From Betaproteobacteria bacterium (GTDB lineage: Bacteria; Pseudomonadota; Gammaproteobacteria; Burkholderiales; Eutrophovitaceae): DNA of 64,000 nt. The stretch lies in assembly GCA_020354125.1 (NCBI GenBank), contig CP070643.1, positions 3,834,439 through 3,898,438 of the forward strand. The letters are read 5' to 3'. How positions within the stretch are numbered: the first letter of the stretch is position 1; every line of letters starts with the position of its first letter. The notes below the pieces were generated by a model. It worked only from the letters and a program-made list of their open reading frames with translations. It did not search any database and was not told where the DNA came from. A program made the translations under genes and the position numbers. Positions 1-64,000 of this stretch are shown piece after piece.

Positions 1-173
1 CCGCCCCCGTAGGGCCGGTCATCGACACTACGATAAGCGTTGGTCGCATAATCGCGCGGATTCCACAGCACCAGCTCGAAGTGGCCACGCTCATGCGCCC
101 GTTGCGTAATGCCGAATTCGGTCAACGCGTCGAACATGCCCGGAAACAGCGTCACTACATCGAAGCGCTTCAT
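1..173 (-). CDS. trmD: tRNA (guanine-N1)-methyltransferase TrmD, N-terminal part
   Basis: TrmD methylates G37 of tRNAs from S-adenosylmethionine and guards the reading frame. Only about the first 58 residues are in the window; the gene runs off the left edge. The visible part starts [20 protein letters not shown], and ends in a DRPYGGG motif typical of the family's SAM-binding knot protein. It lies 13 bases after rimM in the order rpsP-rimM-trmD, the standard ribosome/tRNA maturation operon. The start is the ATG whose reverse complement is at 171-173. The C-terminal half cannot be assessed. Confidence 0.95.
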
Positions 174-186
174 CGCCCGCGCATCC

Positions 187-699
187 CTAGTAATCGAGCT
201 CCCAATCGACCAGAAGCTTTCCCGCCTCCAGATCGACCCGCTTGACCACCGCATCGACAAACGGCAGCAGACGTTCTTTCTCGTCAACCACCACCAGCAC
301 CGGGTCCGCACCCGATTCAAACAACCGCTCAACATGACCGAGCGACTGACCTGCAGTATTCTCAACCTCGAGGCCGACCAGGTCGGCCCAGTAATACTCA
401 CCTTCGTCAGGGGCGGGCAACTGCTCACGCGCAATGGCGATATCCTGCCCCTTCAACGCTGCTGCCCGGTCACGATCGTCAATCCCGGCAAAGCGCACCA
501 GCAACGAAGTACCGTGCACCGCTTTCTCCTCGATCGTTCGGCTACGCCATTCGCCAGCCTCGCAAAGCCACCACGGCGAATACCGGAACAGACTGTCAGT
601 TTCCTCGGTAAACGGCTGGACCTTGACCCAACCTTTGACACCGAACGGGGCACTGACGCGCCCCATCACAATCATTTCGTCAGGCGGCTTTGCTACCAA
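187..699 (-). CDS. rimM: 16S rRNA processing protein RimM
   Basis: RimM is a 30S assembly factor that binds ribosomal protein S19 and helps mature the head of the small subunit. The 170-residue product has the N-terminal RimM barrel (about residues 10-90, with [13 protein letters not shown]) and a C-terminal PRC barrel containing [12 protein letters not shown] and [10 protein letters not shown], the normal length and order. The start is uncertain: TTG at 699 gives the family-like N-terminus ahead of MIVMGRV but overlaps rpsP by 20 bases, while ATG at 675 begins just after the rpsP stop. Neither has a clear Shine-Dalgarno. Second gene of the rpsP-rimM-trmD operon. Confidence 0.94.
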
Positions 700-931
700 A
701 CTGTTTGACTAGACGAGCCGCCGTATCCGAGAGCTTCGCTCCCTTGCCCCGCCAATAGTCCAGCCGCTCCAAGTCGACTCGCAGCCCCTCGCGTCCCTCC
801 GGCGCATTGGGATCGTAAAAACCGACGCGCTCGATGAAGCGACCGTCACGCGGGTTGCGGGAGTCAGTCACCACCATGTTGTAAAAAGGCCGTTTTTTGG
901 CGCCGCCGCGCGCCAGTCGTATGACAACCAT
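680..931 (-). CDS. rpsP: 30S ribosomal protein S16
   Basis: Small-subunit protein bS16, 83 residues, the expected size. It opens [18 protein letters not shown] and carries the conserved [18 protein letters not shown] segment. The frame stays open further upstream, but the conserved start is the ATG at 929-931, preceded by GGGTGAA as a plausible ribosome site. First gene of the operon; a promoter lies about 60 bases upstream at 993-1022. Confidence 0.97.
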
Positions 932-992
932 TGATTTCACCCTGTATGCGAGAGGTCCGAGGCCGGTACCCCTCGAAAAAGCCAAGCGCGCG

Positions 993-1022
993 ATTTTACG
1001 CTTGTTTTTCCGCCCCGCGCAA
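993..1022 (-). promoter_or_regulatory. Candidate sigma-70 promoter of rpsP-rimM-trmD
   Basis: On the minus strand TTGCGC (-35) and TAAAAT (-10) are separated by 18 bases. The bases after the -10 are a GC-only run (CGCGCGC), the type of discriminator found at stringently controlled ribosomal promoters. The assignment is by inspection only. Confidence 0.55.
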
Positions 1023-1045
1023 GGGCGAACGCGCGCCGGATGCAG

Positions 1046-1852
1046 CTATTGCGCGCTGTTTTCGGCCGACTGCCCGTCGCCGTGGAAAACGCTATCAAGA
1101 AACTCCACGATCACCATGGTCAGTTCGTCTTCCTTGCCCTCGAAGAAGTGCGGGGCATCTTGCAACACCACTTGCCTCGATCCGGGCACTTTCATGATCT
1201 GCTTTTTGCGCTCGTAGCCGCCGACCTGGGTGATTACCCAGTCCTTGGTGCCGTAGACGTCCATGACCGGGATCTTGATCCGGAACATTTCTTGCAAGCC
1301 ATTGATAATACTGATAAACACCCACGCCTTGATAGGTGTTTCATCAGCCTTGATGAGGTATTCGTTGGCCATGGTGGCGCCCAGGCTGTGGGACACGATG
1401 GCGATATCCTCGAAGCCTTTTTCCTGAAGAAATCTGGCGGCCAATTCATAGCGCTCACCGGCATCTTCGTAGGTCGGTATGTAGTCACCGACCTTGGCGC
1501 CCGAGCCCAGCACCGGCAGCTGGATAGCAAGCGTGTTGTAGCCCTGGTCGGCGAGCTTCATACGCAGCACGCTGTAGAGCTCCCAATCCGGATTCCAGCC
1601 GCGCCCATGACCGACAATAATCGCGCCGCGCGGATTGTCGGCTTCGGTGTAGATGGCGAGAAATTTGTGTCCGTTGGCCTGCTCGATCCAGACCGGGTCG
1701 CCAACCAGGATGGAGGGCAACACCTGTTCCGCCCAGCGATTCTCCCGCTCATAGTCGAGATCGATGGCAAGCGCAGTTGACACCAGCCACGACATCGTCA
1801 GTATCGATAGAACCGATAGCGGCAGACAAATGGAAACCAGGCGTTTGATCAT
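1046..1852 (-). CDS. Exported alpha/beta hydrolase, DUF3530-like
   Basis: Predicted periplasmic protein of 268 residues. The chosen ATG at 1852 is preceded by GGAGTG and gives a clean signal peptide (MIKRLVSICLPLSVLSIL followed by a hydrophobic stretch to ALA). The rest looks like an alpha/beta hydrolase: IIVGHGRGW oxyanion region, nucleophile Ser in SHSLGA, Asp in YGTKDW and His in DAPHFF complete a likely triad. Sequence style matches DUF3530, a family found beside ribosomal or SRP genes in gammaproteobacteria and without an agreed substrate. It is monocistronic on minus, between rpsP and ffh. The catalytic role is inferred from motifs; the substrate is unknown. Confidence 0.75.
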   Translation of the reverse strand: MIKRLVSICLPLSVLSILTMSWLVSTALAIDLDYERENRWAEQVLPSILVGDPVWIEQANGHKFLAIYTEADNPRGAIIVGHGRGWNPDWELYSVLRMKLADQGYNTLAIQLPVLGSGAKVGDYIPTYEDAGERYELAARFLQEKGFEDIAIVSHSLGATMANEYLIKADETPIKAWVFISIINGLQEMFRIKIPVMDVYGTKDWVITQVGGYERKKQIMKVPGSRQVVLQDAPHFFEGKEDELTMVIVEFLDSVFHGDGQSAENSAQ

Positions 1853-1930
1853 CGTACTTTCACTCCACAGCATTGTTTCGGCCCGATACCGCATACATCT
1901 TAACTAAGACCAGAGTCGAGATTGAGCGTT

Positions 1931-2008
1931 CCTCGAGCACCGTAACGATCAGAAACGGCCGCTAGCCCGGATCAAGGTCGCGCAGTAGTTTTGCGACACT
2001 CTGTTAAC
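1931..2008 (-). repeat. Dispersed stop-codon-anchored repeat, copy 1
   Basis: Read on minus, the element starts at the TAA stop of ffh (TTAACAG) and continues through AAAACTACTGCGCG, TGATCCGGGCT, GCCGTTT and ACGGTGCTCG. The same blocks in the same order occur at 53597-53671, where the element begins on the TAA stop of cfa. By hand alignment about three quarters of the bases agree over roughly 75 positions. It fills most of the gap between ffh and the hydrolase gene. Confidence 0.7.
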
Positions 2009-3350
2009 CGAGGCCGGGGAACATACCACGCGCCCCCCGCATCATTTTCTGCAAACCGCCTTTACCCATCATTTTCATCATCTTCTGCATCTGGGCAAAC
2101 TGCGAAAGCAGCCGGTTCACCTCCTGCACGCTGACACCCGAACCGCTGGCGATGCGCCGCTTGCGCGATGCCTTGATGATTTCCGGTTTGGTACGTTCGC
2201 GTTGCGTCATCGAATCGATGATGCCGATGGTCCGGTTGATAACACGCTCATCCATTGAAGCGCCTTGCGCCGCCTGTGCGAACTGCGCCGGCAACTTGTC
2301 AATAATGGCGCCGACCCCGCCCATCTTCTTCATTTGCAGCATCTGCGAGCGAAAGTCCTCGAGATCAAAGCCCTTACCGGATTTGACTTTCCTGGCAAGT
2401 TTCTGCGCCTCGGCAGCGTCGACAGTGCGCTTTGCCTCGTCAACCAGCGACAGAACATCGCCCATACCGAGAATGCGTGCCGCGACACGATCGGGGAAGA
2501 ACGGCTCGAGCCCGTCCAGCTTCTCCCCGGTGCCGACAAACTTGATTGGTTTGCCGGTGACCTCTCGCACCGATAGCGCCGCCCCGCCGCGAGCATCACC
2601 GTCCATTTTCGTGAGTACCACGCCGGTCAAGGGTAAAGCATCGCCAAATGCCTTGGCGACATTGACCGCGTCCTGGCCCTGCATGGCGTCGACAACGAAC
2701 AGCGTTTCGCTCGGCGAGAGCGCTTCGTGCAGTTCGCGTATCTCGCGCATCATTTCCTCGTCGACCGCCAGCCGGCCTGCGGTGTCGACAATGACCACAT
2801 CGTGGAAATGCCGTTTTGCATGATCGAGAGCCGCCAGCGCAATCGATTTCGGCTTGGCCGTGGCGTCGGCCGGAAAACTGTCGACCTGAATCTGCCTGGC
2901 CAACGTGCTGAGCTGCTCCATCGCCGCCGGCCGGTACACATCGCAGCTAACCAGAAGCACCTTTTTCTTTTGCGCGGCAAGCAGACGCGCGAGTTTTCCG
3001 CTGGTAGTGGTTTTGCCCGAACCCTGCAATCCGGCCATGAGGATCACCGCGGGCGGACGAACTGCAAGGTCGAGCGCATCGTTGTGCTCGCCCATCAATG
3101 TGGTGAGCTCGTGCTGAACGACACCGACCAACGCCTGGCCAGGCGTCAGACTGCCGAGCACCTCCTCACCGATCGCCTTTTCCCTGACACGTTCGATGAA
3201 GCCCTTGACCACCGGCAGCGCAACGTCGGCTTCGAGCAACGCGACACGTACCTCGCGCAGGGTATCCTTGACGTTGGCATCGGTCAGGCGCGCCTGACCA
3301 CGAAGTGTTTTTACGATGCCCGAGAATCGGCCTGTGAGTGTTTCCAGCAT
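2004..3350 (-). CDS. ffh: Signal recognition particle protein Ffh
   Basis: GTPase subunit of the bacterial SRP, which binds 4.5S RNA and signal sequences and delivers ribosomes to FtsY. The 448-residue product has the N domain (1-95), G domain with the P-loop GLQGSGKT at 107-114, then DTAGRL and TKMDGDARGG, and an M domain from about 300 ending in a methionine-rich tail (QMQKMMKMMGKGG). Full length. Its start faces ypjD across 60 bases, and its stop codon is the first part of the dispersed repeat. Confidence 0.98.
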   Translation of the reverse strand: MLETLTGRFSGIVKTLRGQARLTDANVKDTLREVRVALLEADVALPVVKGFIERVREKAIGEEVLGSLTPGQALVGVVQHELTTLMGEHNDALDLAVRPPAVILMAGLQGSGKTTTSGKLARLLAAQKKKVLLVSCDVYRPAAMEQLSTLARQIQVDSFPADATAKPKSIALAALDHAKRHFHDVVIVDTAGRLAVDEEMMREIRELHEALSPSETLFVVDAMQGQDAVNVAKAFGDALPLTGVVLTKMDGDARGGAALSVREVTGKPIKFVGTGEKLDGLEPFFPDRVAARILGMGDVLSLVDEAKRTVDAAEAQKLARKVKSGKGFDLEDFRSQMLQMKKMGGVGAIIDKLPAQFAQAAQGASMDERVINRTIGIIDSMTQRERTKPEIIKASRKRRIASGSGVSVQEVNRLLSQFAQMQKMMKMMGKGGLQKMMRGARGMFPGLG

Positions 3351-3410
3351 GGGTTAAGCAACGGATGGGGCGGAAAGATGATGTAGACTGCGCCTGAGCT
3401 TCAGCCGCAA

Positions 3411-4229
3411 ATGAGCCCGATTCTACTTCATCTGATCGCGAGCCTCGCTTACCTGGCACTTGCCTTCTTTCTCTGGAAGGATTTGCAGCGCGGCCCGAAC
3501 GCACCCGTGAAACAACGCGCGCGGGTGGCGCATGCGCTGGTGGCAGTTCCTCTGTTGATTCACGCCGGATTGCTGTCACACTCGATGGTGCGCGCCGATG
3601 GTTTGTACCTTGGCGTCGGCAATGCCATCTCGCTGATCATGGCGCTTGCCGTGCTGATCTACTGGGTTGCCAGCTTCTTTCACCGCCTCGAAGCACTCAA
3701 CGCGATGGTGTTGCCCGCCGCCGCCATTCTTTCATGGCTGCCACTCGTTCTCCCGGCAACACGACCGCTGGAGAACACTGAACTACTGGTGTTCAGGGCA
3801 CACCTGTTAATCGCCATGCTCGCCTACAGCCTGTTCACAATTGCTTCCTTGCACGTTCTTCTGATGGCGCTGCAGGAAAGACGCCTGCATTCGCACAACG
3901 TTGCGTCATTCATTCAGGCACTGCCGCCACTGCTGACGATGGAATCGGTATTGTTCAAGATCATCGGCGCCGGCTTCGTCTTCCTTACGTTGACACTGGC
4001 AACCGGCGTGATTTTCTCGGAAGAAATTTTCGGCAAGCCACTCACGTTTACGCATAAAACTGTTTTTGGCTTCATGTCCTGGTTCATATTCGGAGCACTG
4101 CTCCTTGGCCGGGCATTCTATGGATGGCGCGGACGAGTTGCGGTGCGATGGACACTCGCAGGATTCATGGCGCTGGTGCTGGCATATATCGGCAGCAGTT
4201 TCGTGGTTGAAATCATCCTGCAACATTGA
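3411..4229 (+). CDS. ypjD: YpjD/CcsA-type cytochrome c assembly family membrane protein
   Basis: Integral membrane protein of 272 residues with about eight hydrophobic segments, resembling the CcsA/HemX cytochrome c assembly fold. A conserved stretch around residues 125-150 (VFRAHLLIAMLAYSLFTIASLHVLL) and another near LTFTHKTVFGFMSW contain the histidines that in the family face haem. In gammaproteobacteria this gene is regularly found between ffh and the corB-like gene, as here; its precise job is not established. No strong Shine-Dalgarno is visible before the ATG. Confidence 0.85.
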   Translation: MSPILLHLIASLAYLALAFFLWKDLQRGPNAPVKQRARVAHALVAVPLLIHAGLLSHSMVRADGLYLGVGNAISLIMALAVLIYWVASFFHRLEALNAMVLPAAAILSWLPLVLPATRPLENTELLVFRAHLLIAMLAYSLFTIASLHVLLMALQERRLHSHNVASFIQALPPLLTMESVLFKIIGAGFVFLTLTLATGVIFSEEIFGKPLTFTHKTVFGFMSWFIFGALLLGRAFYGWRGRVAVRWTLAGFMALVLAYIGSSFVVEIILQH

Positions 4230-4317
4230 TCCGCACCATATACGCACGCACCGTGCCCTTGCTAACCGATAACGGGCCACCGAGCTGGTCCACTTCGACC
4301 TTCGAGGTTCTGAAGCC

Positions 4318-5589
4318 GTGACCGAAATTCCTCTAAGTACGCTGTTGATCGTATTCGTTGCCCTGGTCATCATTTCCGGGTTTTTCTCAAGTTCCGAGAC
4401 AAGCATGATGGCGCTCAACCGCTACCGGCTGCGCCACCTCGCTAAAAAAGGAAACCGGGCAGCCAAACGCACCGTTTACTTGCTCGACCGTACCGATCGT
4501 CTGCTCGGTTCGATACTTCTCGGCAACAACCTGGTCAACACGGCCGCCGCCGCGCTGGGCACCGTCATCGCGTTCCGACTGCTCGGGCAAAGCGAACTCT
4601 CGCTGACCATCGCGACGATAACTGTGACTGCTGTCTTTCTGGTCTTCAGTGAAATCACACCGAAGATTATCGGCGCCAGTTACCCGGAGAAAATCGCGTT
4701 TCCAGCTAGTCTCGTGCTCAAACCACTAATGACGCTGGTGCATCCCATCGTTGTCGTAGCAAATCTGTTCGTCAACGGCTTGCTGCTGGTCTTCAAGCTC
4801 AAGCCCGCCGGGTCGGAGGCACAGACACTCAGCTCAGAAGAGTTGCGCACCCTGGTGTTGGAGGGTGGACATTTTCTTCCAAAGAAGCATCAGAACATGC
4901 TCCTGAACCTTTTTGATCTGCAGTCAATTACGGTTGAGGACGTAATGACTCCGCGCAGCAAGATCGAGGGCATTGATCTGGATGCAACGGCAGAAGAAAT
5001 TCGGCGCGAGATCGCCACCTGCAATCACACACGGCTTCCCGTGTACCGCGGGCGGCTCGACGACATTGTCGGCGTGGTGCATATCCGCAAGGTCCTGAAT
5101 CTTTCGGACAGCACCGAGATCGATGCGCAGACCATAACGGAAATCATGAAGGAGCCGTATTTCGTACCCATCGAAACCGGCTTGCTCGCGCAACTGCAAA
5201 ATTTCCAGGACCAGCAGGATCGTTTCGCTCTGATCGTCGATGAATATGGCGATTTGATGGGTCTGGTGACGATCGAGGACATACTCGAGGAGATCATCGG
5301 CGAATTTACGACCCAGTCGCCTTTGCAAGCGGCCGATTGGAAGCGGCTCGAGGACGGCAGCGTCGTCGTCGACGGCGCAGCCTCACTGAGGGACCTCAAC
5401 CGCCAACTCGGCTATCAGTTCCCGGTCGACGGGCCAAAGACCCTTAACGGCCTATTACTGGAACATCTGCAGGAAATTCCCGAACCCGGCACGTCATTGA
5501 AGCTGGCCGGCTGCCCGGTCGAGATTCTTCACGTTCAGCACCGCTCGATCAAGTCTGTTCGACTCCCACCACCCGAAACAAAAGCGTAA
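4318..5589 (+). CDS. corB: CorB-like CNNM/CBS transporter (HlyC/CorC family)
   Basis: Inner-membrane protein of 423 residues, implicated in Mg2+ or other divalent cation handling in related CorB/YfjD proteins. An N-terminal CNNM (DUF21) membrane domain occupies about 1-190 (FFSSSETSMMALNRYRLRHL, then LLGNNLVNTAAAALGT), followed by a CBS pair at about 205-325 (VEDVMTPRSKIEGID, DQQDRFALIVDEYGDLMGLV) and a CorC/HlyC C-terminal domain from about 340. The start is a GTG. It follows the ypjD-like gene by 88 bases and probably shares its transcript. Confidence 0.93.
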   Translation: MTEIPLSTLLIVFVALVIISGFFSSSETSMMALNRYRLRHLAKKGNRAAKRTVYLLDRTDRLLGSILLGNNLVNTAAAALGTVIAFRLLGQSELSLTIATITVTAVFLVFSEITPKIIGASYPEKIAFPASLVLKPLMTLVHPIVVVANLFVNGLLLVFKLKPAGSEAQTLSSEELRTLVLEGGHFLPKKHQNMLLNLFDLQSITVEDVMTPRSKIEGIDLDATAEEIRREIATCNHTRLPVYRGRLDDIVGVVHIRKVLNLSDSTEIDAQTITEIMKEPYFVPIETGLLAQLQNFQDQQDRFALIVDEYGDLMGLVTIEDILEEIIGEFTTQSPLQAADWKRLEDGSVVVDGAASLRDLNRQLGYQFPVDGPKTLNGLLLEHLQEIPEPGTSLKLAGCPVEILHVQHRSIKSVRLPPPETKA

Positions 5590-5881
5590 TAAAACAAATA
5601 CTTATTTCGCTCGCCCGATCTTTGCATGGGTGCCAAGTCAGGCCCTGAGTCAGTAGGCCTTGCTGTCAATTCGCACGAAGCTTGCTTATACCCCCGAGAG
5701 GAGTGAACTCGTCTTTTCGCCCGGCCATATCGGGTTCACAAGGCACGTGCCGGTATTGAATACAGGGACGCCAGAGGGCCAGAGCACCCTGTCGGATTGA
5801 GGGCGATTCTGATTCGCCGCGTGATTTGTCGCGGCGTGTCGCCAGACAACGACTTGGCCAGGAACAATCAGAGGGAACGGA
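5590..5881 (+). other. Non-coding leader upstream of pilC with overlapping hairpins
   Basis: No convincing gene in this 292-base gap. It contains several possible RNA hairpins: ACAGGG (5762-5767) pairing with CCCTGT (5787-5792); GGCGA (5802-5806) with TCGCC (5814-5818); and a perfect 7-bp stem CGCCGCG (5815-5821) with CGCGGCG (5830-5836). The last two share bases 5815-5818, so they exclude each other. No known riboswitch consensus was recognised. It sits where pilB would usually be. Confidence 0.35.
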
Positions 5882-7117
5882 ATGGCAACAGCAACCGCGG
5901 CAGCGCGACGTGGACAACAACAGGTAAAGGAACACACCTACGTCTGGGAAGGTCGCGACCGGACCGGCAAGCTGGTCAAGGGCGACATGCGTGCCGGCGG
6001 CGAACACGTCGTACTATCGACCTTGCGGCGTCAGGGAATTACCCGCGCCAAGGTCAAGCGCCAGCGCGGCGGGGCCGGTGGCAAAGTCACGGATAAGGAC
6101 ATCACGTTCTTCACGCGTCAGTTGGCAACCATGATGAAATCCGGGGTGCCGCTGCTGCAGGCATTCGATATCGTCGGTAAGGGACACGCAAATCCTGCCG
6201 TTGCAAGATTGCTGATGGACATCAAGAGCGACGTTGAAACAGGTACCAGCCTGAGCGCCGCATTCCGCAAATACCCTCTGTACTTTGACGCCCTGTATTG
6301 CAACCTTGTAGGCGCTGGTGAAGCCGCAGGTATTCTCGACAGCCTCCTGGATCGCCTTGCGACGTACAAGGAGAAGATCCTCGCCATCAAGAGCAAGATC
6401 AAATCGGCGCTGTTCTACCCGATTTCGATCATTGTCGTCGCCTTTGTGATTACCGCGATCATCATGCTGTTCGTGATCCCGGCGTTTAAGGAACTGTTCA
6501 CCAACTTCGGCGCAGACCTGCCGGCTCCGACACTTCTGGTGATGGGGATTTCGGATTTCTTCGTCGCCTACTGGTGGGCCATATTCGGAGGCGTCGGATT
6601 CGGATTATGGTTTTTCTTCTACACGTGGAGACGCTCGGTCAGGATGCAACAGGTGCTCGACCGGCTGTTCCTCAAGATCCCTGTATTCGGTGAACTCATT
6701 CGCAAGGCCACGATTGCGCGCTGGACTCGAACACTGTCGACCATGTTTGCTGCCGGTGTTCCGCTGGTCGAAGCACTGGACTCGGTTGCCGGTGCTTCCG
6801 GCAATTTCGTCTATTACCAGGCAACGAAGGTTATTCAGGGTGAAGTCAGCACCGGTACCAGCCTTACTGTCGCAATGCAAAACAGTGAGGTATTTCCCAA
6901 CATGGTGATTCAGATGGTGGCGATTGGTGAAGAATCGGGCTCTCTGGACGCCATGCTCGGCAAGGTAGCGGACTTTTTCGAACGGGAAGTCGACGACGCC
7001 GTCGACGCATTGTCGAGCCTGATGGAACCGATGATAATGGTCGTACTCGGTGTTCTCATCGGTGGTATGGTGATCGCGATGTACCTGCCGATCTTCAAGA
7101 TGGGTCAGGCAGTCTGA
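5882..7117 (+). CDS. pilC: Type IV pilus inner-membrane platform protein PilC
   Basis: Polytopic platform protein on which the assembly ATPases act to polymerise or retract type IV pili (GspF/PilC family). The 411 residues contain two T2SSF domains, about 75-200 (DITFFTRQLATMMKSGVPLL) and about 280-405 (RWTRTLSTMFAAGVPLVEAL), each followed by strongly hydrophobic segments. The ATG at 5882 has GAGGG nine bases upstream. pilD follows after a terminator; the extension ATPase gene pilB and pilin gene pilA, normally upstream, are not here and must be encoded elsewhere. Confidence 0.96.
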   Translation: MATATAAARRGQQQVKEHTYVWEGRDRTGKLVKGDMRAGGEHVVLSTLRRQGITRAKVKRQRGGAGGKVTDKDITFFTRQLATMMKSGVPLLQAFDIVGKGHANPAVARLLMDIKSDVETGTSLSAAFRKYPLYFDALYCNLVGAGEAAGILDSLLDRLATYKEKILAIKSKIKSALFYPISIIVVAFVITAIIMLFVIPAFKELFTNFGADLPAPTLLVMGISDFFVAYWWAIFGGVGFGLWFFFYTWRRSVRMQQVLDRLFLKIPVFGELIRKATIARWTRTLSTMFAAGVPLVEALDSVAGASGNFVYYQATKVIQGEVSTGTSLTVAMQNSEVFPNMVIQMVAIGEESGSLDAMLGKVADFFEREVDDAVDALSSLMEPMIMVVLGVLIGGMVIAMYLPIFKMGQAV

Positions 7118-7137
7118 GCCCAAACCCCGCACGCCAA

Positions 7138-7167
7138 AACGCCCGGGACAACTCGGGCGTTTTTTTT
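7138..7167 (+). terminator. Rho-independent terminator after pilC
   Basis: AACGCCCG (7138-7145) and CGGGCGTT (7154-7161) form a perfect stem around an 8-base loop and run into an eight-base T tract. It separates pilC from pilD, so pilD probably has its own promoter or depends on readthrough. Confidence 0.9.
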
Positions 7168-7223
7168 GAATCTTGCAGGATGCACCAACAGGTGCGCCAC
7201 AAACTTTTTACTGCGCCCGTGCA

Positions 7224-8126
7224 ATGACTGATCTGTTCAATTTGCTGCAAAGCAGCCCTTTCGCGTTCACGACCACGGCTACCATCGTCGGATTAATGGT
7301 AGGTAGTTTTCTCAACGTCGTGATTTACCGACTGCCCCGAATGATGCAGCGCGACTGGAACGAACAAGCAGCCATGCTTCTGGAAGACGCAAAGTTGACG
7401 GACTGCGCGACAACGCTGCGCGGCGTGAGCGAGACGCCGTCGAATTACAATCTGGTCGTGCCGCGCTCTGCCTGTCCGAAATGCGGTCAGAGCATCAGCG
7501 CCGTGCAGAATATTCCTGTGATCAGTTATCTGGTTCTTCGCGGCAAATGCGCCAATTGCGACAACCCGATCAGTGCGCGCTATCCGATCATTGAAGCGAT
7601 CAGCGGTCTGTTTGCAGGTTACATTGCCTGGCACTTCGGTTTTGGCATGGCCGCAGTCGCAGCGATGTTATTCGCCTGGTCGCTGATCGCGCTTACCGTC
7701 ATCGACATCGACACGCAGTTGTTGCCCGACAGCATTACATTGCCCCTGTTATGGATCGGCCTGCTGTTCAATATCCCGGGTACATTCGCGCCTTTGTCCT
7801 CTGCGATTATCGGTGCGGTGGCCGGTTATCTTTCGCTGTGGTCCGTCTATTGGGCGTTCAAGCTCGCCACCGGCAAGGAAGGCATGGGCTTCGGTGATTT
7901 CAAACTGCTCGCGGCGATCGGCGCCTGGCTGGGGTGGAAGCTCTTGCCGCTCGTGATACTGTTGTCTTCTTTTGTCGGAGCTGCAGTTGGAATCGTGTTG
8001 ATCGTGTCGCAGAGACATGGGCGAAACGTGCCTATTCCCTTCGGCCCTTACCTGGCGGCCGCCGGCCTGATCGCGATGCTGTGGGGTGGAGATATCAACA
8101 GCGTCTATCTCGGCCTGTTTCGTTGA
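7224..8126 (+). CDS. pilD: Prepilin peptidase / N-methyltransferase PilD
   Basis: Aspartic membrane protease that cleaves type IV prepilin leaders and methylates the new N-terminus. Numbering from the ATG at 7224 (300 residues), the zinc-type loop has CPKC at 84-87 and CANC at 109-112, which marks the bifunctional class; the catalytic aspartates lie in DIDTQLLPD (161-169) and GFGDFK (222-227). About eight membrane segments. The frame is open 17 codons further upstream, but that extension lacks the family's hydrophobic start. coaE follows, as in Pseudomonas. Confidence 0.96.
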   Translation: MTDLFNLLQSSPFAFTTTATIVGLMVGSFLNVVIYRLPRMMQRDWNEQAAMLLEDAKLTDCATTLRGVSETPSNYNLVVPRSACPKCGQSISAVQNIPVISYLVLRGKCANCDNPISARYPIIEAISGLFAGYIAWHFGFGMAAVAAMLFAWSLIALTVIDIDTQLLPDSITLPLLWIGLLFNIPGTFAPLSSAIIGAVAGYLSLWSVYWAFKLATGKEGMGFGDFKLLAAIGAWLGWKLLPLVILLSSFVGAAVGIVLIVSQRHGRNVPIPFGPYLAAAGLIAMLWGGDINSVYLGLFR

Positions 8127-8180
8127 GCCCGATTTGCCAAGCGCACTCGATTCGTAATCTATGCTCGGTTCGCAAACCAA

Positions 8181-8783
8181 ATGGCTTTTGCAGTCGGACT
8201 GACTGGTGGCATCGGTTCCGGCAAAACTACGATCTCTGATCTTTTTGCTGAACTCGGCGTCGATGTTATCGACACCGATGAAATCGCCAGAGAACTGTCG
8301 CGCAAAGGACAACCAGCGATGCGGCAGATTGAAGAGCAGTTCGGACCCGATGTGATTGCAAGCGACGGGTCTCTGGACAGAGACCGCATGCGCGAACTCG
8401 TCTTTTCCGATCCCGATGCAAGAGAAAAACTGCAGCAGATACTGCATCCTTTGATTCGGGCCGAGGTGCAGCGCAGGCTCGCTGCAAGCGGCAAGCTTTA
8501 TGCGCTGGTAGTGGTGCCGTTGCTGGTTGAGTCGCGCGGCTATGACTTCGCCGATCGTGTGCTGGTTGTCGATTGCAGCGAAGAACGGCAAATTGAACGC
8601 GTCATGCAGCGCAGTGGGCTGTCACGCGATCAAGCCAAGGCAATTATGGTCAGCCAGGCAAGTCGAAACGAGCGTCTCGCCGCCGCAGATGATGTGATCA
8701 ATAACGACGGCAAAATCGCAGCTCTGCGCTCGCAAGTTGAGAAGTTGCATCGCCACTACCTGACCCTTGCCGAGTCAGCGTGA
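8181..8783 (+). CDS. coaE: Dephospho-CoA kinase
   Basis: Catalyses the last step of coenzyme A synthesis, ATP-dependent 3'-phosphorylation of dephospho-CoA. 200 residues, normal length. The P-loop is LTGGIGSGKTT near residues 8-18, followed by DTDEIARELSRKGQP and the lid VVPLLVESRGYDFADRVLVVDC. Lies 54 bases after pilD on the same strand. Confidence 0.97.
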   Translation: MAFAVGLTGGIGSGKTTISDLFAELGVDVIDTDEIARELSRKGQPAMRQIEEQFGPDVIASDGSLDRDRMRELVFSDPDAREKLQQILHPLIRAEVQRRLAASGKLYALVVVPLLVESRGYDFADRVLVVDCSEERQIERVMQRSGLSRDQAKAIMVSQASRNERLAAADDVINNDGKIAALRSQVEKLHRHYLTLAESA

Positions 8784-8895
8784 CCTTGCCGAATGGGCCG
8801 GCGATGGACCTTTTCTTTTCGGATCGAATCGGCAATACTAGTGCGCTGCTCCACATAGAACCTTCGAAAGTCGCCCCGACAGACACTTCATCGAC

Positions 8896-9648
8896 GTGAT
8901 CGTCTACGAGTTCCCCCTTAACGAACGGGTTCGCACACTGCTGAGGATCGAGAATCTTTACCAGCGTACCCGCTACTTCAAGTCCAAGGACGGGTCACAG
9001 GAGCATCATGTCGCGATACTGTCGTTGTTCGAGATCCTTGATGTGGCGGGACGGGCCGATCTCAAATCCGAGATCATGCAAGAACTCGAGCGCAAGAAAA
9101 CCCAACTTGATTCGCTGAAAGATAATCCGTCGGTCGAGCAAAGCAAACTGGCTGAAATTATTGGCGAAACCGAGCAAGCAATTGCCGGCTTGCTAGCCAC
9201 ATCGGGAAAGACGGGCCAGGAACTCAGAGAGAACGAGTGGCTGATGGCGATCCGACAGCGAACCGCGATCCCGGGCGGCGTATGCGAGTTTGATTTGCCC
9301 TCGTATCACCACTGGATGCATTTGTCACCAGAAATACGCAAACGCGATCTCGACCAATGGCTGTCGCCGTTTGAGCCGATGCGCAATGGCGTTGAGCTGA
9401 TCCTGCGTTTGCTCAGAGAAAGCGGAAAAACAACACAACAACGCGCCGAGAAAGGCAAGTTTCAGCAAATGCTCGCTGGTAGACTGGCCCAGATGCTAAG
9501 GCTGAGTCTTGACGACAGCTACGCTCACGTACCGGAAGTCAGTGCCAACAAGTATGCAATTAACATCCGCTTCGCAACATTTGGTGAATCGCAGCGCAAG
9601 ACCAGCGAAGAAGATATCGACTTTGCGTTAACGTTCTGCAATCTGTGA
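8896..9648 (+). CDS. zapD: Cell division protein ZapD
   Basis: FtsZ-bundling protein (DUF1342) that stabilises the Z-ring. 250 residues starting with GTG. It follows the family closely: [19 protein letters not shown] at the start, [14 protein letters not shown] near the middle and [21 protein letters not shown]. Its stop overlaps the yacG start (GTGA), as is usual for this pair. Placing ZapD near the dcw cluster agrees with its role. Confidence 0.96.
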
Positions 9649-9851
9649 TCAAACCCAGTTCAAAACCGTCCGGCCAAGTGGTCAACTGCCCGCAGTGTGG
9701 CAAGCCCCTGGCTTGGGACACCGCCAATGCGTCTCGCCCGTTCTGTTCCGAGCGTTGCAAAATGATCGACTTGGGCCAGTGGGCATCGGAAACGTATCGC
9801 ATTCCGACCGGCGTCAATCAGTCGTCTTCTTCGGACGATAGCGGCACTTGA
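9645..9851 (+). CDS. yacG: DNA gyrase inhibitor YacG (zinc protein)
   Basis: Small zinc-binding protein that in E. coli binds GyrB and inhibits gyrase. The 68 residues have the four ligands Cys15, Cys18, Cys34 and Cys38 (CPQC and CSERC), followed by [13 protein letters not shown]. Starts at GTG in a 4-base overlap with zapD. Its last 34 bases overlap the 3' end of the convergent Nudix gene. Confidence 0.95.
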
Positions 9852-10804
9852 TCTGGTTTCGGTTCATCCAACCACGCACCGCTTAGCATCGCCACGCCGT
9901 GCGCGCCATTTCGCCACGCGGCCTCAAGATCGGTGCTGCGCATGCCGCCGAGCGCGTAAACAGGAATAGAAACATCAGCGGCCAGGCTCTGGAAACGCTG
10001 CCAGCCAAGGGGTCGTGCGTCAGGATGGCTGGCGGTTACCTTGACTGGCCCAAGGACAACAAAGTCCAGTTCGAGCGACTCGGCGTGCTCGATTTCTTGC
10101 CGATCGTGGCAGGATGCGGCACACCACGGCAAGTCCGGACGGCTGGTCGCTTCCATTAGCCGCTTGGCCGTCAGATGCACGCCGTCCGCGCCAGTGGCAT
10201 CGGCGAGTGCCGCATCACCGTTCACCAGGACGATGGCACCGAACTGATGGCAGCGTGACACGACTTCACGCGCAAAGCGCTCGAGCCGGGATGGGTCGAA
10301 ATGCTTCTCCCTGACCTGAACCAGTTTCAAACCGCTGCGCAAGGCTGATTCAAGTCGTTCCAGGGCTGCTTGTTCGCCTAGCGCGGTCGCATTGGTGATC
10401 GCATATTGCACCGGCAGTTCGAGCGCCTTGAGCACCACGGCATTTGCCGGCAGCATCGGCTCGACATCGAGCTTGCCGGGGCTCTGCCAGGCGAAGGCCT
10501 GCGCCTCTTTCGACTGCGGCTCACCGTGCCAATGCACAACCCGCTGGAAGTGCAACCTCACTTTCGCGTGCGAGTATTCGTAAACACGCGTCAGCCAGGG
10601 GTAGATAGACAGAGCAGTCATGCCGAGTTCTTCTTCGAGTTCGCGCTTCAGCGCTGCCGCCGGCGTTTCGCCCGGCTCAATCTTGCCACCGGGAAACTCC
10701 CAGTACCCCTCGTAGACTTTGCCGGCAGGGCGCTGCGCGAGCAGGAACGCTCCGTCCGGTCGCTGCACGACTGCAGCGGCTACGTCAACGATGCTGTCAG
10801 CCAA
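9818..10804 (-). CDS. Nudix hydrolase fused to a ThiE-like domain (MutT family)
   Basis: Two-domain protein of about 328 residues. The N-terminal half has a full Nudix box ([20 protein letters not shown], then ELGM) after [11 protein letters not shown], as in MutT enzymes that clear 8-oxo-dGTP. The C-terminal half resembles thiamine-phosphate synthase: [50 protein letters not shown]. The fusion is common in gammaproteobacteria; whether the ThiE-like part is an active TMP synthase is not known. TTG at 10804, just after the stop of the ATPase gene, is the most likely start, because the longer frame overlaps that gene in a non-conserved stretch. Confidence 0.88.
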
Positions 10805-10812
10805 TGCCCCGT

Positions 10813-11697
10813 CTACTTGCGTTTTCGAGTCGACTTCAGTTGCTGGCGGCCGGCCCAGTCGCGCGCAAACTGCCAGGCGACGCGACCGCTGCGCGAGCCA
10901 CGCAGCAACGCCCACTGCAGGGCTTCCTGTCGTATGCCGTCTGTCACCTCGGGCACCGCGCCCAGCTTGCCGACCCAGTGGTCGACGATTGCAAGGTATT
11001 CGTCCTGATCAAAGGGATAGAACGCAATCCAAAGTCCAAACCGCTCAGAAAGCGAGATCTTCTCCTCGATGCTCTCGCCCGGGTGTATTTCTTCGCCGAG
11101 GTACTTCGTTTCAAGATTTTCCTGCATGTACTCAGGCATCAGGTGCCGACGATTTGACGTGGCGTAGATCAGTACGTTGTCCGATGTCGCCGATATCGAA
11201 CCATCGAGCACAACCTTCAACGCCTTGTAGCCCGGTTCTTCGGCATCGAACGACAAATCGTCGCAGAAGATGATGAAACGATAGGGCGCCTGCGCAACCA
11301 TGTCGACGATATCGGGAAGGTCATGCAGATCGTGCTTTTCGACCTCGATCAGGCGCAAGCCCTTGCTCGCGAACTTATTCAGAACCGCTTTAATCAGGGA
11401 CGATTTACCGGTGCCCTTGGCACCGGTCAACAGCACATTGTTGGCGGTGAAGCCCTCAACGAACTGCCGCGTGTTCTGGTCAACTAACTGCTTTTGTTCG
11501 GATATACCTTGCAAGTCGCTCAGTCGTATCTTGTGCAGATGCGTGACCGGTTGCAGATAGCCAGCGTTGGCCCGCCGCCGCCACCGGTAAGCCGTTGACG
11601 CCTTCCAATCCGGTGCCACGGGTTGCTGCGGCATTAACCGCTCGGCCCGGTCCAGCAGTTGTTCCAGTTTGCGGAAGACGGGTTCCCAGTCAGCCAC
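10813..11697 (-). CDS. DUF815 family AAA-type ATPase
   Basis: ATP-binding protein of 294 residues. Walker A is LLTGAKGTGKSSLIKAVL near residue 90, Walker B is FIIFCDDLSFD near 145, and a sensor-like ATSNRRHLMPEYM follows. Architecture and length match DUF815, an AAA+ family conserved in proteobacteria next to argJ and a MutT gene but with no assigned role. Starts with GTG two bases after the argJ stop, so it is co-translated with argJ. Confidence 0.9.
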   Translation of the reverse strand: MADWEPVFRKLEQLLDRAERLMPQQPVAPDWKASTAYRWRRRANAGYLQPVTHLHKIRLSDLQGISEQKQLVDQNTRQFVEGFTANNVLLTGAKGTGKSSLIKAVLNKFASKGLRLIEVEKHDLHDLPDIVDMVAQAPYRFIIFCDDLSFDAEEPGYKALKVVLDGSISATSDNVLIYATSNRRHLMPEYMQENLETKYLGEEIHPGESIEEKISLSERFGLWIAFYPFDQDEYLAIVDHWVGKLGAVPEVTDGIRQEALQWALLRGSRSGRVAWQFARDWAGRQQLKSTRKRK

Positions 11698-11699
11698 GC

Positions 11700-12926
11700 C
11701 TAGCTCCGGTACTCCGAATTGATGCTGACATACTCATGCGACAGATCGCAGGTCCAAACCGTCATCGCTGCGCGACCGCGATTGAGCCTTACGCGCAGAG
11801 TGATTTCCTTTTGGTCCATAACGGCCTGCGCATTTTCTTCCCTGTAACCGGGTGCGCGGCCACCGCCGGCCGCAACGAGCACATCACCGAGATACACTTC
11901 CAGCGCGGTTACATCGAGGTCATCAATGCCAGCATAACCGATGGCCGCGAGAATGCGGCCGAGGTTCGGGTCGGAGGCATAAAAAGCCGTTTTGACCAGC
12001 GGCGAATGTGCAATGGCATAGGCGACCATGCGGCATTCGCGCTCGTCGCGCCCAGACTCAACCCGCACGGTAATGAACTTCGTCGCACCCTCACCGTCAC
12101 GTACGACCATCTGGGCAAGCTCCGCGCACACGTCGGTGACGGCGTCGCGCAAAGCAGCGTAGTCATCGCCATTCGCTGCGGAAATTTCCGGACATGACGA
12201 GCTTCCCGACGCAATCAGCATCAGGCTGTCATTGGTCGAGGTATCGCCGTCCACGGTAATGCAATTGAAACTGCGTTGGCTGGCGTGCTCGATCATCGCC
12301 TGCAACGAATCGGCGGCCACGGACGCGTCAGTCGCAACGAAGGCAAGCATTGTCGCCATGTCAGGGCGAATCATGCCGGAGCCTTTGGCAATCCCCGTTA
12401 CTGTCACCTTGTGTTCCCCGATTTCGAGCACCCGCGATGCCGCTTTGGGAACCGTATCGGTCGTCATGATCGCCTCTGCCGCGTCGAGCCAGTTTGATTC
12501 GCAAAGCCCCTCAACGCATGTAGGCAACGCGGCAATAATCCGTTCGCTGGGCAAGTCCTCCATGATGACACCGGTCGAGAATGGCAGCACGGCCGAAGCA
12601 TCACATTCGAGGAGTTCACCGAGTGCCTCGCAAACTTGCATGGCGCGCGCCACACCCTGCTCCCCGGTACCCGCATTGGCACAGCCGCTATTGACAACCA
12701 ATGCCCGTGAAGAAGTCTGTGAAAGATGGGCCTTGGCAACGGTTACCGGTGCAGCACTGAATCGATTGCGGGTAAACACACCGGCAACCGTCGAGTCCCG
12801 TGATAGCGCGATGACCATCAAGTCTTTGAGGTCGGGCCCCTTGATACCGGCGCATGCAGCAGCGAGACGAACGCCGGCGACGGAAGCGAGTGATGCTGCG
12901 TCTGGGAACGGAAGATTGACCGGCAT
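11700..12926 (-). CDS. argJ: Glutamate N-acetyltransferase / amino-acid acetyltransferase ArgJ
   Basis: Enzyme of the cyclic arginine pathway that moves the acetyl group from N-acetylornithine to glutamate. The 408-residue product starts [20 protein letters not shown], matching the family; the frame is open 13 codons earlier but overlaps secA. The self-cleavage site precedes the Thr of PDMATMLAF (after KGSGMI), and [12 protein letters not shown] is conserved. It lies 17 bases after secA. Whether it also uses acetyl-CoA cannot be told from sequence. Confidence 0.96.
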
Positions 12927-12943
12927 CGGCGGAACAACACCGC

Positions 12944-15700
12944 CTAGCTCAGGCGGCCATGACAATGTTTGTACTTCTTACCGGAGCCACACGGACACGG
13001 ATCATTGCGCCCGATCTTGCCACCAGGGCGCACAAATGGTTTTGGTTTTTCCGCCACGGCGGTGTCTCCACCTCGGGCCGCTTGCGCCGCTTGAGCCGCC
13101 TGATCGTTCTGCAACGCGGCGTCATAATCGGCGTGCTGGTAGCGCACATTGGTCATCTCCGTGCGCTCCTCGGCAGCTTCGTCCGCCTCTTCCGCGCTGC
13201 GAATACGAACCGTGCTCAGAACGCGAGTGACCTCATTACGAATCGCTTCGAGCATGAGGGAGAAAAGCTCGAAGGCTTCGCGCTTGTACTCCTGCTTGGG
13301 GTTCTTCTGTGCGTATCCACGCAGATGTATGCCCTGTCGCAGATGGTCCAGAGCAGCTAGATGCTCGCGCCAGTGATTATCGAGGCTTTGCAACATGATC
13401 GCATGCTCGTAATGGCGCATCGCCTCTTCAGGCACGTTCTGAATTTTCTGGTCGTAGTGCAGATTGGCCGCTTCGACGATGCGATGACGCAACAATGACT
13501 CGTCCAGCTGCTCATCCTGCTCGAGCCACTCGCTCGGCTTCAATTCAAGCGAAAACTCCGACGCAAGCGCTTGCTCGAGGCCCGGAACATCCCATTGCTC
13601 TTCGACACTCTCCGGCGGAACATATTCGCCGATGAGTGCTTCGACAGAACCTTCGCGCATGGAGCGCACCGTTTCCTGGACATCTTCCGTTTCAAGCAAC
13701 TCGTTGCGTTGCTCGTATATCACCTTGCGCTGGTCGTTGGAGACGTCGTCGTACTCAAGCAGCTGCTTTCGGATATCAAAGTTACGCGCCTCGACTTTGC
13801 GTTGTGCATTCTCTATCGCTCTGGTCACCCACGGGTGTTCTATCGCCTCGCCCTCCGGCAACTTCAGCCGGTCCATGATTGCAGCCACCCTGTCGGAGGC
13901 GAAAATTCGCAACAACGGATCTTCCAGAGACAGGTAAAAGCGCGTCGAGCCCGGATCACCCTGCCGGCCCGCACGACCACGAAGCTGATTGTCGACGCGC
14001 CGTGACTCGTGCCGCTCGGTACCGACAATGTGCAAACCGCCGGCCTCGACCACCTGGTTGTGCAGCTTTTCCCATTCAGCGCGAATGGTGTTCTCGCGGC
14101 CTTCTTTTTGTTCGTCGGAGAGTTTTTCGTCGCTGCGCACGCGCTCGACCTCCGGCTCGGGATTTCCACCGAGCACGATGTCGGTTCCCCGTCCCGCCAT
14201 ATTGGTGGCAATGGTGATCATCTTCGGCCGACCCGCCTGGGCTACGATTTCCGCTTCTCGGGCGTGCTGTTTCGCGTTGAGCACCTGGTGCGGAAGCTTT
14301 GCTTTGGTCAGCATTTGCGAAATCAGCTCGGAGTTTTCAATCGATGTCGTTCCCACCAGCACCGGTTGCTCGCGCTCGTAGCAATCCTGGATGTCATCGA
14401 GCACTGCACGGTAGCGTTCCTTGCTGGTCTTGTAGACCTGGTCCATTCGATCCTCACGGATCATCTTGCGGTGCGTCGGGATGATCACCGTCTCGAGACC
14501 ATAGATTTGCTGAAACTCGTAGGCCTCGGTGTCGGCGGTGCCGGTCATTCCCGCCAGTTTGTTGTAGATACGAAAATAGTTCTGGAACGTGATCGAGGCC
14601 AGGGTCTGGTTTTCGCGCTGGATCTTGACCCCTTCCTTGGCTTCGACGGCCTGATGCAACCCGTCGGACCAACGGCGACCGGCCATTAGGCGGCCGGTGA
14701 ATTCGTCGACGATGACGATTTCATCGTTCTGAACAACATAATGCTGATCACGCGAGAACAGATTGTGTGCCCGCAACGCGGCATACAGGTGATGCATGAG
14801 TCCGATATTGGACGCATCGTAGAGACTGCCGTGCTCGGGCAGCAAGCCCGCCTTCACAAGTAACTCTTCGGCGCGTTCGTGACCCTGTTCGGTCAGCAAT
14901 ACCTGATGCGCTTTTTCATCGACGATGTAATCGCCCGGCTCGTTTTCGCCGGCCGAACGCTCCAGCTGCGGAGCGACGTCGTTCATCCGGTAGTAAAGGT
15001 CAGTGCTATCGTCAGCCTGCCCGGAGATAATCAGCGGCGTGCGCGCCTCATCAATCAGAATCGAGTCAACCTCGTCAACGATGGCATAAGCGTGTCCGCG
15101 CTGGACCTTCTCAGACAACTGGAACACCATGTTGTCGCGCAAGTAGTCGAAGCCAAACTCGTTGTTGGTGCCGTAGGTAATATCCGCGCCATAAGCTTCC
15201 TGTTTGGCGGCATGGTTCATCTGCGACAGGTTGACGCCGACTTTCAGCCCCAGAAACGAATAGGCACGGCCCATCCATTCGGCGTCGCGGCGTGCCAGGT
15301 AATCGTTCACGGTGACGATGTGAACGCCTTTTCCGGTAAGCGCATTGAGATAGGCAGGCAACGTGGCGACCAGCGTCTTGCCCTCACCGGTGCGCATCTC
15401 CGAGATCTTGCCGTTATGCAAGGCGATTCCGCCAAGCAGCTGAACGTCGAAATGCCGCATATTGAGAACCCGCCGGCCGGCTTCTCTGACAACGGCGAAC
15501 GCCTCCGGCAGCAGGCTATCGAGTGCTTCGCCATCTTGCACACGCTGGCGGAAGGTGTCGGTCTTGGAGCGAAGTTCGGCGTCGCTCAGTGCCTGCATCG
15601 CAGGCTCAAGGTCGTTGGTCGCGCGTACGTCCTGTGAGTACTTGCGCAACAGGCGGTCGTTACGACTGCCAAAGACCTTTTTCAGAATGTTGGGAATCAT
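12944..15700 (-). CDS. secA: Protein translocase ATPase SecA
   Basis: Motor of the Sec pathway that drives preproteins through SecYEG. Full length at 918 residues: Walker [18 protein letters not shown] near 100, [19 protein letters not shown], the preprotein crosslinking domain, second nucleotide-binding fold ([17 protein letters not shown]), helical scaffold and wing, and the zinc tail [14 protein letters not shown] that binds SecB and phospholipid. Lies upstream of argJ in the same direction. No secM-like arrest peptide is evident upstream. Confidence 0.98.
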
Positions 15701-15811
15701 TTACCGCGGTCTGCATCTATCACAGTTTGAATAAGCGCGGAAGTCTAACACGTTGCCCAGACTGGAATGCCCTGTCCGGCCCACCTTGTGACAGGGATCA
15801 GGCAGGCGCGT

Positions 15812-16933
15812 TCAATCGGCCAGTTGCGCCTCGAGATCCGCTGCGCGCAACCAACGGCGATACGCCCTGTAGCTGGCGTCATCCTTCGCCGAATCAGGGA
15901 GAATCCTTCCTTCAATCTCCAGCGGCGGCTTTTGCGACAAGTCGTTGAGCAGGTAGAGCGCCCGGCGTCGCGAGTCGATGGTCGGCAAATGTTCGCCGGT
16001 GAAGCGCACCGGGTGGAACTCCACCCTGCGCAACCATCCGTCCTCATCGAGCGTCACATCGAGAATGACCGAAATTGCGGCCGCGCGCTTGGTGGAGAAC
16101 GCCTGGTAACCCACGAAGTTGCCTAGTGAATAAACGATCAGTTTCTGCCAGTAGCACTCCACCCCTCGCAATACATGCGGCCCGTGCCCAAGCACCAGAT
16201 CCGCCCCTGACTCGACGGCGGTGCGCGCAAAACGCACCAGATCGCCCCTGTTTTCACCGAGGTATTTCTCTTCACCCTCGATCACGCGCAGTGCGTCGGA
16301 ACCCTCGGCGCCGCCGTGAAAGGTGACAATCACCAACGTCGCATTTCGGTCTGCTTCGCTGACCAGGCGCGCAACCTCATCCATATCAAAAATGTTGTTG
16401 TGCAAGCCAAGATAACTGAAGCCGATCCAGGCGATGCGTGCGCCCCTGATTTCCTGGTAGACGATCTCGTTCTGCAGCCCCACCGCGAGAATGCTATGCG
16501 CCTGCAGCGCGTTGACCGTATCTTCCAATCCGGTCGGCCCGAAATCCGAGCTATGGTTGTTCGCCAGACTGAGCACGTTGAAGCCGGCATCACGAAGCAC
16601 AGCGGCGAAGCGCGGTGGCATTCGGAAAGCGTATTGCGTTCCTCTACTTGGGTCTTTGGTGGTTTCTTCCGAATCAGTCAGCGTACCTTCAAGATTCCCG
16701 AAAACAATATCGCTGCCCGCCAGGGTCTGCGCAACGCCATCAAAGAAGCGATGTTCCACGTCGGGCGGTATACGATCCTCCGGCCAAGTCGTGCCGAGAA
16801 CCATGTCGCCAACCGCCTTGATGGTGAAAGTCTCCCTGGACTCGGAAAACGAGGGACTGGCACCACATTCCATGGCATAAGCATGGGCGCTGAACGTCAG
16901 ACAAACGAATGTTGCAAGAAGAACAAATCGCAT
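15812..16933 (-). CDS. Exported CapA-like protein (calcineurin-like phosphoesterase fold)
   Basis: Predicted secreted protein of 373 residues. The ATG at 16933 gives a signal peptide (MRFVLLATFVCLTFSAHAYA). The mature part has the CapA/PgsA metallophosphatase motifs: VGDMVLGTTWPED, GNLEGTLTD, LSLANNHSSDFG, VTFHGGAEGSD, LGHGPHVLRG and YSLGNFVG. CapA proteins act in poly-gamma-glutamate export in Bacillus, but no pgsBC genes are here, so the role is open. The frame is open 51 codons further upstream. No Shine-Dalgarno is seen before the chosen start. Confidence 0.82.
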   Translation of the reverse strand: MRFVLLATFVCLTFSAHAYAMECGASPSFSESRETFTIKAVGDMVLGTTWPEDRIPPDVEHRFFDGVAQTLAGSDIVFGNLEGTLTDSEETTKDPSRGTQYAFRMPPRFAAVLRDAGFNVLSLANNHSSDFGPTGLEDTVNALQAHSILAVGLQNEIVYQEIRGARIAWIGFSYLGLHNNIFDMDEVARLVSEADRNATLVIVTFHGGAEGSDALRVIEGEEKYLGENRGDLVRFARTAVESGADLVLGHGPHVLRGVECYWQKLIVYSLGNFVGYQAFSTKRAAAISVILDVTLDEDGWLRRVEFHPVRFTGEHLPTIDSRRRALYLLNDLSQKPPLEIEGRILPDSAKDDASYRAYRRWLRAADLEAQLAD

Positions 16934-17156
16934 CAGGAGAAACTCTGAATCAGCGGCAGCACCGCTCTCTGTAGTGTCCTCGCGCACCGTAACATCCCGG
17001 TGTGAATCAAGTGTCATTACGGGTCGAATCAGCGTGTTGATTGATGCAAACTCGGGCGCTGCGACCGCACTGCGCGAGCAAAACAACTCTCGCGACAGCC
17101 CATGGACCTGCTAACGTAAGAGAAAGTGAACGCCAGGAATAGGCGGGTGTTTGCGT

Positions 17157-18098
17157 CTAACGCGACACCAGGCGAGGCGTACGCGAATTCTTTTGCAAAT
17201 ACTTGTAGGGATTGACAGCGGCTCCGCGCACGCGCACTTCAAAATGCAGATGTGGACCGGTCGAACGGCCGGTGCTGCCTACTTCGGCAATTTTCTGGCC
17301 AATCACGACAACATCTCCAACTTTGACATCGAGTTGCGACGCATGCGCATATCGGGTCACCAGTCCGTTGCCATGGTCGACTTCGACCATCTTCCCATAC
17401 TGCGGATGATTTCCCGAATAGACCACCACGCCAGCACCGGCGGCACGAATCGGACGGCCGGTCGGCGACATGAAATCAATCCCTTCGTGAAAAGTGCTGA
17501 AGCCGGTAAACGGGTCTATACGCCAGCCAAAGTTTGACGAAAACCAGTTGGTCTCGACCGGAAGCGATGTCGGAACGAACTGCTGTTTCGCATAGTCCAG
17601 GAACAGCCGTGATTCGAGTGCGCCAAGCTTGTCCGCCCGGTCATCCAGGTCGCCGGCAAGCATGTCGAGCTGCTTAGTCAACTCAGTAAATGAAAGCGGC
17701 TTTGCTTCGATATCCGGCGATGGCCCGCCACGAGCCGGGCTCTGCTCAAACATGAACTCTTTCGGGTCCAGACCTGCCAGTTTGCTAAGACGTTCTCCCA
17801 GGGTATCCAGACGCAACAGCTTGGCTTGCATTTCGCCAACGCGCGCCGCCATCGTGTTGAGGCTTTCACGCAGATAGGACTGGGTACGCTTGGTCTGCTC
17901 TTCTTGCACCTCGGCGAGCAGTGACTGCAAGTAGGGGCTCTTGTGCGTGACCGCGTAACGCAGCGAGAAGTAGTTCAGCAGAACCGACAGCGAAACGACC
18001 AGCAGCAGGAAAAGCAGGCACAGAAAGAAGATCTGCGGCTTGCTCAGCCGGAAGCTGCGCGCTTGGTCAAATCGGTTGGAAACGAGAATAATGTCCAT
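17157..18098 (-). CDS. Membrane-anchored M23 peptidoglycan endopeptidase
   Basis: 313 residues: short cytoplasmic N-terminus, one membrane helix at about 22-45, a coiled-coil region at about 60-105, and a LytM/M23 domain at about 185-300. The zinc ligands are visible in HEGIDF (HxxxD) and HLHFEV (HxH), so unlike EnvC or NlpD it appears catalytic. It likely cuts cross-links from the periplasmic face of the inner membrane. Found between secA and dciA/lpxC, the same place as M23 genes in other gammaproteobacteria. Confidence 0.93.
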   Translation of the reverse strand: MDIILVSNRFDQARSFRLSKPQIFFLCLLFLLLVVSLSVLLNYFSLRYAVTHKSPYLQSLLAEVQEEQTKRTQSYLRESLNTMAARVGEMQAKLLRLDTLGERLSKLAGLDPKEFMFEQSPARGGPSPDIEAKPLSFTELTKQLDMLAGDLDDRADKLGALESRLFLDYAKQQFVPTSLPVETNWFSSNFGWRIDPFTGFSTFHEGIDFMSPTGRPIRAAGAGVVVYSGNHPQYGKMVEVDHGNGLVTRYAHASQLDVKVGDVVVIGQKIAEVGSTGRSTGPHLHFEVRVRGAAVNPYKYLQKNSRTPRLVSR

Positions 18099-18153
18099 CT
18101 GTGCCCCTTAGGATGTCTTTCTCACCTTCCATTTCAGACTTTCATTAACGACA

Positions 18154-18654
18154 GTGTCAGCGAAAGCCATCAAAGCTATTCTTGATAATGCACCCGAACT
18201 CAGGCCGCTCACCGAACAATCCAGGCATTTGCTGCATATTCAACAAGTTGTGAGAGCAATGCTCCCTGACGGCATGGCTTCCCAAGTCTCAGTCGGCTGC
18301 TTCGACTCAGGAACCTTGACGCTCACCAGCGCGAGCGGCGCCGCAGCAGCGAAACTCCGTCAACTCAAACCCCGGCTGCTAAAACAATTACGGCGTGACG
18401 AGCGCGAACTTAACTCAATAAAGATTGTTGTGCAAGTAGGCACTAACCCTAACCCTTTGCCGACAAAACGAATTTCTCTTGGTCCTACGGCGAGAAACGC
18501 GCTTCTTACACTGTCGTCACGTCTCGATTCGCCATCATTGCGTGCCGCCGTGGTTCAGCTGGCCAGACGAAACGCACCACTAAATTGCAAGCAAGAAACG
18601 CTCGAAGAAATAGATTCCAATAAAAATCAAAGTGATAGCAAGACCAACACCTAA
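18154..18654 (+). CDS. dciA: DUF721 protein, DciA-type helicase loader
   Basis: DciA proteins interact with the replicative helicase DnaB and are required for replication initiation in bacteria lacking DnaC. The 166-residue product has a DUF721 domain at about 15-115 (LLHIQQVVRAMLPDGMASQVSV, LTLTSASGAAAAKLRQLKPRLL, LNSIKIVVQV) and a polar tail. Starts with GTG and diverges from the M23 gene. In other gammaproteobacteria DciA also sits near lpxC and secA. Assignment rests on pattern and context. Confidence 0.8.
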   Translation: MSAKAIKAILDNAPELRPLTEQSRHLLHIQQVVRAMLPDGMASQVSVGCFDSGTLTLTSASGAAAAKLRQLKPRLLKQLRRDERELNSIKIVVQVGTNPNPLPTKRISLGPTARNALLTLSSRLDSPSLRAAVVQLARRNAPLNCKQETLEEIDSNKNQSDSKTNT

Positions 18655-18765
18655 CGTCCGACCGAAAATGCGCAACCATTTCCGATCTTTGGTTATGGCA
18701 AACATGACCAGCATCGGGCCGAGCGTGATGAGCAGCAGCGTGCCCACCAAGCGCGCTAAGAGCAT
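18580..18765 (-). CDS. Small hydrophobic protein (two membrane helices)
   Basis: 61 residues with helices at about 3-23 (LARLVGTLLLITLGPMLVMFA) and 39-60, separated by a basic loop (ITKDRKWLR). It begins 45 bases after the lpxC stop on the same strand, and its 3' end overlaps the tail of dciA by 75 bases. The ribosome site is weak, so it could be a chance frame; the balanced two-helix pattern argues for a real small protein. Function unknown. Confidence 0.5.
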   Translation of the reverse strand: MLLARLVGTLLLITLGPMLVMFAITKDRKWLRIFGRTLGVGLAITLIFIGIYFFERFLLAI

Positions 18766-18810
18766 CGCCAGCGATCAATGTTAACTATTTGATTATATGG
18801 TAATAACCGA

Positions 18811-19725
18811 TCAGGCAGCCTGGCTCTGAATGCGCAGGAACTGCGGTACTTCCTGACCCGACTGAAAACTGACCTGCTCCCAGGCGTCTTTCTGCTCGAC
18901 CAGGCGGCGCAATAGCTGATTGTTTAGTGCGTGCCCCGACTTGAACGCCGTAAAGGCACCGATCAACGGATGCCCTAACAGATACAGATCGCCGATCGCG
19001 TCCAGCGCCTTGTGCTTGACGAATTCATCCTCATAGCGCAAACCGTCCGCATTGAGCACGCGGTATTCGTCCATGACAATCGCATTGTCCAGGCTCCCCC
19101 CCAAAGCGAGACCCTGGGAGCGCAGCGTTTCTACGTCCTGCATGAAGCCGAACGTTCTGGCGCGGCTGACCTCCTTGACGAAAGACATTTCCTCGAAATC
19201 CACCACTACACGCCGGTTGGTTTCGGCAAACACCGGATGCTTGAAATCGATGCTGAAGTCGATCCGAAAGCCTGCGTAAGGCTCGAACTTGACCCACTTG
19301 TCGTCCGATCTGATTTCAACCGACTTCAGAATGCGGATAAATTTCTTTGCGGCGGCCTGTTCCTCGATCCCGGCAGACTGAATCAGGAACACAAACGGCG
19401 ACGCCGATCCGTCCATGATCGGCACTTCACCGGCACTCAGGTCGACATACACATTGTCCACGCCGAGCCCGGCCAGAGCCGACATCAGATGCTCGACGGT
19501 CTGAATTCGGGCGCCATCCTTTTCAAGGCAGGAAGACAAGCGCGTGTCTTTGACGGCGTACGGATCAGCCTTGATCTCGACAACGCGATCAAGGTCAACA
19601 CGACGGAACACAATGCCGGTATTCGGTGCCGCCGGGCGCAGCGTCATATAAACCTTCTTGCCTGTATGAAGCCCGACGCCGGTTGCCCGGACAATGTTCT
19701 TAAGTGTTCGCTGCTTGATCATCAT
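18811..19725 (-). CDS. lpxC: UDP-3-O-acyl-N-acetylglucosamine deacetylase LpxC
   Basis: Zinc enzyme that makes the committed step of lipid A synthesis. About 304 residues. Start [20 protein letters not shown]; of the two adjacent ATGs the first (19725) has GGAG at 8 bases, the second matches the E. coli start. Zinc ligands appear in TVEHLMSAL and [19 protein letters not shown]; the catalytic region [10 protein letters not shown] is intact. Last gene of the dcw cluster, with its own promoter candidate. Confidence 0.97.
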
Positions 19726-19785
19726 TTCGACGGCTCCACCGCATCGCATACGTGCTGCGCCACAACATTCTATAAGTCTCTGATA

Positions 19786-19814
19786 ATTCTATCAGAGTCA
19801 CAAATTCAAACCAA
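19786..19814 (-). promoter_or_regulatory. Candidate lpxC promoter with a dyad over the -10
   Basis: On minus, TTGGTT (-35) and TAGAAT (-10) are 17 bases apart in the ftsZ-lpxC gap. A perfect 8-bp inverted repeat with a 4-base loop (CTCTGATA at 19778-19785 and TATCAGAG at 19790-19797) covers the -10, so it could be an operator; it lacks a T tract and is not a terminator. Confidence 0.5.
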
Positions 19815-19838
19815 ATCTCTGCTGCAGCGCATAAGCCA

Positions 19839-20990
19839 TCAGTCGGCCTGCTTGCGCAGAAATGCTGGTATATCAAGCATATCTACGCCGGATTGTTTCA
19901 TTGCCTGCACAGCAGCGTCTCTGCCGCGCCTGCGGATCACGGCAGGTGCATCGAGTTCACCGTAATTCACATTAAGTGGCGCTTCATCGGTTCCGGTTCT
20001 AACAACCGCGAGCGGCTTGTTCTGCGGACGACCGCTCGGCCCGCCAAGGCCAGTCGCCACCATCGTCACCCGCAGTCGATCCTCGAGATTTTCATCAATC
20101 ACGGTACCGACGATGACAGTTGCATCTTCGGCAGTGAACTCCTTGATGGTGTGCATGACCTCGTGAACTTCACGCATCTTCAAGCTGGTGCTGGCAGTGA
20201 TGTTAACCAGCACGCCACGCGCTCCGCTTAAGTCGACATCGTCAAGCAAGGGGCTTGCCACCGCCTGTTCGGCTGCCGTTCGCGCCCGAGTGTCGCCACT
20301 TGACGACGAAGAACCCATCATCGCCATGCCCATCTCCGACATTACGGTGCGCACGTCAGCAAAGTCAACATTCACCAGCCCCGGGCATTTGATGACTTCA
20401 GCAATCCCCGCCACTGCTCCGTGCAGAACAGAGTTGGCCGCCTTGAACGCGTCGAGCATGGAAACGTCGTCACCGAGCACTTCCATCAGCTTGTCGTTGG
20501 GAATCACGATGAGCGAATCAACGTGTCCAGACAGTTCCTCGAGACCGGAAGTCGCAATCTTCTGCCGCTTGCCTTCAAACGCAAACGGCTTGGTAACGAC
20601 CGCCACTGTCAATATGCCAAGCTCGCGTGCCGCCTGCGCAACGATCGGAGCGGCGCCGGTGCCGGTACCCCCACCCATGCCGGCAGTCAGAAACAACATA
20701 TCGGCACCCTCAATCAGCTCGATGATCCGTTCACGATCCTCCACCGCAGATTCGCGGCCGATCTCTGGATTGGCTCCCGCGCCCAGACCCTTGGTGACGT
20801 TAGCGCCAAGTTGCAGAAGCGTTTTCGACCTGGTTCGCTTTAGCGCCTGAGCATCAGTATTGGCGCAAATGAACTCGACGCCTTCGACGCCCTCTCCAAT
20901 CATGTGGTCAACCGCGTTGCCGCCGCAACCACCAACACCGAACACCTTGATGACAGCTTCCTGTGCCTGTGTGTCGACAATTTCAAACAT
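19839..20990 (-). CDS. ftsZ: Cell division tubulin homologue FtsZ
   Basis: GTPase that forms the cytokinetic ring. 383 residues from the ATG at 20990, which is preceded by a strong GAGGAGGTTGG ribosome site. It contains the tubulin signature GMGGGTGTGAAP, GVGGCGGNAV near the start, the T7 synergy loop NVDFADVRTVM, and a conserved C-terminal peptide (VDMLDIPAFLRKQ) that binds FtsA and ZipA. Standard place after ftsA. Confidence 0.98.
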   Translation of the reverse strand: MFEIVDTQAQEAVIKVFGVGGCGGNAVDHMIGEGVEGVEFICANTDAQALKRTRSKTLLQLGANVTKGLGAGANPEIGRESAVEDRERIIELIEGADMLFLTAGMGGGTGTGAAPIVAQAARELGILTVAVVTKPFAFEGKRQKIATSGLEELSGHVDSLIVIPNDKLMEVLGDDVSMLDAFKAANSVLHGAVAGIAEVIKCPGLVNVDFADVRTVMSEMGMAMMGSSSSSGDTRARTAAEQAVASPLLDDVDLSGARGVLVNITASTSLKMREVHEVMHTIKEFTAEDATVIVGTVIDENLEDRLRVTMVATGLGGPSGRPQNKPLAVVRTGTDEAPLNVNYGELDAPAVIRRRGRDAAVQAMKQSGVDMLDIPAFLRKQAD

Positions 20991-21068
20991 CTCCAACCTC
21001 CTCTGCGTTAACACCGATAGTTTGCAAATACTTCAACCTCTAAGCCGGCTGCACCGCCCGCGCATTCA

Positions 21069-22340
21069 CTAAAAATTTGTCTCGAACCACTTTCGCATCC
21101 GTTCAAGCACATGCTTGAACGAACCGTTCTGCAACTTTTCTATCTGCTGCCGTTCGTGCTGCGTAACGCCTGCCATCAGTAGCCCCACACCGGTGGAGTA
21201 CCTCGGGTTGCGGATCACTTCGGACAGTCCTTCGGAATACGACGGCAAGCCGAGCCGCACCGGCATATGGAAGACCTCCTCTCCAAGCTCGACCATGCCT
21301 TGCATAGCGCCACTACCTCCGGTGATGACAACGCCAGAGGAAAGCAACTCCTCGAATCCGCTGCGACGCAACTCAGCCTGTACCAGCGAATACAACTCTT
21401 CGACACGCGGCTCGATTACTTCCGCCAGTGTCTGCCTGGAGAGTTTTCTCGAAGGCCGATCACCGACACCCGGCACTTCGATCATCTCCTGTGGGTCAGC
21501 CAGCTCCCGCAAAGCACATCCATGATGACGTTTGATCTCCTCGGCATCCTTGGTAGGTGTGCGCAATGCCATGGCGATATCGTTGGTGATTTGATCACCG
21601 GCAATCGGGATGACGGCGGTATGGCGAATCGCACCCTGGGTAAAAATGGCCAGATCGCTGGTGCCACCGCCAATGTCGAGAAGGCAAACACCCAGGTCCT
21701 TCTCGTCCTCTGAAAGGACAGCCGTAGAAGAGGCAAGTGGCTGCAAAATCAGATCGTTCACTTCCAGACCGCAACGACGAATACATTTCATGATGTTTTG
21801 TGCGGCCGATACTGCGCCAGTAACAATGTGCACTTTGACCTCGAGGCGCACACCAGACATTCCTACCGGTTCTCGTACATCTTCCTGTCCATCGATCACA
21901 AACTCCTGGTTGAGCACATGGAGAATTTGCTGATCGGTGGGTATCGGGATGGCGCGCGCAGTTTCCACTACACGATCGACATCGCTTTGACCCACTTCAA
22001 GGTCCTTGATGGCAACCATGCCGTGTGAGTTGAAACTGCGGATATGGCTTCCGGCAATCCCGGTCCACACTTCGCGAATCTTGCAATCGGCCATCAACTC
22101 GGCTTCTTCGAGCGCGCGCTGAATCGCGTTGACGGTGGATTCGATATTGATCACCACACCTTTCTTGAGCCCTCGCGACGGCGAACTGCCCATGCCGATC
22201 ACTTCGTAACCACCTTCGGAACGCAGTTCGGCGACGATCGCGGCGATCTTCGACGTGCCGATATCAAGCGCGACGATCAGATTCTTGTTTTCTCGACCTT
22301 TAGAGCGCGGTACTCCGCGATTCCATTCGACAGGTTTCAT
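21069..22340 (-). CDS. ftsA: Cell division actin homologue FtsA
   Basis: Membrane tether and regulator of the Z-ring, of the actin/Hsp70 fold. 423 residues with the phosphate loops VALDIGTSKIAAIV (about 24-37) and CLLDIGGGTSDLAIF, a second ATPase signature GVVITGGSGAMQG, and a C-terminal amphipathic helix (HVLERMRKWFETNF) that binds the membrane. Starts in a 4-base overlap with ftsQ. Confidence 0.97.
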   Translation of the reverse strand: MKPVEWNRGVPRSKGRENKNLIVALDIGTSKIAAIVAELRSEGGYEVIGMGSSPSRGLKKGVVINIESTVNAIQRALEEAELMADCKIREVWTGIAGSHIRSFNSHGMVAIKDLEVGQSDVDRVVETARAIPIPTDQQILHVLNQEFVIDGQEDVREPVGMSGVRLEVKVHIVTGAVSAAQNIMKCIRRCGLEVNDLILQPLASSTAVLSEDEKDLGVCLLDIGGGTSDLAIFTQGAIRHTAVIPIAGDQITNDIAMALRTPTKDAEEIKRHHGCALRELADPQEMIEVPGVGDRPSRKLSRQTLAEVIEPRVEELYSLVQAELRRSGFEELLSSGVVITGGSGAMQGMVELGEEVFHMPVRLGLPSYSEGLSEVIRNPRYSTGVGLLMAGVTQHERQQIEKLQNGSFKHVLERMRKWFETNF

Positions 22341-23062
22341 GCTCGTGCCTCACTCCACTTTTCTTCTCTCACACGCACTGCGAATCCGTTGCTGTAACGC
22401 AAGTCGACGTAGTCGGTCTTGCCGCCCAGTTCGCCGACGCTGCGCGCGTATGCCGTGACAAAACCCCTCAGACGCTCTACGACGCCATCGCGCCCAAGTT
22501 CGATCACAGTGCCGTCATCCAAACCCAGACGCCAGGCGCGCCGCTCGGAGACCTGCACGCGTTTGATGTGACGGCCGATAAGCGCCAACGACTGGTTGAA
22601 CCGCCGGTAGTTGCGCCTAATCTCAAACTGACTTCCATCCGGTCCCTCGAACACGGGCAAACGCTTGTTGCTCGCGCCTTCGAACAACTCGCCGTGATGA
22701 TTCACCATCGCGCTGTTGCCCCATCTCGCCAATTCCTGGTGCTCCTCGACGACGACCTCCAGCCGGTTAGGCCAACGGCGCCGCACATCGACGCGTCGCA
22801 CCCACGGCAGTTTTTCGAAAGCGGCCTGCGCACCGCGCAGATCGACGGTGAAAAAGGTTCCCTTCAACTCGTTAACGGCGATTGTTCTGACCTGCTCGCG
22901 GGTCACATGCGCTACGTTGCCGACAACGTCGATTCCCCTGACTGCAAATACTTCGATGTTGGCAATGCGCCAAACGAGTGCCGCCAGCAACACCGCGATC
23001 GCGAGCAACAACGCCGCGTTCGCAATTCGTGTCAACGCCAGCGCGTTATTCCACACGTGCAC
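22337..23062 (-). CDS. ftsQ: Cell division protein FtsQ
   Basis: Single-pass divisome protein linking early and late proteins with FtsB and FtsL. 241 residues: cytoplasmic N-terminus, membrane helix at about 16-34, POTRA domain at about 38-105 ([21 protein letters not shown], then [15 protein letters not shown]) and the FtsQ beta domain to the end. Its start lies within the ddl 3' end (17-base overlap). Confidence 0.95.
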
Positions 23063-23963
23063 CCTCCAGAATTCGCATCACCAGTTGATCGAACGAAAGA
23101 CCGGTCGCCTTGGCCGCCATCGGCACCAGGCTGTGACCCGTCATGCCGGGAACAGTGTTGACCTCGAGAATCCATGGCTGGTCGTCGCCATCAAGCATCA
23201 CGTCGACCCGACCCCAGCCGCTGCACCCAATAATCCGATAGGCGTCGGCGCACAAGCGCTTGATTCTGTCCTCCAGATCAGGCGCAATCCCCGATGGACA
23301 GAAGTATTTCGTTTCGTCGGAGAAATACTTGGCGTTGTAGTCGTAGTTATGTCCCGGCGCCTCGATACGGACCAACGGTAACGACTCGTCTTCCAAAATC
23401 GCGGCAGTCAACTCCGGCCCATCGATGTACTGTTCGGCCATCACGAGCGGGTCGTATTTGGCAGCCTCGCGGTACGCCGCCTCGAATTCGTTTGCATCGT
23501 TTACTTTACTCAGGCCAATGGTCGAGCCTTCACGTGCGGGCTTTATGATCATGGGCACACCGAGTTCGCGGGCAGTCGATATAAAGTTGGAACTTGCGTG
23601 CAACATCTCGAAGCGCGGAGTGGGAATATCGCATGCCTGCCAGACGAGCTTGGTACGCCACTTGTCCAGTGCCAACGCGCAGGCCATGACACCACTGCCG
23701 GTATAGGGCACGCCCATCAAATCAAGCGCACCCTGGATCGTTCCGTCTTCGCCATAGCGTCCGTGCAGGATCACAAATGCACGATCAAACTTTTCAGCAG
23801 CGAAGTCAGATAGATCACGCTGTCCAGTATCAAAAGCGTGCGCATCGACACCTTGGCGTTGCAGCGCTTCGAGAACGGCAGTGCCCGACATCAGCGAAAT
23901 TTCCCGTTCGGAAGATTTTCCGCCGAGCAACACGGCCACCTTGCCAAAATCCCGCGCCTTCAT
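23046..23963 (-). CDS. ddl: D-alanine-D-alanine ligase
   Basis: ATP-grasp enzyme that joins two D-Ala for the peptidoglycan stem. 305 residues, DdlB size: [17 protein letters not shown] at the start, [23 protein letters not shown], the ATP-binding [10 protein letters not shown], and the metal/substrate region [15 protein letters not shown] near the end. Between murB and ftsQ, as in enteric dcw clusters. Confidence 0.97.
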
Positions 23964-24889
23964 TGCAGTGCCTCGCCAATGATGCGCACTTCACGCTGCA
24001 AATCGACACCGTATTCTTGCTTCACGGTTGCATGAACGTGCTCAATCAGCCATTCAATGTCTGCCGCGCTCGCGCTTCCCGGATTGACGATGAAGTTGGC
24101 ATGCTTCGGGGAAACCATCGCACCGCCGCGGCGCAGGCCCTTCAAGCCGCACGATTCAATGAGCCGCGCAGCATGATCGTCTGCAGGATTACGGAAAACC
24201 GATCCTGCATTCGGGACTTGTAGCGGTTGTGAGTCAATACGCCTCTGCAGCAACGTCTTTATTTTCTCCCGCGAGCGATTTCCATCGCCGGGCCGAAGCC
24301 GAAACCATCCGCCGATGAAGAACTCCTCTGCCTCGAACCGGGGTATGACAACGCGATAACCAATATCGAAGTCAGCAGGATCGCGTTCGCGTGTGTGCCC
24401 CTGCCGGTCAATAGTGCGTACCCGTGTTACGACGTCCCAGGTCTCGCTTCCATAGCAACCGGCATTCATTGCCAGCGCGCCACCGATAGTGCCCGGAATT
24501 CCGGCCAGAAACTCACCACCTTCGAATCCGTGCATCGCAGCAAAGCGCGCCACTTTGGGTCCTGCCACGCCCGCTTCGGCATAGATGTGGTCGGAGCCAC
24601 CGCTCTCGATAAGCTCGAGGTGACTGAGTGCAGAGTGAGTGAATACAACCGTGCCGTGCCAGCCGCCGTCGCGCACCAACAAGTTACTGCCCAGGCCAAC
24701 AAAGATGACTGGCTGTGCGCTTGCTAGCTGTCGCAGGAACACCGCCAGATCTTCAACGTCTGCTGGCTTGTAGCACTGGTCGACTGCTCCGCCGACACGC
24801 CAGCTCGTGTGGCGGTGCATCGGCTCGTCAATGCGCAACTCTCCACGCAGGCTGGCTGGATCAATTTGTCTGATTTCGGCCATGTACAT
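23960..24889 (-). CDS. murB: UDP-N-acetylenolpyruvoylglucosamine reductase MurB
   Basis: FAD enzyme that reduces enolpyruvyl-UDP-GlcNAc to UDP-MurNAc. 309 residues, short type II form like that of Caulobacter or Bacillus rather than the 340-residue E. coli type. [14 protein letters not shown] and [14 protein letters not shown] make the FAD-binding half; [19 protein letters not shown] and the proton donor Ser region [10 protein letters not shown] follow. Overlaps ddl by 4 bases. Confidence 0.96.
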
Positions 24890-24890
24890 A

Positions 24891-26306
24891 TCAGTGCGTT
24901 ACCCGCTCAGCTCCGGCCAAAGCAGCCGGAACGGATCCGATCGAGCCCGCTCCCATCGTCACCACCACATCCCCTGCGCGCACAATCTCCCGTATCGCAG
25001 CGGGCAGTTCGGCAACCTCCTCGACGAAAATTGGTTCGACTTTGCCGGCAACACGGATCGCGCGTACCAGGGCACGACCATCGGCAGCGACAATCGGGCT
25101 TTCTCCCGCGGCGTAGACTTCGGTCAGCAACAACACGTCAACCGATGAGAGCACGCGAACGAAGTCTTCAAAACAATCACGCGTGCGCGTATAGCGATGT
25201 GGCTGAAAAGCCAGTACCAGCCGCCGTTTCGGGAAGGCACCGCGCGCCGCCTCAATGGTCGGCGCGATCTCCGCCGGGTGATGACCGTAGTCGTCGATCA
25301 AAGTGAACGACTTGCCTTTACCCAAAGCAATCTCACCGTAACTCTGGAAGCGCCTTCCGACACCGCGAAAACCGGCCAGAGCGCGAACGATTGCCTCGTC
25401 CGGAACGCCAACTTCCATGGCAACAGCGATCGTTGCCAGAGCATTGCGCACGTTGTGTTCACCCGGAATGTTGAGTGTGATCGCAAGATCCGGAAGTGCC
25501 GCTTCGTCGGCTTGCACCCTGCGCGTGACCCGGAACTGCATCTTTCCGCCGGAGTGAACAATATCGATCCCGCGGATATGCGCCGCTTCTCTCAGGCCAT
25601 AGGTGCTTACTGTTTTGGTGATAATCGGCAGCAGACTTCGAACATTTTCGTCGTCTACACACAGCACCGCTGTGCCATAGAAAGGCAAGTGTTCGACGAA
25701 TTCAAGGAAGGCCTGACGCAAACGCCCGAAGTCATGACCATACGTGTCCATGTGATCTGCATCGATGTTGGTCACGACGGCAACGACCGGTTGCAGATAA
25801 AGAAATGACGCATCCGATTCATCCGCCTCGGCGACGATGAACTCCCCGCTACCCAACTTTGCATGCGATCCTGCGGCCTCGAGACGCCCACCAATTACAA
25901 AGGTCGGATCCATCCCCGCCTCGGCCAGCACGCTTGCGATCAGGCTGGTGGTTGTTGTCTTGCCGTGCGTCCCCGCAACAGCGATGCCCTGCTTGAGCCG
26001 CATCAACTCGGCGAGCATCATCGCGCGAGGTACCACCGGGATTCGCCTGGATCGCGCTGCAGCCACTTCCGGGTTGTCGGCCTTGACCGCGGTGGATGTC
26101 ACGACGACGTCAGCGCCGGAAATGTTTTGACGGTCATGGCCGATGTTCACCTGTGCGCCCAATGAGCGCAGGCGCTCAATAACCGCGTTGTCACTCAAGT
26201 CCGAGCCGGTGACCTCGAAGTCAAGGTTGAGCATCACTTCGGCGATTCCGCTCATTCCAGAGCCACCGATTCCGACAAAATGCACATGTTTTACTTTGTG
26301 CCTCAT
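24891..26306 (-). CDS. murC: UDP-N-acetylmuramate-L-alanine ligase MurC
   Basis: Adds L-Ala to UDP-MurNAc with ATP. 471 residues in three domains: Rossmann-like [20 protein letters not shown]-binding [16 protein letters not shown] near 110, and a C-terminal domain with [10 protein letters not shown] and [11 protein letters not shown]. Overlaps murG by 4 bases and is followed by murB after one base, so the three are translationally coupled. Confidence 0.97.
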
Positions 26307-27364
26307 CCCGCCATCGCCACGCAGTGATCTGCCACTTCTTCGGTGGCTCGTGCCTTTCCAAGCGCTCTCGCCTTGCTTGCCATGCGAGACAAGCCTTCAC
26401 GCGTAAACCCGGCGATCACGTCGGCCAGACGGCGCGGCGTGAGTTCGCGCTGCGGTATCAATACGGCGGCTTCACCATCGGCGAGAAAACGCGCGTTCGC
26501 CGTTTGGTGATCGTCTACCGCATGGGGCAGTGGCACGAGAACGCTAGCGACCCCAGCTGCGGCAAGCTCAGAGACAGTAATCGCCCCGGCACGACACAGC
26601 ACCAAATCCGCCTCCCGGTAGGCATCTGCCATGTCGTCGATAAAGGCGACCACATTGGCTTCGACGTCCTTTTCCCGGTAAAGACTTGTCAACGTCTCAA
26701 TATGCTGTCGTCCCGACTGGTGCGTGACCTCCGGACGCGAGCCTTCGGGCATGATGGCAAGAGCTGCAGGCACCGTTTCGTTAAGCGGCCTTGCGCCGAG
26801 ACTGCCGCCAACGACAAGCAGGCGCAGTGCGCCAGAGCGACCGGCAAGGCGTTTATCAGGTGCCTCGATGGCGCAGATTTCCCTGCGCACAGGATTGCCC
26901 GTGCAAACAGCGCGCGCAAGCACATCGGGAAATCCGGTCAGGATACGATCGGCAACCATTGCCAAGACTTTGTTGGCGAGCCCCGCAACCGCATTCTGTT
27001 CATGAACGACCAGCGGGCGAAGGAACAGGGCTGCCATCATGCCGCCGGGAAAACTGACGTAGCCGCCCATGCCGAGCACGACGTCAGGTCGAATGCGGAA
27101 AATCACCGCAGCACTCTGCCAGAATGCAATCAGCAAGTTCAGCGGCAGCAGTGCCATGCGCACCGGGCCTTTGCCACGCAAGCCGCCGAATCGTAGCCAC
27201 TGCATTTCGTATCCGTGTTCCGGGACGATCTGTGCCTCCATGCGCGAACGCGAACCGAGCCAGACGACCCGCCAGCCGCGTGACTTGAGTTCATCCGCAA
27301 CCGCCAGAGCGGGAAAAATGTGCCCGCCCGTGCCACCGGCCATGATGAGTATGGTTCTGCTCAC
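26303..27364 (-). CDS. murG: UDP-GlcNAc:lipid I N-acetylglucosaminyltransferase MurG
   Basis: Makes lipid II from lipid I on the cytoplasmic face. 353 residues of the GT-B fold: [19 protein letters not shown] near the start, [41 protein letters not shown] and [22 protein letters not shown]. It starts with GTG and overlaps by 4 bases a short open frame (27361-27492) that itself carries a second copy of the first 17 murG codons. The gap to ftsW (124 bases) is abnormal for this otherwise overlapping operon. Confidence 0.97.
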
Positions 27365-27492
27365 GGCCGCGCACCCCGATCGCTACCCGACAAATTTTCA
27401 GTGCAGACTAATGCGTGCGCAGCACGCGTTACGTCGGAACTAAAGATATGCCCACCGGTTCCTCCCGCCATGATCAGGATGGTTCTGCTCAC
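27361..27492 (-). pseudogene. Remnant of a second murG start, fused to 26 unrelated codons
   Basis: A 43-codon frame starts with GTG in a 4-base overlap with the ftsW stop, the classical murG position. Its first 17 residues, [17 protein letters not shown] (bases 27442-27492), equal those of the real murG. Codon by codon, nine of 17 differ and every difference is a silent third-position change. The next 26 codons (from SSDVTRAAHALV) are unrelated to MurG and end in TGA overlapping the GTG of the full gene. It is best read as the truncated 5' end of a separately evolved murG allele; a small coupling peptide is also possible. Confidence 0.75.
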
Positions 27493-28661
27493 AACGTGTA
27501 ACCCTTCATCAGCTGGCGGTTTTCGTAGTCGACGCGCATCAACAGGCCGAGCGCCATGCAACTGGCGACGAGACTGCTTCCGCCATAGGACAGCAACGGC
27601 AACGTCAAACCTTTGGTTGGCAGCAGTCCCATGTTCACCCCCATGTTGATCATGGTCTGCACTGCAATCCACAAACCGACACCCTGCGCAACGAGCGCGG
27701 AAAAGTGACGTTCCAGCCGCGCCGCCTGATTGCCGATTGAAATGGCTCGCAGCGACAACCAGGCAAAAGCACCGATCGTTGCAACGACGCCGGCAAAACC
27801 AAGCTCTTCAGCAATAACTGCGAGCAGAAAATCGGTGTGTGCCTCCGGCAAATAAAAAAGCTTTTCAACGCTGGCACCGAGGCCAACGCCAAACCACTCG
27901 CCACGACCAAACGCAATCAAGGCGTGCGACAGTTGATAACCTCTGCCGAACGGGTCGGCCCACGGGTCCATGAATCCAAGCACGCGTTCCATGCGATACG
28001 GCGAGGACCAGATCAGGATCACGAAACCGGACACCAGAAGCACTGCCAGAATGGCGAACAGCTTCCAGTTCATACCGCCGAGAAATAGCACGCCCATCGC
28101 AACGGCCGTGATCACGGCAAATGCGCCAAAGTCCGGTTCCTGCAGTAACAGAGCACCGGTGAGCAGCATCACCGAAAACATCGGAAGGAAGCCCCGGCGT
28201 AAGCTCGCCATGTGCGAAGCTTTGCGAACGGTGTAGTCGGCGGCGTACAACACAACGAACAATTTGGCCAACTCAGATGGTTGCAAACTCATGGCGCCAT
28301 AGCCGAGCCATCGCTGGCTGCCGTTGACTTCCCGCCCGACTCCGGGAATGAGCACAACAACGAGCAACACAACGCAGGCCATGAACAGGAAAGGTGCGGC
28401 GATCTGCCAGCAGCGCATCGGCACCAGTAGCACCGCAATCGCCGCCGCCAAGCCAACGCCCAACGAAATCAGATGGCGCACCAGGTAGTAGTGCGGTTGT
28501 CCGTCTGAAAAACTCGCCGCTTCGGCTATGGCAATCGATGCCGAGTAAACCATGACCGCGCCGAGTCCCAACAAGGCCGCGGCAAGCCATATCACGGTCG
28601 GGTCGAAATCCGGCTCGATTTCGGGCCGCCCTACATGCCGGCTTCCGGCCACGGCGTTCAT
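27489..28661 (-). CDS. ftsW: Lipid II polymerase / division protein FtsW
   Basis: SEDS-family glycosyltransferase that polymerises septal peptidoglycan with FtsI. 390 residues, about ten membrane segments. Conserved stretches include [58 protein letters not shown] and the C-terminal [15 protein letters not shown]. Overlaps murD by 4 bases. Its stop codon overlaps the GTG of the murG remnant. Confidence 0.97.
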
Positions 28662-30034
28662 TGCAAACTCTCCAGTTGTGCTACGGATCCTGCGAAAACT
28701 TCAGCGCGATGCTGATAATCGCGAAACATGTCAAAGCTTGCGCACGCCGGCGAAAGCAATACCGCGTCACCTGAGTGCGCCAACGCATGAGCACGAAATA
28801 CCGCGTCCTGCATACTGTCGGCGTGCTCGATCCTGACGCCGGCATCTGCAATAGCGCGCTCGATTTCATCGCTGTCTTTTCCAATCAGTATCACCGCGCG
28901 CGCCTTGCCCGCAATCGCAGGCATCAGCGGTCTAAAATCCTGCCCCTTGCCTTCACCGCCGAGAATGACGACGCATGATTCACCAATGCCGTCTAGTGCT
29001 GCGATGGTTGCACCGACGTTGGTCGCCTTGGAATCATCGTAGAACCGTATGCCGTCGATCTCCGCTATTTTCTGCGCGCGATGCGGCAGACCGGGAAACT
29101 TCCTGAGCCCGTTCAGTAGGCGTTCATAAGGCAGGCGTATGCCACGGCACAGTGCCAGCGCAGCCAAGGCGTTCGTCAGGTTATGCATACCGGTGACCTG
29201 CAGCTCAGATGCCTTGATCAAATTCTCTGAACCTTGGGCAAGCCAAAGTTCTTTATCAACCATTCTTAGGCCCCACTCACGGCTGTTCTGCGGGAGATCC
29301 GAGCCAAAGGTGAACGCACAGCGCCCGGCAATGGCCATTTCACGCGACAACTTGTCTTGCCTGTTGAGTACCTGCACCCCGTCACCGCGAAAAATGCGTG
29401 ATTTCGCCTCAGCGTAATTCTCCACATCCGCGTAACGATCAAGGTGGTCTTCGCTGAGATTGAGAACGACAGCGGCCTCTGCATTCAACGATGCCGTCGT
29501 TTCCAACTGGAAACTTGACAATTCGAGTACAAAAATATCGGGAGCGCGACGCTTTCCGGCATCGATGTCGCTCAACACATCGAGAATAGGCAGTCCGATA
29601 TTGCCTGCGACCTGGGTGCGAACGCCGGCAGCCTTGCACATTGCACCGACCATCTCGGTGACTGTGCTCTTGCCGTTGGAACCCGTGATGGCGATGACTT
29701 TACTATGAAGATATTCCTTGCGCACTTGGGCAAACAACTCGATGTCACCGAGGATGGGTACGCCCTGATCGCGGGCGCGTCTGACCAACGGTTCGGCGAG
29801 CGGCACGCCCGGACTGATCGCCACAACGTCGGCACTGACCAGCGCTTTGTCGTCAAAACCGCCGAGATTCACTTCCACATCCGGGAATTGCACGCGCAAT
29901 TGCCCGGCAAATGGCGGTTGCGTGCGTGTGTCGGCAGCACGCACCGTGGCACCCCGGTTAGTTAACCACCGGACCATTGACCTGCCGCTTATACCCAGCC
30001 CAAGCACGAGAACTGTCTTACCTTTCAGATCCAA
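28658..30034 (-). CDS. murD: UDP-N-acetylmuramoyl-L-alanine-D-glutamate ligase MurD
   Basis: Adds D-Glu to the nucleotide precursor. 458 residues: [15 protein letters not shown] in the N-terminal domain, ATP loop [14 protein letters not shown] near 115, [21 protein letters not shown] and [17 protein letters not shown]. Full length. Follows mraY after 12 bases and overlaps ftsW. Confidence 0.97.
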
Positions 30035-30046
30035 GTATGTGTTTCT

Positions 30047-31135
30047 CTATCGCAGTTTCAGTGTCGATAGTCCGACCAGCACCAACATCATGGTGATAAT
30101 CCAGAAGCGAACCACGACCTGATTCTCTTTCCATCCCTTCAACTCATAGTGGTGGTGCAATGGCGCCATGCGGAATACGCGCTTTCCAGTCAGCTTGAAA
30201 GACGCAACCTGAAGAATCACTGACAGCGTCTCCACCACAAACACACCACCCATCACCAGCAATACGATTTCCTGTCGCACGATGACAGCAATGGTTCCCA
30301 GCGCCGCGCCGAGCGCGAGAGCACCGACGTCACCCATGAAGACTTCCGCCGGATAGGCGTTGAACCATAGGAACGCCAGTCCGGCGCCGGCCAACGCCGC
30401 GCACAGAATGGTCAGCTCACCGGCCCCCGGAATGTGCGGGAAACCGAGGTAGCGTGAGAACACCGCGTGTCCGGCGACGTATGCAAACACGGCCAACGCA
30501 CTTCCAATCATGACCGTCGGCATGATGGCTAGCCCGTCGAGGCCATCAGTCAGGTTCACCGCGTTGCTGGTTCCGACAATGACGAAATAGGTCAGCACCA
30601 CAAAGCCGAACAGGCCGAGCGGATAGGCGACTTGCTTGAAAAAGGGAACAATCAGTTCGGTTTGAGCGGGGAGATCGGCACTCCAAGCAAGGTAAATTGC
30701 CGCCGCCACACCGATCATTGACTGCCAGAAGAATTTTGCGCGCGCCGATAAGCCCTTGGGATTGCGGTGCACGACTTTGCGATAGTCATCTATCCAGCCG
30801 ATCGCGCCGAATCCAATCGTCACCGCGAGTACAACCCACACGAAGCGGTTGGTCAGGTCCGCCCACAAGAGCGTCGTGACTGCCACGGAAACCAGCACCA
30901 GTGCGCCGCCCATCGTCGGCGTGCCGGCTTTTGAAAGATGCGTTTCTGGCCCGTCGTCTCGCACCGACTGACCGATCTTGTAAGCGGTCAGTTTGCGAAT
31001 CATTGTCGGTCCGACAATGAAAGAAATCACCAACGCCGTCAGGGTTGCCAGCACGGCACGCAGCGTAATGTAGTTGAACACGTTGAACGCGCGTACTTCC
31101 TCGGCGAGCCATTGCGTCAGAAACAGAAGCATCAT
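30047..31135 (-). CDS. mraY: Phospho-MurNAc-pentapeptide transferase MraY
   Basis: Membrane enzyme that makes lipid I from undecaprenyl phosphate. 362 residues with about ten membrane helices. Visible signatures: [65 protein letters not shown] and the histidine motif [13 protein letters not shown]. Overlaps murF by 4 bases. Confidence 0.98.
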
Positions 31136-32514
31136 GACTCTCCATCATCGGATGCCGAGACCGGTTCACCGATGAGTGCATTGACAACGCGCTCCATGCG
31201 CATGAAACGCGATCCTTTTACCAATACCGTAGTCGAACCATCGAGAGTCGAACGCAGCGTTTGCAGCAGGTCCGCTACGTCGTCGAAATGCGCGCCACCC
31301 GCGCCGAAGGCACGCACCGCTTCGGCGGACAGCTTGCCCAGACCGAGCAATCGATCGACGCCGGCGCGACGTGCAAACCCGCCCAGTTCCGCATGCAAGC
31401 TGGCTGCGGTATCGCCAAGCTCTCCCATATCGCCCAGCACCATGATCTTTTGGCCCTGGCTCGCACCGAGAACGGACAGTGCCGCCTGGGCCGACTCCGG
31501 ATTGGCGTTGTAGCTGTCGTCGATGACAACGTCGCCACTGTCCAACGGCCTGCAGTTGAGGCGGCCGGCGACACCTATATATATGTGTAGTCCCGCGGCT
31601 ATCTTCTCCGACGGAACGCCCAGCACAAAGGCGGCCGTCGCAGCTGCCAGTGCATTCTTGACGTTATGCAGGCCGGGCACCCGCAACGTCGCCGGGAACT
31701 CGCCATCCGGTGTACGCAACGTGATCAGGCTTCCTGCGCCGGATAGTTCGTAGCGCGCCGAGACAATCGCATGGCGAGTAAGACCGAAGTCGACAATCTG
31801 TTTGTCCCCGACGACCGAGCGCCAGTAGTCGGCAAACGCATCATCTGCATTGATTATTGCCACACCAGATGATTCGAGCCCGCCGAAAATCTCGCCCTTG
31901 GCCCGGGCAATCGCCTCCACCGAGCCTACCTCGCCGATATGTGCAGTTCCTGCATTATTGATCAATGCGACGCTGGGGCGTGCGATGCGGGTTAGATAGG
32001 CAATCTCGCCGAGATGGTTCATACCCAGTTCGATCACCGCAAAACGGTGGCGCGGCTCTAGTTCCAACAACATGGTTGGCACACCGATGTCGTTGTTGAG
32101 GTTCCCCCGCGTTGCCAAGACGGCGTCCTCTCCGGCATGTTCGCGCAGAATTGCCGCAAGCATTTCCTTGACCGTCGTCTTGCCGTTGCTGCCGGTAATT
32201 GCGACCAGCGGTATGTTGAACAGCGATCGCCACCATGCAGCCAACCGTCCGTAGCCAAGCCGAACGTCGTCGACAATGATTGCTGACATGTTCCCACACG
32301 CCGCAATCTTGGGGTCACTGATCATAGCGGCAACAGCACCTTTAGCAAGTGCCTCGTCGACGTAATCGTGGCCATCGAAACGCGGACCCTTGATAGCAAC
32401 GAACAGATCTCCGGGACGAACATCGCGGCTATCGGTTGTGACACGCATGATCTGCGCGTCTTCGCCGTGTAAATTTGCGCCCACTGCGCGCGCTGCCGCC
32501 GACAACTTAAACAC
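31132..32514 (-). CDS. murF: UDP-MurNAc-tripeptide-D-alanyl-D-alanine ligase MurF
   Basis: Adds the D-Ala-D-Ala dipeptide made by Ddl. 460 residues with the N-terminal tripeptide domain ([19 protein letters not shown]), ATP loop [14 protein letters not shown] near 110, [10 protein letters not shown] and [15 protein letters not shown]. Overlaps murE and mraY at its two ends. Confidence 0.97.
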
Positions 32515-34108
32515 GCGCGCCCCCCTTGCCAGCCCTTTTGCTGCGTCCGCGACTGCCTGGTTTGGATATGGCCCCGCCCGTGGGGGCTTTTGCCTTCACC
32601 ATTGCGGCGCGCGCCACTTCGACATCGCTGAACGGTAAACGCTCACCGCGGATTTCCTGATAGCTTTCGTGGCCTTTTCCGGCGATCAAAACAATATCGT
32701 CAGCACCTGCAGAGACGATTGCTTCGCCAATCGCCGCGGCGCGATCCGGCTCGATGCGGTAACTGGGATGCGCGCCGGTGACAATGTCATTGATGATTGA
32801 GCGTGGATCCTCCGAACGCGGATTGTCACTGGTGACGATGCTCTGATCGGCCAGTCTGGTCGCGACCTCACCCATTAACGGACGTTTACCCGGATCGCGA
32901 TCGCCACCGGCACCAAACACACAGTGCAAGCGCGCGCCAGGGTTGAGCAGATCGCGCAAAGTCTCGAGTGCCTTCTGTAGCGCATCGGGCGTATGAGAGT
33001 AGTCGACGACGACCAGCGGAAAACCGTCTTCGCGGATAATCTGCATGCGTCCCGGCACTGGCTCGAGTTCGGCCACGGCCGCCACGGCATCATCGAGCGC
33101 AATATCCGCACACACCAGTACGCCCAGCACACCCAATATATTGAGCGCATTGAATGCACCGAGTACACCGCTGCGCACTTTTGCATCGCCCCACGGCGTG
33201 GTGATTTCGAGCTTCAGGCCTTTGGTCGAGAGATCAAGTTTGTGACCAGCTATTTCGCCCTTCCCGAAACCATAGCCGATGACGTTGACATGGCGACGAT
33301 CAATGCGCGACGCAAGTTCGGCACCGAACGCATCATCGAGGTTGACCACAGCGTGTTTCAGGTGCGGCCAGGCGAACAGGCGCGCCTTGGCCTCACCGTA
33401 CGCAACCATGTCGCCGTGATAATCGAGATGATCACGCGACAGATTGGTAAACATCGCAACGTCAAAGGCAACACCGTTGACGCGGCCTTGTTCTACGCCG
33501 TGCGATGAAACTTCCATTGCAACCGCCTTCGCACCTTTGGCACGAACTTTCCCCAGAAAGGCGTGCAGCGAAACCGGGTCGGGTGTGGTGTTGAGCGGGT
33601 AGTCCTCGTCATCGCCATCGCCGATCAGACCGCTTCCGAGCGTTCCGATGACGGCGCATTGTTTGTCCAGCCGTGTCAACGACTGCGCAATCCAGTGCGA
33701 ACACGACGTTTTGCCATTGGTGCCGGTAATACCAGTAACCCACAGGTCGCGTGAAGGGTTCCTGAAAAATGCTTCAGCAATCAGCCCCACGCAGTGACGT
33801 AAGCCGTTCACTGGCAAGTTCGGAATATTCCAATCCGGGTTCCATTCGAATCCCGAGGCCTCCCAAACGACCGCAATGGCGCCGGCAGCGAGTGCCTGGG
33901 CAATAAAATTTCTGCCGTCCGCGTTGTCGCCCGGGTAAGCGAGGAACAGGTCGCCTGGTTTGACCTTCCGGCTATCGATGGCCACACCACTGTAGCGCAC
34001 ACCGAGTGCATCGATTGCAGCCTGGGCTTGCAGCGCTCGCTCAAAGACCGGGTCACGCTCGAGAAGCCCGCGCCCGGCCTTGCGTGTGCTCCTGCCGGAA
34101 CGACTCAC
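32507..34108 (-). CDS. murE: UDP-MurNAc-L-alanyl-D-glutamate-meso-DAP ligase MurE
   Basis: Adds the third stem residue. 533 residues; ATP loop GITGTNGKTSCSHWIAQSL, and the motif SDNPRSEDPR (DNPR) that selects meso-diaminopimelate over lysine, so the cell wall is the Gram-negative A1-gamma type. The last 40 or so residues form a basic tail ([19 protein letters not shown]) beyond the usual end, overlapping the start of murF by 8 bases. Starts overlapping ftsI. Confidence 0.97.
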   Translation of the reverse strand: MSRSGRSTRKAGRGLLERDPVFERALQAQAAIDALGVRYSGVAIDSRKVKPGDLFLAYPGDNADGRNFIAQALAAGAIAVVWEASGFEWNPDWNIPNLPVNGLRHCVGLIAEAFFRNPSRDLWVTGITGTNGKTSCSHWIAQSLTRLDKQCAVIGTLGSGLIGDGDDEDYPLNTTPDPVSLHAFLGKVRAKGAKAVAMEVSSHGVEQGRVNGVAFDVAMFTNLSRDHLDYHGDMVAYGEAKARLFAWPHLKHAVVNLDDAFGAELASRIDRRHVNVIGYGFGKGEIAGHKLDLSTKGLKLEITTPWGDAKVRSGVLGAFNALNILGVLGVLVCADIALDDAVAAVAELEPVPGRMQIIREDGFPLVVVDYSHTPDALQKALETLRDLLNPGARLHCVFGAGGDRDPGKRPLMGEVATRLADQSIVTSDNPRSEDPRSIINDIVTGAHPSYRIEPDRAAAIGEAIVSAGADDIVLIAGKGHESYQEIRGERLPFSDVEVARAAMVKAKAPTGGAISKPGSRGRSKRAGKGGARV

Positions 34109-35835
34109 ACTTCCTCCCGCGGCAACTCGTCGTCAAGTGGCCGCCGAATGTCCTCGATGTTGTCAGGCGGCACACCGAGAACCCGCAACGCGCCCGCGGT
34201 GACTTCGCGAAACACCGGTGCTGCCACTTCTCCACCGTAGTATTTCTCGCCTTCCGGCTCGTCGATCATGACCGCAACAACCAGCCTTGGACGCGACGTC
34301 GGCGCAAGACCGACAAAAGAAGAGATGTACCGATCCGGCGCATACGCACCGTTGACGAGCTTGTGAACCGTGCCTGTCTTGCCGGCCACGCGGTAACCGG
34401 TGACGCGCGCCTGCAACGCCGTGCCGCCGGGTTCAGTGACACTTTCCAGCATGGTCCGTACGAGCCGCGCGGTGCGCGCGGAAATAACGCGTTGGCCCGG
34501 CACGCTTGCGTCACGGCGCACAAAAGTCAGTGGCGCCAGAATGCCGTCGGTGGCGAACACGGTATAGGCTCGCGCCAACTGCAACAAACTTACCGAAATG
34601 CCGTGACCATACGATACAGTCGCCTGCTCGATCGGCTTCCAGTGATCAAAGTCACGCAACCGCCCCGAGGCCTCTCCCGGGAAACCCGACCGCGGTGTGG
34701 CGCCGAATCCGGCAGTCGTCAGAACCTGCCAAAGATCCTGCGGATCCATGGACAACGCAATCTTCGCCGATCCGACATTGGATGACTTCTGAATGACCTG
34801 CGCCACGGTGAGAAAGTCGCCGTCACTGTGTACGTCGCGAATGGTGCGGTTGCCAACGCGCAAGCGGCCGGATTCGACATCGATAACTGTGCCAGGGTCA
34901 AGCAGGCCGGCATCCATTGCGGCAGCGGCAGTAAACGGCTTGAGCGTGGAGCCCGGCTCGAACAGATCGACCACCGCACGATTTCGCGTGCGCTTGGTGT
35001 GGAAAGTGTCGCGGTTGTTGGGGTTGTAACTCGGCCAGTTAGCCAACGCCAGCACTTCGCCACTGTGAACATCGAGCACAACGATGCTGGCAGCTTTCGC
35101 ATGGTGCGCGATGGCGGCGTTTCTCAGTTCGCGGTAGGCGAGATACTGCACGTTGCGGTCGATTGACAGCGCCAGAGAGCGACCATCTCGCGGTGCGCTC
35201 ATGCGCTCAACATCTTCGACAATGCGACCGAGACGGTCCTTGATGACACGACGGCTACCCGGTTTGCCAGCGAGCCAGTCCTGGTACGCGAGTTCGATAC
35301 CCTCCTGGCCGCGATCGTCGACACTGGTAAAGCCAATTACATGTGCGGCAACCTCAGCGGCCGGGTAATAGCGGCGATATTCACGCTGCAAGAAGATACC
35401 GGGTAGATTCAGAGCCACCACTTTGGCCGCAACTTCGGGCGGTAACTGGCGCTTAAGATAAACAAACTCTCGTTCGCCATCCGCCAGGCGACGTGCAAGC
35501 GACCTGACGGGCATGTCAAGCACGCGCGCCAGTTTTGCGCGTTGCGCCGAGCTCAGCCTGGCATCTTGTGGCGATGCCCAGACCGACTCAACCGGTGTGC
35601 TGATAGCCAGCGGATCACCGTTACGATCGGTGATCGTGCCGCGATTGGCGACTGCGTCAATTGTTCTTGCATAACGCGACTCGCCACGGGCCTGCAAAAA
35701 ATCCTTGTTCAGGCCCTGCAAATAAAGAGCCCGCGCCGCCAACGTCATGAATCCCGCGCATACCAGAAGGACCAGAACTCGAGCCCGCCAGACAGGAAGG
35801 CGGACGTTCCGGGCTGAATGCGTGCGGGATCTCAT
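34105..35835 (-). CDS. ftsI: Septal peptidoglycan transpeptidase FtsI (PBP3)
   Basis: Class B penicillin-binding protein that cross-links septal wall. 576 residues: basic N-terminus, membrane anchor at about 18-37, pedestal domain, and transpeptidase domain with active-site S296TLK299, S351SN353 and K486TG488. Spacing and length match E. coli FtsI. Overlaps ftsL and murE by 4 bases each. Confidence 0.98.
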   Translation of the reverse strand: MRSRTHSARNVRLPVWRARVLVLLVCAGFMTLAARALYLQGLNKDFLQARGESRYARTIDAVANRGTITDRNGDPLAISTPVESVWASPQDARLSSAQRAKLARVLDMPVRSLARRLADGEREFVYLKRQLPPEVAAKVVALNLPGIFLQREYRRYYPAAEVAAHVIGFTSVDDRGQEGIELAYQDWLAGKPGSRRVIKDRLGRIVEDVERMSAPRDGRSLALSIDRNVQYLAYRELRNAAIAHHAKAASIVVLDVHSGEVLALANWPSYNPNNRDTFHTKRTRNRAVVDLFEPGSTLKPFTAAAAMDAGLLDPGTVIDVESGRLRVGNRTIRDVHSDGDFLTVAQVIQKSSNVGSAKIALSMDPQDLWQVLTTAGFGATPRSGFPGEASGRLRDFDHWKPIEQATVSYGHGISVSLLQLARAYTVFATDGILAPLTFVRRDASVPGQRVISARTARLVRTMLESVTEPGGTALQARVTGYRVAGKTGTVHKLVNGAYAPDRYISSFVGLAPTSRPRLVVAVMIDEPEGEKYYGGEVAAPVFREVTAGALRVLGVPPDNIEDIRRPLDDELPREEV

Positions 35836-36113
35836 GGGTTGGACGACGCGGGAGGGGGAGGAACCACTCGCACGCGCGCCACCTCGGGCACACGCATACC
35901 CAATTTCATCGATGCAACCTGTTCGATGCGCGACTGCATCGCCCAGGTACTTTGTTCCAGCTGCAGCTGACCAAACTCAATTTCCAGATCGCGGCCACGC
36001 TGCTGTTCATCCTGCAACTGCACGAACAGCCGCCTCGCCTGATGCTGTGAGGTCACCAATGCCAAGGCACACACCAGCAACGCGGCAAACAACATGACGT
36101 TCAGTCGAGTCAT
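35832..36113 (-). CDS. ftsL: Cell division protein FtsL
   Basis: Small bitopic divisome protein that pairs with FtsB and activates FtsWI. 93 residues: membrane helix at about 4-22 ([17 protein letters not shown]), then a leucine/glutamine-rich coiled coil ([21 protein letters not shown]) and a proline-rich end. Between rsmH and ftsI, its universal place. Confidence 0.95.
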
Positions 36114-37036
36114 GCGGCGAGCCTTTCGGCGACGCGCATGATGGCGCTGCGCGCGCGCGGATTACCTTGCACTTCGCTCTGATCCGGTCGCACCGGCTTG
36201 CCAATCAAACGCAACTCGCCTCTCGGCATCTCACTGTCGCGCAACGGCAATCGCTTTGGCACTTCGGGCTTCGCCAGCCGGGTCATGAAGCGCTTGACGA
36301 TGCGGTCTTCCAGCGAGTGAAAGCTGATGACCACCAGGCGCCCGCCTGGCTTCAGACATGCCACGCATTGCGGCAGCGTCATCTCCAGCTCTTCAAGCTC
36401 CTGATTGATGAAAATCCGTAAAGCCTGGAAGGTACGCGTCGCCGGATCTTGCCGTGGCTCACGCGTGGGAACGGCTTTTGCCACGATCTCGGCAAGTTCC
36501 CGCGTACGCTCGACAGGGCGCTGCGATCGAGCCGCAACAATCGCTCTTGCAATCTGTTTAGCAAACCGTTCTTCGCCATAGGTTTTGATAACCTCCCCGA
36601 TTTCTTTTTCCGATGCCTGCATCAGCCACTGCGCTGCGCTGAGTCCGTCTTCCCGGTCCATCCGCATATCGAGAGGCCCGTCCTGCTTGAAACTGAAACC
36701 ACGACCTGCTTCATCCAGTTGCGGCGATGACACACCCAAGTCGAGCAACACGCCGTCGACACCCTTCACTGCAAGTTCGCGCAACACATCAGGCAGCGCG
36801 CTGAAGCGCGCGCGGCGCACGGTAAGCCGCGCATCGCCGAGACGTTCGGCCGCAGCAACTGCTTGCGGATCGCGATCGAGTGCGATCACTCGGCCTCTCG
36901 TGCCGAGCCGTAACAACATCTCGCGGCTGTGTCCGCCGCGACCGAAGGTTCCATCCACATAAATCCCGTCTGCTTTGATATCCAACGCATCGACAGCTTC
37001 CTTCAGCAGTACCGTCTTGTGTAAGTCATGGCTCAC
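36110..37036 (-). CDS. rsmH: 16S rRNA (cytosine-1402-N4)-methyltransferase RsmH
   Basis: Methylates C1402 of 16S rRNA together with RsmI, which is also in this window. 308 residues from the GTG at 37036 ([17 protein letters not shown]); the frame is open 47 codons earlier but that part overlaps mraZ and is not conserved. SAM site [13 protein letters not shown], then [19 protein letters not shown] and the C-terminal [16 protein letters not shown]. Confidence 0.97.
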
Positions 37037-37061
37037 GACACACTCTCGTGTGAGCCCAAAC

Positions 37062-37505
37062 TCACAATGCGAAGTTCTCCATGCCGGGAGGCAACTTCTC
37101 CGTTTCGGTCTCAATCCCCTCGATCTGCTGGTCCCAGGCCTCCTGGCTCCACATTTCAAAGTGGCTGCCCTGGCCAACCAACATCACCTGCTTCTCCAGG
37201 CCGGCGAATTTGCGTAACACTGGTGAAATCAGCAAGCGGCCAGCTCCATCAAGCTCGAGTTCTTCGGCGAAACCCACCAGTAGCCGCTTCCACAAACTGA
37301 GTTGCGGATCAAAGCTGGAAAACGTCATGATTCGGGCACGGATCGGTTCCCATGCCAGCGCCGGGTACAGCAAGAGGCACTTGTGCGGATGCGCAGTGAG
37401 CACTAACTTTCCGCCGGGCCCTTCCTGCAAAGGCTCTCTGTGCCTGGTCGGCACGGCGAGTCGTCCCTTGGCGTCGAGGTTGAGACCTGTCGCTCCCTGA
37501 AACAT
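37062..37505 (-). CDS. mraZ: Transcriptional regulator MraZ
   Basis: AbrB-like DNA-binding protein that represses the dcw operon in E. coli. 147 residues with two MraZ repeats: [15 protein letters not shown] near residue 10 and [19 protein letters not shown] near 85. Ribosome site GGGAG precedes the ATG. First gene of the cluster. Its target boxes lie 39-63 bases upstream, so it should control itself and the whole run. Confidence 0.97.
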
Positions 37506-37543
37506 GGCTCCCTGATCCGGAAGTATCCGTTTTTAAAGTGGTT

Positions 37544-37568
37544 CCCACTTTTTCCTACTTTTCCCCAC
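37544..37568 (-). promoter_or_regulatory. MraZ operator: three 10-bp-phased boxes
   Basis: On minus the sequence reads GTGGG-N5-GTAGG-N5-GTGGG, that is, three boxes on one helix face at exact 10-bp spacing. This agrees with the known MraZ target of repeated GTGGG elements; the middle box has one mismatch. The first box overlaps the -10 of the promoter, as expected for repression. Confidence 0.85.
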
Positions 37569-37595
37569 TTTAGGTCAAAAAAATAGGCAGGTCAA
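37567..37595 (-). promoter_or_regulatory. Promoter of the dcw cluster
   Basis: On minus TTGACC (-35, 37590-37595) and TAAAGT (-10, 37567-37572) have a 17-base spacer. It lies directly upstream of, and overlaps, the MraZ boxes. The remaining gap up to rnpB (about 37600-37799) is AT-rich and shows nothing else recognisable. Confidence 0.7.
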
Positions 37596-37799
37596 GCGTA
37601 AAAAACGCTGTTTCTTTAGACAGGACAAGGACTTATCGACTAATCTTCAGTCGCCAGTTGACGACAGTCTATTAATGATTTAAGAACAATTAGTTATCTT
37701 TTTCTTTTAATGTTATTTAGAGATAATGCCGCCGTCATCGAGCGTTGCGCCGATGACACAAGCTGGCAAAAGACCCAGAAAAGACGAAAACAAAGGATA

Positions 37800-38172
37800 G
37801 AAAGCTGGCCTGTAAGCCGGGTTCTGTCCGAAGACCTTGCGGACTTCGAGGCAATCATTCATCTGGGCCGACAGTTACCTGGCGGCTCGAGCGACCTACC
37901 CGGGAGCAGCGCGAGCCACGCTTTTGCCCCCCTATTTGGTCTTGCTCCGGATGGGGTTTACCGTGCCGTCCGTGTTGCCACGTCCGCGGTGAGCTCTTAC
38001 CTCACCATTTCACCCTTACCCGCACCTGCCTGGGCAGGCCGCTGGCGGTATGCTTTCTGTTGCACTTTCCATCGCCTCACGACGTCCGGCTGTTAGCCGG
38101 CATCCTGCTCTGCGGAGCCCGGACTTTCCTCTACAAAACCGCGGTCATGTAGCGATTGCCCGGCCAGCTTTC
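37800..38172 (-). ncRNA. rnpB: RNase P RNA, class A
   Basis: Catalytic RNA that trims 5' leaders of tRNAs. The two ends pair as helix P1 (GAAAGCTGGCC at 38172 downward, GGCCAGCTTTC ending at 37800). Universally conserved blocks are present in order: GAGGAAAGTCCGGGCTCC, the AGGGTGAAAT region, GTAAACCCCATCCGGAGCAA, and near the 3' end ACAGAACCCGGCTTA. About 373 nt, normal length. The position upstream of mraZ is the same as in Pseudomonas. Confidence 0.97.
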
Positions 38173-38179
38173 ACATTAG

Positions 38180-38185
38180 AGTATC
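38180..38185 (-). promoter_or_regulatory. Putative -10 of rnpB
   Basis: GATACT on minus, placed 7 bases before the inferred RNA 5' end at 38172. No good -35 is seen at normal spacing. Confidence 0.4.
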
Positions 38186-38253
38186 GCGCAATTCGCAGGG
38201 TTCCTGGGCGGCACATGCCTGTCGGGACGAATGAATGACCGCGGGCGGCCAGC

Positions 38254-41137
38254 TCAGGTTCGGGTAAAGGGGCCTGCGGCGATGCGGACCTTGGCGATGT
38301 CGACCGTGCCGAACGGAACCGGTCTGGCAATGACCAAGCCCTATGCGTAGTCGACACCAATAGCGCGCAAGGCCTCGAGTGTCTGAACGTTCTCGACGAA
38401 CTCAGCGATGGTCTTCTTGCCCATTACATGGCCGATGTGGTTGATCGACTCGACCATTGCCCGGTCTATCGGATCTTCGAGCATGTCCTTGACGAAGCCA
38501 CCGTCGATTTTCACGTAATCGACGGGTAAGTGCTTCAAGTAACCGAACGAAGACATGCCCGAGCCGAAATCGTCCAACGAGAAACGGCAGCCAAGCATGC
38601 CAAGCCGCCGAATGAAGTCCGCCGCTTTTTTTCAAGTCTGCGACCGCCACCGTCTCAGTGATTTCGAAACGGAAAGCGTTGCAGGGCACACCGGCGATTG
38701 CAGCTTGCGTTTGCAGAAACTCAAGGAAGCTATCATCGCCAACCGACGCACCAGACAAATTAATGCTGCAAGTCTCGATCGAGCGACCGTGCTTTTTGTT
38801 CGACAGTTCTGCGTAGGTCTCGAAAGCTGTGGTCACTACCCAGCGATCGATTGCCTGCATAAGCCCATAACGTTCGGCAGCGCCAATGAACCTGCCGGGC
38901 ATGATCAGGTTGCCTTCTGCGTCGAGCATACGAAGCAAAAGCTCATAGTGCGTGCCCGCGCCGATGGTCGGATGCAAGTTTGCAATTTCCTGCGCATACA
39001 GCCGTAAGCGGTTTTCTTCCAGCGCTTTCTGTATGCGCGTCACCCATTCCATCTCGCCCTGCTTGAACGACACCTCGGCGTCATCCGTGCTATAGACGTG
39101 GACCCGATTGCGCCCCTTTTCTTTTGCCACGTAGCAGGCGGTATCCACAGCGCGTAACACTTCGGCCAGTGTATGATCGCCTTCAGTGATCGCGACCAGG
39201 CCGATGCTGCAGCCAACCGTAAACGGCATTCTCGGCCACGTGAAACGGAAGTCTTTTATAGACTGTCGTATCTCCTCTGCGGTTCGCATTCCTCGCTCCG
39301 GTGGACAGTTCTCGAGCAGGATCCCGAACTCGTTGCCACCCAGCCGGGCCAGCGTATCGCGCTCTCGTAACCGGCCCCGCAATAGCTTGCTGATTTGACG
39401 GATCAGTTCGTCACCCGCGGCGTGCCCGCCGGTATCGTTGACGATCTTGAACTGATCAAGGTCCAGGTAGAGCAGCGAGTGTTTCTGGTCATACTTTGAC
39501 GAGTTTCTCAGCGCCAGATCGAGCCGGCGCTCGAATTCATTGCGGTTGAAAAGTCCAGTCAGCGCGTCGTGGCTGGCTTGGTAAGAAAGTCGCGCCGCAA
39601 AATGTCTCTCATGACTGACGTCATGGAACACAACGACGATACCGACGATCTCGCTCGAACGGTTGCGTATCGGAGCGGCCGAAACATTGACCGATATTTC
39701 GGTGCCGTCGCGCTGCACCAGCAAGACATCGGTTGACATTGTCACGCCCTGGCCACTGCGCAGAACCACGTCAACCAGATCGGCAGCCTCTTCTCTCTCG
39801 CTTTCGTCGGTGATCTTGAGCAGACCACCTAAATGCATGCCCTTGGCATCGGGGCTTTGCCAACCGGTAAGCGCCTCCGCAATCGGATTCAGAAATTCGA
39901 CCTTGCCGGATTCGTCGGTAGTGATAACTGCGTCGCCGATAGACGCCAGTGTTAAAACCGCACGTTCCTTTTCGGCATGCAACTGCGCATCCGCCAGCTT
40001 CTGTTCGTTGATATCCGAGAGGGACCCCGCCATCCGCACGGCAGTGCCACTATTATCCCTGACCGCCTGACCACGCACGCGGAACCACTTTTGTTCACCT
40101 GAGTGGCAAACCATTCTGAGCTCGACGTCAAACGCCTCGCGATCCTCGATGTGGGCCTGCAATGCCGCCTGTAGTTTCGGCTGATCTTCATGGTGCATGC
40201 GCGACACCAGTTCGAAGCCACCAAGGGAGTTGTCGTCAGTCAGTCCCAACAGTTGCCGGAACCGCGGCGAGTAGTAAACATCGCCGGTGACGATATTCCA
40301 GTCCCAAATGCCGTCGTTGGTGCCACTTACCGCGAGTTTGAAACGTTCCTCGCTGACCCGCAGGGCTTTCTCGAATGCTTCGCTGCGTCTGAGCATACGA
40401 CGTGATAGAGCGACCCCGACAGGAATCAGCACGATCGCTGCAATCATAATTGCCATCGTGAGCTGTCGACGCAACGCCCGGTTGGCTTCGCCAAGCGTGA
40501 ACGAAAACTCATCTGACAGCGGAGTGATTCGCGCGTTGATCTCGTGCACCTGCTCTACCAGCGGCGCCAGGCTTCTGATCGATGATCTTCCGGAAGCGAT
40601 TTGTGCGTGCATTTCTTCACCGAGGCGCTGCAGTTCGAGCACGTGATCATCGCCTGCTTCCCACAGATCGATGACTCTTTCCATGTAGCTTATATCGCGC
40701 ATCGTGCGGTACAAGCGAATGACGCCCTTGATGTCATCCTCGTGAGTGCGCCCGGCAATCAAACCGGCACGGACGACATCGAGATCGGGCGAGCGCTTCT
40801 CCATTTCGATTCGCGCCAAACGGCCGCCCAATGGCACCGCGATCGCCTGCTGGAAACTGCGATAGTTATCTTCGGACTTGTCCTGCGTGTAGTGCATCAG
40901 GTAGTAAACTGCGTCCTTCTGCCCCTTCGACCACAGCCCCTCGCCGCCGACATAGGCGCGACCGGCTGAAAGCACGTCAACCGCCAACGCGGCTAGGGCG
41001 ACGAGCAGTATTACGATTGCAAGAAAAGGCCATATGATCAGCAGCAGGCGCTTGCTGTCAGGCACCATTCCAGAAAACCATCGCAGGATGTGAAAGTTGA
41101 CGATGGCTGCCTTCTGGTCGAGCAGATCACGTGCCAA
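38254..41137 (-). pseudogene. Membrane PAS-PAS-GGDEF-EAL c-di-GMP protein, broken twice in the EAL domain
   Basis: Sensor of the c-di-GMP network: two membrane helices (about 30-55 and 227-250) around a helical periplasmic domain, PAS domains at about 270-385 and 395-510, GGDEF at about 520-680, then EAL. The GGDEF signature is GGNEF, so cyclase activity is doubtful. EAL reads ELL in YELLLRM, and DDFGSG and KIDGGF are kept. At 38626-38632 an A7 run shifts the frame (six A would give KKAADFIRR); the correct frame then meets TAG at 38341-38343 where Gln is expected (VDYA-stop-GLVIARP), followed by a coherent tail to TGA at 38254. Start unsure: TTG 41137 or ATG 41068. Confidence 0.85.
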
Positions 41138-41343
41138 TCGACCGCGTCTGTCACCACCCTCGGGAGGACAGCCGGTGATCCACCGTGGCGCCAGACAATT
41201 TGTCGCCGCGCCCGTTCCTCAAGTTAACTGGCGCAAGCAGACGAGCTAACGGGCACTTCCCGGAGGTGCCTGGACAGCTGCCAACCGCTGTCACAAAAGT
41301 GTCGCCATTTCGCAATATCGGTGTCACCTTGACGTAGTCTCAT

Positions 41344-42183
41344 GTGCGCCAAGTTGATAACCGGAAGTGCATTCTGAATCTGAACGACGCTCCGGAAGCC
41401 TGGACGACCAGGTACCGGACTATCTGGATTTCGGACATCCACCTGGGTACGCCTGGCTGTCAGGCGGAACGACTCCTCGATTTCCTCAGACACCACGATA
41501 GCGATCGCCTCTACCTCGTAGGTGACATCATCGACGGCTGGCAGCTGAAACGCCGCTGGTACTGGACCCAGGCGCACAATGATGTTGTTCAAAAGGTTTT
41601 GCGCAAAGTACGCAAGGGCACCCGTGTGACCTACATTGCCGGCAACCACGACGAAGCCGCCCGGCAATTCCTCGGCCTGGCGTTCGGCGGCATCGAGATT
41701 CAAGACGAAGCGGTGCACACCATGGCTGACGGGCGCAAGTTCCTGGTCATACATGGCGACTTGTATGACGCCGTCGTGCTGTACGCGAAGTGGCTGGCAA
41801 TCATCGGCGATCACCTGTACACCTTCATCCTCAAGCTCAATCGCTGGTTTAACCACATCCGCGCCAAACTTGGTTTTCGTTATTGGTCGCTTTCCAACTA
41901 TCTGAAGCACAAAACCAAGAACGCGGTCAACTTCATGACCAAGTTCGAAGAGGCTGTTGCCCGCGAAGCGCGTGAGCGCGGTTTCCAGGGAGTCATCTGC
42001 GGCCATATCCACAAGCCGCAAATCAAGCAAATCGACGGCGTTACCTACTGCAACGACGGCGACTGGGTTGAAAGCCTTTCTGCCCTGGTTGAAACCTACG
42101 AAGGCGAGCTAAAGATCATCGAGTGGCTCCGCGACCCGCCGGCAAACACAGCGGCGACAGAAGAAATAGCAAGAACCGCGTGA
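41344..42183 (+). CDS. UDP-2,3-diacylglucosamine diphosphatase-like metallophosphatase
   Basis: Calcineurin-like phosphoesterase of 279 residues related to LpxH. All metal motifs are present: ISDIHLGTPG, LVGDIIDGWQ, AGNHDE, VIHGDLYD and CGHIHKP. True LpxH is about 240 residues; the longer family member here, paired with a glycosyltransferase, is widespread in proteobacteria and its substrate is not firmly known. GTG start; an in-frame start nearer DAPEAW is possible. Its stop overlaps the next gene's GTG. Confidence 0.88.
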   Translation: MRQVDNRKCILNLNDAPEAWTTRYRTIWISDIHLGTPGCQAERLLDFLRHHDSDRLYLVGDIIDGWQLKRRWYWTQAHNDVVQKVLRKVRKGTRVTYIAGNHDEAARQFLGLAFGGIEIQDEAVHTMADGRKFLVIHGDLYDAVVLYAKWLAIIGDHLYTFILKLNRWFNHIRAKLGFRYWSLSNYLKHKTKNAVNFMTKFEEAVAREARERGFQGVICGHIHKPQIKQIDGVTYCNDGDWVESLSALVETYEGELKIIEWLRDPPANTAATEEIARTA

Positions 42184-43256
42184 GAATAATGATCGTCACC
42201 GACGCCTGGGCCCCACAGGTCAATGGCGTCGTCACTACCCTCGGAAAAACCGGCGCGGGCCTTCAGGCAATCGGTCACGAGGTGCGTTTCATCACGCCGC
42301 AGGAATTCCGATCGCTGCCCTGCCCGACCTATCCCGAAATCCGACTCAGCCTGTTTCCATCGTCGGGCATGAGAAGAGCGATCGAGGACTTCTCGCCTGA
42401 GGCGATTCACATCGCCACCGAGGGCCCACTTGGTATGGCGGCCCGGCGCTACTGTGTCGACAATCAGCTTCCTTTCACTACCGCCTTCCACACCCGATTC
42501 GCCGACTACGTTCACGCGCGCTTTCGCATCCCGATCGATATCAGCTATGGTTGGTTGCGCCGCTTTCACGCACCCTCGCGCGCGGTGATGGTACCGACGC
42601 CCGCAGTTCGGCGCGAGCTTGAAGCCCGTGGCTTTACCAACACCGTACATTGGACGCGCGGCGTGGATACCGAGACCTTCTCGCCCGGCGAACGCAGCGC
42701 TTTGGGCAACGACCGCCCGATCTTCTTGTACGTCGGCCGGGTCGCAGTAGAGAAGAATATCGAAGCATTTCTGGATCTTGATCTGCCCGGCTCAAAGTGG
42801 GTTGTTGGAGAAGGACCAAGCCGTGCCAAACTGGAGCGCAAATACACTGGTGTGCGTTTCGAAGGCATCAAGACACCGAATGAGCTGGCAAGCTATTATC
42901 GCGCGGCCGATGTCTCGGTGTTTCCGAGCCTGACCGACACATTCGGACTGGTCATGCTCGAAGCCCTCGCCTGCGGTACTCCGGTCGCCGCCTTTCCGGT
43001 GCACGGCCCGATCGACGTCATCGGAGACAGTGGTGCCGGCGCGTTGCACGAAGATTTGCGCCAAGCCTGCCTGAGCGCACTCGAGATCGATCGTAGCCAC
43101 GCCCGTGGCTACGCTGAGCGATTCTCCTGGTCGACATCAATCAAACAGTTCGAACAGAATCTTTATCCGTTCGCGGGCGACGCCAACGCCGGCAGCGGCA
43201 GCCACGAACACACTCTAGCGAACAACTCGACCCAATCAGATCAGGTTTCCCGATAG
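42180..43256 (+). CDS. Glycosyltransferase family 4, mannosyltransferase-like
   Basis: GT-B glycosyltransferase of 358 residues. The N-terminal acceptor half starts MRIMIVTDAWAPQVNGVVTT; the donor half has FLYVGRVAVEKNIEAFL and the EX7E-like VFPSLTDTFGLVMLEALACGTP. Resembles GT4 enzymes that transfer mannose or glucuronate to lipids. The GTG at 42180 overlaps the phosphatase stop (GTGA), so the two are co-translated and may act on the same glycolipid. Its tail overlaps convergent pyrC by 21 bases. Confidence 0.9.
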   Translation: MRIMIVTDAWAPQVNGVVTTLGKTGAGLQAIGHEVRFITPQEFRSLPCPTYPEIRLSLFPSSGMRRAIEDFSPEAIHIATEGPLGMAARRYCVDNQLPFTTAFHTRFADYVHARFRIPIDISYGWLRRFHAPSRAVMVPTPAVRRELEARGFTNTVHWTRGVDTETFSPGERSALGNDRPIFLYVGRVAVEKNIEAFLDLDLPGSKWVVGEGPSRAKLERKYTGVRFEGIKTPNELASYYRAADVSVFPSLTDTFGLVMLEALACGTPVAAFPVHGPIDVIGDSGAGALHEDLRQACLSALEIDRSHARGYAERFSWSTSIKQFEQNLYPFAGDANAGSGSHEHTLANNSTQSDQVSR

Positions 43257-44279
43257 CCGCCATGCCACCGACGCTCCGGCGCGCAATGGCACCAGTGTGC
43301 CTTTACCATAGGGGAAGCTCGCTGGCACCGGGGTCCGGGATCTCTCCAGCGTAATACTCTCCTTGTTACGTGGCAGGCCGTAGAAGTCGGCACCGTGATG
43401 GCATGCGAACCCCTCGAGTTTGTCCAGTGCGCCAGCGGCGTCGAAGACTTCGGCGTAGAGCGCAAGGGCCGCATGTGCCGTATAGACGCCAGCGCAGCCG
43501 CAGTCGTTCTCCTTGGTGCCGCGTTCATGCGGGGCACTGTCAGTACCGAGAAAAAACTTCGGATTTCCGGAGGCCGCCGCAGTCACCAGCGCGCGGCGAT
43601 GCTCTTCGCGCTTGAGTACCGGCAGACAATAATGGTGCGGCCGGATGCCACCCTGAAAAATCGCATTTCGGTTCAGCAACAGATGATGTGCGGTGATAGT
43701 GGCCGCGACATTGGCCGGGGCATTGCGCACGAACGCGACCGCGTTCGAAGTCGTGATGTGCTCCATCACGATCTTCAATTTCGGAAAACGCGCTACCAGC
43801 TCGACCAACTCGCGCTCAATGAAGGTTTGCTCACGGTCGAAAACATCGACCGACGGATCGGTCACCTCGCCATGTATCAGTAGCGGCAGGCCTGCTTCAC
43901 TCATCGCCTCAAGAGTATCGAAGCATTTGTGTATGTCGGTAACACCAGAATCGGAGTTGGTGGTGGCTCCCGCGGGGTAGTACTTCACGGCGTACACGAT
44001 GCCGCTCGACATCGCGCGTTGTATTTCCTGCGCCGGCGTATTGTCGGTCAGATACAACGTCATCAGCGGTTCGAACGCACTGTGCCCAGGCAATGCGGCA
44101 AGGATGCGGTCGCGATAATTCTGCGCCAGTTCCGTATTCACGATTGGCGGCTGGAGGTTGGGCATGATGATGGCCCGGGCAAACTGTGCTGCGCTATGCG
44201 GCACGACAGTCGCCAATGCATCTCCATCGCGCACATGCAGATGCCAGTCATCAGGCGTAATAATCGTGATTCGATCCAT
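43236..44279 (-). CDS. pyrC: Dihydroorotase
   Basis: Class II zinc amidohydrolase of pyrimidine synthesis (carbamoyl aspartate to dihydroorotate). 347 residues, same size as E. coli PyrC. Metal motif DDWHLHVRDG near 10, carboxylated lysine in AVKYYPAG, histidines in LIHGEV and EHITTS, and the Asp of GTDSAPHERGTKE. Monocistronic here. Confidence 0.97.
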   Translation of the reverse strand: MDRITIITPDDWHLHVRDGDALATVVPHSAAQFARAIIMPNLQPPIVNTELAQNYRDRILAALPGHSAFEPLMTLYLTDNTPAQEIQRAMSSGIVYAVKYYPAGATTNSDSGVTDIHKCFDTLEAMSEAGLPLLIHGEVTDPSVDVFDREQTFIERELVELVARFPKLKIVMEHITTSNAVAFVRNAPANVAATITAHHLLLNRNAIFQGGIRPHHYCLPVLKREEHRRALVTAAASGNPKFFLGTDSAPHERGTKENDCGCAGVYTAHAALALYAEVFDAAGALDKLEGFACHHGADFYGLPRNKESITLERSRTPVPASFPYGKGTLVPLRAGASVAWRLSGNLI

Positions 44280-44372
44280 AAACCACTCTTGTTTGCAGAA
44301 ACCGGTTACGACTCGTGCCGTACGGCGTGATACTGAAGCAGAAGATAAAAGAAGAGCGTAATTCGCTGCACG

Positions 44373-45251
44373 TTACTGCGCATCGCCATTTCCGGCAAGT
44401 TCCAGCGCTCGTCGGTACAGCGCGTTCTTGCGCCCGCCACTAATCTCGGCGGCCAAAGTAACGGCCTTCTTCAGCGGTAGTTCCGGCATCAGCAAAGCAA
44501 GCAGCCTTTCTCCTTCCTGCATATCGACTTCCTTGACCGTCTCGCCGCGCTGTACCACCACCACGAATTCACCACGTACCCGCTCGGGCATGCTCTCCAA
44601 CCATGCTCTAGCCTCAGCCAACGCACAAACGTGAGTCTCTTCGTGCAGCTTGGTCAATTCCCGACAGAGCGCAACGCGTGTATCTGCGCCGAGAATCTGC
44701 GCCATGTCTTCAAGGGTTTTTAGAATCCGGTGTGGCGCCTCATAGAAAACCAGCGTCGCTGAAGCGCCCGCCAACTCCTGAAGCACTTTTCTTCTGTCAC
44801 CTTCTTTGGCGGGCAAAAAACCGCAGAACATCACACGTGACAGTCGCTGACCGCAGATCGATAAGGCGGCCGTCAAGGCGCTTGCCCCGGGGATCGGCAC
44901 CACCGCGAAACCTTCTTCACGGGCCCGCGCAACGACTTCCGAGCCCGGATCACTAATGGCCGGCGTACCGGCATCGGTGGTCAATGCTACTGACTTGCCT
45001 TCCGCCAGCAGTTTCACAATGCCGGCAGCCGAGCGGCGTTCATTGTGCTCGTGCGAGGCAATTACGCGTGCGTCAATACCGAAGTGCCTCAAAAGCTTGC
45101 CGCATACCCGCGTATCCTCGGCGGCCACTACATCGACGCTTTTCAGGATGTCGAGTGCCCGCAGCGTGATATCGCGAAGATTTCCGATCGGCGTTGCCAC
45201 CACATATAATACGGAATCTTTTGCTTCTTCTACCACGGTATGCAACGTCAT
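44373..45251 (-). CDS. rsmI: 16S rRNA (cytidine-1402-2'-O)-methyltransferase RsmI
   Basis: Works with RsmH on C1402 of 16S rRNA. 292 residues with the SAM-binding LYVVATPIGNLRDITLRAL, AEDTRVCGKLLRHF, TDAGTPAISDPG and FYEAPHRILKTL. The ATG at 45251 overlaps by 12 bases the start of the divergent lpoA gene; GTG at 45236 would remove the overlap and still leave the conserved part intact. Confidence 0.96.
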   Translation of the reverse strand: MTLHTVVEEAKDSVLYVVATPIGNLRDITLRALDILKSVDVVAAEDTRVCGKLLRHFGIDARVIASHEHNERRSAAGIVKLLAEGKSVALTTDAGTPAISDPGSEVVARAREEGFAVVPIPGASALTAALSICGQRLSRVMFCGFLPAKEGDRRKVLQELAGASATLVFYEAPHRILKTLEDMAQILGADTRVALCRELTKLHEETHVCALAEARAWLESMPERVRGEFVVVVQRGETVKEVDMQEGERLLALLMPELPLKKAVTLAAEISGGRKNALYRRALELAGNGDAQ

Positions 45252-46418
45252 CGTGTCCTGTGGGTACTGCTAACGGCGCTACTATACTTTGCGCTCAGCG
45301 CCGTCGCTACTCGCAACGTTTTGGCACAGGGCTGGCAATGGCCGCAGAATCAGCGCCCGCCGCTCACCCAGGAACCCGAGGAACCAAGGACCGAACCCGC
45401 CCCGATTGAGGAACGGTCGCTCTTCACCCAGGCACGCATCGGGGTGATTCTGCCGCTTCAGTCCAGCGCCTACGGACGCCTCGCCGAGCAAGTCAGGCTG
45501 GGAATACTGACTGCGTCGAACATGGCCTCATACAACGCGCTGCCGGTGAAGGTCTACTCAACCAGCGGCGACACGCGAGGCATCGTGCAGGCCTATGAAC
45601 GCGCAGTACAGGACGGAGCACGGGTCATTATCGGGCCGTTGACGCGTAACGGTGTTTCGGCGGTGGCCGAAAGTACCATCGTGGCGGTCCCCACCGTCGC
45701 CCTGAACGTGCCTGACGCGAGCGTCACGCTGCCGCGACAAATGTACGTGTTTGGCCTACAGATCGAAACCGAAGCAGAGCAGGTTGCCAGACTGGCATTC
45801 AGACATGGTGGGCGCAAAGCCTTGCTGGTGGTCAGTCAGTCGGCGCTGAGCCAGCGTATTGCCCGCGCGTTCACGCGGCAATGGAAGGTGCTCAAAGGGG
45901 ATATCGCAGACGAGTTCATCTACTCAACTGAGGCGTTGGCTTTGGCTGGTTTGCGCGAACTGCTTGATACAACTGCCGCCGACGTGGCGTTCCTGGCAGT
46001 GAACGCACCTCGCGCCAGGTTTATTCGCGCTTACTTGGGTACGCAGTTCCCGATCTATGCAACCTCGCTGGTATACGCGTCGAGCGCGGACAAGCTCGAG
46101 CTATATGATCTGGACGGAGTACGCTTCATGGATATGCCGTGGCTATTGCAGGAGGATCATCCCGCAGTGATGACCTACCTGCGCGCGCCGTTGGAATCGA
46201 GCGCACTCGATGAAGAGCGTTTCTACGCGCTCGGCATCGACGCCTATCGTATCGCCCAGTCCTTGCTGGAAAGCACTGCTGAGGTACCGCCAATCGATGG
46301 TGTGACCGGGATGATTACGCTCGACGAGCGACAACGTTTCACGCACCAACTCACGCCGGCGTTCTTTTCCTACGGCACGGCTCGCCTGTTTACCGAGGAG
46401 CCTGGCACGGAGCAATGA
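45240..46418 (+). CDS. lpoA: LpoA-like penicillin-binding protein activator, short form
   Basis: Outer activator of class A PBPs in E. coli, where it is a 678-residue lipoprotein with N-terminal TPRs. This 392-residue protein holds only the C-terminal periplasmic-binding-protein fold (IGVILPLQSSAYGRLAEQVRLG, VIIGPLTRNGVSAVAE, FYALGIDAYRIAQSLL). It has a signal peptide (LLTALLYFALSAVATRNVLA) but no lipobox cysteine, so it may be soluble in the periplasm. Assignment by fold and by the lpoA-yraN-gmhA-dolP order. Confidence 0.85.
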   Translation: MQRHRVLWVLLTALLYFALSAVATRNVLAQGWQWPQNQRPPLTQEPEEPRTEPAPIEERSLFTQARIGVILPLQSSAYGRLAEQVRLGILTASNMASYNALPVKVYSTSGDTRGIVQAYERAVQDGARVIIGPLTRNGVSAVAESTIVAVPTVALNVPDASVTLPRQMYVFGLQIETEAEQVARLAFRHGGRKALLVVSQSALSQRIARAFTRQWKVLKGDIADEFIYSTEALALAGLRELLDTTAADVAFLAVNAPRARFIRAYLGTQFPIYATSLVYASSADKLELYDLDGVRFMDMPWLLQEDHPAVMTYLRAPLESSALDEERFYALGIDAYRIAQSLLESTAEVPPIDGVTGMITLDERQRFTHQLTPAFFSYGTARLFTEEPGTEQ

Positions 46419-46753
46419 TTCAGCGCGGCCGGGAAGCAGAACAACTGGCTCTCGATCACCTGCGCCGCCACGGTCTAAGCGAGGTCGAGCGGAACTATCG
46501 CTGCCGCTTCGGAGAAATAGACCTCATCATGCGCGATGGCCCGACACTAGTGTTTGTCGAAGTTCGCATGCGCAGCTCAGCTGCGTTTGGCGGCGCGCAA
46601 GCGAGCATCGATGCACGCAAGCAACGCAAACTGCTCTCCGCAGCCCGGCATTACATCAGCTCAACCGGCAGAATGCCGGAATGCCGCTTCGATGCAGTGT
46701 TGCTGAATGGCGACACTTGTATCGAGTGGATACAAAATGCGTTCGGAGAATGA
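46415..46753 (+). CDS. yraN: YraN family (UPF0102) putative endonuclease
   Basis: 112 residues with the restriction-endonuclease-like core EVERNYRCRFGEIDLIMRDG and TLVFVEVRMRSS (the E-D-ExR pattern), followed by KQRKLLSAARHYI. Family role unsettled, perhaps Holliday-junction or repair nuclease. ATG overlaps the lpoA stop by 4 bases. Confidence 0.94.
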   Translation: MIQRGREAEQLALDHLRRHGLSEVERNYRCRFGEIDLIMRDGPTLVFVEVRMRSSAAFGGAQASIDARKQRKLLSAARHYISSTGRMPECRFDAVLLNGDTCIEWIQNAFGE

Positions 46754-46820
46754 ATTTCTATGCGTTTGACACGCGTCTTTGTGCAATAATTTGCGCCGGC
46801 AGTCGTATTGTTCTCTATAA

Positions 46821-47982
<1,162 letters not shown>

Positions 47983-47986
<4 letters not shown>

Positions 47987-48248
47987 CAGCTGTTGAAAAA
48001 GCTGCTGAGCTAGTTTGTCTGCTTGGGCCGATTGCCGCGTCGCATGTTCGCTCAGTCCTCGCGCAAGTCAGTTGAGTATGTAGTTGCGGCGTAACGTTCG
48101 CCACGCTCACGTGAGCCTTCACTGAAACTCGCTTCGCTCGTTTTCTCGTACCTCGCTGAGCGGCTCCTTGTACTCGGGCCGCTCGCTACGCTTTGTCCAA
48201 CAAACTGATCGGACAAAGTTGCAACTGCTGTAGTCGTCTGCGTGCGGC
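47983..48248 (+). repeat. Intergenic repeat-like region after dolP (possible copy 3)
   Basis: No gene is seen between the convergent dolP and phrB. The region opens on the dolP stop with TTAGCAG followed by TGTTGAAAAA, like the start of the elements after ffh and cfa, then diverges. AGCAGCT (47985-47991) and AGCTGCT (48000-48006) form a 7-bp hairpin at the stop. Further on are a perfect palindrome GCTCACGTGAGC (48105-48116) and an 8-bp inverted repeat CTTTGTCC / GGACAAAG (48191-48218), neither with a T tract. Confidence 0.45.
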
Positions 48249-49697
48249 TCAAGCTTTCAAGTCACGTACGGCTGAATAAATAGCCAACGTCTTTTTGCGC
48301 GCAGCCGCATGATCAACAATCGGCCCGGGATAGGTTTGCCCTAGCAAGCAACCGCTGGCGCGTTGCACTTCCGGTGGCATCTTCCACGGCTCGTGCAAAT
48401 ACTTGTCAGGCACATCCGACAGTTCGGGTAACTGTGATCGGATGAACACACCTTCTGGATCGAACTTTTTCGACTGCGTCACTGGATTGAAGATACGGAA
48501 GTAAGGTTGCGCATCGCAGCCGGTCGAGGCACACCACTGCCAGCCGCCATTGTTTGCCGACAAATCGAAATCGTTCAGGTGTTGCGCAAAGTAGCGTTCG
48601 CCCCACCTCCAGTCGATCTGCAGATCCTTGACCAGGAATGAAGCGCTGACCATGCGCAGGCGGTTGTGCATATAACCGGTGCAATTGATTTGCCGCATGG
48701 CGGCATCGATCAACGGATAGCCGGTCTCGGCATTGCACCAGCGGCGGAAATGCGATTCGTTGTTTTCAAACTCGAGATCATCATATTCACGGCGGAAAGC
48801 GCCATCGACCACATGCGGGAAATGATGAAGAATTGAGAAGTAGAACTCGCGCCAGATCAGCTCCGAGAGCCAGGTACTGGCGCCGTCCCGGGTGTCAGCG
48901 TCGGCATCCAGTTCCATGGCCGATCCGACTAACCGGCGTATCGAAATGGTTCCGAACCGCAAATGAACCGACAATCGTGAAGGTCCTGCCATAGCCGGGA
49001 AATCACGGCACTGAGCGTACCCGCCGATACGGCCAAGGAAGTCGCCGAACAAGCTGTCTGCACCGGTGGCGCCAACTGCGATACCGAGCCGCAAGAGATT
49101 GGTGCGTTTGAAACCGATGCTCTCCAACTCAGGCATCGGTCCTGCGTCTGCTGCGGCCAGCGATCCGGCGCGCTCAGCGACCGGGTAAGGATCAGTGTCG
49201 CATTGGCCAAGCTTCGCAAGCCACGCCTTCTTGTACGGCGTAAAGACCACATAGGGACGCTGTTCGGCGTTGAGAATCTCCGATTTTTCGAAGATCACCT
49301 GATCTTTGCAGGTATGCCAGGAACACGGCAGCGCCTCGAGGCGGGCGGCGACGTCGCGGTCACGGTCAACTGCGACCGGTTCGTAATCGTGGTTGGCGTA
49401 AACGGCTTGAATGCGGTGCTTGACGACGAAGGCCGGGACCTCGTCGCGGGCCCGGCCATGCAGAACATGCAGATCGCCACCGAGTGCTCTCAGCGTTGAC
49501 TTGAGCTCGACAAGGCTGTGCCAGATGAATTCAACGCGTCTGTCGCACTTGCCGGGAAGCGCGTCAAGTATTTCGGTATCAAATACAAACACGCAATAAA
49601 CGGCGCCTGCTTCGTCTAGCGCTCGGCTCAAGGCAGCGTTGTCGTCGGTGCGCAGGTCGCGCCGGAACCACACCAGCGCGCGATCATAGAGCTTCAT
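48249..49697 (-). CDS. phrB: Deoxyribodipyrimidine photolyase
   Basis: Blue-light enzyme that splits cyclobutane pyrimidine dimers. 482 residues: antenna-binding N-terminal domain (LVWFRRDLRTDDNAALSRAL) and FAD-binding C-terminal domain with YMHNRLRMVSASFLVKDLQIDWRWGE and ANNGGWQWCASTGCDAQPYFRIFNP. The FAD electron-relay tryptophans look preserved. Last gene of the operon below the CarH-like regulator, a usual pairing for light-induced regulons. Confidence 0.96.
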   Translation of the reverse strand: MKLYDRALVWFRRDLRTDDNAALSRALDEAGAVYCVFVFDTEILDALPGKCDRRVEFIWHSLVELKSTLRALGGDLHVLHGRARDEVPAFVVKHRIQAVYANHDYEPVAVDRDRDVAARLEALPCSWHTCKDQVIFEKSEILNAEQRPYVVFTPYKKAWLAKLGQCDTDPYPVAERAGSLAAADAGPMPELESIGFKRTNLLRLGIAVGATGADSLFGDFLGRIGGYAQCRDFPAMAGPSRLSVHLRFGTISIRRLVGSAMELDADADTRDGASTWLSELIWREFYFSILHHFPHVVDGAFRREYDDLEFENNESHFRRWCNAETGYPLIDAAMRQINCTGYMHNRLRMVSASFLVKDLQIDWRWGERYFAQHLNDFDLSANNGGWQWCASTGCDAQPYFRIFNPVTQSKKFDPEGVFIRSQLPELSDVPDKYLHEPWKMPPEVQRASGCLLGQTYPGPIVDHAAARKKTLAIYSAVRDLKA

Positions 49698-49967
49698 CAG
49701 GCCATCAGATCACAATTGGCTGGCCAGATCGTTGGCCCATATCGGGCTTGGCGCGCACAGAAAGGGATGAAAAAAGATCAGCCCGGGCCGGAGCCATGAC
49801 GGTCCTTGTGTGCCAGCTACGACTTCGTTCAATCCGGGTTGGGGATGGGAGAGGCCCGGCTTGAAGCGACGGAACTGCATGCTGGCCCGCGCTGAAGTAA
49901 ATCGCGACTTACAAAGGCCATTACGCATTTCTAACCGCTTCGGATTCACCGTCCATTTCAAGCTGAT
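49698..49967. other. 270-base gap between phrB and the SnoaL-like gene
   Basis: Open frames exist on both strands but none has a ribosome site or recognisable protein character. No promoter or terminator was convincing. It is the only long gap inside the operon. Confidence 0.4.
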
Positions 49968-50402
49968 TCATGCCATTGCCCGGCGCAGCCGCCGGATCAA
50001 CCAGCCGAGCAGTGGAAGCTTGGCATATAGTTCCTCGCCGGTATCCCAGTAATCCCGGTGATAACTGACCTTCCCGGACGCGTCGAAACGTATATGGCTA
50101 ACGCCGTGTATGGTCTGTTCGCCATCACCGCGCATAAAGCGGCTACGAAAGTGCATGTCCCAGACAACAAACCCGTCATGATCCGTCCCCAACCATCCTT
50201 GAATGACAAACCTGGGATCCTGCATCCTCCGGTACATGTGCCGGAAGATCTCCTCAATCTTGTCGACGCCATTGAATTCATTGAACGGATCCTTGAAATA
50301 GGCGTCTGCCGTGTACACGTCGGTCAGGTTCGCAACCGTCTCGGGCGACATCGTCTCGTAGAACGAAATCAGTCTGTCGATGTGGGCGGCGCGCATGTTC
50401 AC
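49968..50402 (-). CDS. SnoaL/NTF2-like protein
   Basis: 144 residues of the cone-shaped NTF2 fold: LISFYETMSPETVANLTDVYTADAYFKDPF, VDKIEEIFRHMYRRMQDPRF and a C-terminal sheet with HRDYWDTGEELYAKLP. Members are small-molecule isomerases, hydrolases or binding proteins; no substrate can be assigned. Overlaps the SDR gene by 4 bases and regularly accompanies the Cfa/DUF1365/FAD gene set. Confidence 0.85.
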   Translation of the reverse strand: MNMRAAHIDRLISFYETMSPETVANLTDVYTADAYFKDPFNEFNGVDKIEEIFRHMYRRMQDPRFVIQGWLGTDHDGFVVWDMHFRSRFMRGDGEQTIHGVSHIRFDASGKVSYHRDYWDTGEELYAKLPLLGWLIRRLRRAMA

Positions 50403-51178
50403 AAACCGGTGATGCGATGAACCAGGGGAAAGAACAGACGGTATGGCAGCAGCCGCAACAGTTTCATCAAGCGGGTAAAACGCTTCGGAAAATCGATTTC
50501 GAACTGCCCGCGGCTGAGTCCGCGCAGCATTTGCTCAGCTGCTTCCTGTGGCGAGATCAACGCCGGCATCTCGAACTCGTTACGATCAGTCAACGGCGTC
50601 TTGACGAATCCGGGATTGACCAGATACACGTTTACACCTTTTGGCCTCAGGTCAAGATACAACGTTTCTGCAAAATTGATCAGTGCCGCCTTGCTTGCGC
50701 CGTAAACAAGGCTGGTTGGCAGTCCGCGATATCCGGCAACACTGGAAACCACGGCAATTCCTCCATCACCTCGGGCCACCAGATCGGGAACGACCAATTC
50801 CAGTGTTCGCATAACGCCGAACACGTTGATCATGAACAAGTGCTCCGCGGTGCCAGCGTTCAGCTCCCATGCTCTTACCGGCAAATGCGTGCCAGCAAGA
50901 AGGACCAACAGATCAATCCCCGACCACAAGTCTCTTAACCGCGAATACGACTCATCAATGTCAGAACTATCGGTTACGTCCACCGGTAACACCATGCTCT
51001 GTTCCGGCGGAAATTTCCGCGCCAACGCCTCAAGCGCATCTGCCCCGCGTGCGCTGAGCGCCACCCGTGCGCCACGCTCGAGCAAAGCTTCGGCAAACGC
51101 GTGGCCGATGCCACTGCTGGCACCAATCACCCAGACGCGCTTGCCTCGCCAGTCACTGATGCGGGTGTTCAGCGCCAC
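50399..51178 (-). CDS. Short-chain dehydrogenase/reductase
   Basis: NAD(P)-dependent oxidoreductase of 259 residues. Cofactor loop VIGASSGIGHAFAEALLERGA, active Ser in VVSSVAGYRGLPTS, and YGASKAALINFAETL (Tyr-x3-Lys). After PGFVKTPLT the tail is basic and hydrophobic (RLMKLLRLLPYRLFFPLVHRI), suggesting membrane contact, which fits work on lipid substrates. Six bases after the DUF3833 gene. Confidence 0.92.
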   Translation of the reverse strand: MALNTRISDWRGKRVWVIGASSGIGHAFAEALLERGARVALSARGADALEALARKFPPEQSMVLPVDVTDSSDIDESYSRLRDLWSGIDLLVLLAGTHLPVRAWELNAGTAEHLFMINVFGVMRTLELVVPDLVARGDGGIAVVSSVAGYRGLPTSLVYGASKAALINFAETLYLDLRPKGVNVYLVNPGFVKTPLTDRNEFEMPALISPQEAAEQMLRGLSRGQFEIDFPKRFTRLMKLLRLLPYRLFFPLVHRITGL

Positions 51179-51184
51179 ACTACA

Positions 51185-51718
51185 TCATCCTTTCTTGCGC
51201 AAAGACAGCGTCACCTCGCCAAGACGAAAGCCGAACTTGCGCATCTCCGACCGGTTTAACATAACCTTTTCGTCGATTAGGTACATCCAGTCGTCGAAGT
51301 CGACGTTGTAGGTCTTACCGTCGACATCGAGCGCGAGAACATAACGCCAGTGCAGCGTGTTGCCGTACGCCGTGCCCGTTGCCTCTCCGATGACGTCGTC
51401 TGCTGTTCCGGTGTAGTTGTGTTCATCGATCCTGGTAATGGTCCAGACCCGCCGGTCGGTGGTGCCATCAGAATAAACAAAATCCTCTTCCAGCGTGCCG
51501 ACATTGCCTTCCCAGCTGCCTTTGATCGCAACATTGAAGCGTTTAACCACTTCTCCGGAGCGGTTCTGAAACATGCCGTGTGCCTCGATCTCCCCATCAA
51601 AATACTGGCGCAGATCGAGCACCGGGCGTTCGTCACGATACGAGTCAACGCGCGGAGCCGCGCAACCGGCGATCAGTGTTGCAGCGGCGGCGAGAAACGC
51701 GATCGGAAGAAATTTCAC
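51185..51718 (-). CDS. DUF3833 lipoprotein
   Basis: 177 residues with a lipoprotein signal (FLAAAATLIAGCAAPRVDSY, Cys about residue 19) and a lipocalin-like beta pattern: LDLRQYFDGEIEAHGMFQNRSG, VWTITRIDEHNYTGTADDVIGEA and DDWMYLIDEKVMLNRSEMRKFG. Matches DUF3833, a family found almost only in this type of cluster. It could carry or bind a lipid in the periplasm; not shown. Shares one base with the MFS stop/start. Confidence 0.85.
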   Translation of the reverse strand: MKFLPIAFLAAAATLIAGCAAPRVDSYRDERPVLDLRQYFDGEIEAHGMFQNRSGEVVKRFNVAIKGSWEGNVGTLEEDFVYSDGTTDRRVWTITRIDEHNYTGTADDVIGEATGTAYGNTLHWRYVLALDVDGKTYNVDFDDWMYLIDEKVMLNRSEMRKFGFRLGEVTLSLRKKG

Positions 51719-53019
51719 TACATGCCTCCCTCGGTTACGAGTTCAGCCGAACGGTTATGCCGCGCGTCAACCGGTGCCACCCACAAAATGGCGGCACCGA
51801 ATAGCTTGATTGCACACGGCAGCAAGGCGTAGGTCGCAGAAAGCGCAAGCGTTTCATCAGCACTCGAGCCAGGCTGGTAGCCGAGGAAGGCCAGCAGCGG
51901 TAGTGCGACGCCCGCCGCCGCAGCCAGGTTGAGCTTTTCTATCATTTGCCACAGTCCAAAGTACGCACCATTAGCCTTGTGTTCACTCTCTCCACGATCG
52001 ACAAGATCGGCCAGGATTGACGGCGGCAGCGCGAGTTCTGCACCGTAGGCCACACCCGACATCACGCAGACGATGGCGAAAGCGACCACATCACCCGCGC
52101 CGAGCGCAAAAGCCCAGACGAAGGCCGCCACCGCCATCACCATACCGAGTAGCCATGCGTTCTTCTTGCCAGTACGACGTGACACGGCGACCCACGCCGG
52201 CATGCTGAGTGCCCCCGCAATGAAGTAGGCAACCAGAAACACGCCGGACAAGCGCGGCGTCTGCAGCACGTCCTCGACAAAGAACAGAATCAAGGTCGCA
52301 GGAATGGCGCCGGCCACCCCGCTGGGTATGATCACCGCGAGCAACCAGCGGAACTCGCGGTGGCGAAATGGCGTAAACATCGCGCGCCACGAACGGCGTG
52401 GCTGCGCGACCACCGGCACACGGGGTGTCAGTCGCCACGTCAACAAGGTGCACACCAGAAGGACCGGCACAAACATCAAACTGAACTGCACTACACCGGC
52501 AGCCTCGCCCGAACGCTGCGTCAGAACCTCGGGCAATGTGGCCGCAAGCATCACCCCCAGTATCCCAAGCGCAGCGCGAGCAGCAGTTATGCGCGTGCGC
52601 TCGTGATAATCCGATGACAGCTCGGCACCGATAGCAAGGTAGCTGATTGACGCGGCGCTAAAGCCGACATAGACAACAATCAACGATCCTGCAAGCCACC
52701 ACAACAACGCGGTGGCGCTTGAAACCGGCGGTTGGAACAAAGCAACAAAACCCACCGCCAGTAAAGGCACACCGAGGAGCACAATGATGAATCGACTCCA
52801 GCGCGTGCCGGCCGCGCGATCACTCAGGTAACCGAGCAGCGGATCCTGGATGGCGTCGAGCAGCCTTGCGGCAAAAAGAATCAGACCGATCCAGGCTAGA
52901 GGGGCACCCAGCGTTGTCGCGTAATACTTCGGGACGTGGACGTAGATCGGCAACGCCGCCATAGCCAGCGGTAACGCAAGCACCGAGTAACCGAGGAGCG
53001 CACCACGCGACAGCGTCAT
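51718..53019 (-). CDS. MFS transporter of the GPH (glycoside-pentoside-hexuronide) type
   Basis: 433 residues with twelve hydrophobic segments. The loop after helix 2 has LLDAIQDPLLGYLSDRAAGTRWSRF, the GPH version of the MFS motif A, and the second half has LPPSILADLVDRGESEHKANGAYFG, also GPH-like. In this gene neighbourhood the cargo is probably not a sugar; a lipid-related role is inferred only from context. Confidence 0.9.
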   Translation of the reverse strand: MTLSRGALLGYSVLALPLAMAALPIYVHVPKYYATTLGAPLAWIGLILFAARLLDAIQDPLLGYLSDRAAGTRWSRFIIVLLGVPLLAVGFVALFQPPVSSATALLWWLAGSLIVVYVGFSAASISYLAIGAELSSDYHERTRITAARAALGILGVMLAATLPEVLTQRSGEAAGVVQFSLMFVPVLLVCTLLTWRLTPRVPVVAQPRRSWRAMFTPFRHREFRWLLAVIIPSGVAGAIPATLILFFVEDVLQTPRLSGVFLVAYFIAGALSMPAWVAVSRRTGKKNAWLLGMVMAVAAFVWAFALGAGDVVAFAIVCVMSGVAYGAELALPPSILADLVDRGESEHKANGAYFGLWQMIEKLNLAAAAGVALPLLAFLGYQPGSSADETLALSATYALLPCAIKLFGAAILWVAPVDARHNRSAELVTEGGM

Positions 53020-53039
53020 GATCCAGCACTAACCTCGCT

Positions 53040-53675
53040 TCAGCTTTGGCCGATGAGGGATTCGCGTAATCCGGGTTCACGGGTACGCGGATCGAGCCAA
53101 ATGGAAAAGAACGCAAGCGCGAATTGATCGTCGGCGACTGTGCCGACCAGACGACCATTGTGATAGAACTGCGCGCCGACGCCAGGAAGATTCACGCCAG
53201 TGAGTCGGTCTCCCTTGCGGATATCCGGGAATACCCGCGCCATCTCAGCCGCCCATTGACGAAGAATTTCGCGATCGCCAAAGCCGAGGCGACGCATTTC
53301 CTTGACGCTGGTGTTGACCAGCCGCTTGGCCGGAATGTTGCGCGCGTAACGGATGTCGAGCGCGAATTCACTTTGCACAGTAACCGCATCCGAACGCGTC
53401 CACAGCGCAGCGTCATAAATGTGTAGTCCGAGCCAGCGCAAGCGACCCTCGCCTGCCGGACGAAGATCCGGCATTGCGCCACTAACCGAAGCTGGCAACG
53501 GCGCCATTGCCTGGCCCGCAAAAGGAATGAACAGAATCAACAGCAATAGCAGTCTGGCAGGGTGTTGAGAAACGTTACGAACGGGCTTCAGGCGGGCGAG
53601 CACCGTTTCTGAATTAAAACGGCTGTAAGCCCGGATCAGGCCCGCGCAGTAGTTTTTCAACATCCTGTTAAGCAT
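53040..53675 (-). CDS. Chalcone-isomerase-fold protein with a repeat-derived N-terminus
   Basis: 211 residues. From about residue 45 there is a signal-like helix (LLLLLILFIPFAGQAMA) and then a chalcone-isomerase-like domain (LRWLGLHIYDAALWTRS, IPAKRLVNTSVKEMRRLGF, FALAFFSIWLDPRTREPGLR). Bacterial members are of unknown function and are not flavonoid enzymes. The first 26 or so codons are written by the dispersed repeat. ATG 53675 has GGAG seven bases upstream and overlaps the cfa stop by 8 bases. Confidence 0.85.
   Translation of the reverse strand: MLNRMLKNYCAGLIRAYSRFNSETVLARLKPVRNVSQHPARLLLLLILFIPFAGQAMAPLPASVSGAMPDLRPAGEGRLRWLGLHIYDAALWTRSDAVTVQSEFALDIRYARNIPAKRLVNTSVKEMRRLGFGDREILRQWAAEMARVFPDIRKGDRLTGVNLPGVGAQFYHNGRLVGTVADDQFALAFFSIWLDPRTREPGLRESLIGQS
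53597..53671 (-). repeat. Dispersed stop-codon-anchored repeat, copy 2
   Basis: On minus it begins on the cfa stop (TTAACAG) and continues through GATGTTGAAAAACTACTGCG, TGATCCGGGCT, CAGCCGTTTT and ACGGTGCTCG, matching copy 1 at 1931-2008. Here it is read in frame as the first residues of the chalcone-isomerase-like protein (LKNYCAGLIRAYSRF). Confidence 0.75.
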
Positions 53676-54885
53676 TGATCAACTCCATCTGTGCGACATT
53701 GATACTCCCCGCCCTGAATCCTGCTTCGCAATAGGTAAGGTAGAAGTTCCACAGGCGCTCGAAGCGCGCATCGAAGCCATACTTTCGTAAAGAGGGCGCG
53801 GCTGCGTTATAACTCGCGCGCCAGCGCGCTAGCGTTTCCGCGTAATCGAGACCAAAGAAATGACACTCTCCCAACTCCAGCCCAGCGCGCTCGGCTTGTT
53901 GCGCGAATGCCGAAGGTGAAGGCAACATGCCGCCAGGAAACACGTACTGCTGAATGAAGTCGGTGCTGCGCCGGTAGTTTTCGAACAGCTCATCGGCGAT
54001 CACAATGGTCTGTATCAGTGCTCGACCGCCGCGACTGAGGCGCTTTTTCACGGCTGCGAAATAACCGGGCCAGAAAGCCTCACCGACCGCCTCGAACATT
54101 TCGATCGAAACAACAAAGTCGAACTGCCCCTCGACATCACGGTAATCGCAGATTTCCGTTTGCACTTGGCGATCCAGGCCAGCTTGACGCATGCGTCGCG
54201 AACAAAACGACCACTGCTCTTCGGACAGCGTGATTCCATGCACGCTAGCGCCACGCTCACGCGCCGCGACTTCGGCAAATCCACCCCAACCACAACCAAT
54301 TTCCAGGACCCGATCACCCTGTTGCACAGCGAGGCAATCCAGGATTCTGCGATACTTGGCGAGCTGGGCGTCCTCGAGACTGAGGCTTGCTTCTGCTCCA
54401 AACAAGGCTGACGAATACGTCATCGTCTGGTCGAGCCAAGCGCGATAGAAATCGTTGCCAAGGTCGTAATGAGCGTGAATATTACGCCGCGCATTACCCC
54501 GTGTATTACGTCGCATCAAATGGCGCAAACGATAGAGCATCTTTCCCCACCACTTGCCGCGCATCGCTGCTTCGAGAACGCCGCGGTTTTGCAACGCCAG
54601 TTCAAGCAGCGCTGCTAGATCCGGCGTGTCCCATTTGGATGCCATATAGGCTTCTGCAAAACCGATATCCCCCGACTTGAGAACATCGGCACAAACACTC
54701 CAGTCACGCACATGCAGCGTTGCATCCTGGCCTACTATGTCGCCCTCGAACATGAAGCGGTTGCCGTCTGGAGTAACAAACTCGAGACGGCCGTGGCGCA
54801 GCCGCGATAACAGAGACAGCAACACGCGCGCCGCCCGCGGCACTGCTGGCAATGTCTCGCGCAAAGTAATCTCTACCGGTTTCAT
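53668..54885 (-). CDS. cfa: Cyclopropane-fatty-acid synthase family SAM methyltransferase
   Basis: Adds a methylene or methyl group from SAM to double bonds of membrane lipid acyl chains. 405 residues from the ATG at 54885 (ribosome site AGGAG); the longer open frame overlaps DUF1365. N-terminal lipid-binding part; then YDLGNDFYRAWLDQTMTYS, SAM loop VLEIGCGWGGFAEVAARERG, ITLSEEQWSFC and SIEMFEAVGEAFWPGYF with the bicarbonate-site Glu. Of the subgroup that travels with DUF1365 and the FAD gene. Confidence 0.93.
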   Translation of the reverse strand: MKPVEITLRETLPAVPRAARVLLSLLSRLRHGRLEFVTPDGNRFMFEGDIVGQDATLHVRDWSVCADVLKSGDIGFAEAYMASKWDTPDLAALLELALQNRGVLEAAMRGKWWGKMLYRLRHLMRRNTRGNARRNIHAHYDLGNDFYRAWLDQTMTYSSALFGAEASLSLEDAQLAKYRRILDCLAVQQGDRVLEIGCGWGGFAEVAARERGASVHGITLSEEQWSFCSRRMRQAGLDRQVQTEICDYRDVEGQFDFVVSIEMFEAVGEAFWPGYFAAVKKRLSRGGRALIQTIVIADELFENYRRSTDFIQQYVFPGGMLPSPSAFAQQAERAGLELGECHFFGLDYAETLARWRASYNAAAPSLRKYGFDARFERLWNFYLTYCEAGFRAGSINVAQMELINA

Positions 54886-55640
54886 CTGGTTGTCTCCTGT
54901 TGCGGCGGAAGCGGCTTCGGAACGTAACGTACGCCCCGCAGCCACAGCTTCAGCGCCTGCAAGTGGATGCGCGCCATCACGCCCAACGTCATCCACGGGT
55001 AGAGAAAGAATGCCCGGAGCAAGCCTGCGATGTTGAAAGCCGAAGCCTTGCCCCAGATCGCCGTGAGCAGCAAACGCCCTTGCGAGTCCTCGTAGTCGAT
55101 GTTGACGTGACAGGAGGGGTACTCGGAGCGGAAACGGAAGACGTACTTTCCTTCGATCTGACAAAACGGGGATACGTGAAACACCTTACGCGCCTGTAAT
55201 ACGTCGTCAGGCTCGATCAGGCTTCCGTCGGGATGGGCCAACAAATAGTTGTGATGTTCGCCAAAGGTATTATTGACTTCGCACAGGATGGCTCGCAGTC
55301 CGCCATCCCGGTCGTGGCACAACCAGAAACTGACCGGATTGAATACGTAGCCCAGAACCCGCGGAAATGTTTGCAGCACCACATCGCCGTCGGCAGTGTG
55401 GATTCCTTCGCGCAGCAAAAGCTGGCGAATCCAGGGCTCGGGAGCCGTCCCGTCGCGAGCACCGTGGTCGCGAAACTGAAACGAGAACAGATTCCAGCGG
55501 TTGACTGAAAACAGAGGGTTGCTGACGTCGTTCAGCTTCGACAGTGGCAAGCGTAAAAAGAACACGCGATAACGAAACGTGTTCCGACGCGGGCGCAACC
55601 GCGCATGCATGACATTGCCATAGTAGATGGTCGGCTTCAC
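54882..55640 (-). CDS. DUF1365 family protein
   Basis: 252 residues, GTG start overlapping the FAD gene stop. Conserved stretches: YYGNVMHARLRPRRNTFRYRV, TFPRVLGYVFNPVSFWLCHDR, CEVNNTFGEHHNYLL and KVFHVSPFCQIEGKYVFRF. The family is always next to an FAD oxidoreductase and a Cfa-like gene. The Asn/His-rich loops suggest catalysis, but the reaction was not recognised here. Confidence 0.9.
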   Translation of the reverse strand: MKPTIYYGNVMHARLRPRRNTFRYRVFFLRLPLSKLNDVSNPLFSVNRWNLFSFQFRDHGARDGTAPEPWIRQLLLREGIHTADGDVVLQTFPRVLGYVFNPVSFWLCHDRDGGLRAILCEVNNTFGEHHNYLLAHPDGSLIEPDDVLQARKVFHVSPFCQIEGKYVFRFRSEYPSCHVNIDYEDSQGRLLLTAIWGKASAFNIAGLLRAFFLYPWMTLGVMARIHLQALKLWLRGVRYVPKPLPPQQETTR

Positions 55641-56944
55641 GCCACGCCCCTGATTTCCACCTCGGCTGCACGGTGCTGCTGCCACGGCGCTGCAACCCCC
55701 AGACCGTTGACTACCTCCAGGGCGGAGCGCAGCCCGTCTTCGTGAAAACCGTAGCCGGTCCAGGCACCACAGAACCAGGTGTTGTTCCTGCCCTGTATCG
55801 AAGGCAGCTCGCGCTGCGCCTCGATAGCGGCGCGATCGAAAATCGGGTGGGCGTATTCGAAGCGATCAATGACCGAATCCGCGTCTGGCTCGTGGGTCGG
55901 ATTCAATGTCACCAGAACCTGCCTTTCGAAGGGAAGCGGTTGCAGGCGGTTGATCAGGTAGCTGACACTGACTGGGCGGCCTTCAGGTCCGGTACTGCCG
56001 GCGATGTAATTCCAGGCAGCCCACGCGTCGCGCATGCTGGGTAGCAAGGAAACGTCGGTATGCAACACGGCGTGATTCATTTGATATCCAACCCGCGACA
56101 GCACACGCCGTTCGGCTGGAGACAGATCTTCGAGAATGCTTAAGGCCTGATCACTGTGGCAGGCAAATACGACTTGAGAGAACGTTTCCGTTGCGCCGCC
56201 GACAGTCTTGATGCACACACCCTGGGCAGTACGCGCCACGGATGAAACAGGCGTTGCCACGCGCACATCGTTGATGCCCGCTGCAAGTTTCCGTACATAT
56301 TCGCGTCCACCACCACGCACGGTCTTCCAAACCGGGCGGTTCGATATGCCCAGCAGGCCGTGGTTGTGGCAAAAACGGAAAAAAGTCTCGACCGGGTAAT
56401 CGAGCATGCGTAAAGTCGGGCACGACCAGATTGCCCCGCTCATTGGTAGCAGGTACCAATCACGAAATGCTCGCCCGAATCCGCGCCGGTCAAGAAAATC
56501 GCCTAGTGAGCCTTGGCAGCCGCGACCACTCATCAGCGCCTGGGTGCTTTCACGGTTGAAACGCAGTATTTCCTTGAGCATTCGCCAGAACTCAGGCTTG
56601 ATGAGGTTGCGCTTCTGGGCAAAGATCGTCGCCAGATTACTGCCGGCCCATTCGAGTTTCTCCTCGTCGACCCGGACGCTGAACGACATGTTGCTGAGCG
56701 CATGCGGCACACCCAGATGCTCGAACAGCGCAACAAGATTGGGGTAAGTGCGGTCGTTGAAAACCAGAAAACCGGTGTCGACCGGCGCGGTGAAGCCGTC
56801 TAGCGTCACGTCAACAGTATTTGTGTGGCCGCCCAGATAGGTGTTGGCCTCAAACAAGGTGACCTGATAACGACGCGACAACAACCACGCGGCAGACAAG
56901 CCGGCGATGCCAGCGCCGATTACGGCGATTCGTTCCGGCTTCAT
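55637..56944 (-). CDS. FAD-dependent oxidoreductase (amine-oxidase fold)
   Basis: 435 residues from the ATG at 56944; the open frame runs 37 codons earlier without conservation. FAD-binding IAVIGAGIAGLSAAWLLSRRYQVTLFEA, GGHTNTVDVTLDGFTAPVDTGF, and the C-terminal WFCGAWTGYGFHEDGLRSAL. Related proteins in Rhodobacter act with a Cfa-like methylase in making furan fatty acids, so a lipid-acyl desaturase role is reasonable here but unproven. Confidence 0.93.
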   Translation of the reverse strand: MKPERIAVIGAGIAGLSAAWLLSRRYQVTLFEANTYLGGHTNTVDVTLDGFTAPVDTGFLVFNDRTYPNLVALFEHLGVPHALSNMSFSVRVDEEKLEWAGSNLATIFAQKRNLIKPEFWRMLKEILRFNRESTQALMSGRGCQGSLGDFLDRRGFGRAFRDWYLLPMSGAIWSCPTLRMLDYPVETFFRFCHNHGLLGISNRPVWKTVRGGGREYVRKLAAGINDVRVATPVSSVARTAQGVCIKTVGGATETFSQVVFACHSDQALSILEDLSPAERRVLSRVGYQMNHAVLHTDVSLLPSMRDAWAAWNYIAGSTGPEGRPVSVSYLINRLQPLPFERQVLVTLNPTHEPDADSVIDRFEYAHPIFDRAAIEAQRELPSIQGRNNTWFCGAWTGYGFHEDGLRSALEVVNGLGVAAPWQQHRAAEVEIRGVA

Positions 56945-57003
56945 GCTGGTCAACGCTCTATATATATAGTCATCAATGAACGGATCTGGACGACGTGTCG
57001 ACC

Positions 57004-57438
57004 TCAGATCTCGCCAGACAACCGCGCCGGGACGTGAGCCGCCGTGCGTGAACATGCCGGGTCGCTACCGACGGGCGCGGGCTCGCTGGTTCCGCTCAAC
57101 ACCCCCTGCTCAACATCGCCAATCGGACGCAGCTCGAGCCAAGGGGTCATCGTCGGCCCTGTGGTATCGCCCACTGCCTGGGCATGGGAAGAGAAATAGA
57201 ACAGCAGGTCGGAATCGGCTGGAGCGGCGGTCTCGGAATAAAGGTCCCGCTCCGGCTTGTCTGTTCCACGAACACCCGTTTCGATCAGGCCATCATCACT
57301 ACCGAAAGAACCATTTCCGATAGAAGCGTGACGATTAGCTGCAACCATCTGAATTTCCATGCTAGTCGTCACATGTTGTGGGCACGACATGGTTCCATGT
57401 ACAACCAGCGGGAGAAACAGAATCATCAAAATGTTCAT
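57004..57438 (-). CDS. Small exported protein of unknown function, first in the operon
   Basis: 144 residues; hydrophobic start MNILMILFLPLVVHGTMS resembles a signal peptide, the rest is polar and unlike anything known to me. The ATG at 57438 has AGGA six bases upstream, and that AGGA is part of an operator-like 13-mer. It lies 60 bases before the FAD gene and 34 bases after the promoter -10. It could be a real small protein or a long leader with a chance frame. Confidence 0.5.
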   Translation of the reverse strand: MNILMILFLPLVVHGTMSCPQHVTTSMEIQMVAANRHASIGNGSFGSDDGLIETGVRGTDKPERDLYSETAAPADSDLLFYFSSHAQAVGDTTGPTMTPWLELRPIGDVEQGVLSGTSEPAPVGSDPACSRTAAHVPARLSGEI

Positions 57439-57441
57439 GCT

Positions 57442-57454
57442 TTGTCCTAGTCAA
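57442..57454 (-). promoter_or_regulatory. 13-mer operator-like site, left copy
   Basis: On minus TTGACTAGGACAA, one base different from the right copy at 57505-57517, which is in opposite orientation. Just upstream of the 57438 start; contains its ribosome-site AGGA. Confidence 0.45.
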
Positions 57455-57471
57455 AACGGCGTGGAGGTGGT

Positions 57472-57500
57472 AAATTAGCGACTAAATTGGAATTAGTCAA
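57472..57500 (-). promoter_or_regulatory. Promoter of the lipid/photolyase operon
   Basis: On minus TTGACT (-35, 57495-57500) and TAATTT (-10, 57472-57477) with a 17-base spacer. The inverted repeat at 57480-57498 occupies the spacer and touches the -35, where MerR-family proteins bind. Confidence 0.65.
57480..57498 (+). promoter_or_regulatory. Inverted repeat GACTAA-N7-TTAGTC, candidate CarH/LitR operator
   Basis: Perfect 6-bp arms around ATTGGAA. It sits midway between the two divergent genes and between -35 and -10 of the operon promoter. A possible -35 for the regulator gene (TTGGAA, 57487-57492) also lies in it, paired at 17 bases with TAGGAC. Confidence 0.6.
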
Positions 57501-57504
57501 CTAT

Positions 57505-57517
57505 TTGTCTAGGACAA
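57505..57517 (+). promoter_or_regulatory. 13-mer operator-like site, right copy
   Basis: TTGTCTAGGACAA: perfect inverted arms TTGTC/GACAA around TAG. It ends 7 bases before the ATG of the MerR gene and overlaps its possible -10, leaving almost no leader. Confidence 0.5.
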
Positions 57518-57524
57518 CTCGGGC

Positions 57525-58448
57525 ATGGCTCACGACACGAAAGACGGCGCAGCGACAATCCTGTTCAATATCAGCGCGGTAGAACGCGAGACAGGTCTTT
57601 CCAAGGACACTCTGCGCGTCTGGGAACGTCGCTACGACTTTCCTCACCCGGTTCGCGACGACAATGGCGATCGCGCATACACCACTGGTCAGATCGCAAA
57701 GCTACGTTTAATCAAGCGTTTATTGGATCAAGGGCATCGGCCGGGCAAGATCATCGGGCTGGACGACGAGCATTTGGAAAGGCTGGTCACGGAGCCAGCC
57801 GGAGATCAGCCGCCGAGACAGGACATCGCGGTCTACATACGCCTGGTCAGGTCCCATCAGGCGCTCGAGTTACGGCGCCACCTGTCCCAGGCGATGGCCC
57901 GCCAAGGACTGCAGAAATTCGTTGTCGACACGGTGGCGCCCCTTACCCGTGCGGTCGGTGAAGCCTGGATGCGCGGCGAGATCGCCGTTTTCGAGGAGCA
58001 CCTCTACACTGAGTTGATGGAGGGCTTGCTTCGCAACGCCATCACAGCCCTGCAACCACAGGGGAATGCGCCGCGCGTATTGCTGACCTCGCTGCCGAAT
58101 GAACCGCACAACCTCGGCTTGTTGATGGTCGAAGCCATGCTCACAGTCGAAAACGCACTATGTATTCCACTCGGTACTGAAACACCGGTAACCGAAATTG
58201 CTCAGGCCGCCCAAGCGCACAGAGTAGATATGGTCGCTTTGTCTTTTAGCAGTGCCTACCCGGAAAGCAAGGCGATCGACGCGTTGCGGGAACTGCGCTC
58301 GTTGCTGCCAGACTCAACACTGCTTTGCGCTGGCGGCGCAGGCATTGCTCGTATACGTCGCCGCCTCGATGGTATTCAGCTGATTATCGAGCTTGAGAAG
58401 ATGTGCGAACTTGTCAGACAATGGCGCGCTGAGCATTCAAGCTACTGA
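57525..58448 (+). CDS. MerR-family B12-binding photoreceptor regulator (CarH/LitR type)
   Basis: Repressor that, in the dark, holds adenosylcobalamin and binds DNA as a tetramer; light breaks the Co-C bond and frees the promoter. 307 residues: MerR helix-turn-helix at about 13-80 (GLSKDTLRVWERRYDFPHPVR), helical B12 cap with the light-sensor motif W148-x9-E158H159, and a Rossmann B12 domain with E193xHxxG198 whose His195 would ligate cobalt. All key residues are present, so AdoB12 light sensing is expected. Divergent from the photolyase/lipid operon. Confidence 0.92.
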   Translation: MAHDTKDGAATILFNISAVERETGLSKDTLRVWERRYDFPHPVRDDNGDRAYTTGQIAKLRLIKRLLDQGHRPGKIIGLDDEHLERLVTEPAGDQPPRQDIAVYIRLVRSHQALELRRHLSQAMARQGLQKFVVDTVAPLTRAVGEAWMRGEIAVFEEHLYTELMEGLLRNAITALQPQGNAPRVLLTSLPNEPHNLGLLMVEAMLTVENALCIPLGTETPVTEIAQAAQAHRVDMVALSFSSAYPESKAIDALRELRSLLPDSTLLCAGGAGIARIRRRLDGIQLIIELEKMCELVRQWRAEHSSY

Positions 58449-58527
58449 AAGCAAAGGTAGTCTGCGCGAATCCGAGCAGGGCGGCGCGTCTCGTACGGCC
58501 CAGCGGTGAACTTGTCGTGAGGCGCGG

Positions 58528-58556
58528 CTGACAAAGCTAAAACCTCGCTAATATAC
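58528..58556 (+). promoter_or_regulatory. Possible promoter of the ferritin-like gene
   Basis: CTGACA and ATATAC are 17 bases apart; TAATAT overlaps the latter with a shorter spacer. Lies 31 bases before the ATG at 58587. No copy of the CarH-like dyad is seen here. Confidence 0.35.
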
Positions 58557-58586
58557 GCCCCTGTCGCCAGGCGCAGTTCAACTACC

Positions 58587-59420
58587 ATGCTATATCCGGA
58601 ATTGTTCAAACAGTTTGAAGCCCTGCGGTGGAATCTCGAGACCGATATCCCCTGGTCCGAGTTCGACCGCGACAAGCTAACGGACGAGCAGGCGCTCACC
58701 ATCAAGATGAATGCCATCACTGAGTGGGCAGCGCTGCCGGCGACCGAAATGTTCCTGCGAGACAATCGCGACGACAGCGATTTTTGCGCATTTATGTCAG
58801 TCTGGTTCTATGAAGAGCAGAAACACTCGTTAGTATTAATGGAGTACCTGCGACGCTTTCGACCCGATCTGCTGCCAACCGAACAAGAACTGCACGCAGT
58901 GAGGTTCGAGTTCGATCCCGCCCCGCGCCTCGAGACGTTGATGCTGCATTTTTGCGGTGAGATCCGTCTCAACCACTGGTATCGGTGCGCCGCCAAGTGG
59001 CATACCGAACCAGTCATACGGCACATCTACGAGACCATTTCGAAGGATGAGGCGCGCCACGGTGGTGCCTACCTGCGTTACATGAAGCAAGCGATCGAGC
59101 AAGCCGGTGACGTCGCCCGCGCGGCATTTGCCAAGGTTGGCGTGCTAATGGCGTCCAGCGCCCGCAACCGCAAGCCGTTGCATCCAACCAACCTGCATGT
59201 CAACAAGGGGCTGTTCCCGAACGATACGGTCCAGAGCCGACTGCCGGACCCGCAATGGCTGGAACACTGGCTCGATCAACAGATCAAGTTCGACCGCGAC
59301 TGGGAAGCGCGCGTCGTCAGAATGATCCTGCACAACCTTTCCGGCTTGCTCGGACAGACGATTACTTCGGCACAGGACCTCAACCGGTTCCGCAAACAGC
59401 TCGCTGCCGCGGCGGCCTGA
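58587..59420 (+). CDS. Di-iron ferritin-like protein (acyl-ACP-desaturase/RNR-like)
   Basis: 277 residues, nearly all helical. Two metal half-sites are seen: TEWAALPATEMFL with FYEEQKHSLVLMEYL (E...ExxH), and FCGEIRLNHWYRC with SKDEARHGGAYLRYM (E...ExxH). This is the pattern of ferritin-like di-iron oxidases, desaturases and RNR small subunits. The substrate is unknown; the neighbouring lipid operon makes an acyl chain a fair guess. Confidence 0.8.
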   Translation: MLYPELFKQFEALRWNLETDIPWSEFDRDKLTDEQALTIKMNAITEWAALPATEMFLRDNRDDSDFCAFMSVWFYEEQKHSLVLMEYLRRFRPDLLPTEQELHAVRFEFDPAPRLETLMLHFCGEIRLNHWYRCAAKWHTEPVIRHIYETISKDEARHGGAYLRYMKQAIEQAGDVARAAFAKVGVLMASSARNRKPLHPTNLHVNKGLFPNDTVQSRLPDPQWLEHWLDQQIKFDRDWEARVVRMILHNLSGLLGQTITSAQDLNRFRKQLAAAAA

Positions 59421-59485
59421 GCGATCCGCAGCGGCAACGACCGTGCTGCAACTGTATGATGGCGGCTGACCGATTCAGTGCGACC

Positions 59486-59965
59486 ATGCAACCAAACTTC
59501 GAAAACAAGATCTGCAGCCCCGATTCACTTGAATCGCACGCCGCACTGCTCACGCGCCCGTTGGTTTTTACCAATGGCGTGTTCGACATCCTGCATCGCG
59601 GCCACGCAACCTACCTTTCTCAGGCAAAGCAATTGGGCGCAAGTCTGGTCGTCGCGCTCAATTCCGATGCTTCGGTTCGCCGTCTCGGCAAGGGGCCGGA
59701 CCGACCAATCAATACTCTGGAAGATCGCATGGCGCTGATCGCAGCACTTGGCATGGTCGACCTGGTTACCTGGTTTGACGACGACACGCCAATAAAAGCA
59801 ATATTAAGTTGCAAGCCGGATGTGCTGGTCAAAGGTGGTGACTGGCCGGCGGAGAAAATCGTCGGCGGCACGGAAGTCCTTGGCTGGGGCGGAACTGTTC
59901 ATTCAATTCCGTTCGAGTTCGAGCGGTCGACAACTGAAACGCTTTCGCGTATTCGCAACGGGTAG
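59486..59965 (+). CDS. rfaE2: D-glycero-beta-D-manno-heptose 1-phosphate adenylyltransferase
   Basis: Makes ADP-heptose for the LPS inner core. 159 residues from the ATG at 59486 (ATG 59455 or 59458 are possible). Nucleotidyltransferase motif FTNGVFDILHRGHATYL (HxGH), then LVVALNSDASVRRLGKGPDRP and FERSTTETLSRIR. It is the stand-alone C-terminal half of HldE; the kinase half is not nearby. The upstream open frame overlapping the ferritin-like gene is not conserved. Confidence 0.93.
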   Translation: MQPNFENKICSPDSLESHAALLTRPLVFTNGVFDILHRGHATYLSQAKQLGASLVVALNSDASVRRLGKGPDRPINTLEDRMALIAALGMVDLVTWFDDDTPIKAILSCKPDVLVKGGDWPAEKIVGGTEVLGWGGTVHSIPFEFERSTTETLSRIRNG

Positions 59966-59974
59966 CGCACGAGA

Positions 59975-62005
59975 ATGGCGAATTGGCGTTGTACGTGTTT
60001 TCGAATCTCCACACGATCGTTCGCGCGCAGCCTGCTACTCGCGCCCGCCGTATGTTTGGCGCTGAACTCTCCTATGACTGCAGCCGCCACTGAACGCACG
60101 CGCCCGGCCCACGCCATTGCCATGCATGGCACACCCAAGTACCCGCCCGGTTTTCCACACTTCGATTACGTTAACCCCGAGGCCCCCAAGGGCGGCACAT
60201 TGCGCGTGGCAGTGCAGGGGACATTCGACAGCTTCAACCCGTTCATTCCGAAAGGCAATGCCGGCGCAGGTAGCTCCTATGAATCCTTGCTCACTGGCAG
60301 TGCCGATGAACCGTTTACGCAATATGGACTGATCGCTGAAAGCATCGAGGTACCGCCCGACCGGTCGTGGGCGATTTTCACTCTGCGTCCGCAAGCGCGC
60401 TGGCATGATGGCAAGCCGATCACGGTAGACGATGTGATCTGGTCATTGGAGACACTGAAGACGAAGGGCCAGCCGTTCTTTCGCTTTTACTACGGTGGTG
60501 TAGCGAGCGCCGAACAAGTTGGCCCGCGACAAGTCAAGTTCAGTTTTTCCGACCTCGGCAACCGCGAGTTACCCCTTATCGTTGGCCAGCTGCCGATACT
60601 GCCGAAACACTATTGGGAATCGCGCGACTTCGAAAGCACCACGCTGGAGCCACCGCTGGGTAGCGGGCCCTACCGCGTCACCGACTTCGAGCCGGGGCGC
60701 TACGTCGTTACCGAACGCGTCACCGATTACTGGGGCGAGGACTTGCCGGTCAACGTCGGACAAAACAATTTTGACCGGATTCGTTACGACTACTATCGCG
60801 ACGACACCGTCATTCGCCAGGCGCTGAAGGCAGGGGAAATCGATTTCCGGATGGAGAATCAGGCCAAAGCCTGGGCGCTCGACTATGACGTACCAGCGGT
60901 ACAACGGGGCTGGCTCAACAAGGAGGAAATACGCCACTTCAGCCCGACCGGCATGCAGGCATTCGTTTACAACACGCGCCGAGAGATATTCAGTGACCGA
61001 AAGGTGCGCGAAGCACTCGCCTATGCCTTCGATTTCGAGTGGACCAACAGGAATCTGTTCTTCGGACAGTATGCGCGAACCGAAAGTTACTTTTCCAATT
61101 CGGAGCTGGCAGCGGCCGGCTTGCCCGAGGGGCGCGAACTCAACATCCTGGACCGTTTTCGCGAACGTGTCCCCGTCGAACTGTTCCACCGACCCTATCA
61201 GGCGCCGTCCACAGATGGCAGCGGCTGGCCGCGCGAGAACCTGGCCCGCGCTTTCGCGCTGCTCGCGGAGGCAGGCTGGGTAGTTCGCGATATGCAGCTG
61301 GTAAACGAAGAAACGGGCCAGACGTTCTCATTCGAGATTCTCCTTGTCAGTCCGGCCTTTGAACGAATCGTGTTGCCCTTCGCGCGTAACCTTAAGCGCC
61401 TTGGTATTAATGCCCGCGTGCGCCTTGTTGATCAGTCGCAATACATCAACCGCATTCGCAGTTTTGATTTCGATATGATTGTGTCGGGCTGGGGCGCATC
61501 GGAGTCGCCCGGTAATGAACAGCGCAGTTACTGGACCAGCGCTGCGGCCAGCTCGCCCGCAGCAAGCAATTACGCTGGTGTGAGCGATCCTGTCATCGAC
61601 GAACTGGTGGAGTTGCTCATTAACGCGCCCGATCGCGTCAGTCTGGTAGCGCGCGCCCGCGCGTTGGATCGGGTGTTATTGTTTGGTTACTACGTGATTC
61701 CGCAGTGGCACCTGCGCATGCAACGCGTGTTGTACTGGGACAAATTCTCCCGGCCGGAGGTGACGCCACGCACTGGCACATCGATCGACTACTGGTGGTT
61801 CGACGAGGCCAAGGCCGCGCGACTGGATAAAGCCCGAAACGAACGGCCGCAAAATGCCGACGACGAAAGTAACAGCGCAGTTAGTCTGGATACGGCCCTG
61901 GGCATCATCATCGTGCTCGGTGCGATCGTCATCGTCATGGTTCGACACAGAAGGGCTCGGCGCAAAATTGTGGGGCAGGACCGATCGGCAAAGGCGCAGA
62001 GATAA
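59975..62005 (+). CDS. yejA: Peptide ABC transporter binding protein YejA-like, with C-terminal membrane anchor
   Basis: Periplasmic oligopeptide-binding protein (SBP family 5), relative of YejA that takes up microcin C and peptides. 676 residues: N-terminal signal (SFARSLLLAPAVCLALNSPMTAAA), KGGTLRVAVQGTFDSFNPFIPKG near 70, lobes with PLGSGPYRVTDFEPGRYVV and GWGASESPGNEQRSYW. Unusual: after the normal end there is a linker, a hydrophobic helix (TALGIIIVLGAIVIVMV, about 640-660) and a basic tail RHRRARRK. It would be held in the inner membrane next to its permease. Confidence 0.9.
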   Translation: MANWRCTCFRISTRSFARSLLLAPAVCLALNSPMTAAATERTRPAHAIAMHGTPKYPPGFPHFDYVNPEAPKGGTLRVAVQGTFDSFNPFIPKGNAGAGSSYESLLTGSADEPFTQYGLIAESIEVPPDRSWAIFTLRPQARWHDGKPITVDDVIWSLETLKTKGQPFFRFYYGGVASAEQVGPRQVKFSFSDLGNRELPLIVGQLPILPKHYWESRDFESTTLEPPLGSGPYRVTDFEPGRYVVTERVTDYWGEDLPVNVGQNNFDRIRYDYYRDDTVIRQALKAGEIDFRMENQAKAWALDYDVPAVQRGWLNKEEIRHFSPTGMQAFVYNTRREIFSDRKVREALAYAFDFEWTNRNLFFGQYARTESYFSNSELAAAGLPEGRELNILDRFRERVPVELFHRPYQAPSTDGSGWPRENLARAFALLAEAGWVVRDMQLVNEETGQTFSFEILLVSPAFERIVLPFARNLKRLGINARVRLVDQSQYINRIRSFDFDMIVSGWGASESPGNEQRSYWTSAAASSPAASNYAGVSDPVIDELVELLINAPDRVSLVARARALDRVLLFGYYVIPQWHLRMQRVLYWDKFSRPEVTPRTGTSIDYWWFDEAKAARLDKARNERPQNADDESNSAVSLDTALGIIIVLGAIVIVMVRHRRARRKIVGQDRSAKAQR

Positions 62006-63124
62006 ATGAGCGCATACATTGTCAGGCGCCTGTTACTGATGATTCCGACCCTGTTTGGCATCATGCTGATCAATTTCATCGTGGTGCAGGCTGCACCGGG
62101 CGGCCCGGTTGAACAGGCGATCGCACAATTGACCGGCCAAGGCTCCGCGATTACCGAGCGGGTAACGCGTGCCGGAACCGGTGAAACGTTGACGTCAACT
62201 GCGCCGACAAGCGACGGCACCAGCCGCTATCGTGGCGCACAGGGGCTTGATCCGGAGTTCATCAAAGAACTCGAACAGCGCTTCGGTTTCGACAGGCCGA
62301 TGCATGAGCGCTTTTTCAAAATGATGGGTGATTACCTCACCTTCGATTTCGGCGAGAGCTTTTTTCGTGATCGAAAAGTTGTCGATCTGGTACTCGACAA
62401 GATGCCGGTTTCGATCTCGCTCGGCGTCTGGACGACTTTGATTGTGTATCTGGTGTCGATACCGCTCGGCATCGCCAAAGCGGTGCGCGATGGCAGCCGC
62501 TTCGATGTTGGGACCAGCTTCGCGCTGGTGATCGGAACCGCCATTCCCAGTTTCCTGTTTGCGGTGTTCTTGCTGGTCGTGTTTGCCGGCGGCAGTTACC
62601 TTGACTGGTTTCCGCTTAGGGGGCTGCAGTCCGAGCAGTACCTCGGCCTTGGATTCACTGGCTGTATCGCCAGTGCCGCATGTATTGGGGACTATTTCTG
62701 GCACATCGCCTTGCCGGTTTTGGCAATGGTTATCGGCGGCTTCGCCACACTGGCCATGTTGACCAAGAACTCGTTCATGGATCAACTGCATCAGCAATAC
62801 GTACTGACCGCGCGCGCAAAGGGGCTGTCGCAGCCACGGGTGCTCTACGGTCATGTTTTTCGTAATGCCATGTTGATTGTTATTGCCGGATTTCCCTCTG
62901 CGTTCATCGGTATTCTGTTTACTGGTTCGCTACTGATCGAAATAATCTTTTCCTTGGATGGACTGGGCTTGCTCGGATTCGAGGCCGCGTTCAACCGCGA
63001 TTATCCATTGATGTTTGGCACACTGTTCTTTTTCTCCTTGCTTGGTCTGCTGATGGGCCTGATCGGTGACTTGATGTACACCGTTGTCGATCCTCGAATC
63101 GACTTCGAAAGCCGGGACAGGTGA
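62006..63124 (+). CDS. yejB: Peptide ABC transporter permease YejB
   Basis: Inner-membrane permease of 372 residues, starting right after the yejA stop. The N-terminal YIVRRLLLMIPTLFGIMLINF is typical of DppB/YejB; a loop of about 75 residues follows, then further helices and the EAA-type coupling loop TARAKGLSQPRVLYGHVFRN. C-terminal GDLMYTVVDPRIDF. Order yejA-yejB-yejE is standard. Confidence 0.95.
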   Translation: MSAYIVRRLLLMIPTLFGIMLINFIVVQAAPGGPVEQAIAQLTGQGSAITERVTRAGTGETLTSTAPTSDGTSRYRGAQGLDPEFIKELEQRFGFDRPMHERFFKMMGDYLTFDFGESFFRDRKVVDLVLDKMPVSISLGVWTTLIVYLVSIPLGIAKAVRDGSRFDVGTSFALVIGTAIPSFLFAVFLLVVFAGGSYLDWFPLRGLQSEQYLGLGFTGCIASAACIGDYFWHIALPVLAMVIGGFATLAMLTKNSFMDQLHQQYVLTARAKGLSQPRVLYGHVFRNAMLIVIAGFPSAFIGILFTGSLLIEIIFSLDGLGLLGFEAAFNRDYPLMFGTLFFFSLLGLLMGLIGDLMYTVVDPRIDFESRDR

Positions 63125-63128
63125 ACTG

Positions 63129-64000
63129 ATGGGGCAACAGGAGCACTCGGCTATGAGCAAACAGTCCCGGTTGTCGCCGATCACGCGACGCCGATTACAA
63201 AATTTCCGTGCCAATCGACGCGGCTTCTGGTCGCTGTGGATATTTCTCGCATTGCTGGCTGCAACGTTGCCAGCCGAGTTCATCGCCAATGACAAGCCCA
63301 TCATGGTGTACTACCAGGGCAGTTTCTACATGCCCATTTTTCGCGCCCATCCGGAAACCACTTTCGGCGGTGAGTTCGAGACCGAAGCCGATTATCGCGA
63401 TCCGTATGTAGCTAACAGGATCGATGAAGGCGGTTGGATGGTCTGGCCATTGGTTCCCTATAGCTACCGCACTGTCGCCTGGGATTTGCCAGTGCCGGCA
63501 CCGTCGCCGCCGGACGCCGTGCACTGGTTGGGCACAGACGATCAGGCGCGCGACGTGGTGGCAAGAGTGATCTACGGTTTTCGCATTTCGGTTCTGTTCG
63601 GCTTCATACTCACCGTCATCAGCGCCGTCATCGGCGTTGCCGCCGGTGCGGTACAAGGTTACTTCGGCGGCTGGGTCGACTTGTTGGCGCAGCGCTTCAT
63701 GGAAATCTGGGCTGGCATGCCAACGTTGTACTTGCTCATCATCCTCGCCAGCATCGTCGAACCCAACTTCTGGTGGCTACTTGGTTTGTTGCTGCTGTTT
63801 AGCTGGATGGGGTTTGTCGGAGTGGTACGCGCCGAGTTCCTGCGCGCACGAAACTTCGACTATGTGCGTGCCGCGCGCGCACTCGGGTTGAGCGACCGCA
63901 TGATCATATTCCGCCACGTGTTGCCGAACGCTATGGTCGCGACCCTCACTTTCATGCCATTTACGCTTGCCGGCTCGGTAACCGTGCTCACCTCACTCGA
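63129..64000 (+). CDS. yejE: Peptide ABC transporter permease YejE, 3' end outside the window
   Basis: About 290 residues visible, open at the right edge. From the ATG at 63129 (AGGT seven bases upstream; ATG 63153 also possible): RRRLQNFRANRRGFWSLWIF, a periplasmic stretch with IMVYYQGSFYMPIF, HWLGTDDQARDVVARVIYGF, and coupling loop ARALGLSDRMIIFRHVLPN. Matches the YejE/DppC family. The ATPase gene yejF should follow. Confidence 0.94.
   Translation, partial: MGQQEHSAMSKQSRLSPITRRRLQNFRANRRGFWSLWIFLALLAATLPAEFIANDKPIMVYYQGSFYMPIFRAHPETTFGGEFETEADYRDPYVANRIDEGGWMVWPLVPYSYRTVAWDLPVPAPSPPDAVHWLGTDDQARDVVARVIYGFRISVLFGFILTVISAVIGVAAGAVQGYFGGWVDLLAQRFMEIWAGMPTLYLLIILASIVEPNFWWLLGLLLLFSWMGFVGVVRAEFLRARNFDYVRAARALGLSDRMIIFRHVLPNAMVATLTFMPFTLAGSVTVLTSL

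Follow-up and report, generated by a model that had tools for sequence, protein, structure and literature searches.

The locus examined here raises the question of how a regulator gene and the gene cluster diverging from it are controlled from a 76-bp intergenic region. Within the window (the whole stretch of DNA analysed, 64,000 nucleotides), the genes concerned are as follows.

57525-58448, + strand: LitR/CarH-like regulator, 307 aa, with MerR DNA-binding, B12-binding_2 and B12-binding domains
57004-57438, − strand: first operon gene, a small protein with a signal-like N-terminus
48249-57055, − strand: rest of the likely operon, presumed to be co-transcribed
48249-49697, − strand: DNA photolyase

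After its first gene, for whose product (57004-57438) no Pfam family was found, the operon encodes an FAD amine oxidoreductase, DUF1365, a protein of the cyclopropane-fatty-acid-synthase type (CMAS) and a chalcone-isomerase-like protein, and further on MFS, DUF3833, SDR, SnoaL-like and DNA photolyase proteins. In the regulator, the N-terminal MerR domain is followed by B12-binding_2 and then B12-binding, all above the Pfam cut-offs, and its top-scoring PDB entries are 3whp, a probable transcriptional regulator, and 5c8d, which is CarH, with E about 1e-25. The residues W148, E158-H159 and E193-x-H195 (Wx9EH, ExH) are invariant in 14 aligned orthologs; by alignment and PDB match, the Thermus CarH cofactor residues W131, E141, H142 and H177 correspond to W148, E158, H159 and H195 of the regulator. 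Three of the four elements of the light-sensor signature GxxW, EH, GxxH and GxxxP, as given in PMC11796333, are present, and GxxH reads NxxH, with N192 replacing G. A cobalamin adenosyltransferase is also encoded in the genome. The regulator is probably a vitamin-B12 light sensor of the class I LitR/CarH-like type, with N192 as a point against. Photoreceptors of that class form AdoCbl-dependent tetramers that dissociate and come off the DNA in light.

The intergenic region itself contains the following elements.

57442-57454, + strand: putative left operator TTGTCCTAGTCAA, read directly from the sequence
57505-57517: putative right operator, TTGTCTAGGACAA in + strand letters (read directly from the sequence) and TTGTCCTAGACAA in − strand letters
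57448-57453, + strand: TAGTCA in the left operator, proposed −35 of the regulator gene
57471-57477, both strands: shared near-symmetric −10 region TAAATTA
57471-57476, + strand: TAAATT, proposed regulator −10
57477-57472, − strand: TAATTT, proposed operon −10
57495-57500, − strand: TTGACT, proposed operon −35 and repeat R1 of the right operator, an imperfect TnnACA
57511-57506, − strand: TAGACA, repeat R2 within the right operator, exactly 11 bp from R1
57505-57517: inverted cap TGTCC (GGACA on the + strand), within the right operator
57480-57485 and 57493-57498: GACTAA-N7-TTAGTC, central inverted repeat, judged a chance match

A sequence-only reading had reported three elements within these 76 bases, namely the two outer copies and the central repeat with its promoter, and direct reading finds each of them in place. 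The outer copies are indeed inverted with one mismatch, and each lies beside the start codon of one divergent gene: the ATG of the 144-aa ORF at 57438 (−) is 3 bp off the left copy, and the regulator ATG at 57525 is 7 bp off the right copy, which on its own is a perfect palindrome (TTGTC-N3-GACAA). Both sites also hold AGGA as a plausible Shine-Dalgarno sequence, 10 nt from the regulator ATG in the right copy (+ strand) and 6 nt from the first operon ATG in the left site (− strand). Genome-wide, a paired layout whose cores are separated by 44-58 bp is seen at this locus only. When the 76 bp were shuffled 3000 times by dinucleotides, an equally good outer pair arose at a frequency of 0.0003, and a perfect inverted repeat with 6-bp arms and a loop of 3-20 at a frequency of 0.172.

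Orthologous regulators were gathered by the regulator protein alone, not by upstream sites, from the best 30 of 51 places and the best 80 of 568 relatives; after removal of 6 of the 110 loci as duplicates, 104 upstream regions remained (103 besides the window). An ortholog is present in 46 of 150 genomes of the order, and the closest among the best 80 of 568 relatives is L037, at about 85-86% identity. The names of these relatives mark the genome as betaproteobacterial. Of the 103 relatives, 99 carry the motif TGTCNNNGWCA ahead of their regulator gene, as against 1.2 in shuffles, and none of the 103 upstream regions contains the central inverted repeat. Phylogenetic footprinting upstream of related regulators, which had been proposed as a check, thus upholds the outer sites and not the central one. 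The proposal that the outer pair serves as operators likewise gains support, since the sites track the regulator gene and such a pair is rare by chance, so that putative operators are probably the right description.

A left/right pair was detected in 81 of the 104 loci, at a spacing of 63 bp in 34, 64 in 13, 62 in 2, 74 in 26, 75 in 1 and other values in 5; that is, 76 of the 81 are spaced at 62-64 or 74-75 bp. When clusters were drawn at 70% protein identity, these spacings were modal in 35 of 50 clusters, 11 had no paired member and 4 had another spacing. The 23 loci without a pair comprise some cut by the anchor and others truly lacking one. In the alignment of the 104 regions, a few picked left sites are really right sites (e.g., L017, L021, L035, L036, L041), so the frequencies of the conserved blocks are slightly blurred; spacing, −35/−10 profile and repeat counts were based on pairs instead. 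If the T at 57443 in the left TGTC is taken as offset 0, the blocks that are conserved comprise the left site, offsets 28-34 (consensus TAAGATA), offsets 52-57 (TGTCAA, the operon −35 on the other strand), offsets 63-68 (TGTCTA or TGTCCA) and, in some loci, offsets 74-79 (TGTTCA). The loci, many of them short, have the FAD gene in divergent orientation to the regulator in 76 of 104 cases. L037 and L032 carry ORFs similar to the first operon gene in the corresponding position; the product of this gene varies from a small exported-looking protein in the window's clade to one that, judged by eye, resembles glutathione peroxidase (L014, L020). An extra TGTC-N3-GAC-type site lies inside or beside the first ORF in L038, L045, L053, L089, L092, L103 and L104; it is downstream of the operon start, some 130-170 bp to the left of the left site.

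Across the 76 loci with the common spacings, the best mean matches fall at offsets 5 (−35) and 28 (−10) on the + strand and at offsets 52 (−35) and 29 (−10) on the − strand, which gives a spacer of 17 bp in both directions, the same as that of TTGACT/TAATTT on the − strand of the window. Among the 35 cluster representatives, 32 have a + strand −10 at 16-18 bp from the left site (500 runs with shuffled spacers: mean 3.2, max 11), 22 have the operon −35/−10 (mean 2.3, max 9) and 22 have both, the offsets 27-29 having been picked after inspection of the profile. A29 and T33 are found together in 28 of the 35, against a mean of 3.3 over all scanned offsets, and also in the window. The window's own boxes are weak (operon TTGACT/TAATTT, 5+3 of 12; regulator TAGTCA/TAAATT, 4+4 of 12; the operon −35 consensus in relatives is TTGACA). 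A strict consensus promoter scan found none; the operon promoter was missed because no more than 3 of the 6 positions of its −10 agree with the consensus, and for the same weakness the window passes the + strand test only. It is conservation among relatives that argues for a probable operon promoter here.

The predicted start sites lie near 57483 (+) and 57465 (−), 18 bp apart. Bidirectional bacterial promoters were reportedly described by Warman et al. in 2021. According to PMC10268837, divergent start sites of bidirectional promoters are 7-25 bp apart, mostly 18, and the commonest bacterial layout combines an 18-bp distance with reciprocal −11A/−7T. The reciprocal −11A/−7T features are present at this locus, where the start sites are predicted only. 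The sequence-only reading had placed the regulator −10 in the right copy, with a nearly leaderless mRNA; this gains no support, the match near the right copy being 2.41 and 2.37, against a best mean of 3.75 of 6 at 28 bp right of the left site (76 loci). An extended scan of the right copy gave no signal for a −10 either. The position at 28 bp leads to a predicted regulator leader of about 42 nt that holds the right copy.

The Thauera loci are informative about the left site. In L067, L083, L090 and L109, TGTCCTGGACA-N17-TAACAT or TAAGAT is kept and the right array is absent; the 0.6-1.7 kb of sequence that these loci offer showed no divergent operon gene, and all of them but L090 have a long + strand ORF upstream. 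In L095 (Thauera propionica), the operon genes are on the regulator's strand, and the unit reads TGGACA-N17-TAGCAT. Because the Thauera loci keep just this unit, the fixed distance between the left site and the −10 belongs to the promoter of the regulator itself, although this case is one genus and perhaps one event.

CarH operators, as described in PMC9304148, are tandem 11-bp repeats with TnnACA, one of which holds the −35. In the window, R2 (TAGACA) is a perfect TnnACA, R1 (TTGACT) and the left TAGTCA are imperfect, and R1 and R2 are 11 bp apart. Three perfect TnnACA repeats occur in 22 of the 76 loci, and R1 and R2 are both perfect in 11 more.

The reading that we favour, with a probability of about 0.74, is that the 76 bp form a bidirectional sigma70-type promoter flanked on both sides by operators of the CarH/LitR type, an arrangement that mediates dark repression both ways and release by light. 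Its basis is the conservation, the spacing, the promoter geometry and the association with the regulator; binding by the regulator, repression, and light and B12 dependence are suggested by relatives of known function. The two promoters would share the overlapping near-symmetric −10 region, and each −35 box, 17 bp from its −10, would double as an operator half-site. Each operator would thus cover the −35 of one gene and lie in the 5' leader of the other, the left at about +12 to +24 of the operon and the right at about +23 to +35 of the regulator gene. In darkness, a regulator molecule carrying adenosylcobalamin would bind at both operators and block RNA polymerase both ways; because both directions are blocked, the photolyase/lipid operon would be off and the regulator self-limiting. 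Light would break the cofactor bond, the protein would be released, and both transcripts would start. More speculative, and rather doubtful as a whole, is the stricter form of a mirror promoter, in which one symmetric −10, half-site −35s and AGGA inside the operators would be combined with a single dark CarH tetramer on both sites, and one light event would open both directions.

The same observations bear on what the two sites do and on what binds them. A DNA loop as the main mechanism, with a tetramer joining the left and right sites and both promoters trapped between them, is conceivable but tentative. The spacings of 62-64 or 74-75 bp are close to 6 or 7 turns, and a clade of six loci (L012, L015, L040, L055, L102, L108; members at least 79% alike and at most 57% alike to others) keeps 64 bp though its spacer is without a clear −35/−10. 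The promoter model leaves the spacing of this clade unexplained, so another reason is needed, of which looping is one option. However, two 17-bp spacers round a common −10, together with one 11-bp repeat, already account for the 63 bp; in loci with 74 bp the middle repeat keeps its position at 63, and single partnerless sites persist in Thauera. In L015, by eye, the six-locus clade shows an apparent + strand TTGACT-N17-AATAAT promoter ending at the left site. The GGACA cap could also be taken as a mere Shine-Dalgarno sequence, in which case the palindrome would not be an operator feature. AGGA does lie inside the cap in 39 of the 76 loci, often with an ATG 5 nt on, and in many cases would suit the regulator well as a Shine-Dalgarno sequence; yet 34 of the 76 loci, selected partly by the cap, keep GACA without AGGA, so translation alone fails to explain the cap. 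Moreover, the inverted GACA cap is kept on the outermost repeat in 40 of 44 loci without a third repeat, which were chosen regardless of the cap, and in the 20 loci with a third repeat it follows R3 in all 20 and R2 in none, never capping the middle repeat. This account therefore seems unlikely to us.

As to the binding protein, the outer sites may be bound mainly by another MerR-family protein of this genome, such as the paralog G000:C1:1815864, which lacks a B12 domain. The exact 13-mer also stands beside this paralog (L116), whose own upstream region carries an 11-bp TnnACA repeat, yet the sites track the B12-type regulator gene in 99 of 103 relatives, and we consider the paralog an improbable candidate for the main role. 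Least probable by far is that GACTAA-N7-TTAGTC is the site of the MerR-type regulator and the outer pair a second system, as had been suggested. The perfect symmetry of the repeat and its location at the promoter speak for this. MerR activator sites are typically inverted repeats within a −35/−10 spacer of 19-20 bp. The spacer here is 17 bp, the repeat is lost even in L037 and is absent from the other relatives, and a comparable repeat is obtained in 17% of shuffles. The repeat and the promoter are both present, as claimed, but the repeat is not wholly inside the spacer because its right arm overlaps the −35 box; as an operator it was rejected, the right arm being just that box. What the sequence-only reading recognized is a real regulatory layout that relatives conserve, but the element it put at the centre is the wrong one.

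Compared with known systems, the layout is a variation on CarH/LitR control and not a new kind of system. According to PMC9304148, CarH of Thermus, Bacillus megaterium and Myxococcales is similar in regulator architecture, 11-bp TnnACA repeats and a −35 inside a repeat, and some species place operators at divergent promoters. The operators described there, however, are tandem arrays at carotenoid-gene promoters, whereas here there is one site on each side of a shared −10, an inverted cap closes the outermost repeat and a lipid/photolyase operon is the target. PmlR2, a class II LitR of Pseudomonas mendocina, is described in PMC9758184 as likewise having two sites, one over the −35 and the second between the start site and the start codon of the light-induced gene; it differs in being without the full B12-binding pair, in its LOV partner and in its sites, TGTACA-N12-TGTACA. 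A search for the PplR1/PmlR2 site T(G/A)TACA-N12-TGTA(C/T)A over 3074 bases gave 2 hits, at 3 mismatches and outside the 76 bp, which is not above chance. The symmetric −10 bidirectional promoters of PMC10268837 share the 18-bp distance between starts (predicted here) and the reciprocal −11A/−7T; unlike in those, both directions here enter genes, a −35-like box is retained for each of them, and in the proposed model each −35 is also a half-site for the repressor. Neither the operator, its letters nor the layout was found for Betaproteobacteria in titles and abstracts of the open-access literature. From the favoured reading follows a prediction, down to single bases, of how B12 light sensors of Betaproteobacteria are controlled, with regulator and operon on one −10. 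The locus may also serve as a natural system for asking why symmetric bidirectional promoters are retained in bacteria and, in synthetic biology, as a candidate green-light switch acting in two directions, and the motif TTGTCYWRGACAA as a search handle for the light regulons of unstudied bacteria.

Across the genome, matches to the 13-mer pattern at one mismatch do not rise above chance (75+71 vs 82+80), so exact TTGTCTAGGACAA alone was used genome-wide; the composite site TGTCNNNGACANNNNTTGACN was uninformative outside the locus, with 5 matches vs 2 in the control. Exact TTGTCTAGGACAA occurs at 4 places, where about 0.13 would be expected (4.24 Mb, equal base frequencies), and the other three places are before two Adhesin_E/fasciclin gene pairs (L113, L116) and one sulfatase-like gene (L112). 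In L112 (G000:C1, site 816935), it is about 90 bp before the likely start of the sulfatase-like gene, and in L113 (G000:C1, site 986125) just upstream of the second Adhesin_E/fasciclin pair. In L116 (G000:C1, site 1817062) / L002, a MerR-type paralog without B12 domains precedes the Adhesin_E-fasciclin gene pair, and the two may form a second unit with the same operator grammar. Between them, the repeats TAGACA-N5-TTGACA and TGGACA-N5-TCAACA accompany the 13-mer, and TGGACA-N5-TAGACA stands before the MerR-only paralog itself.
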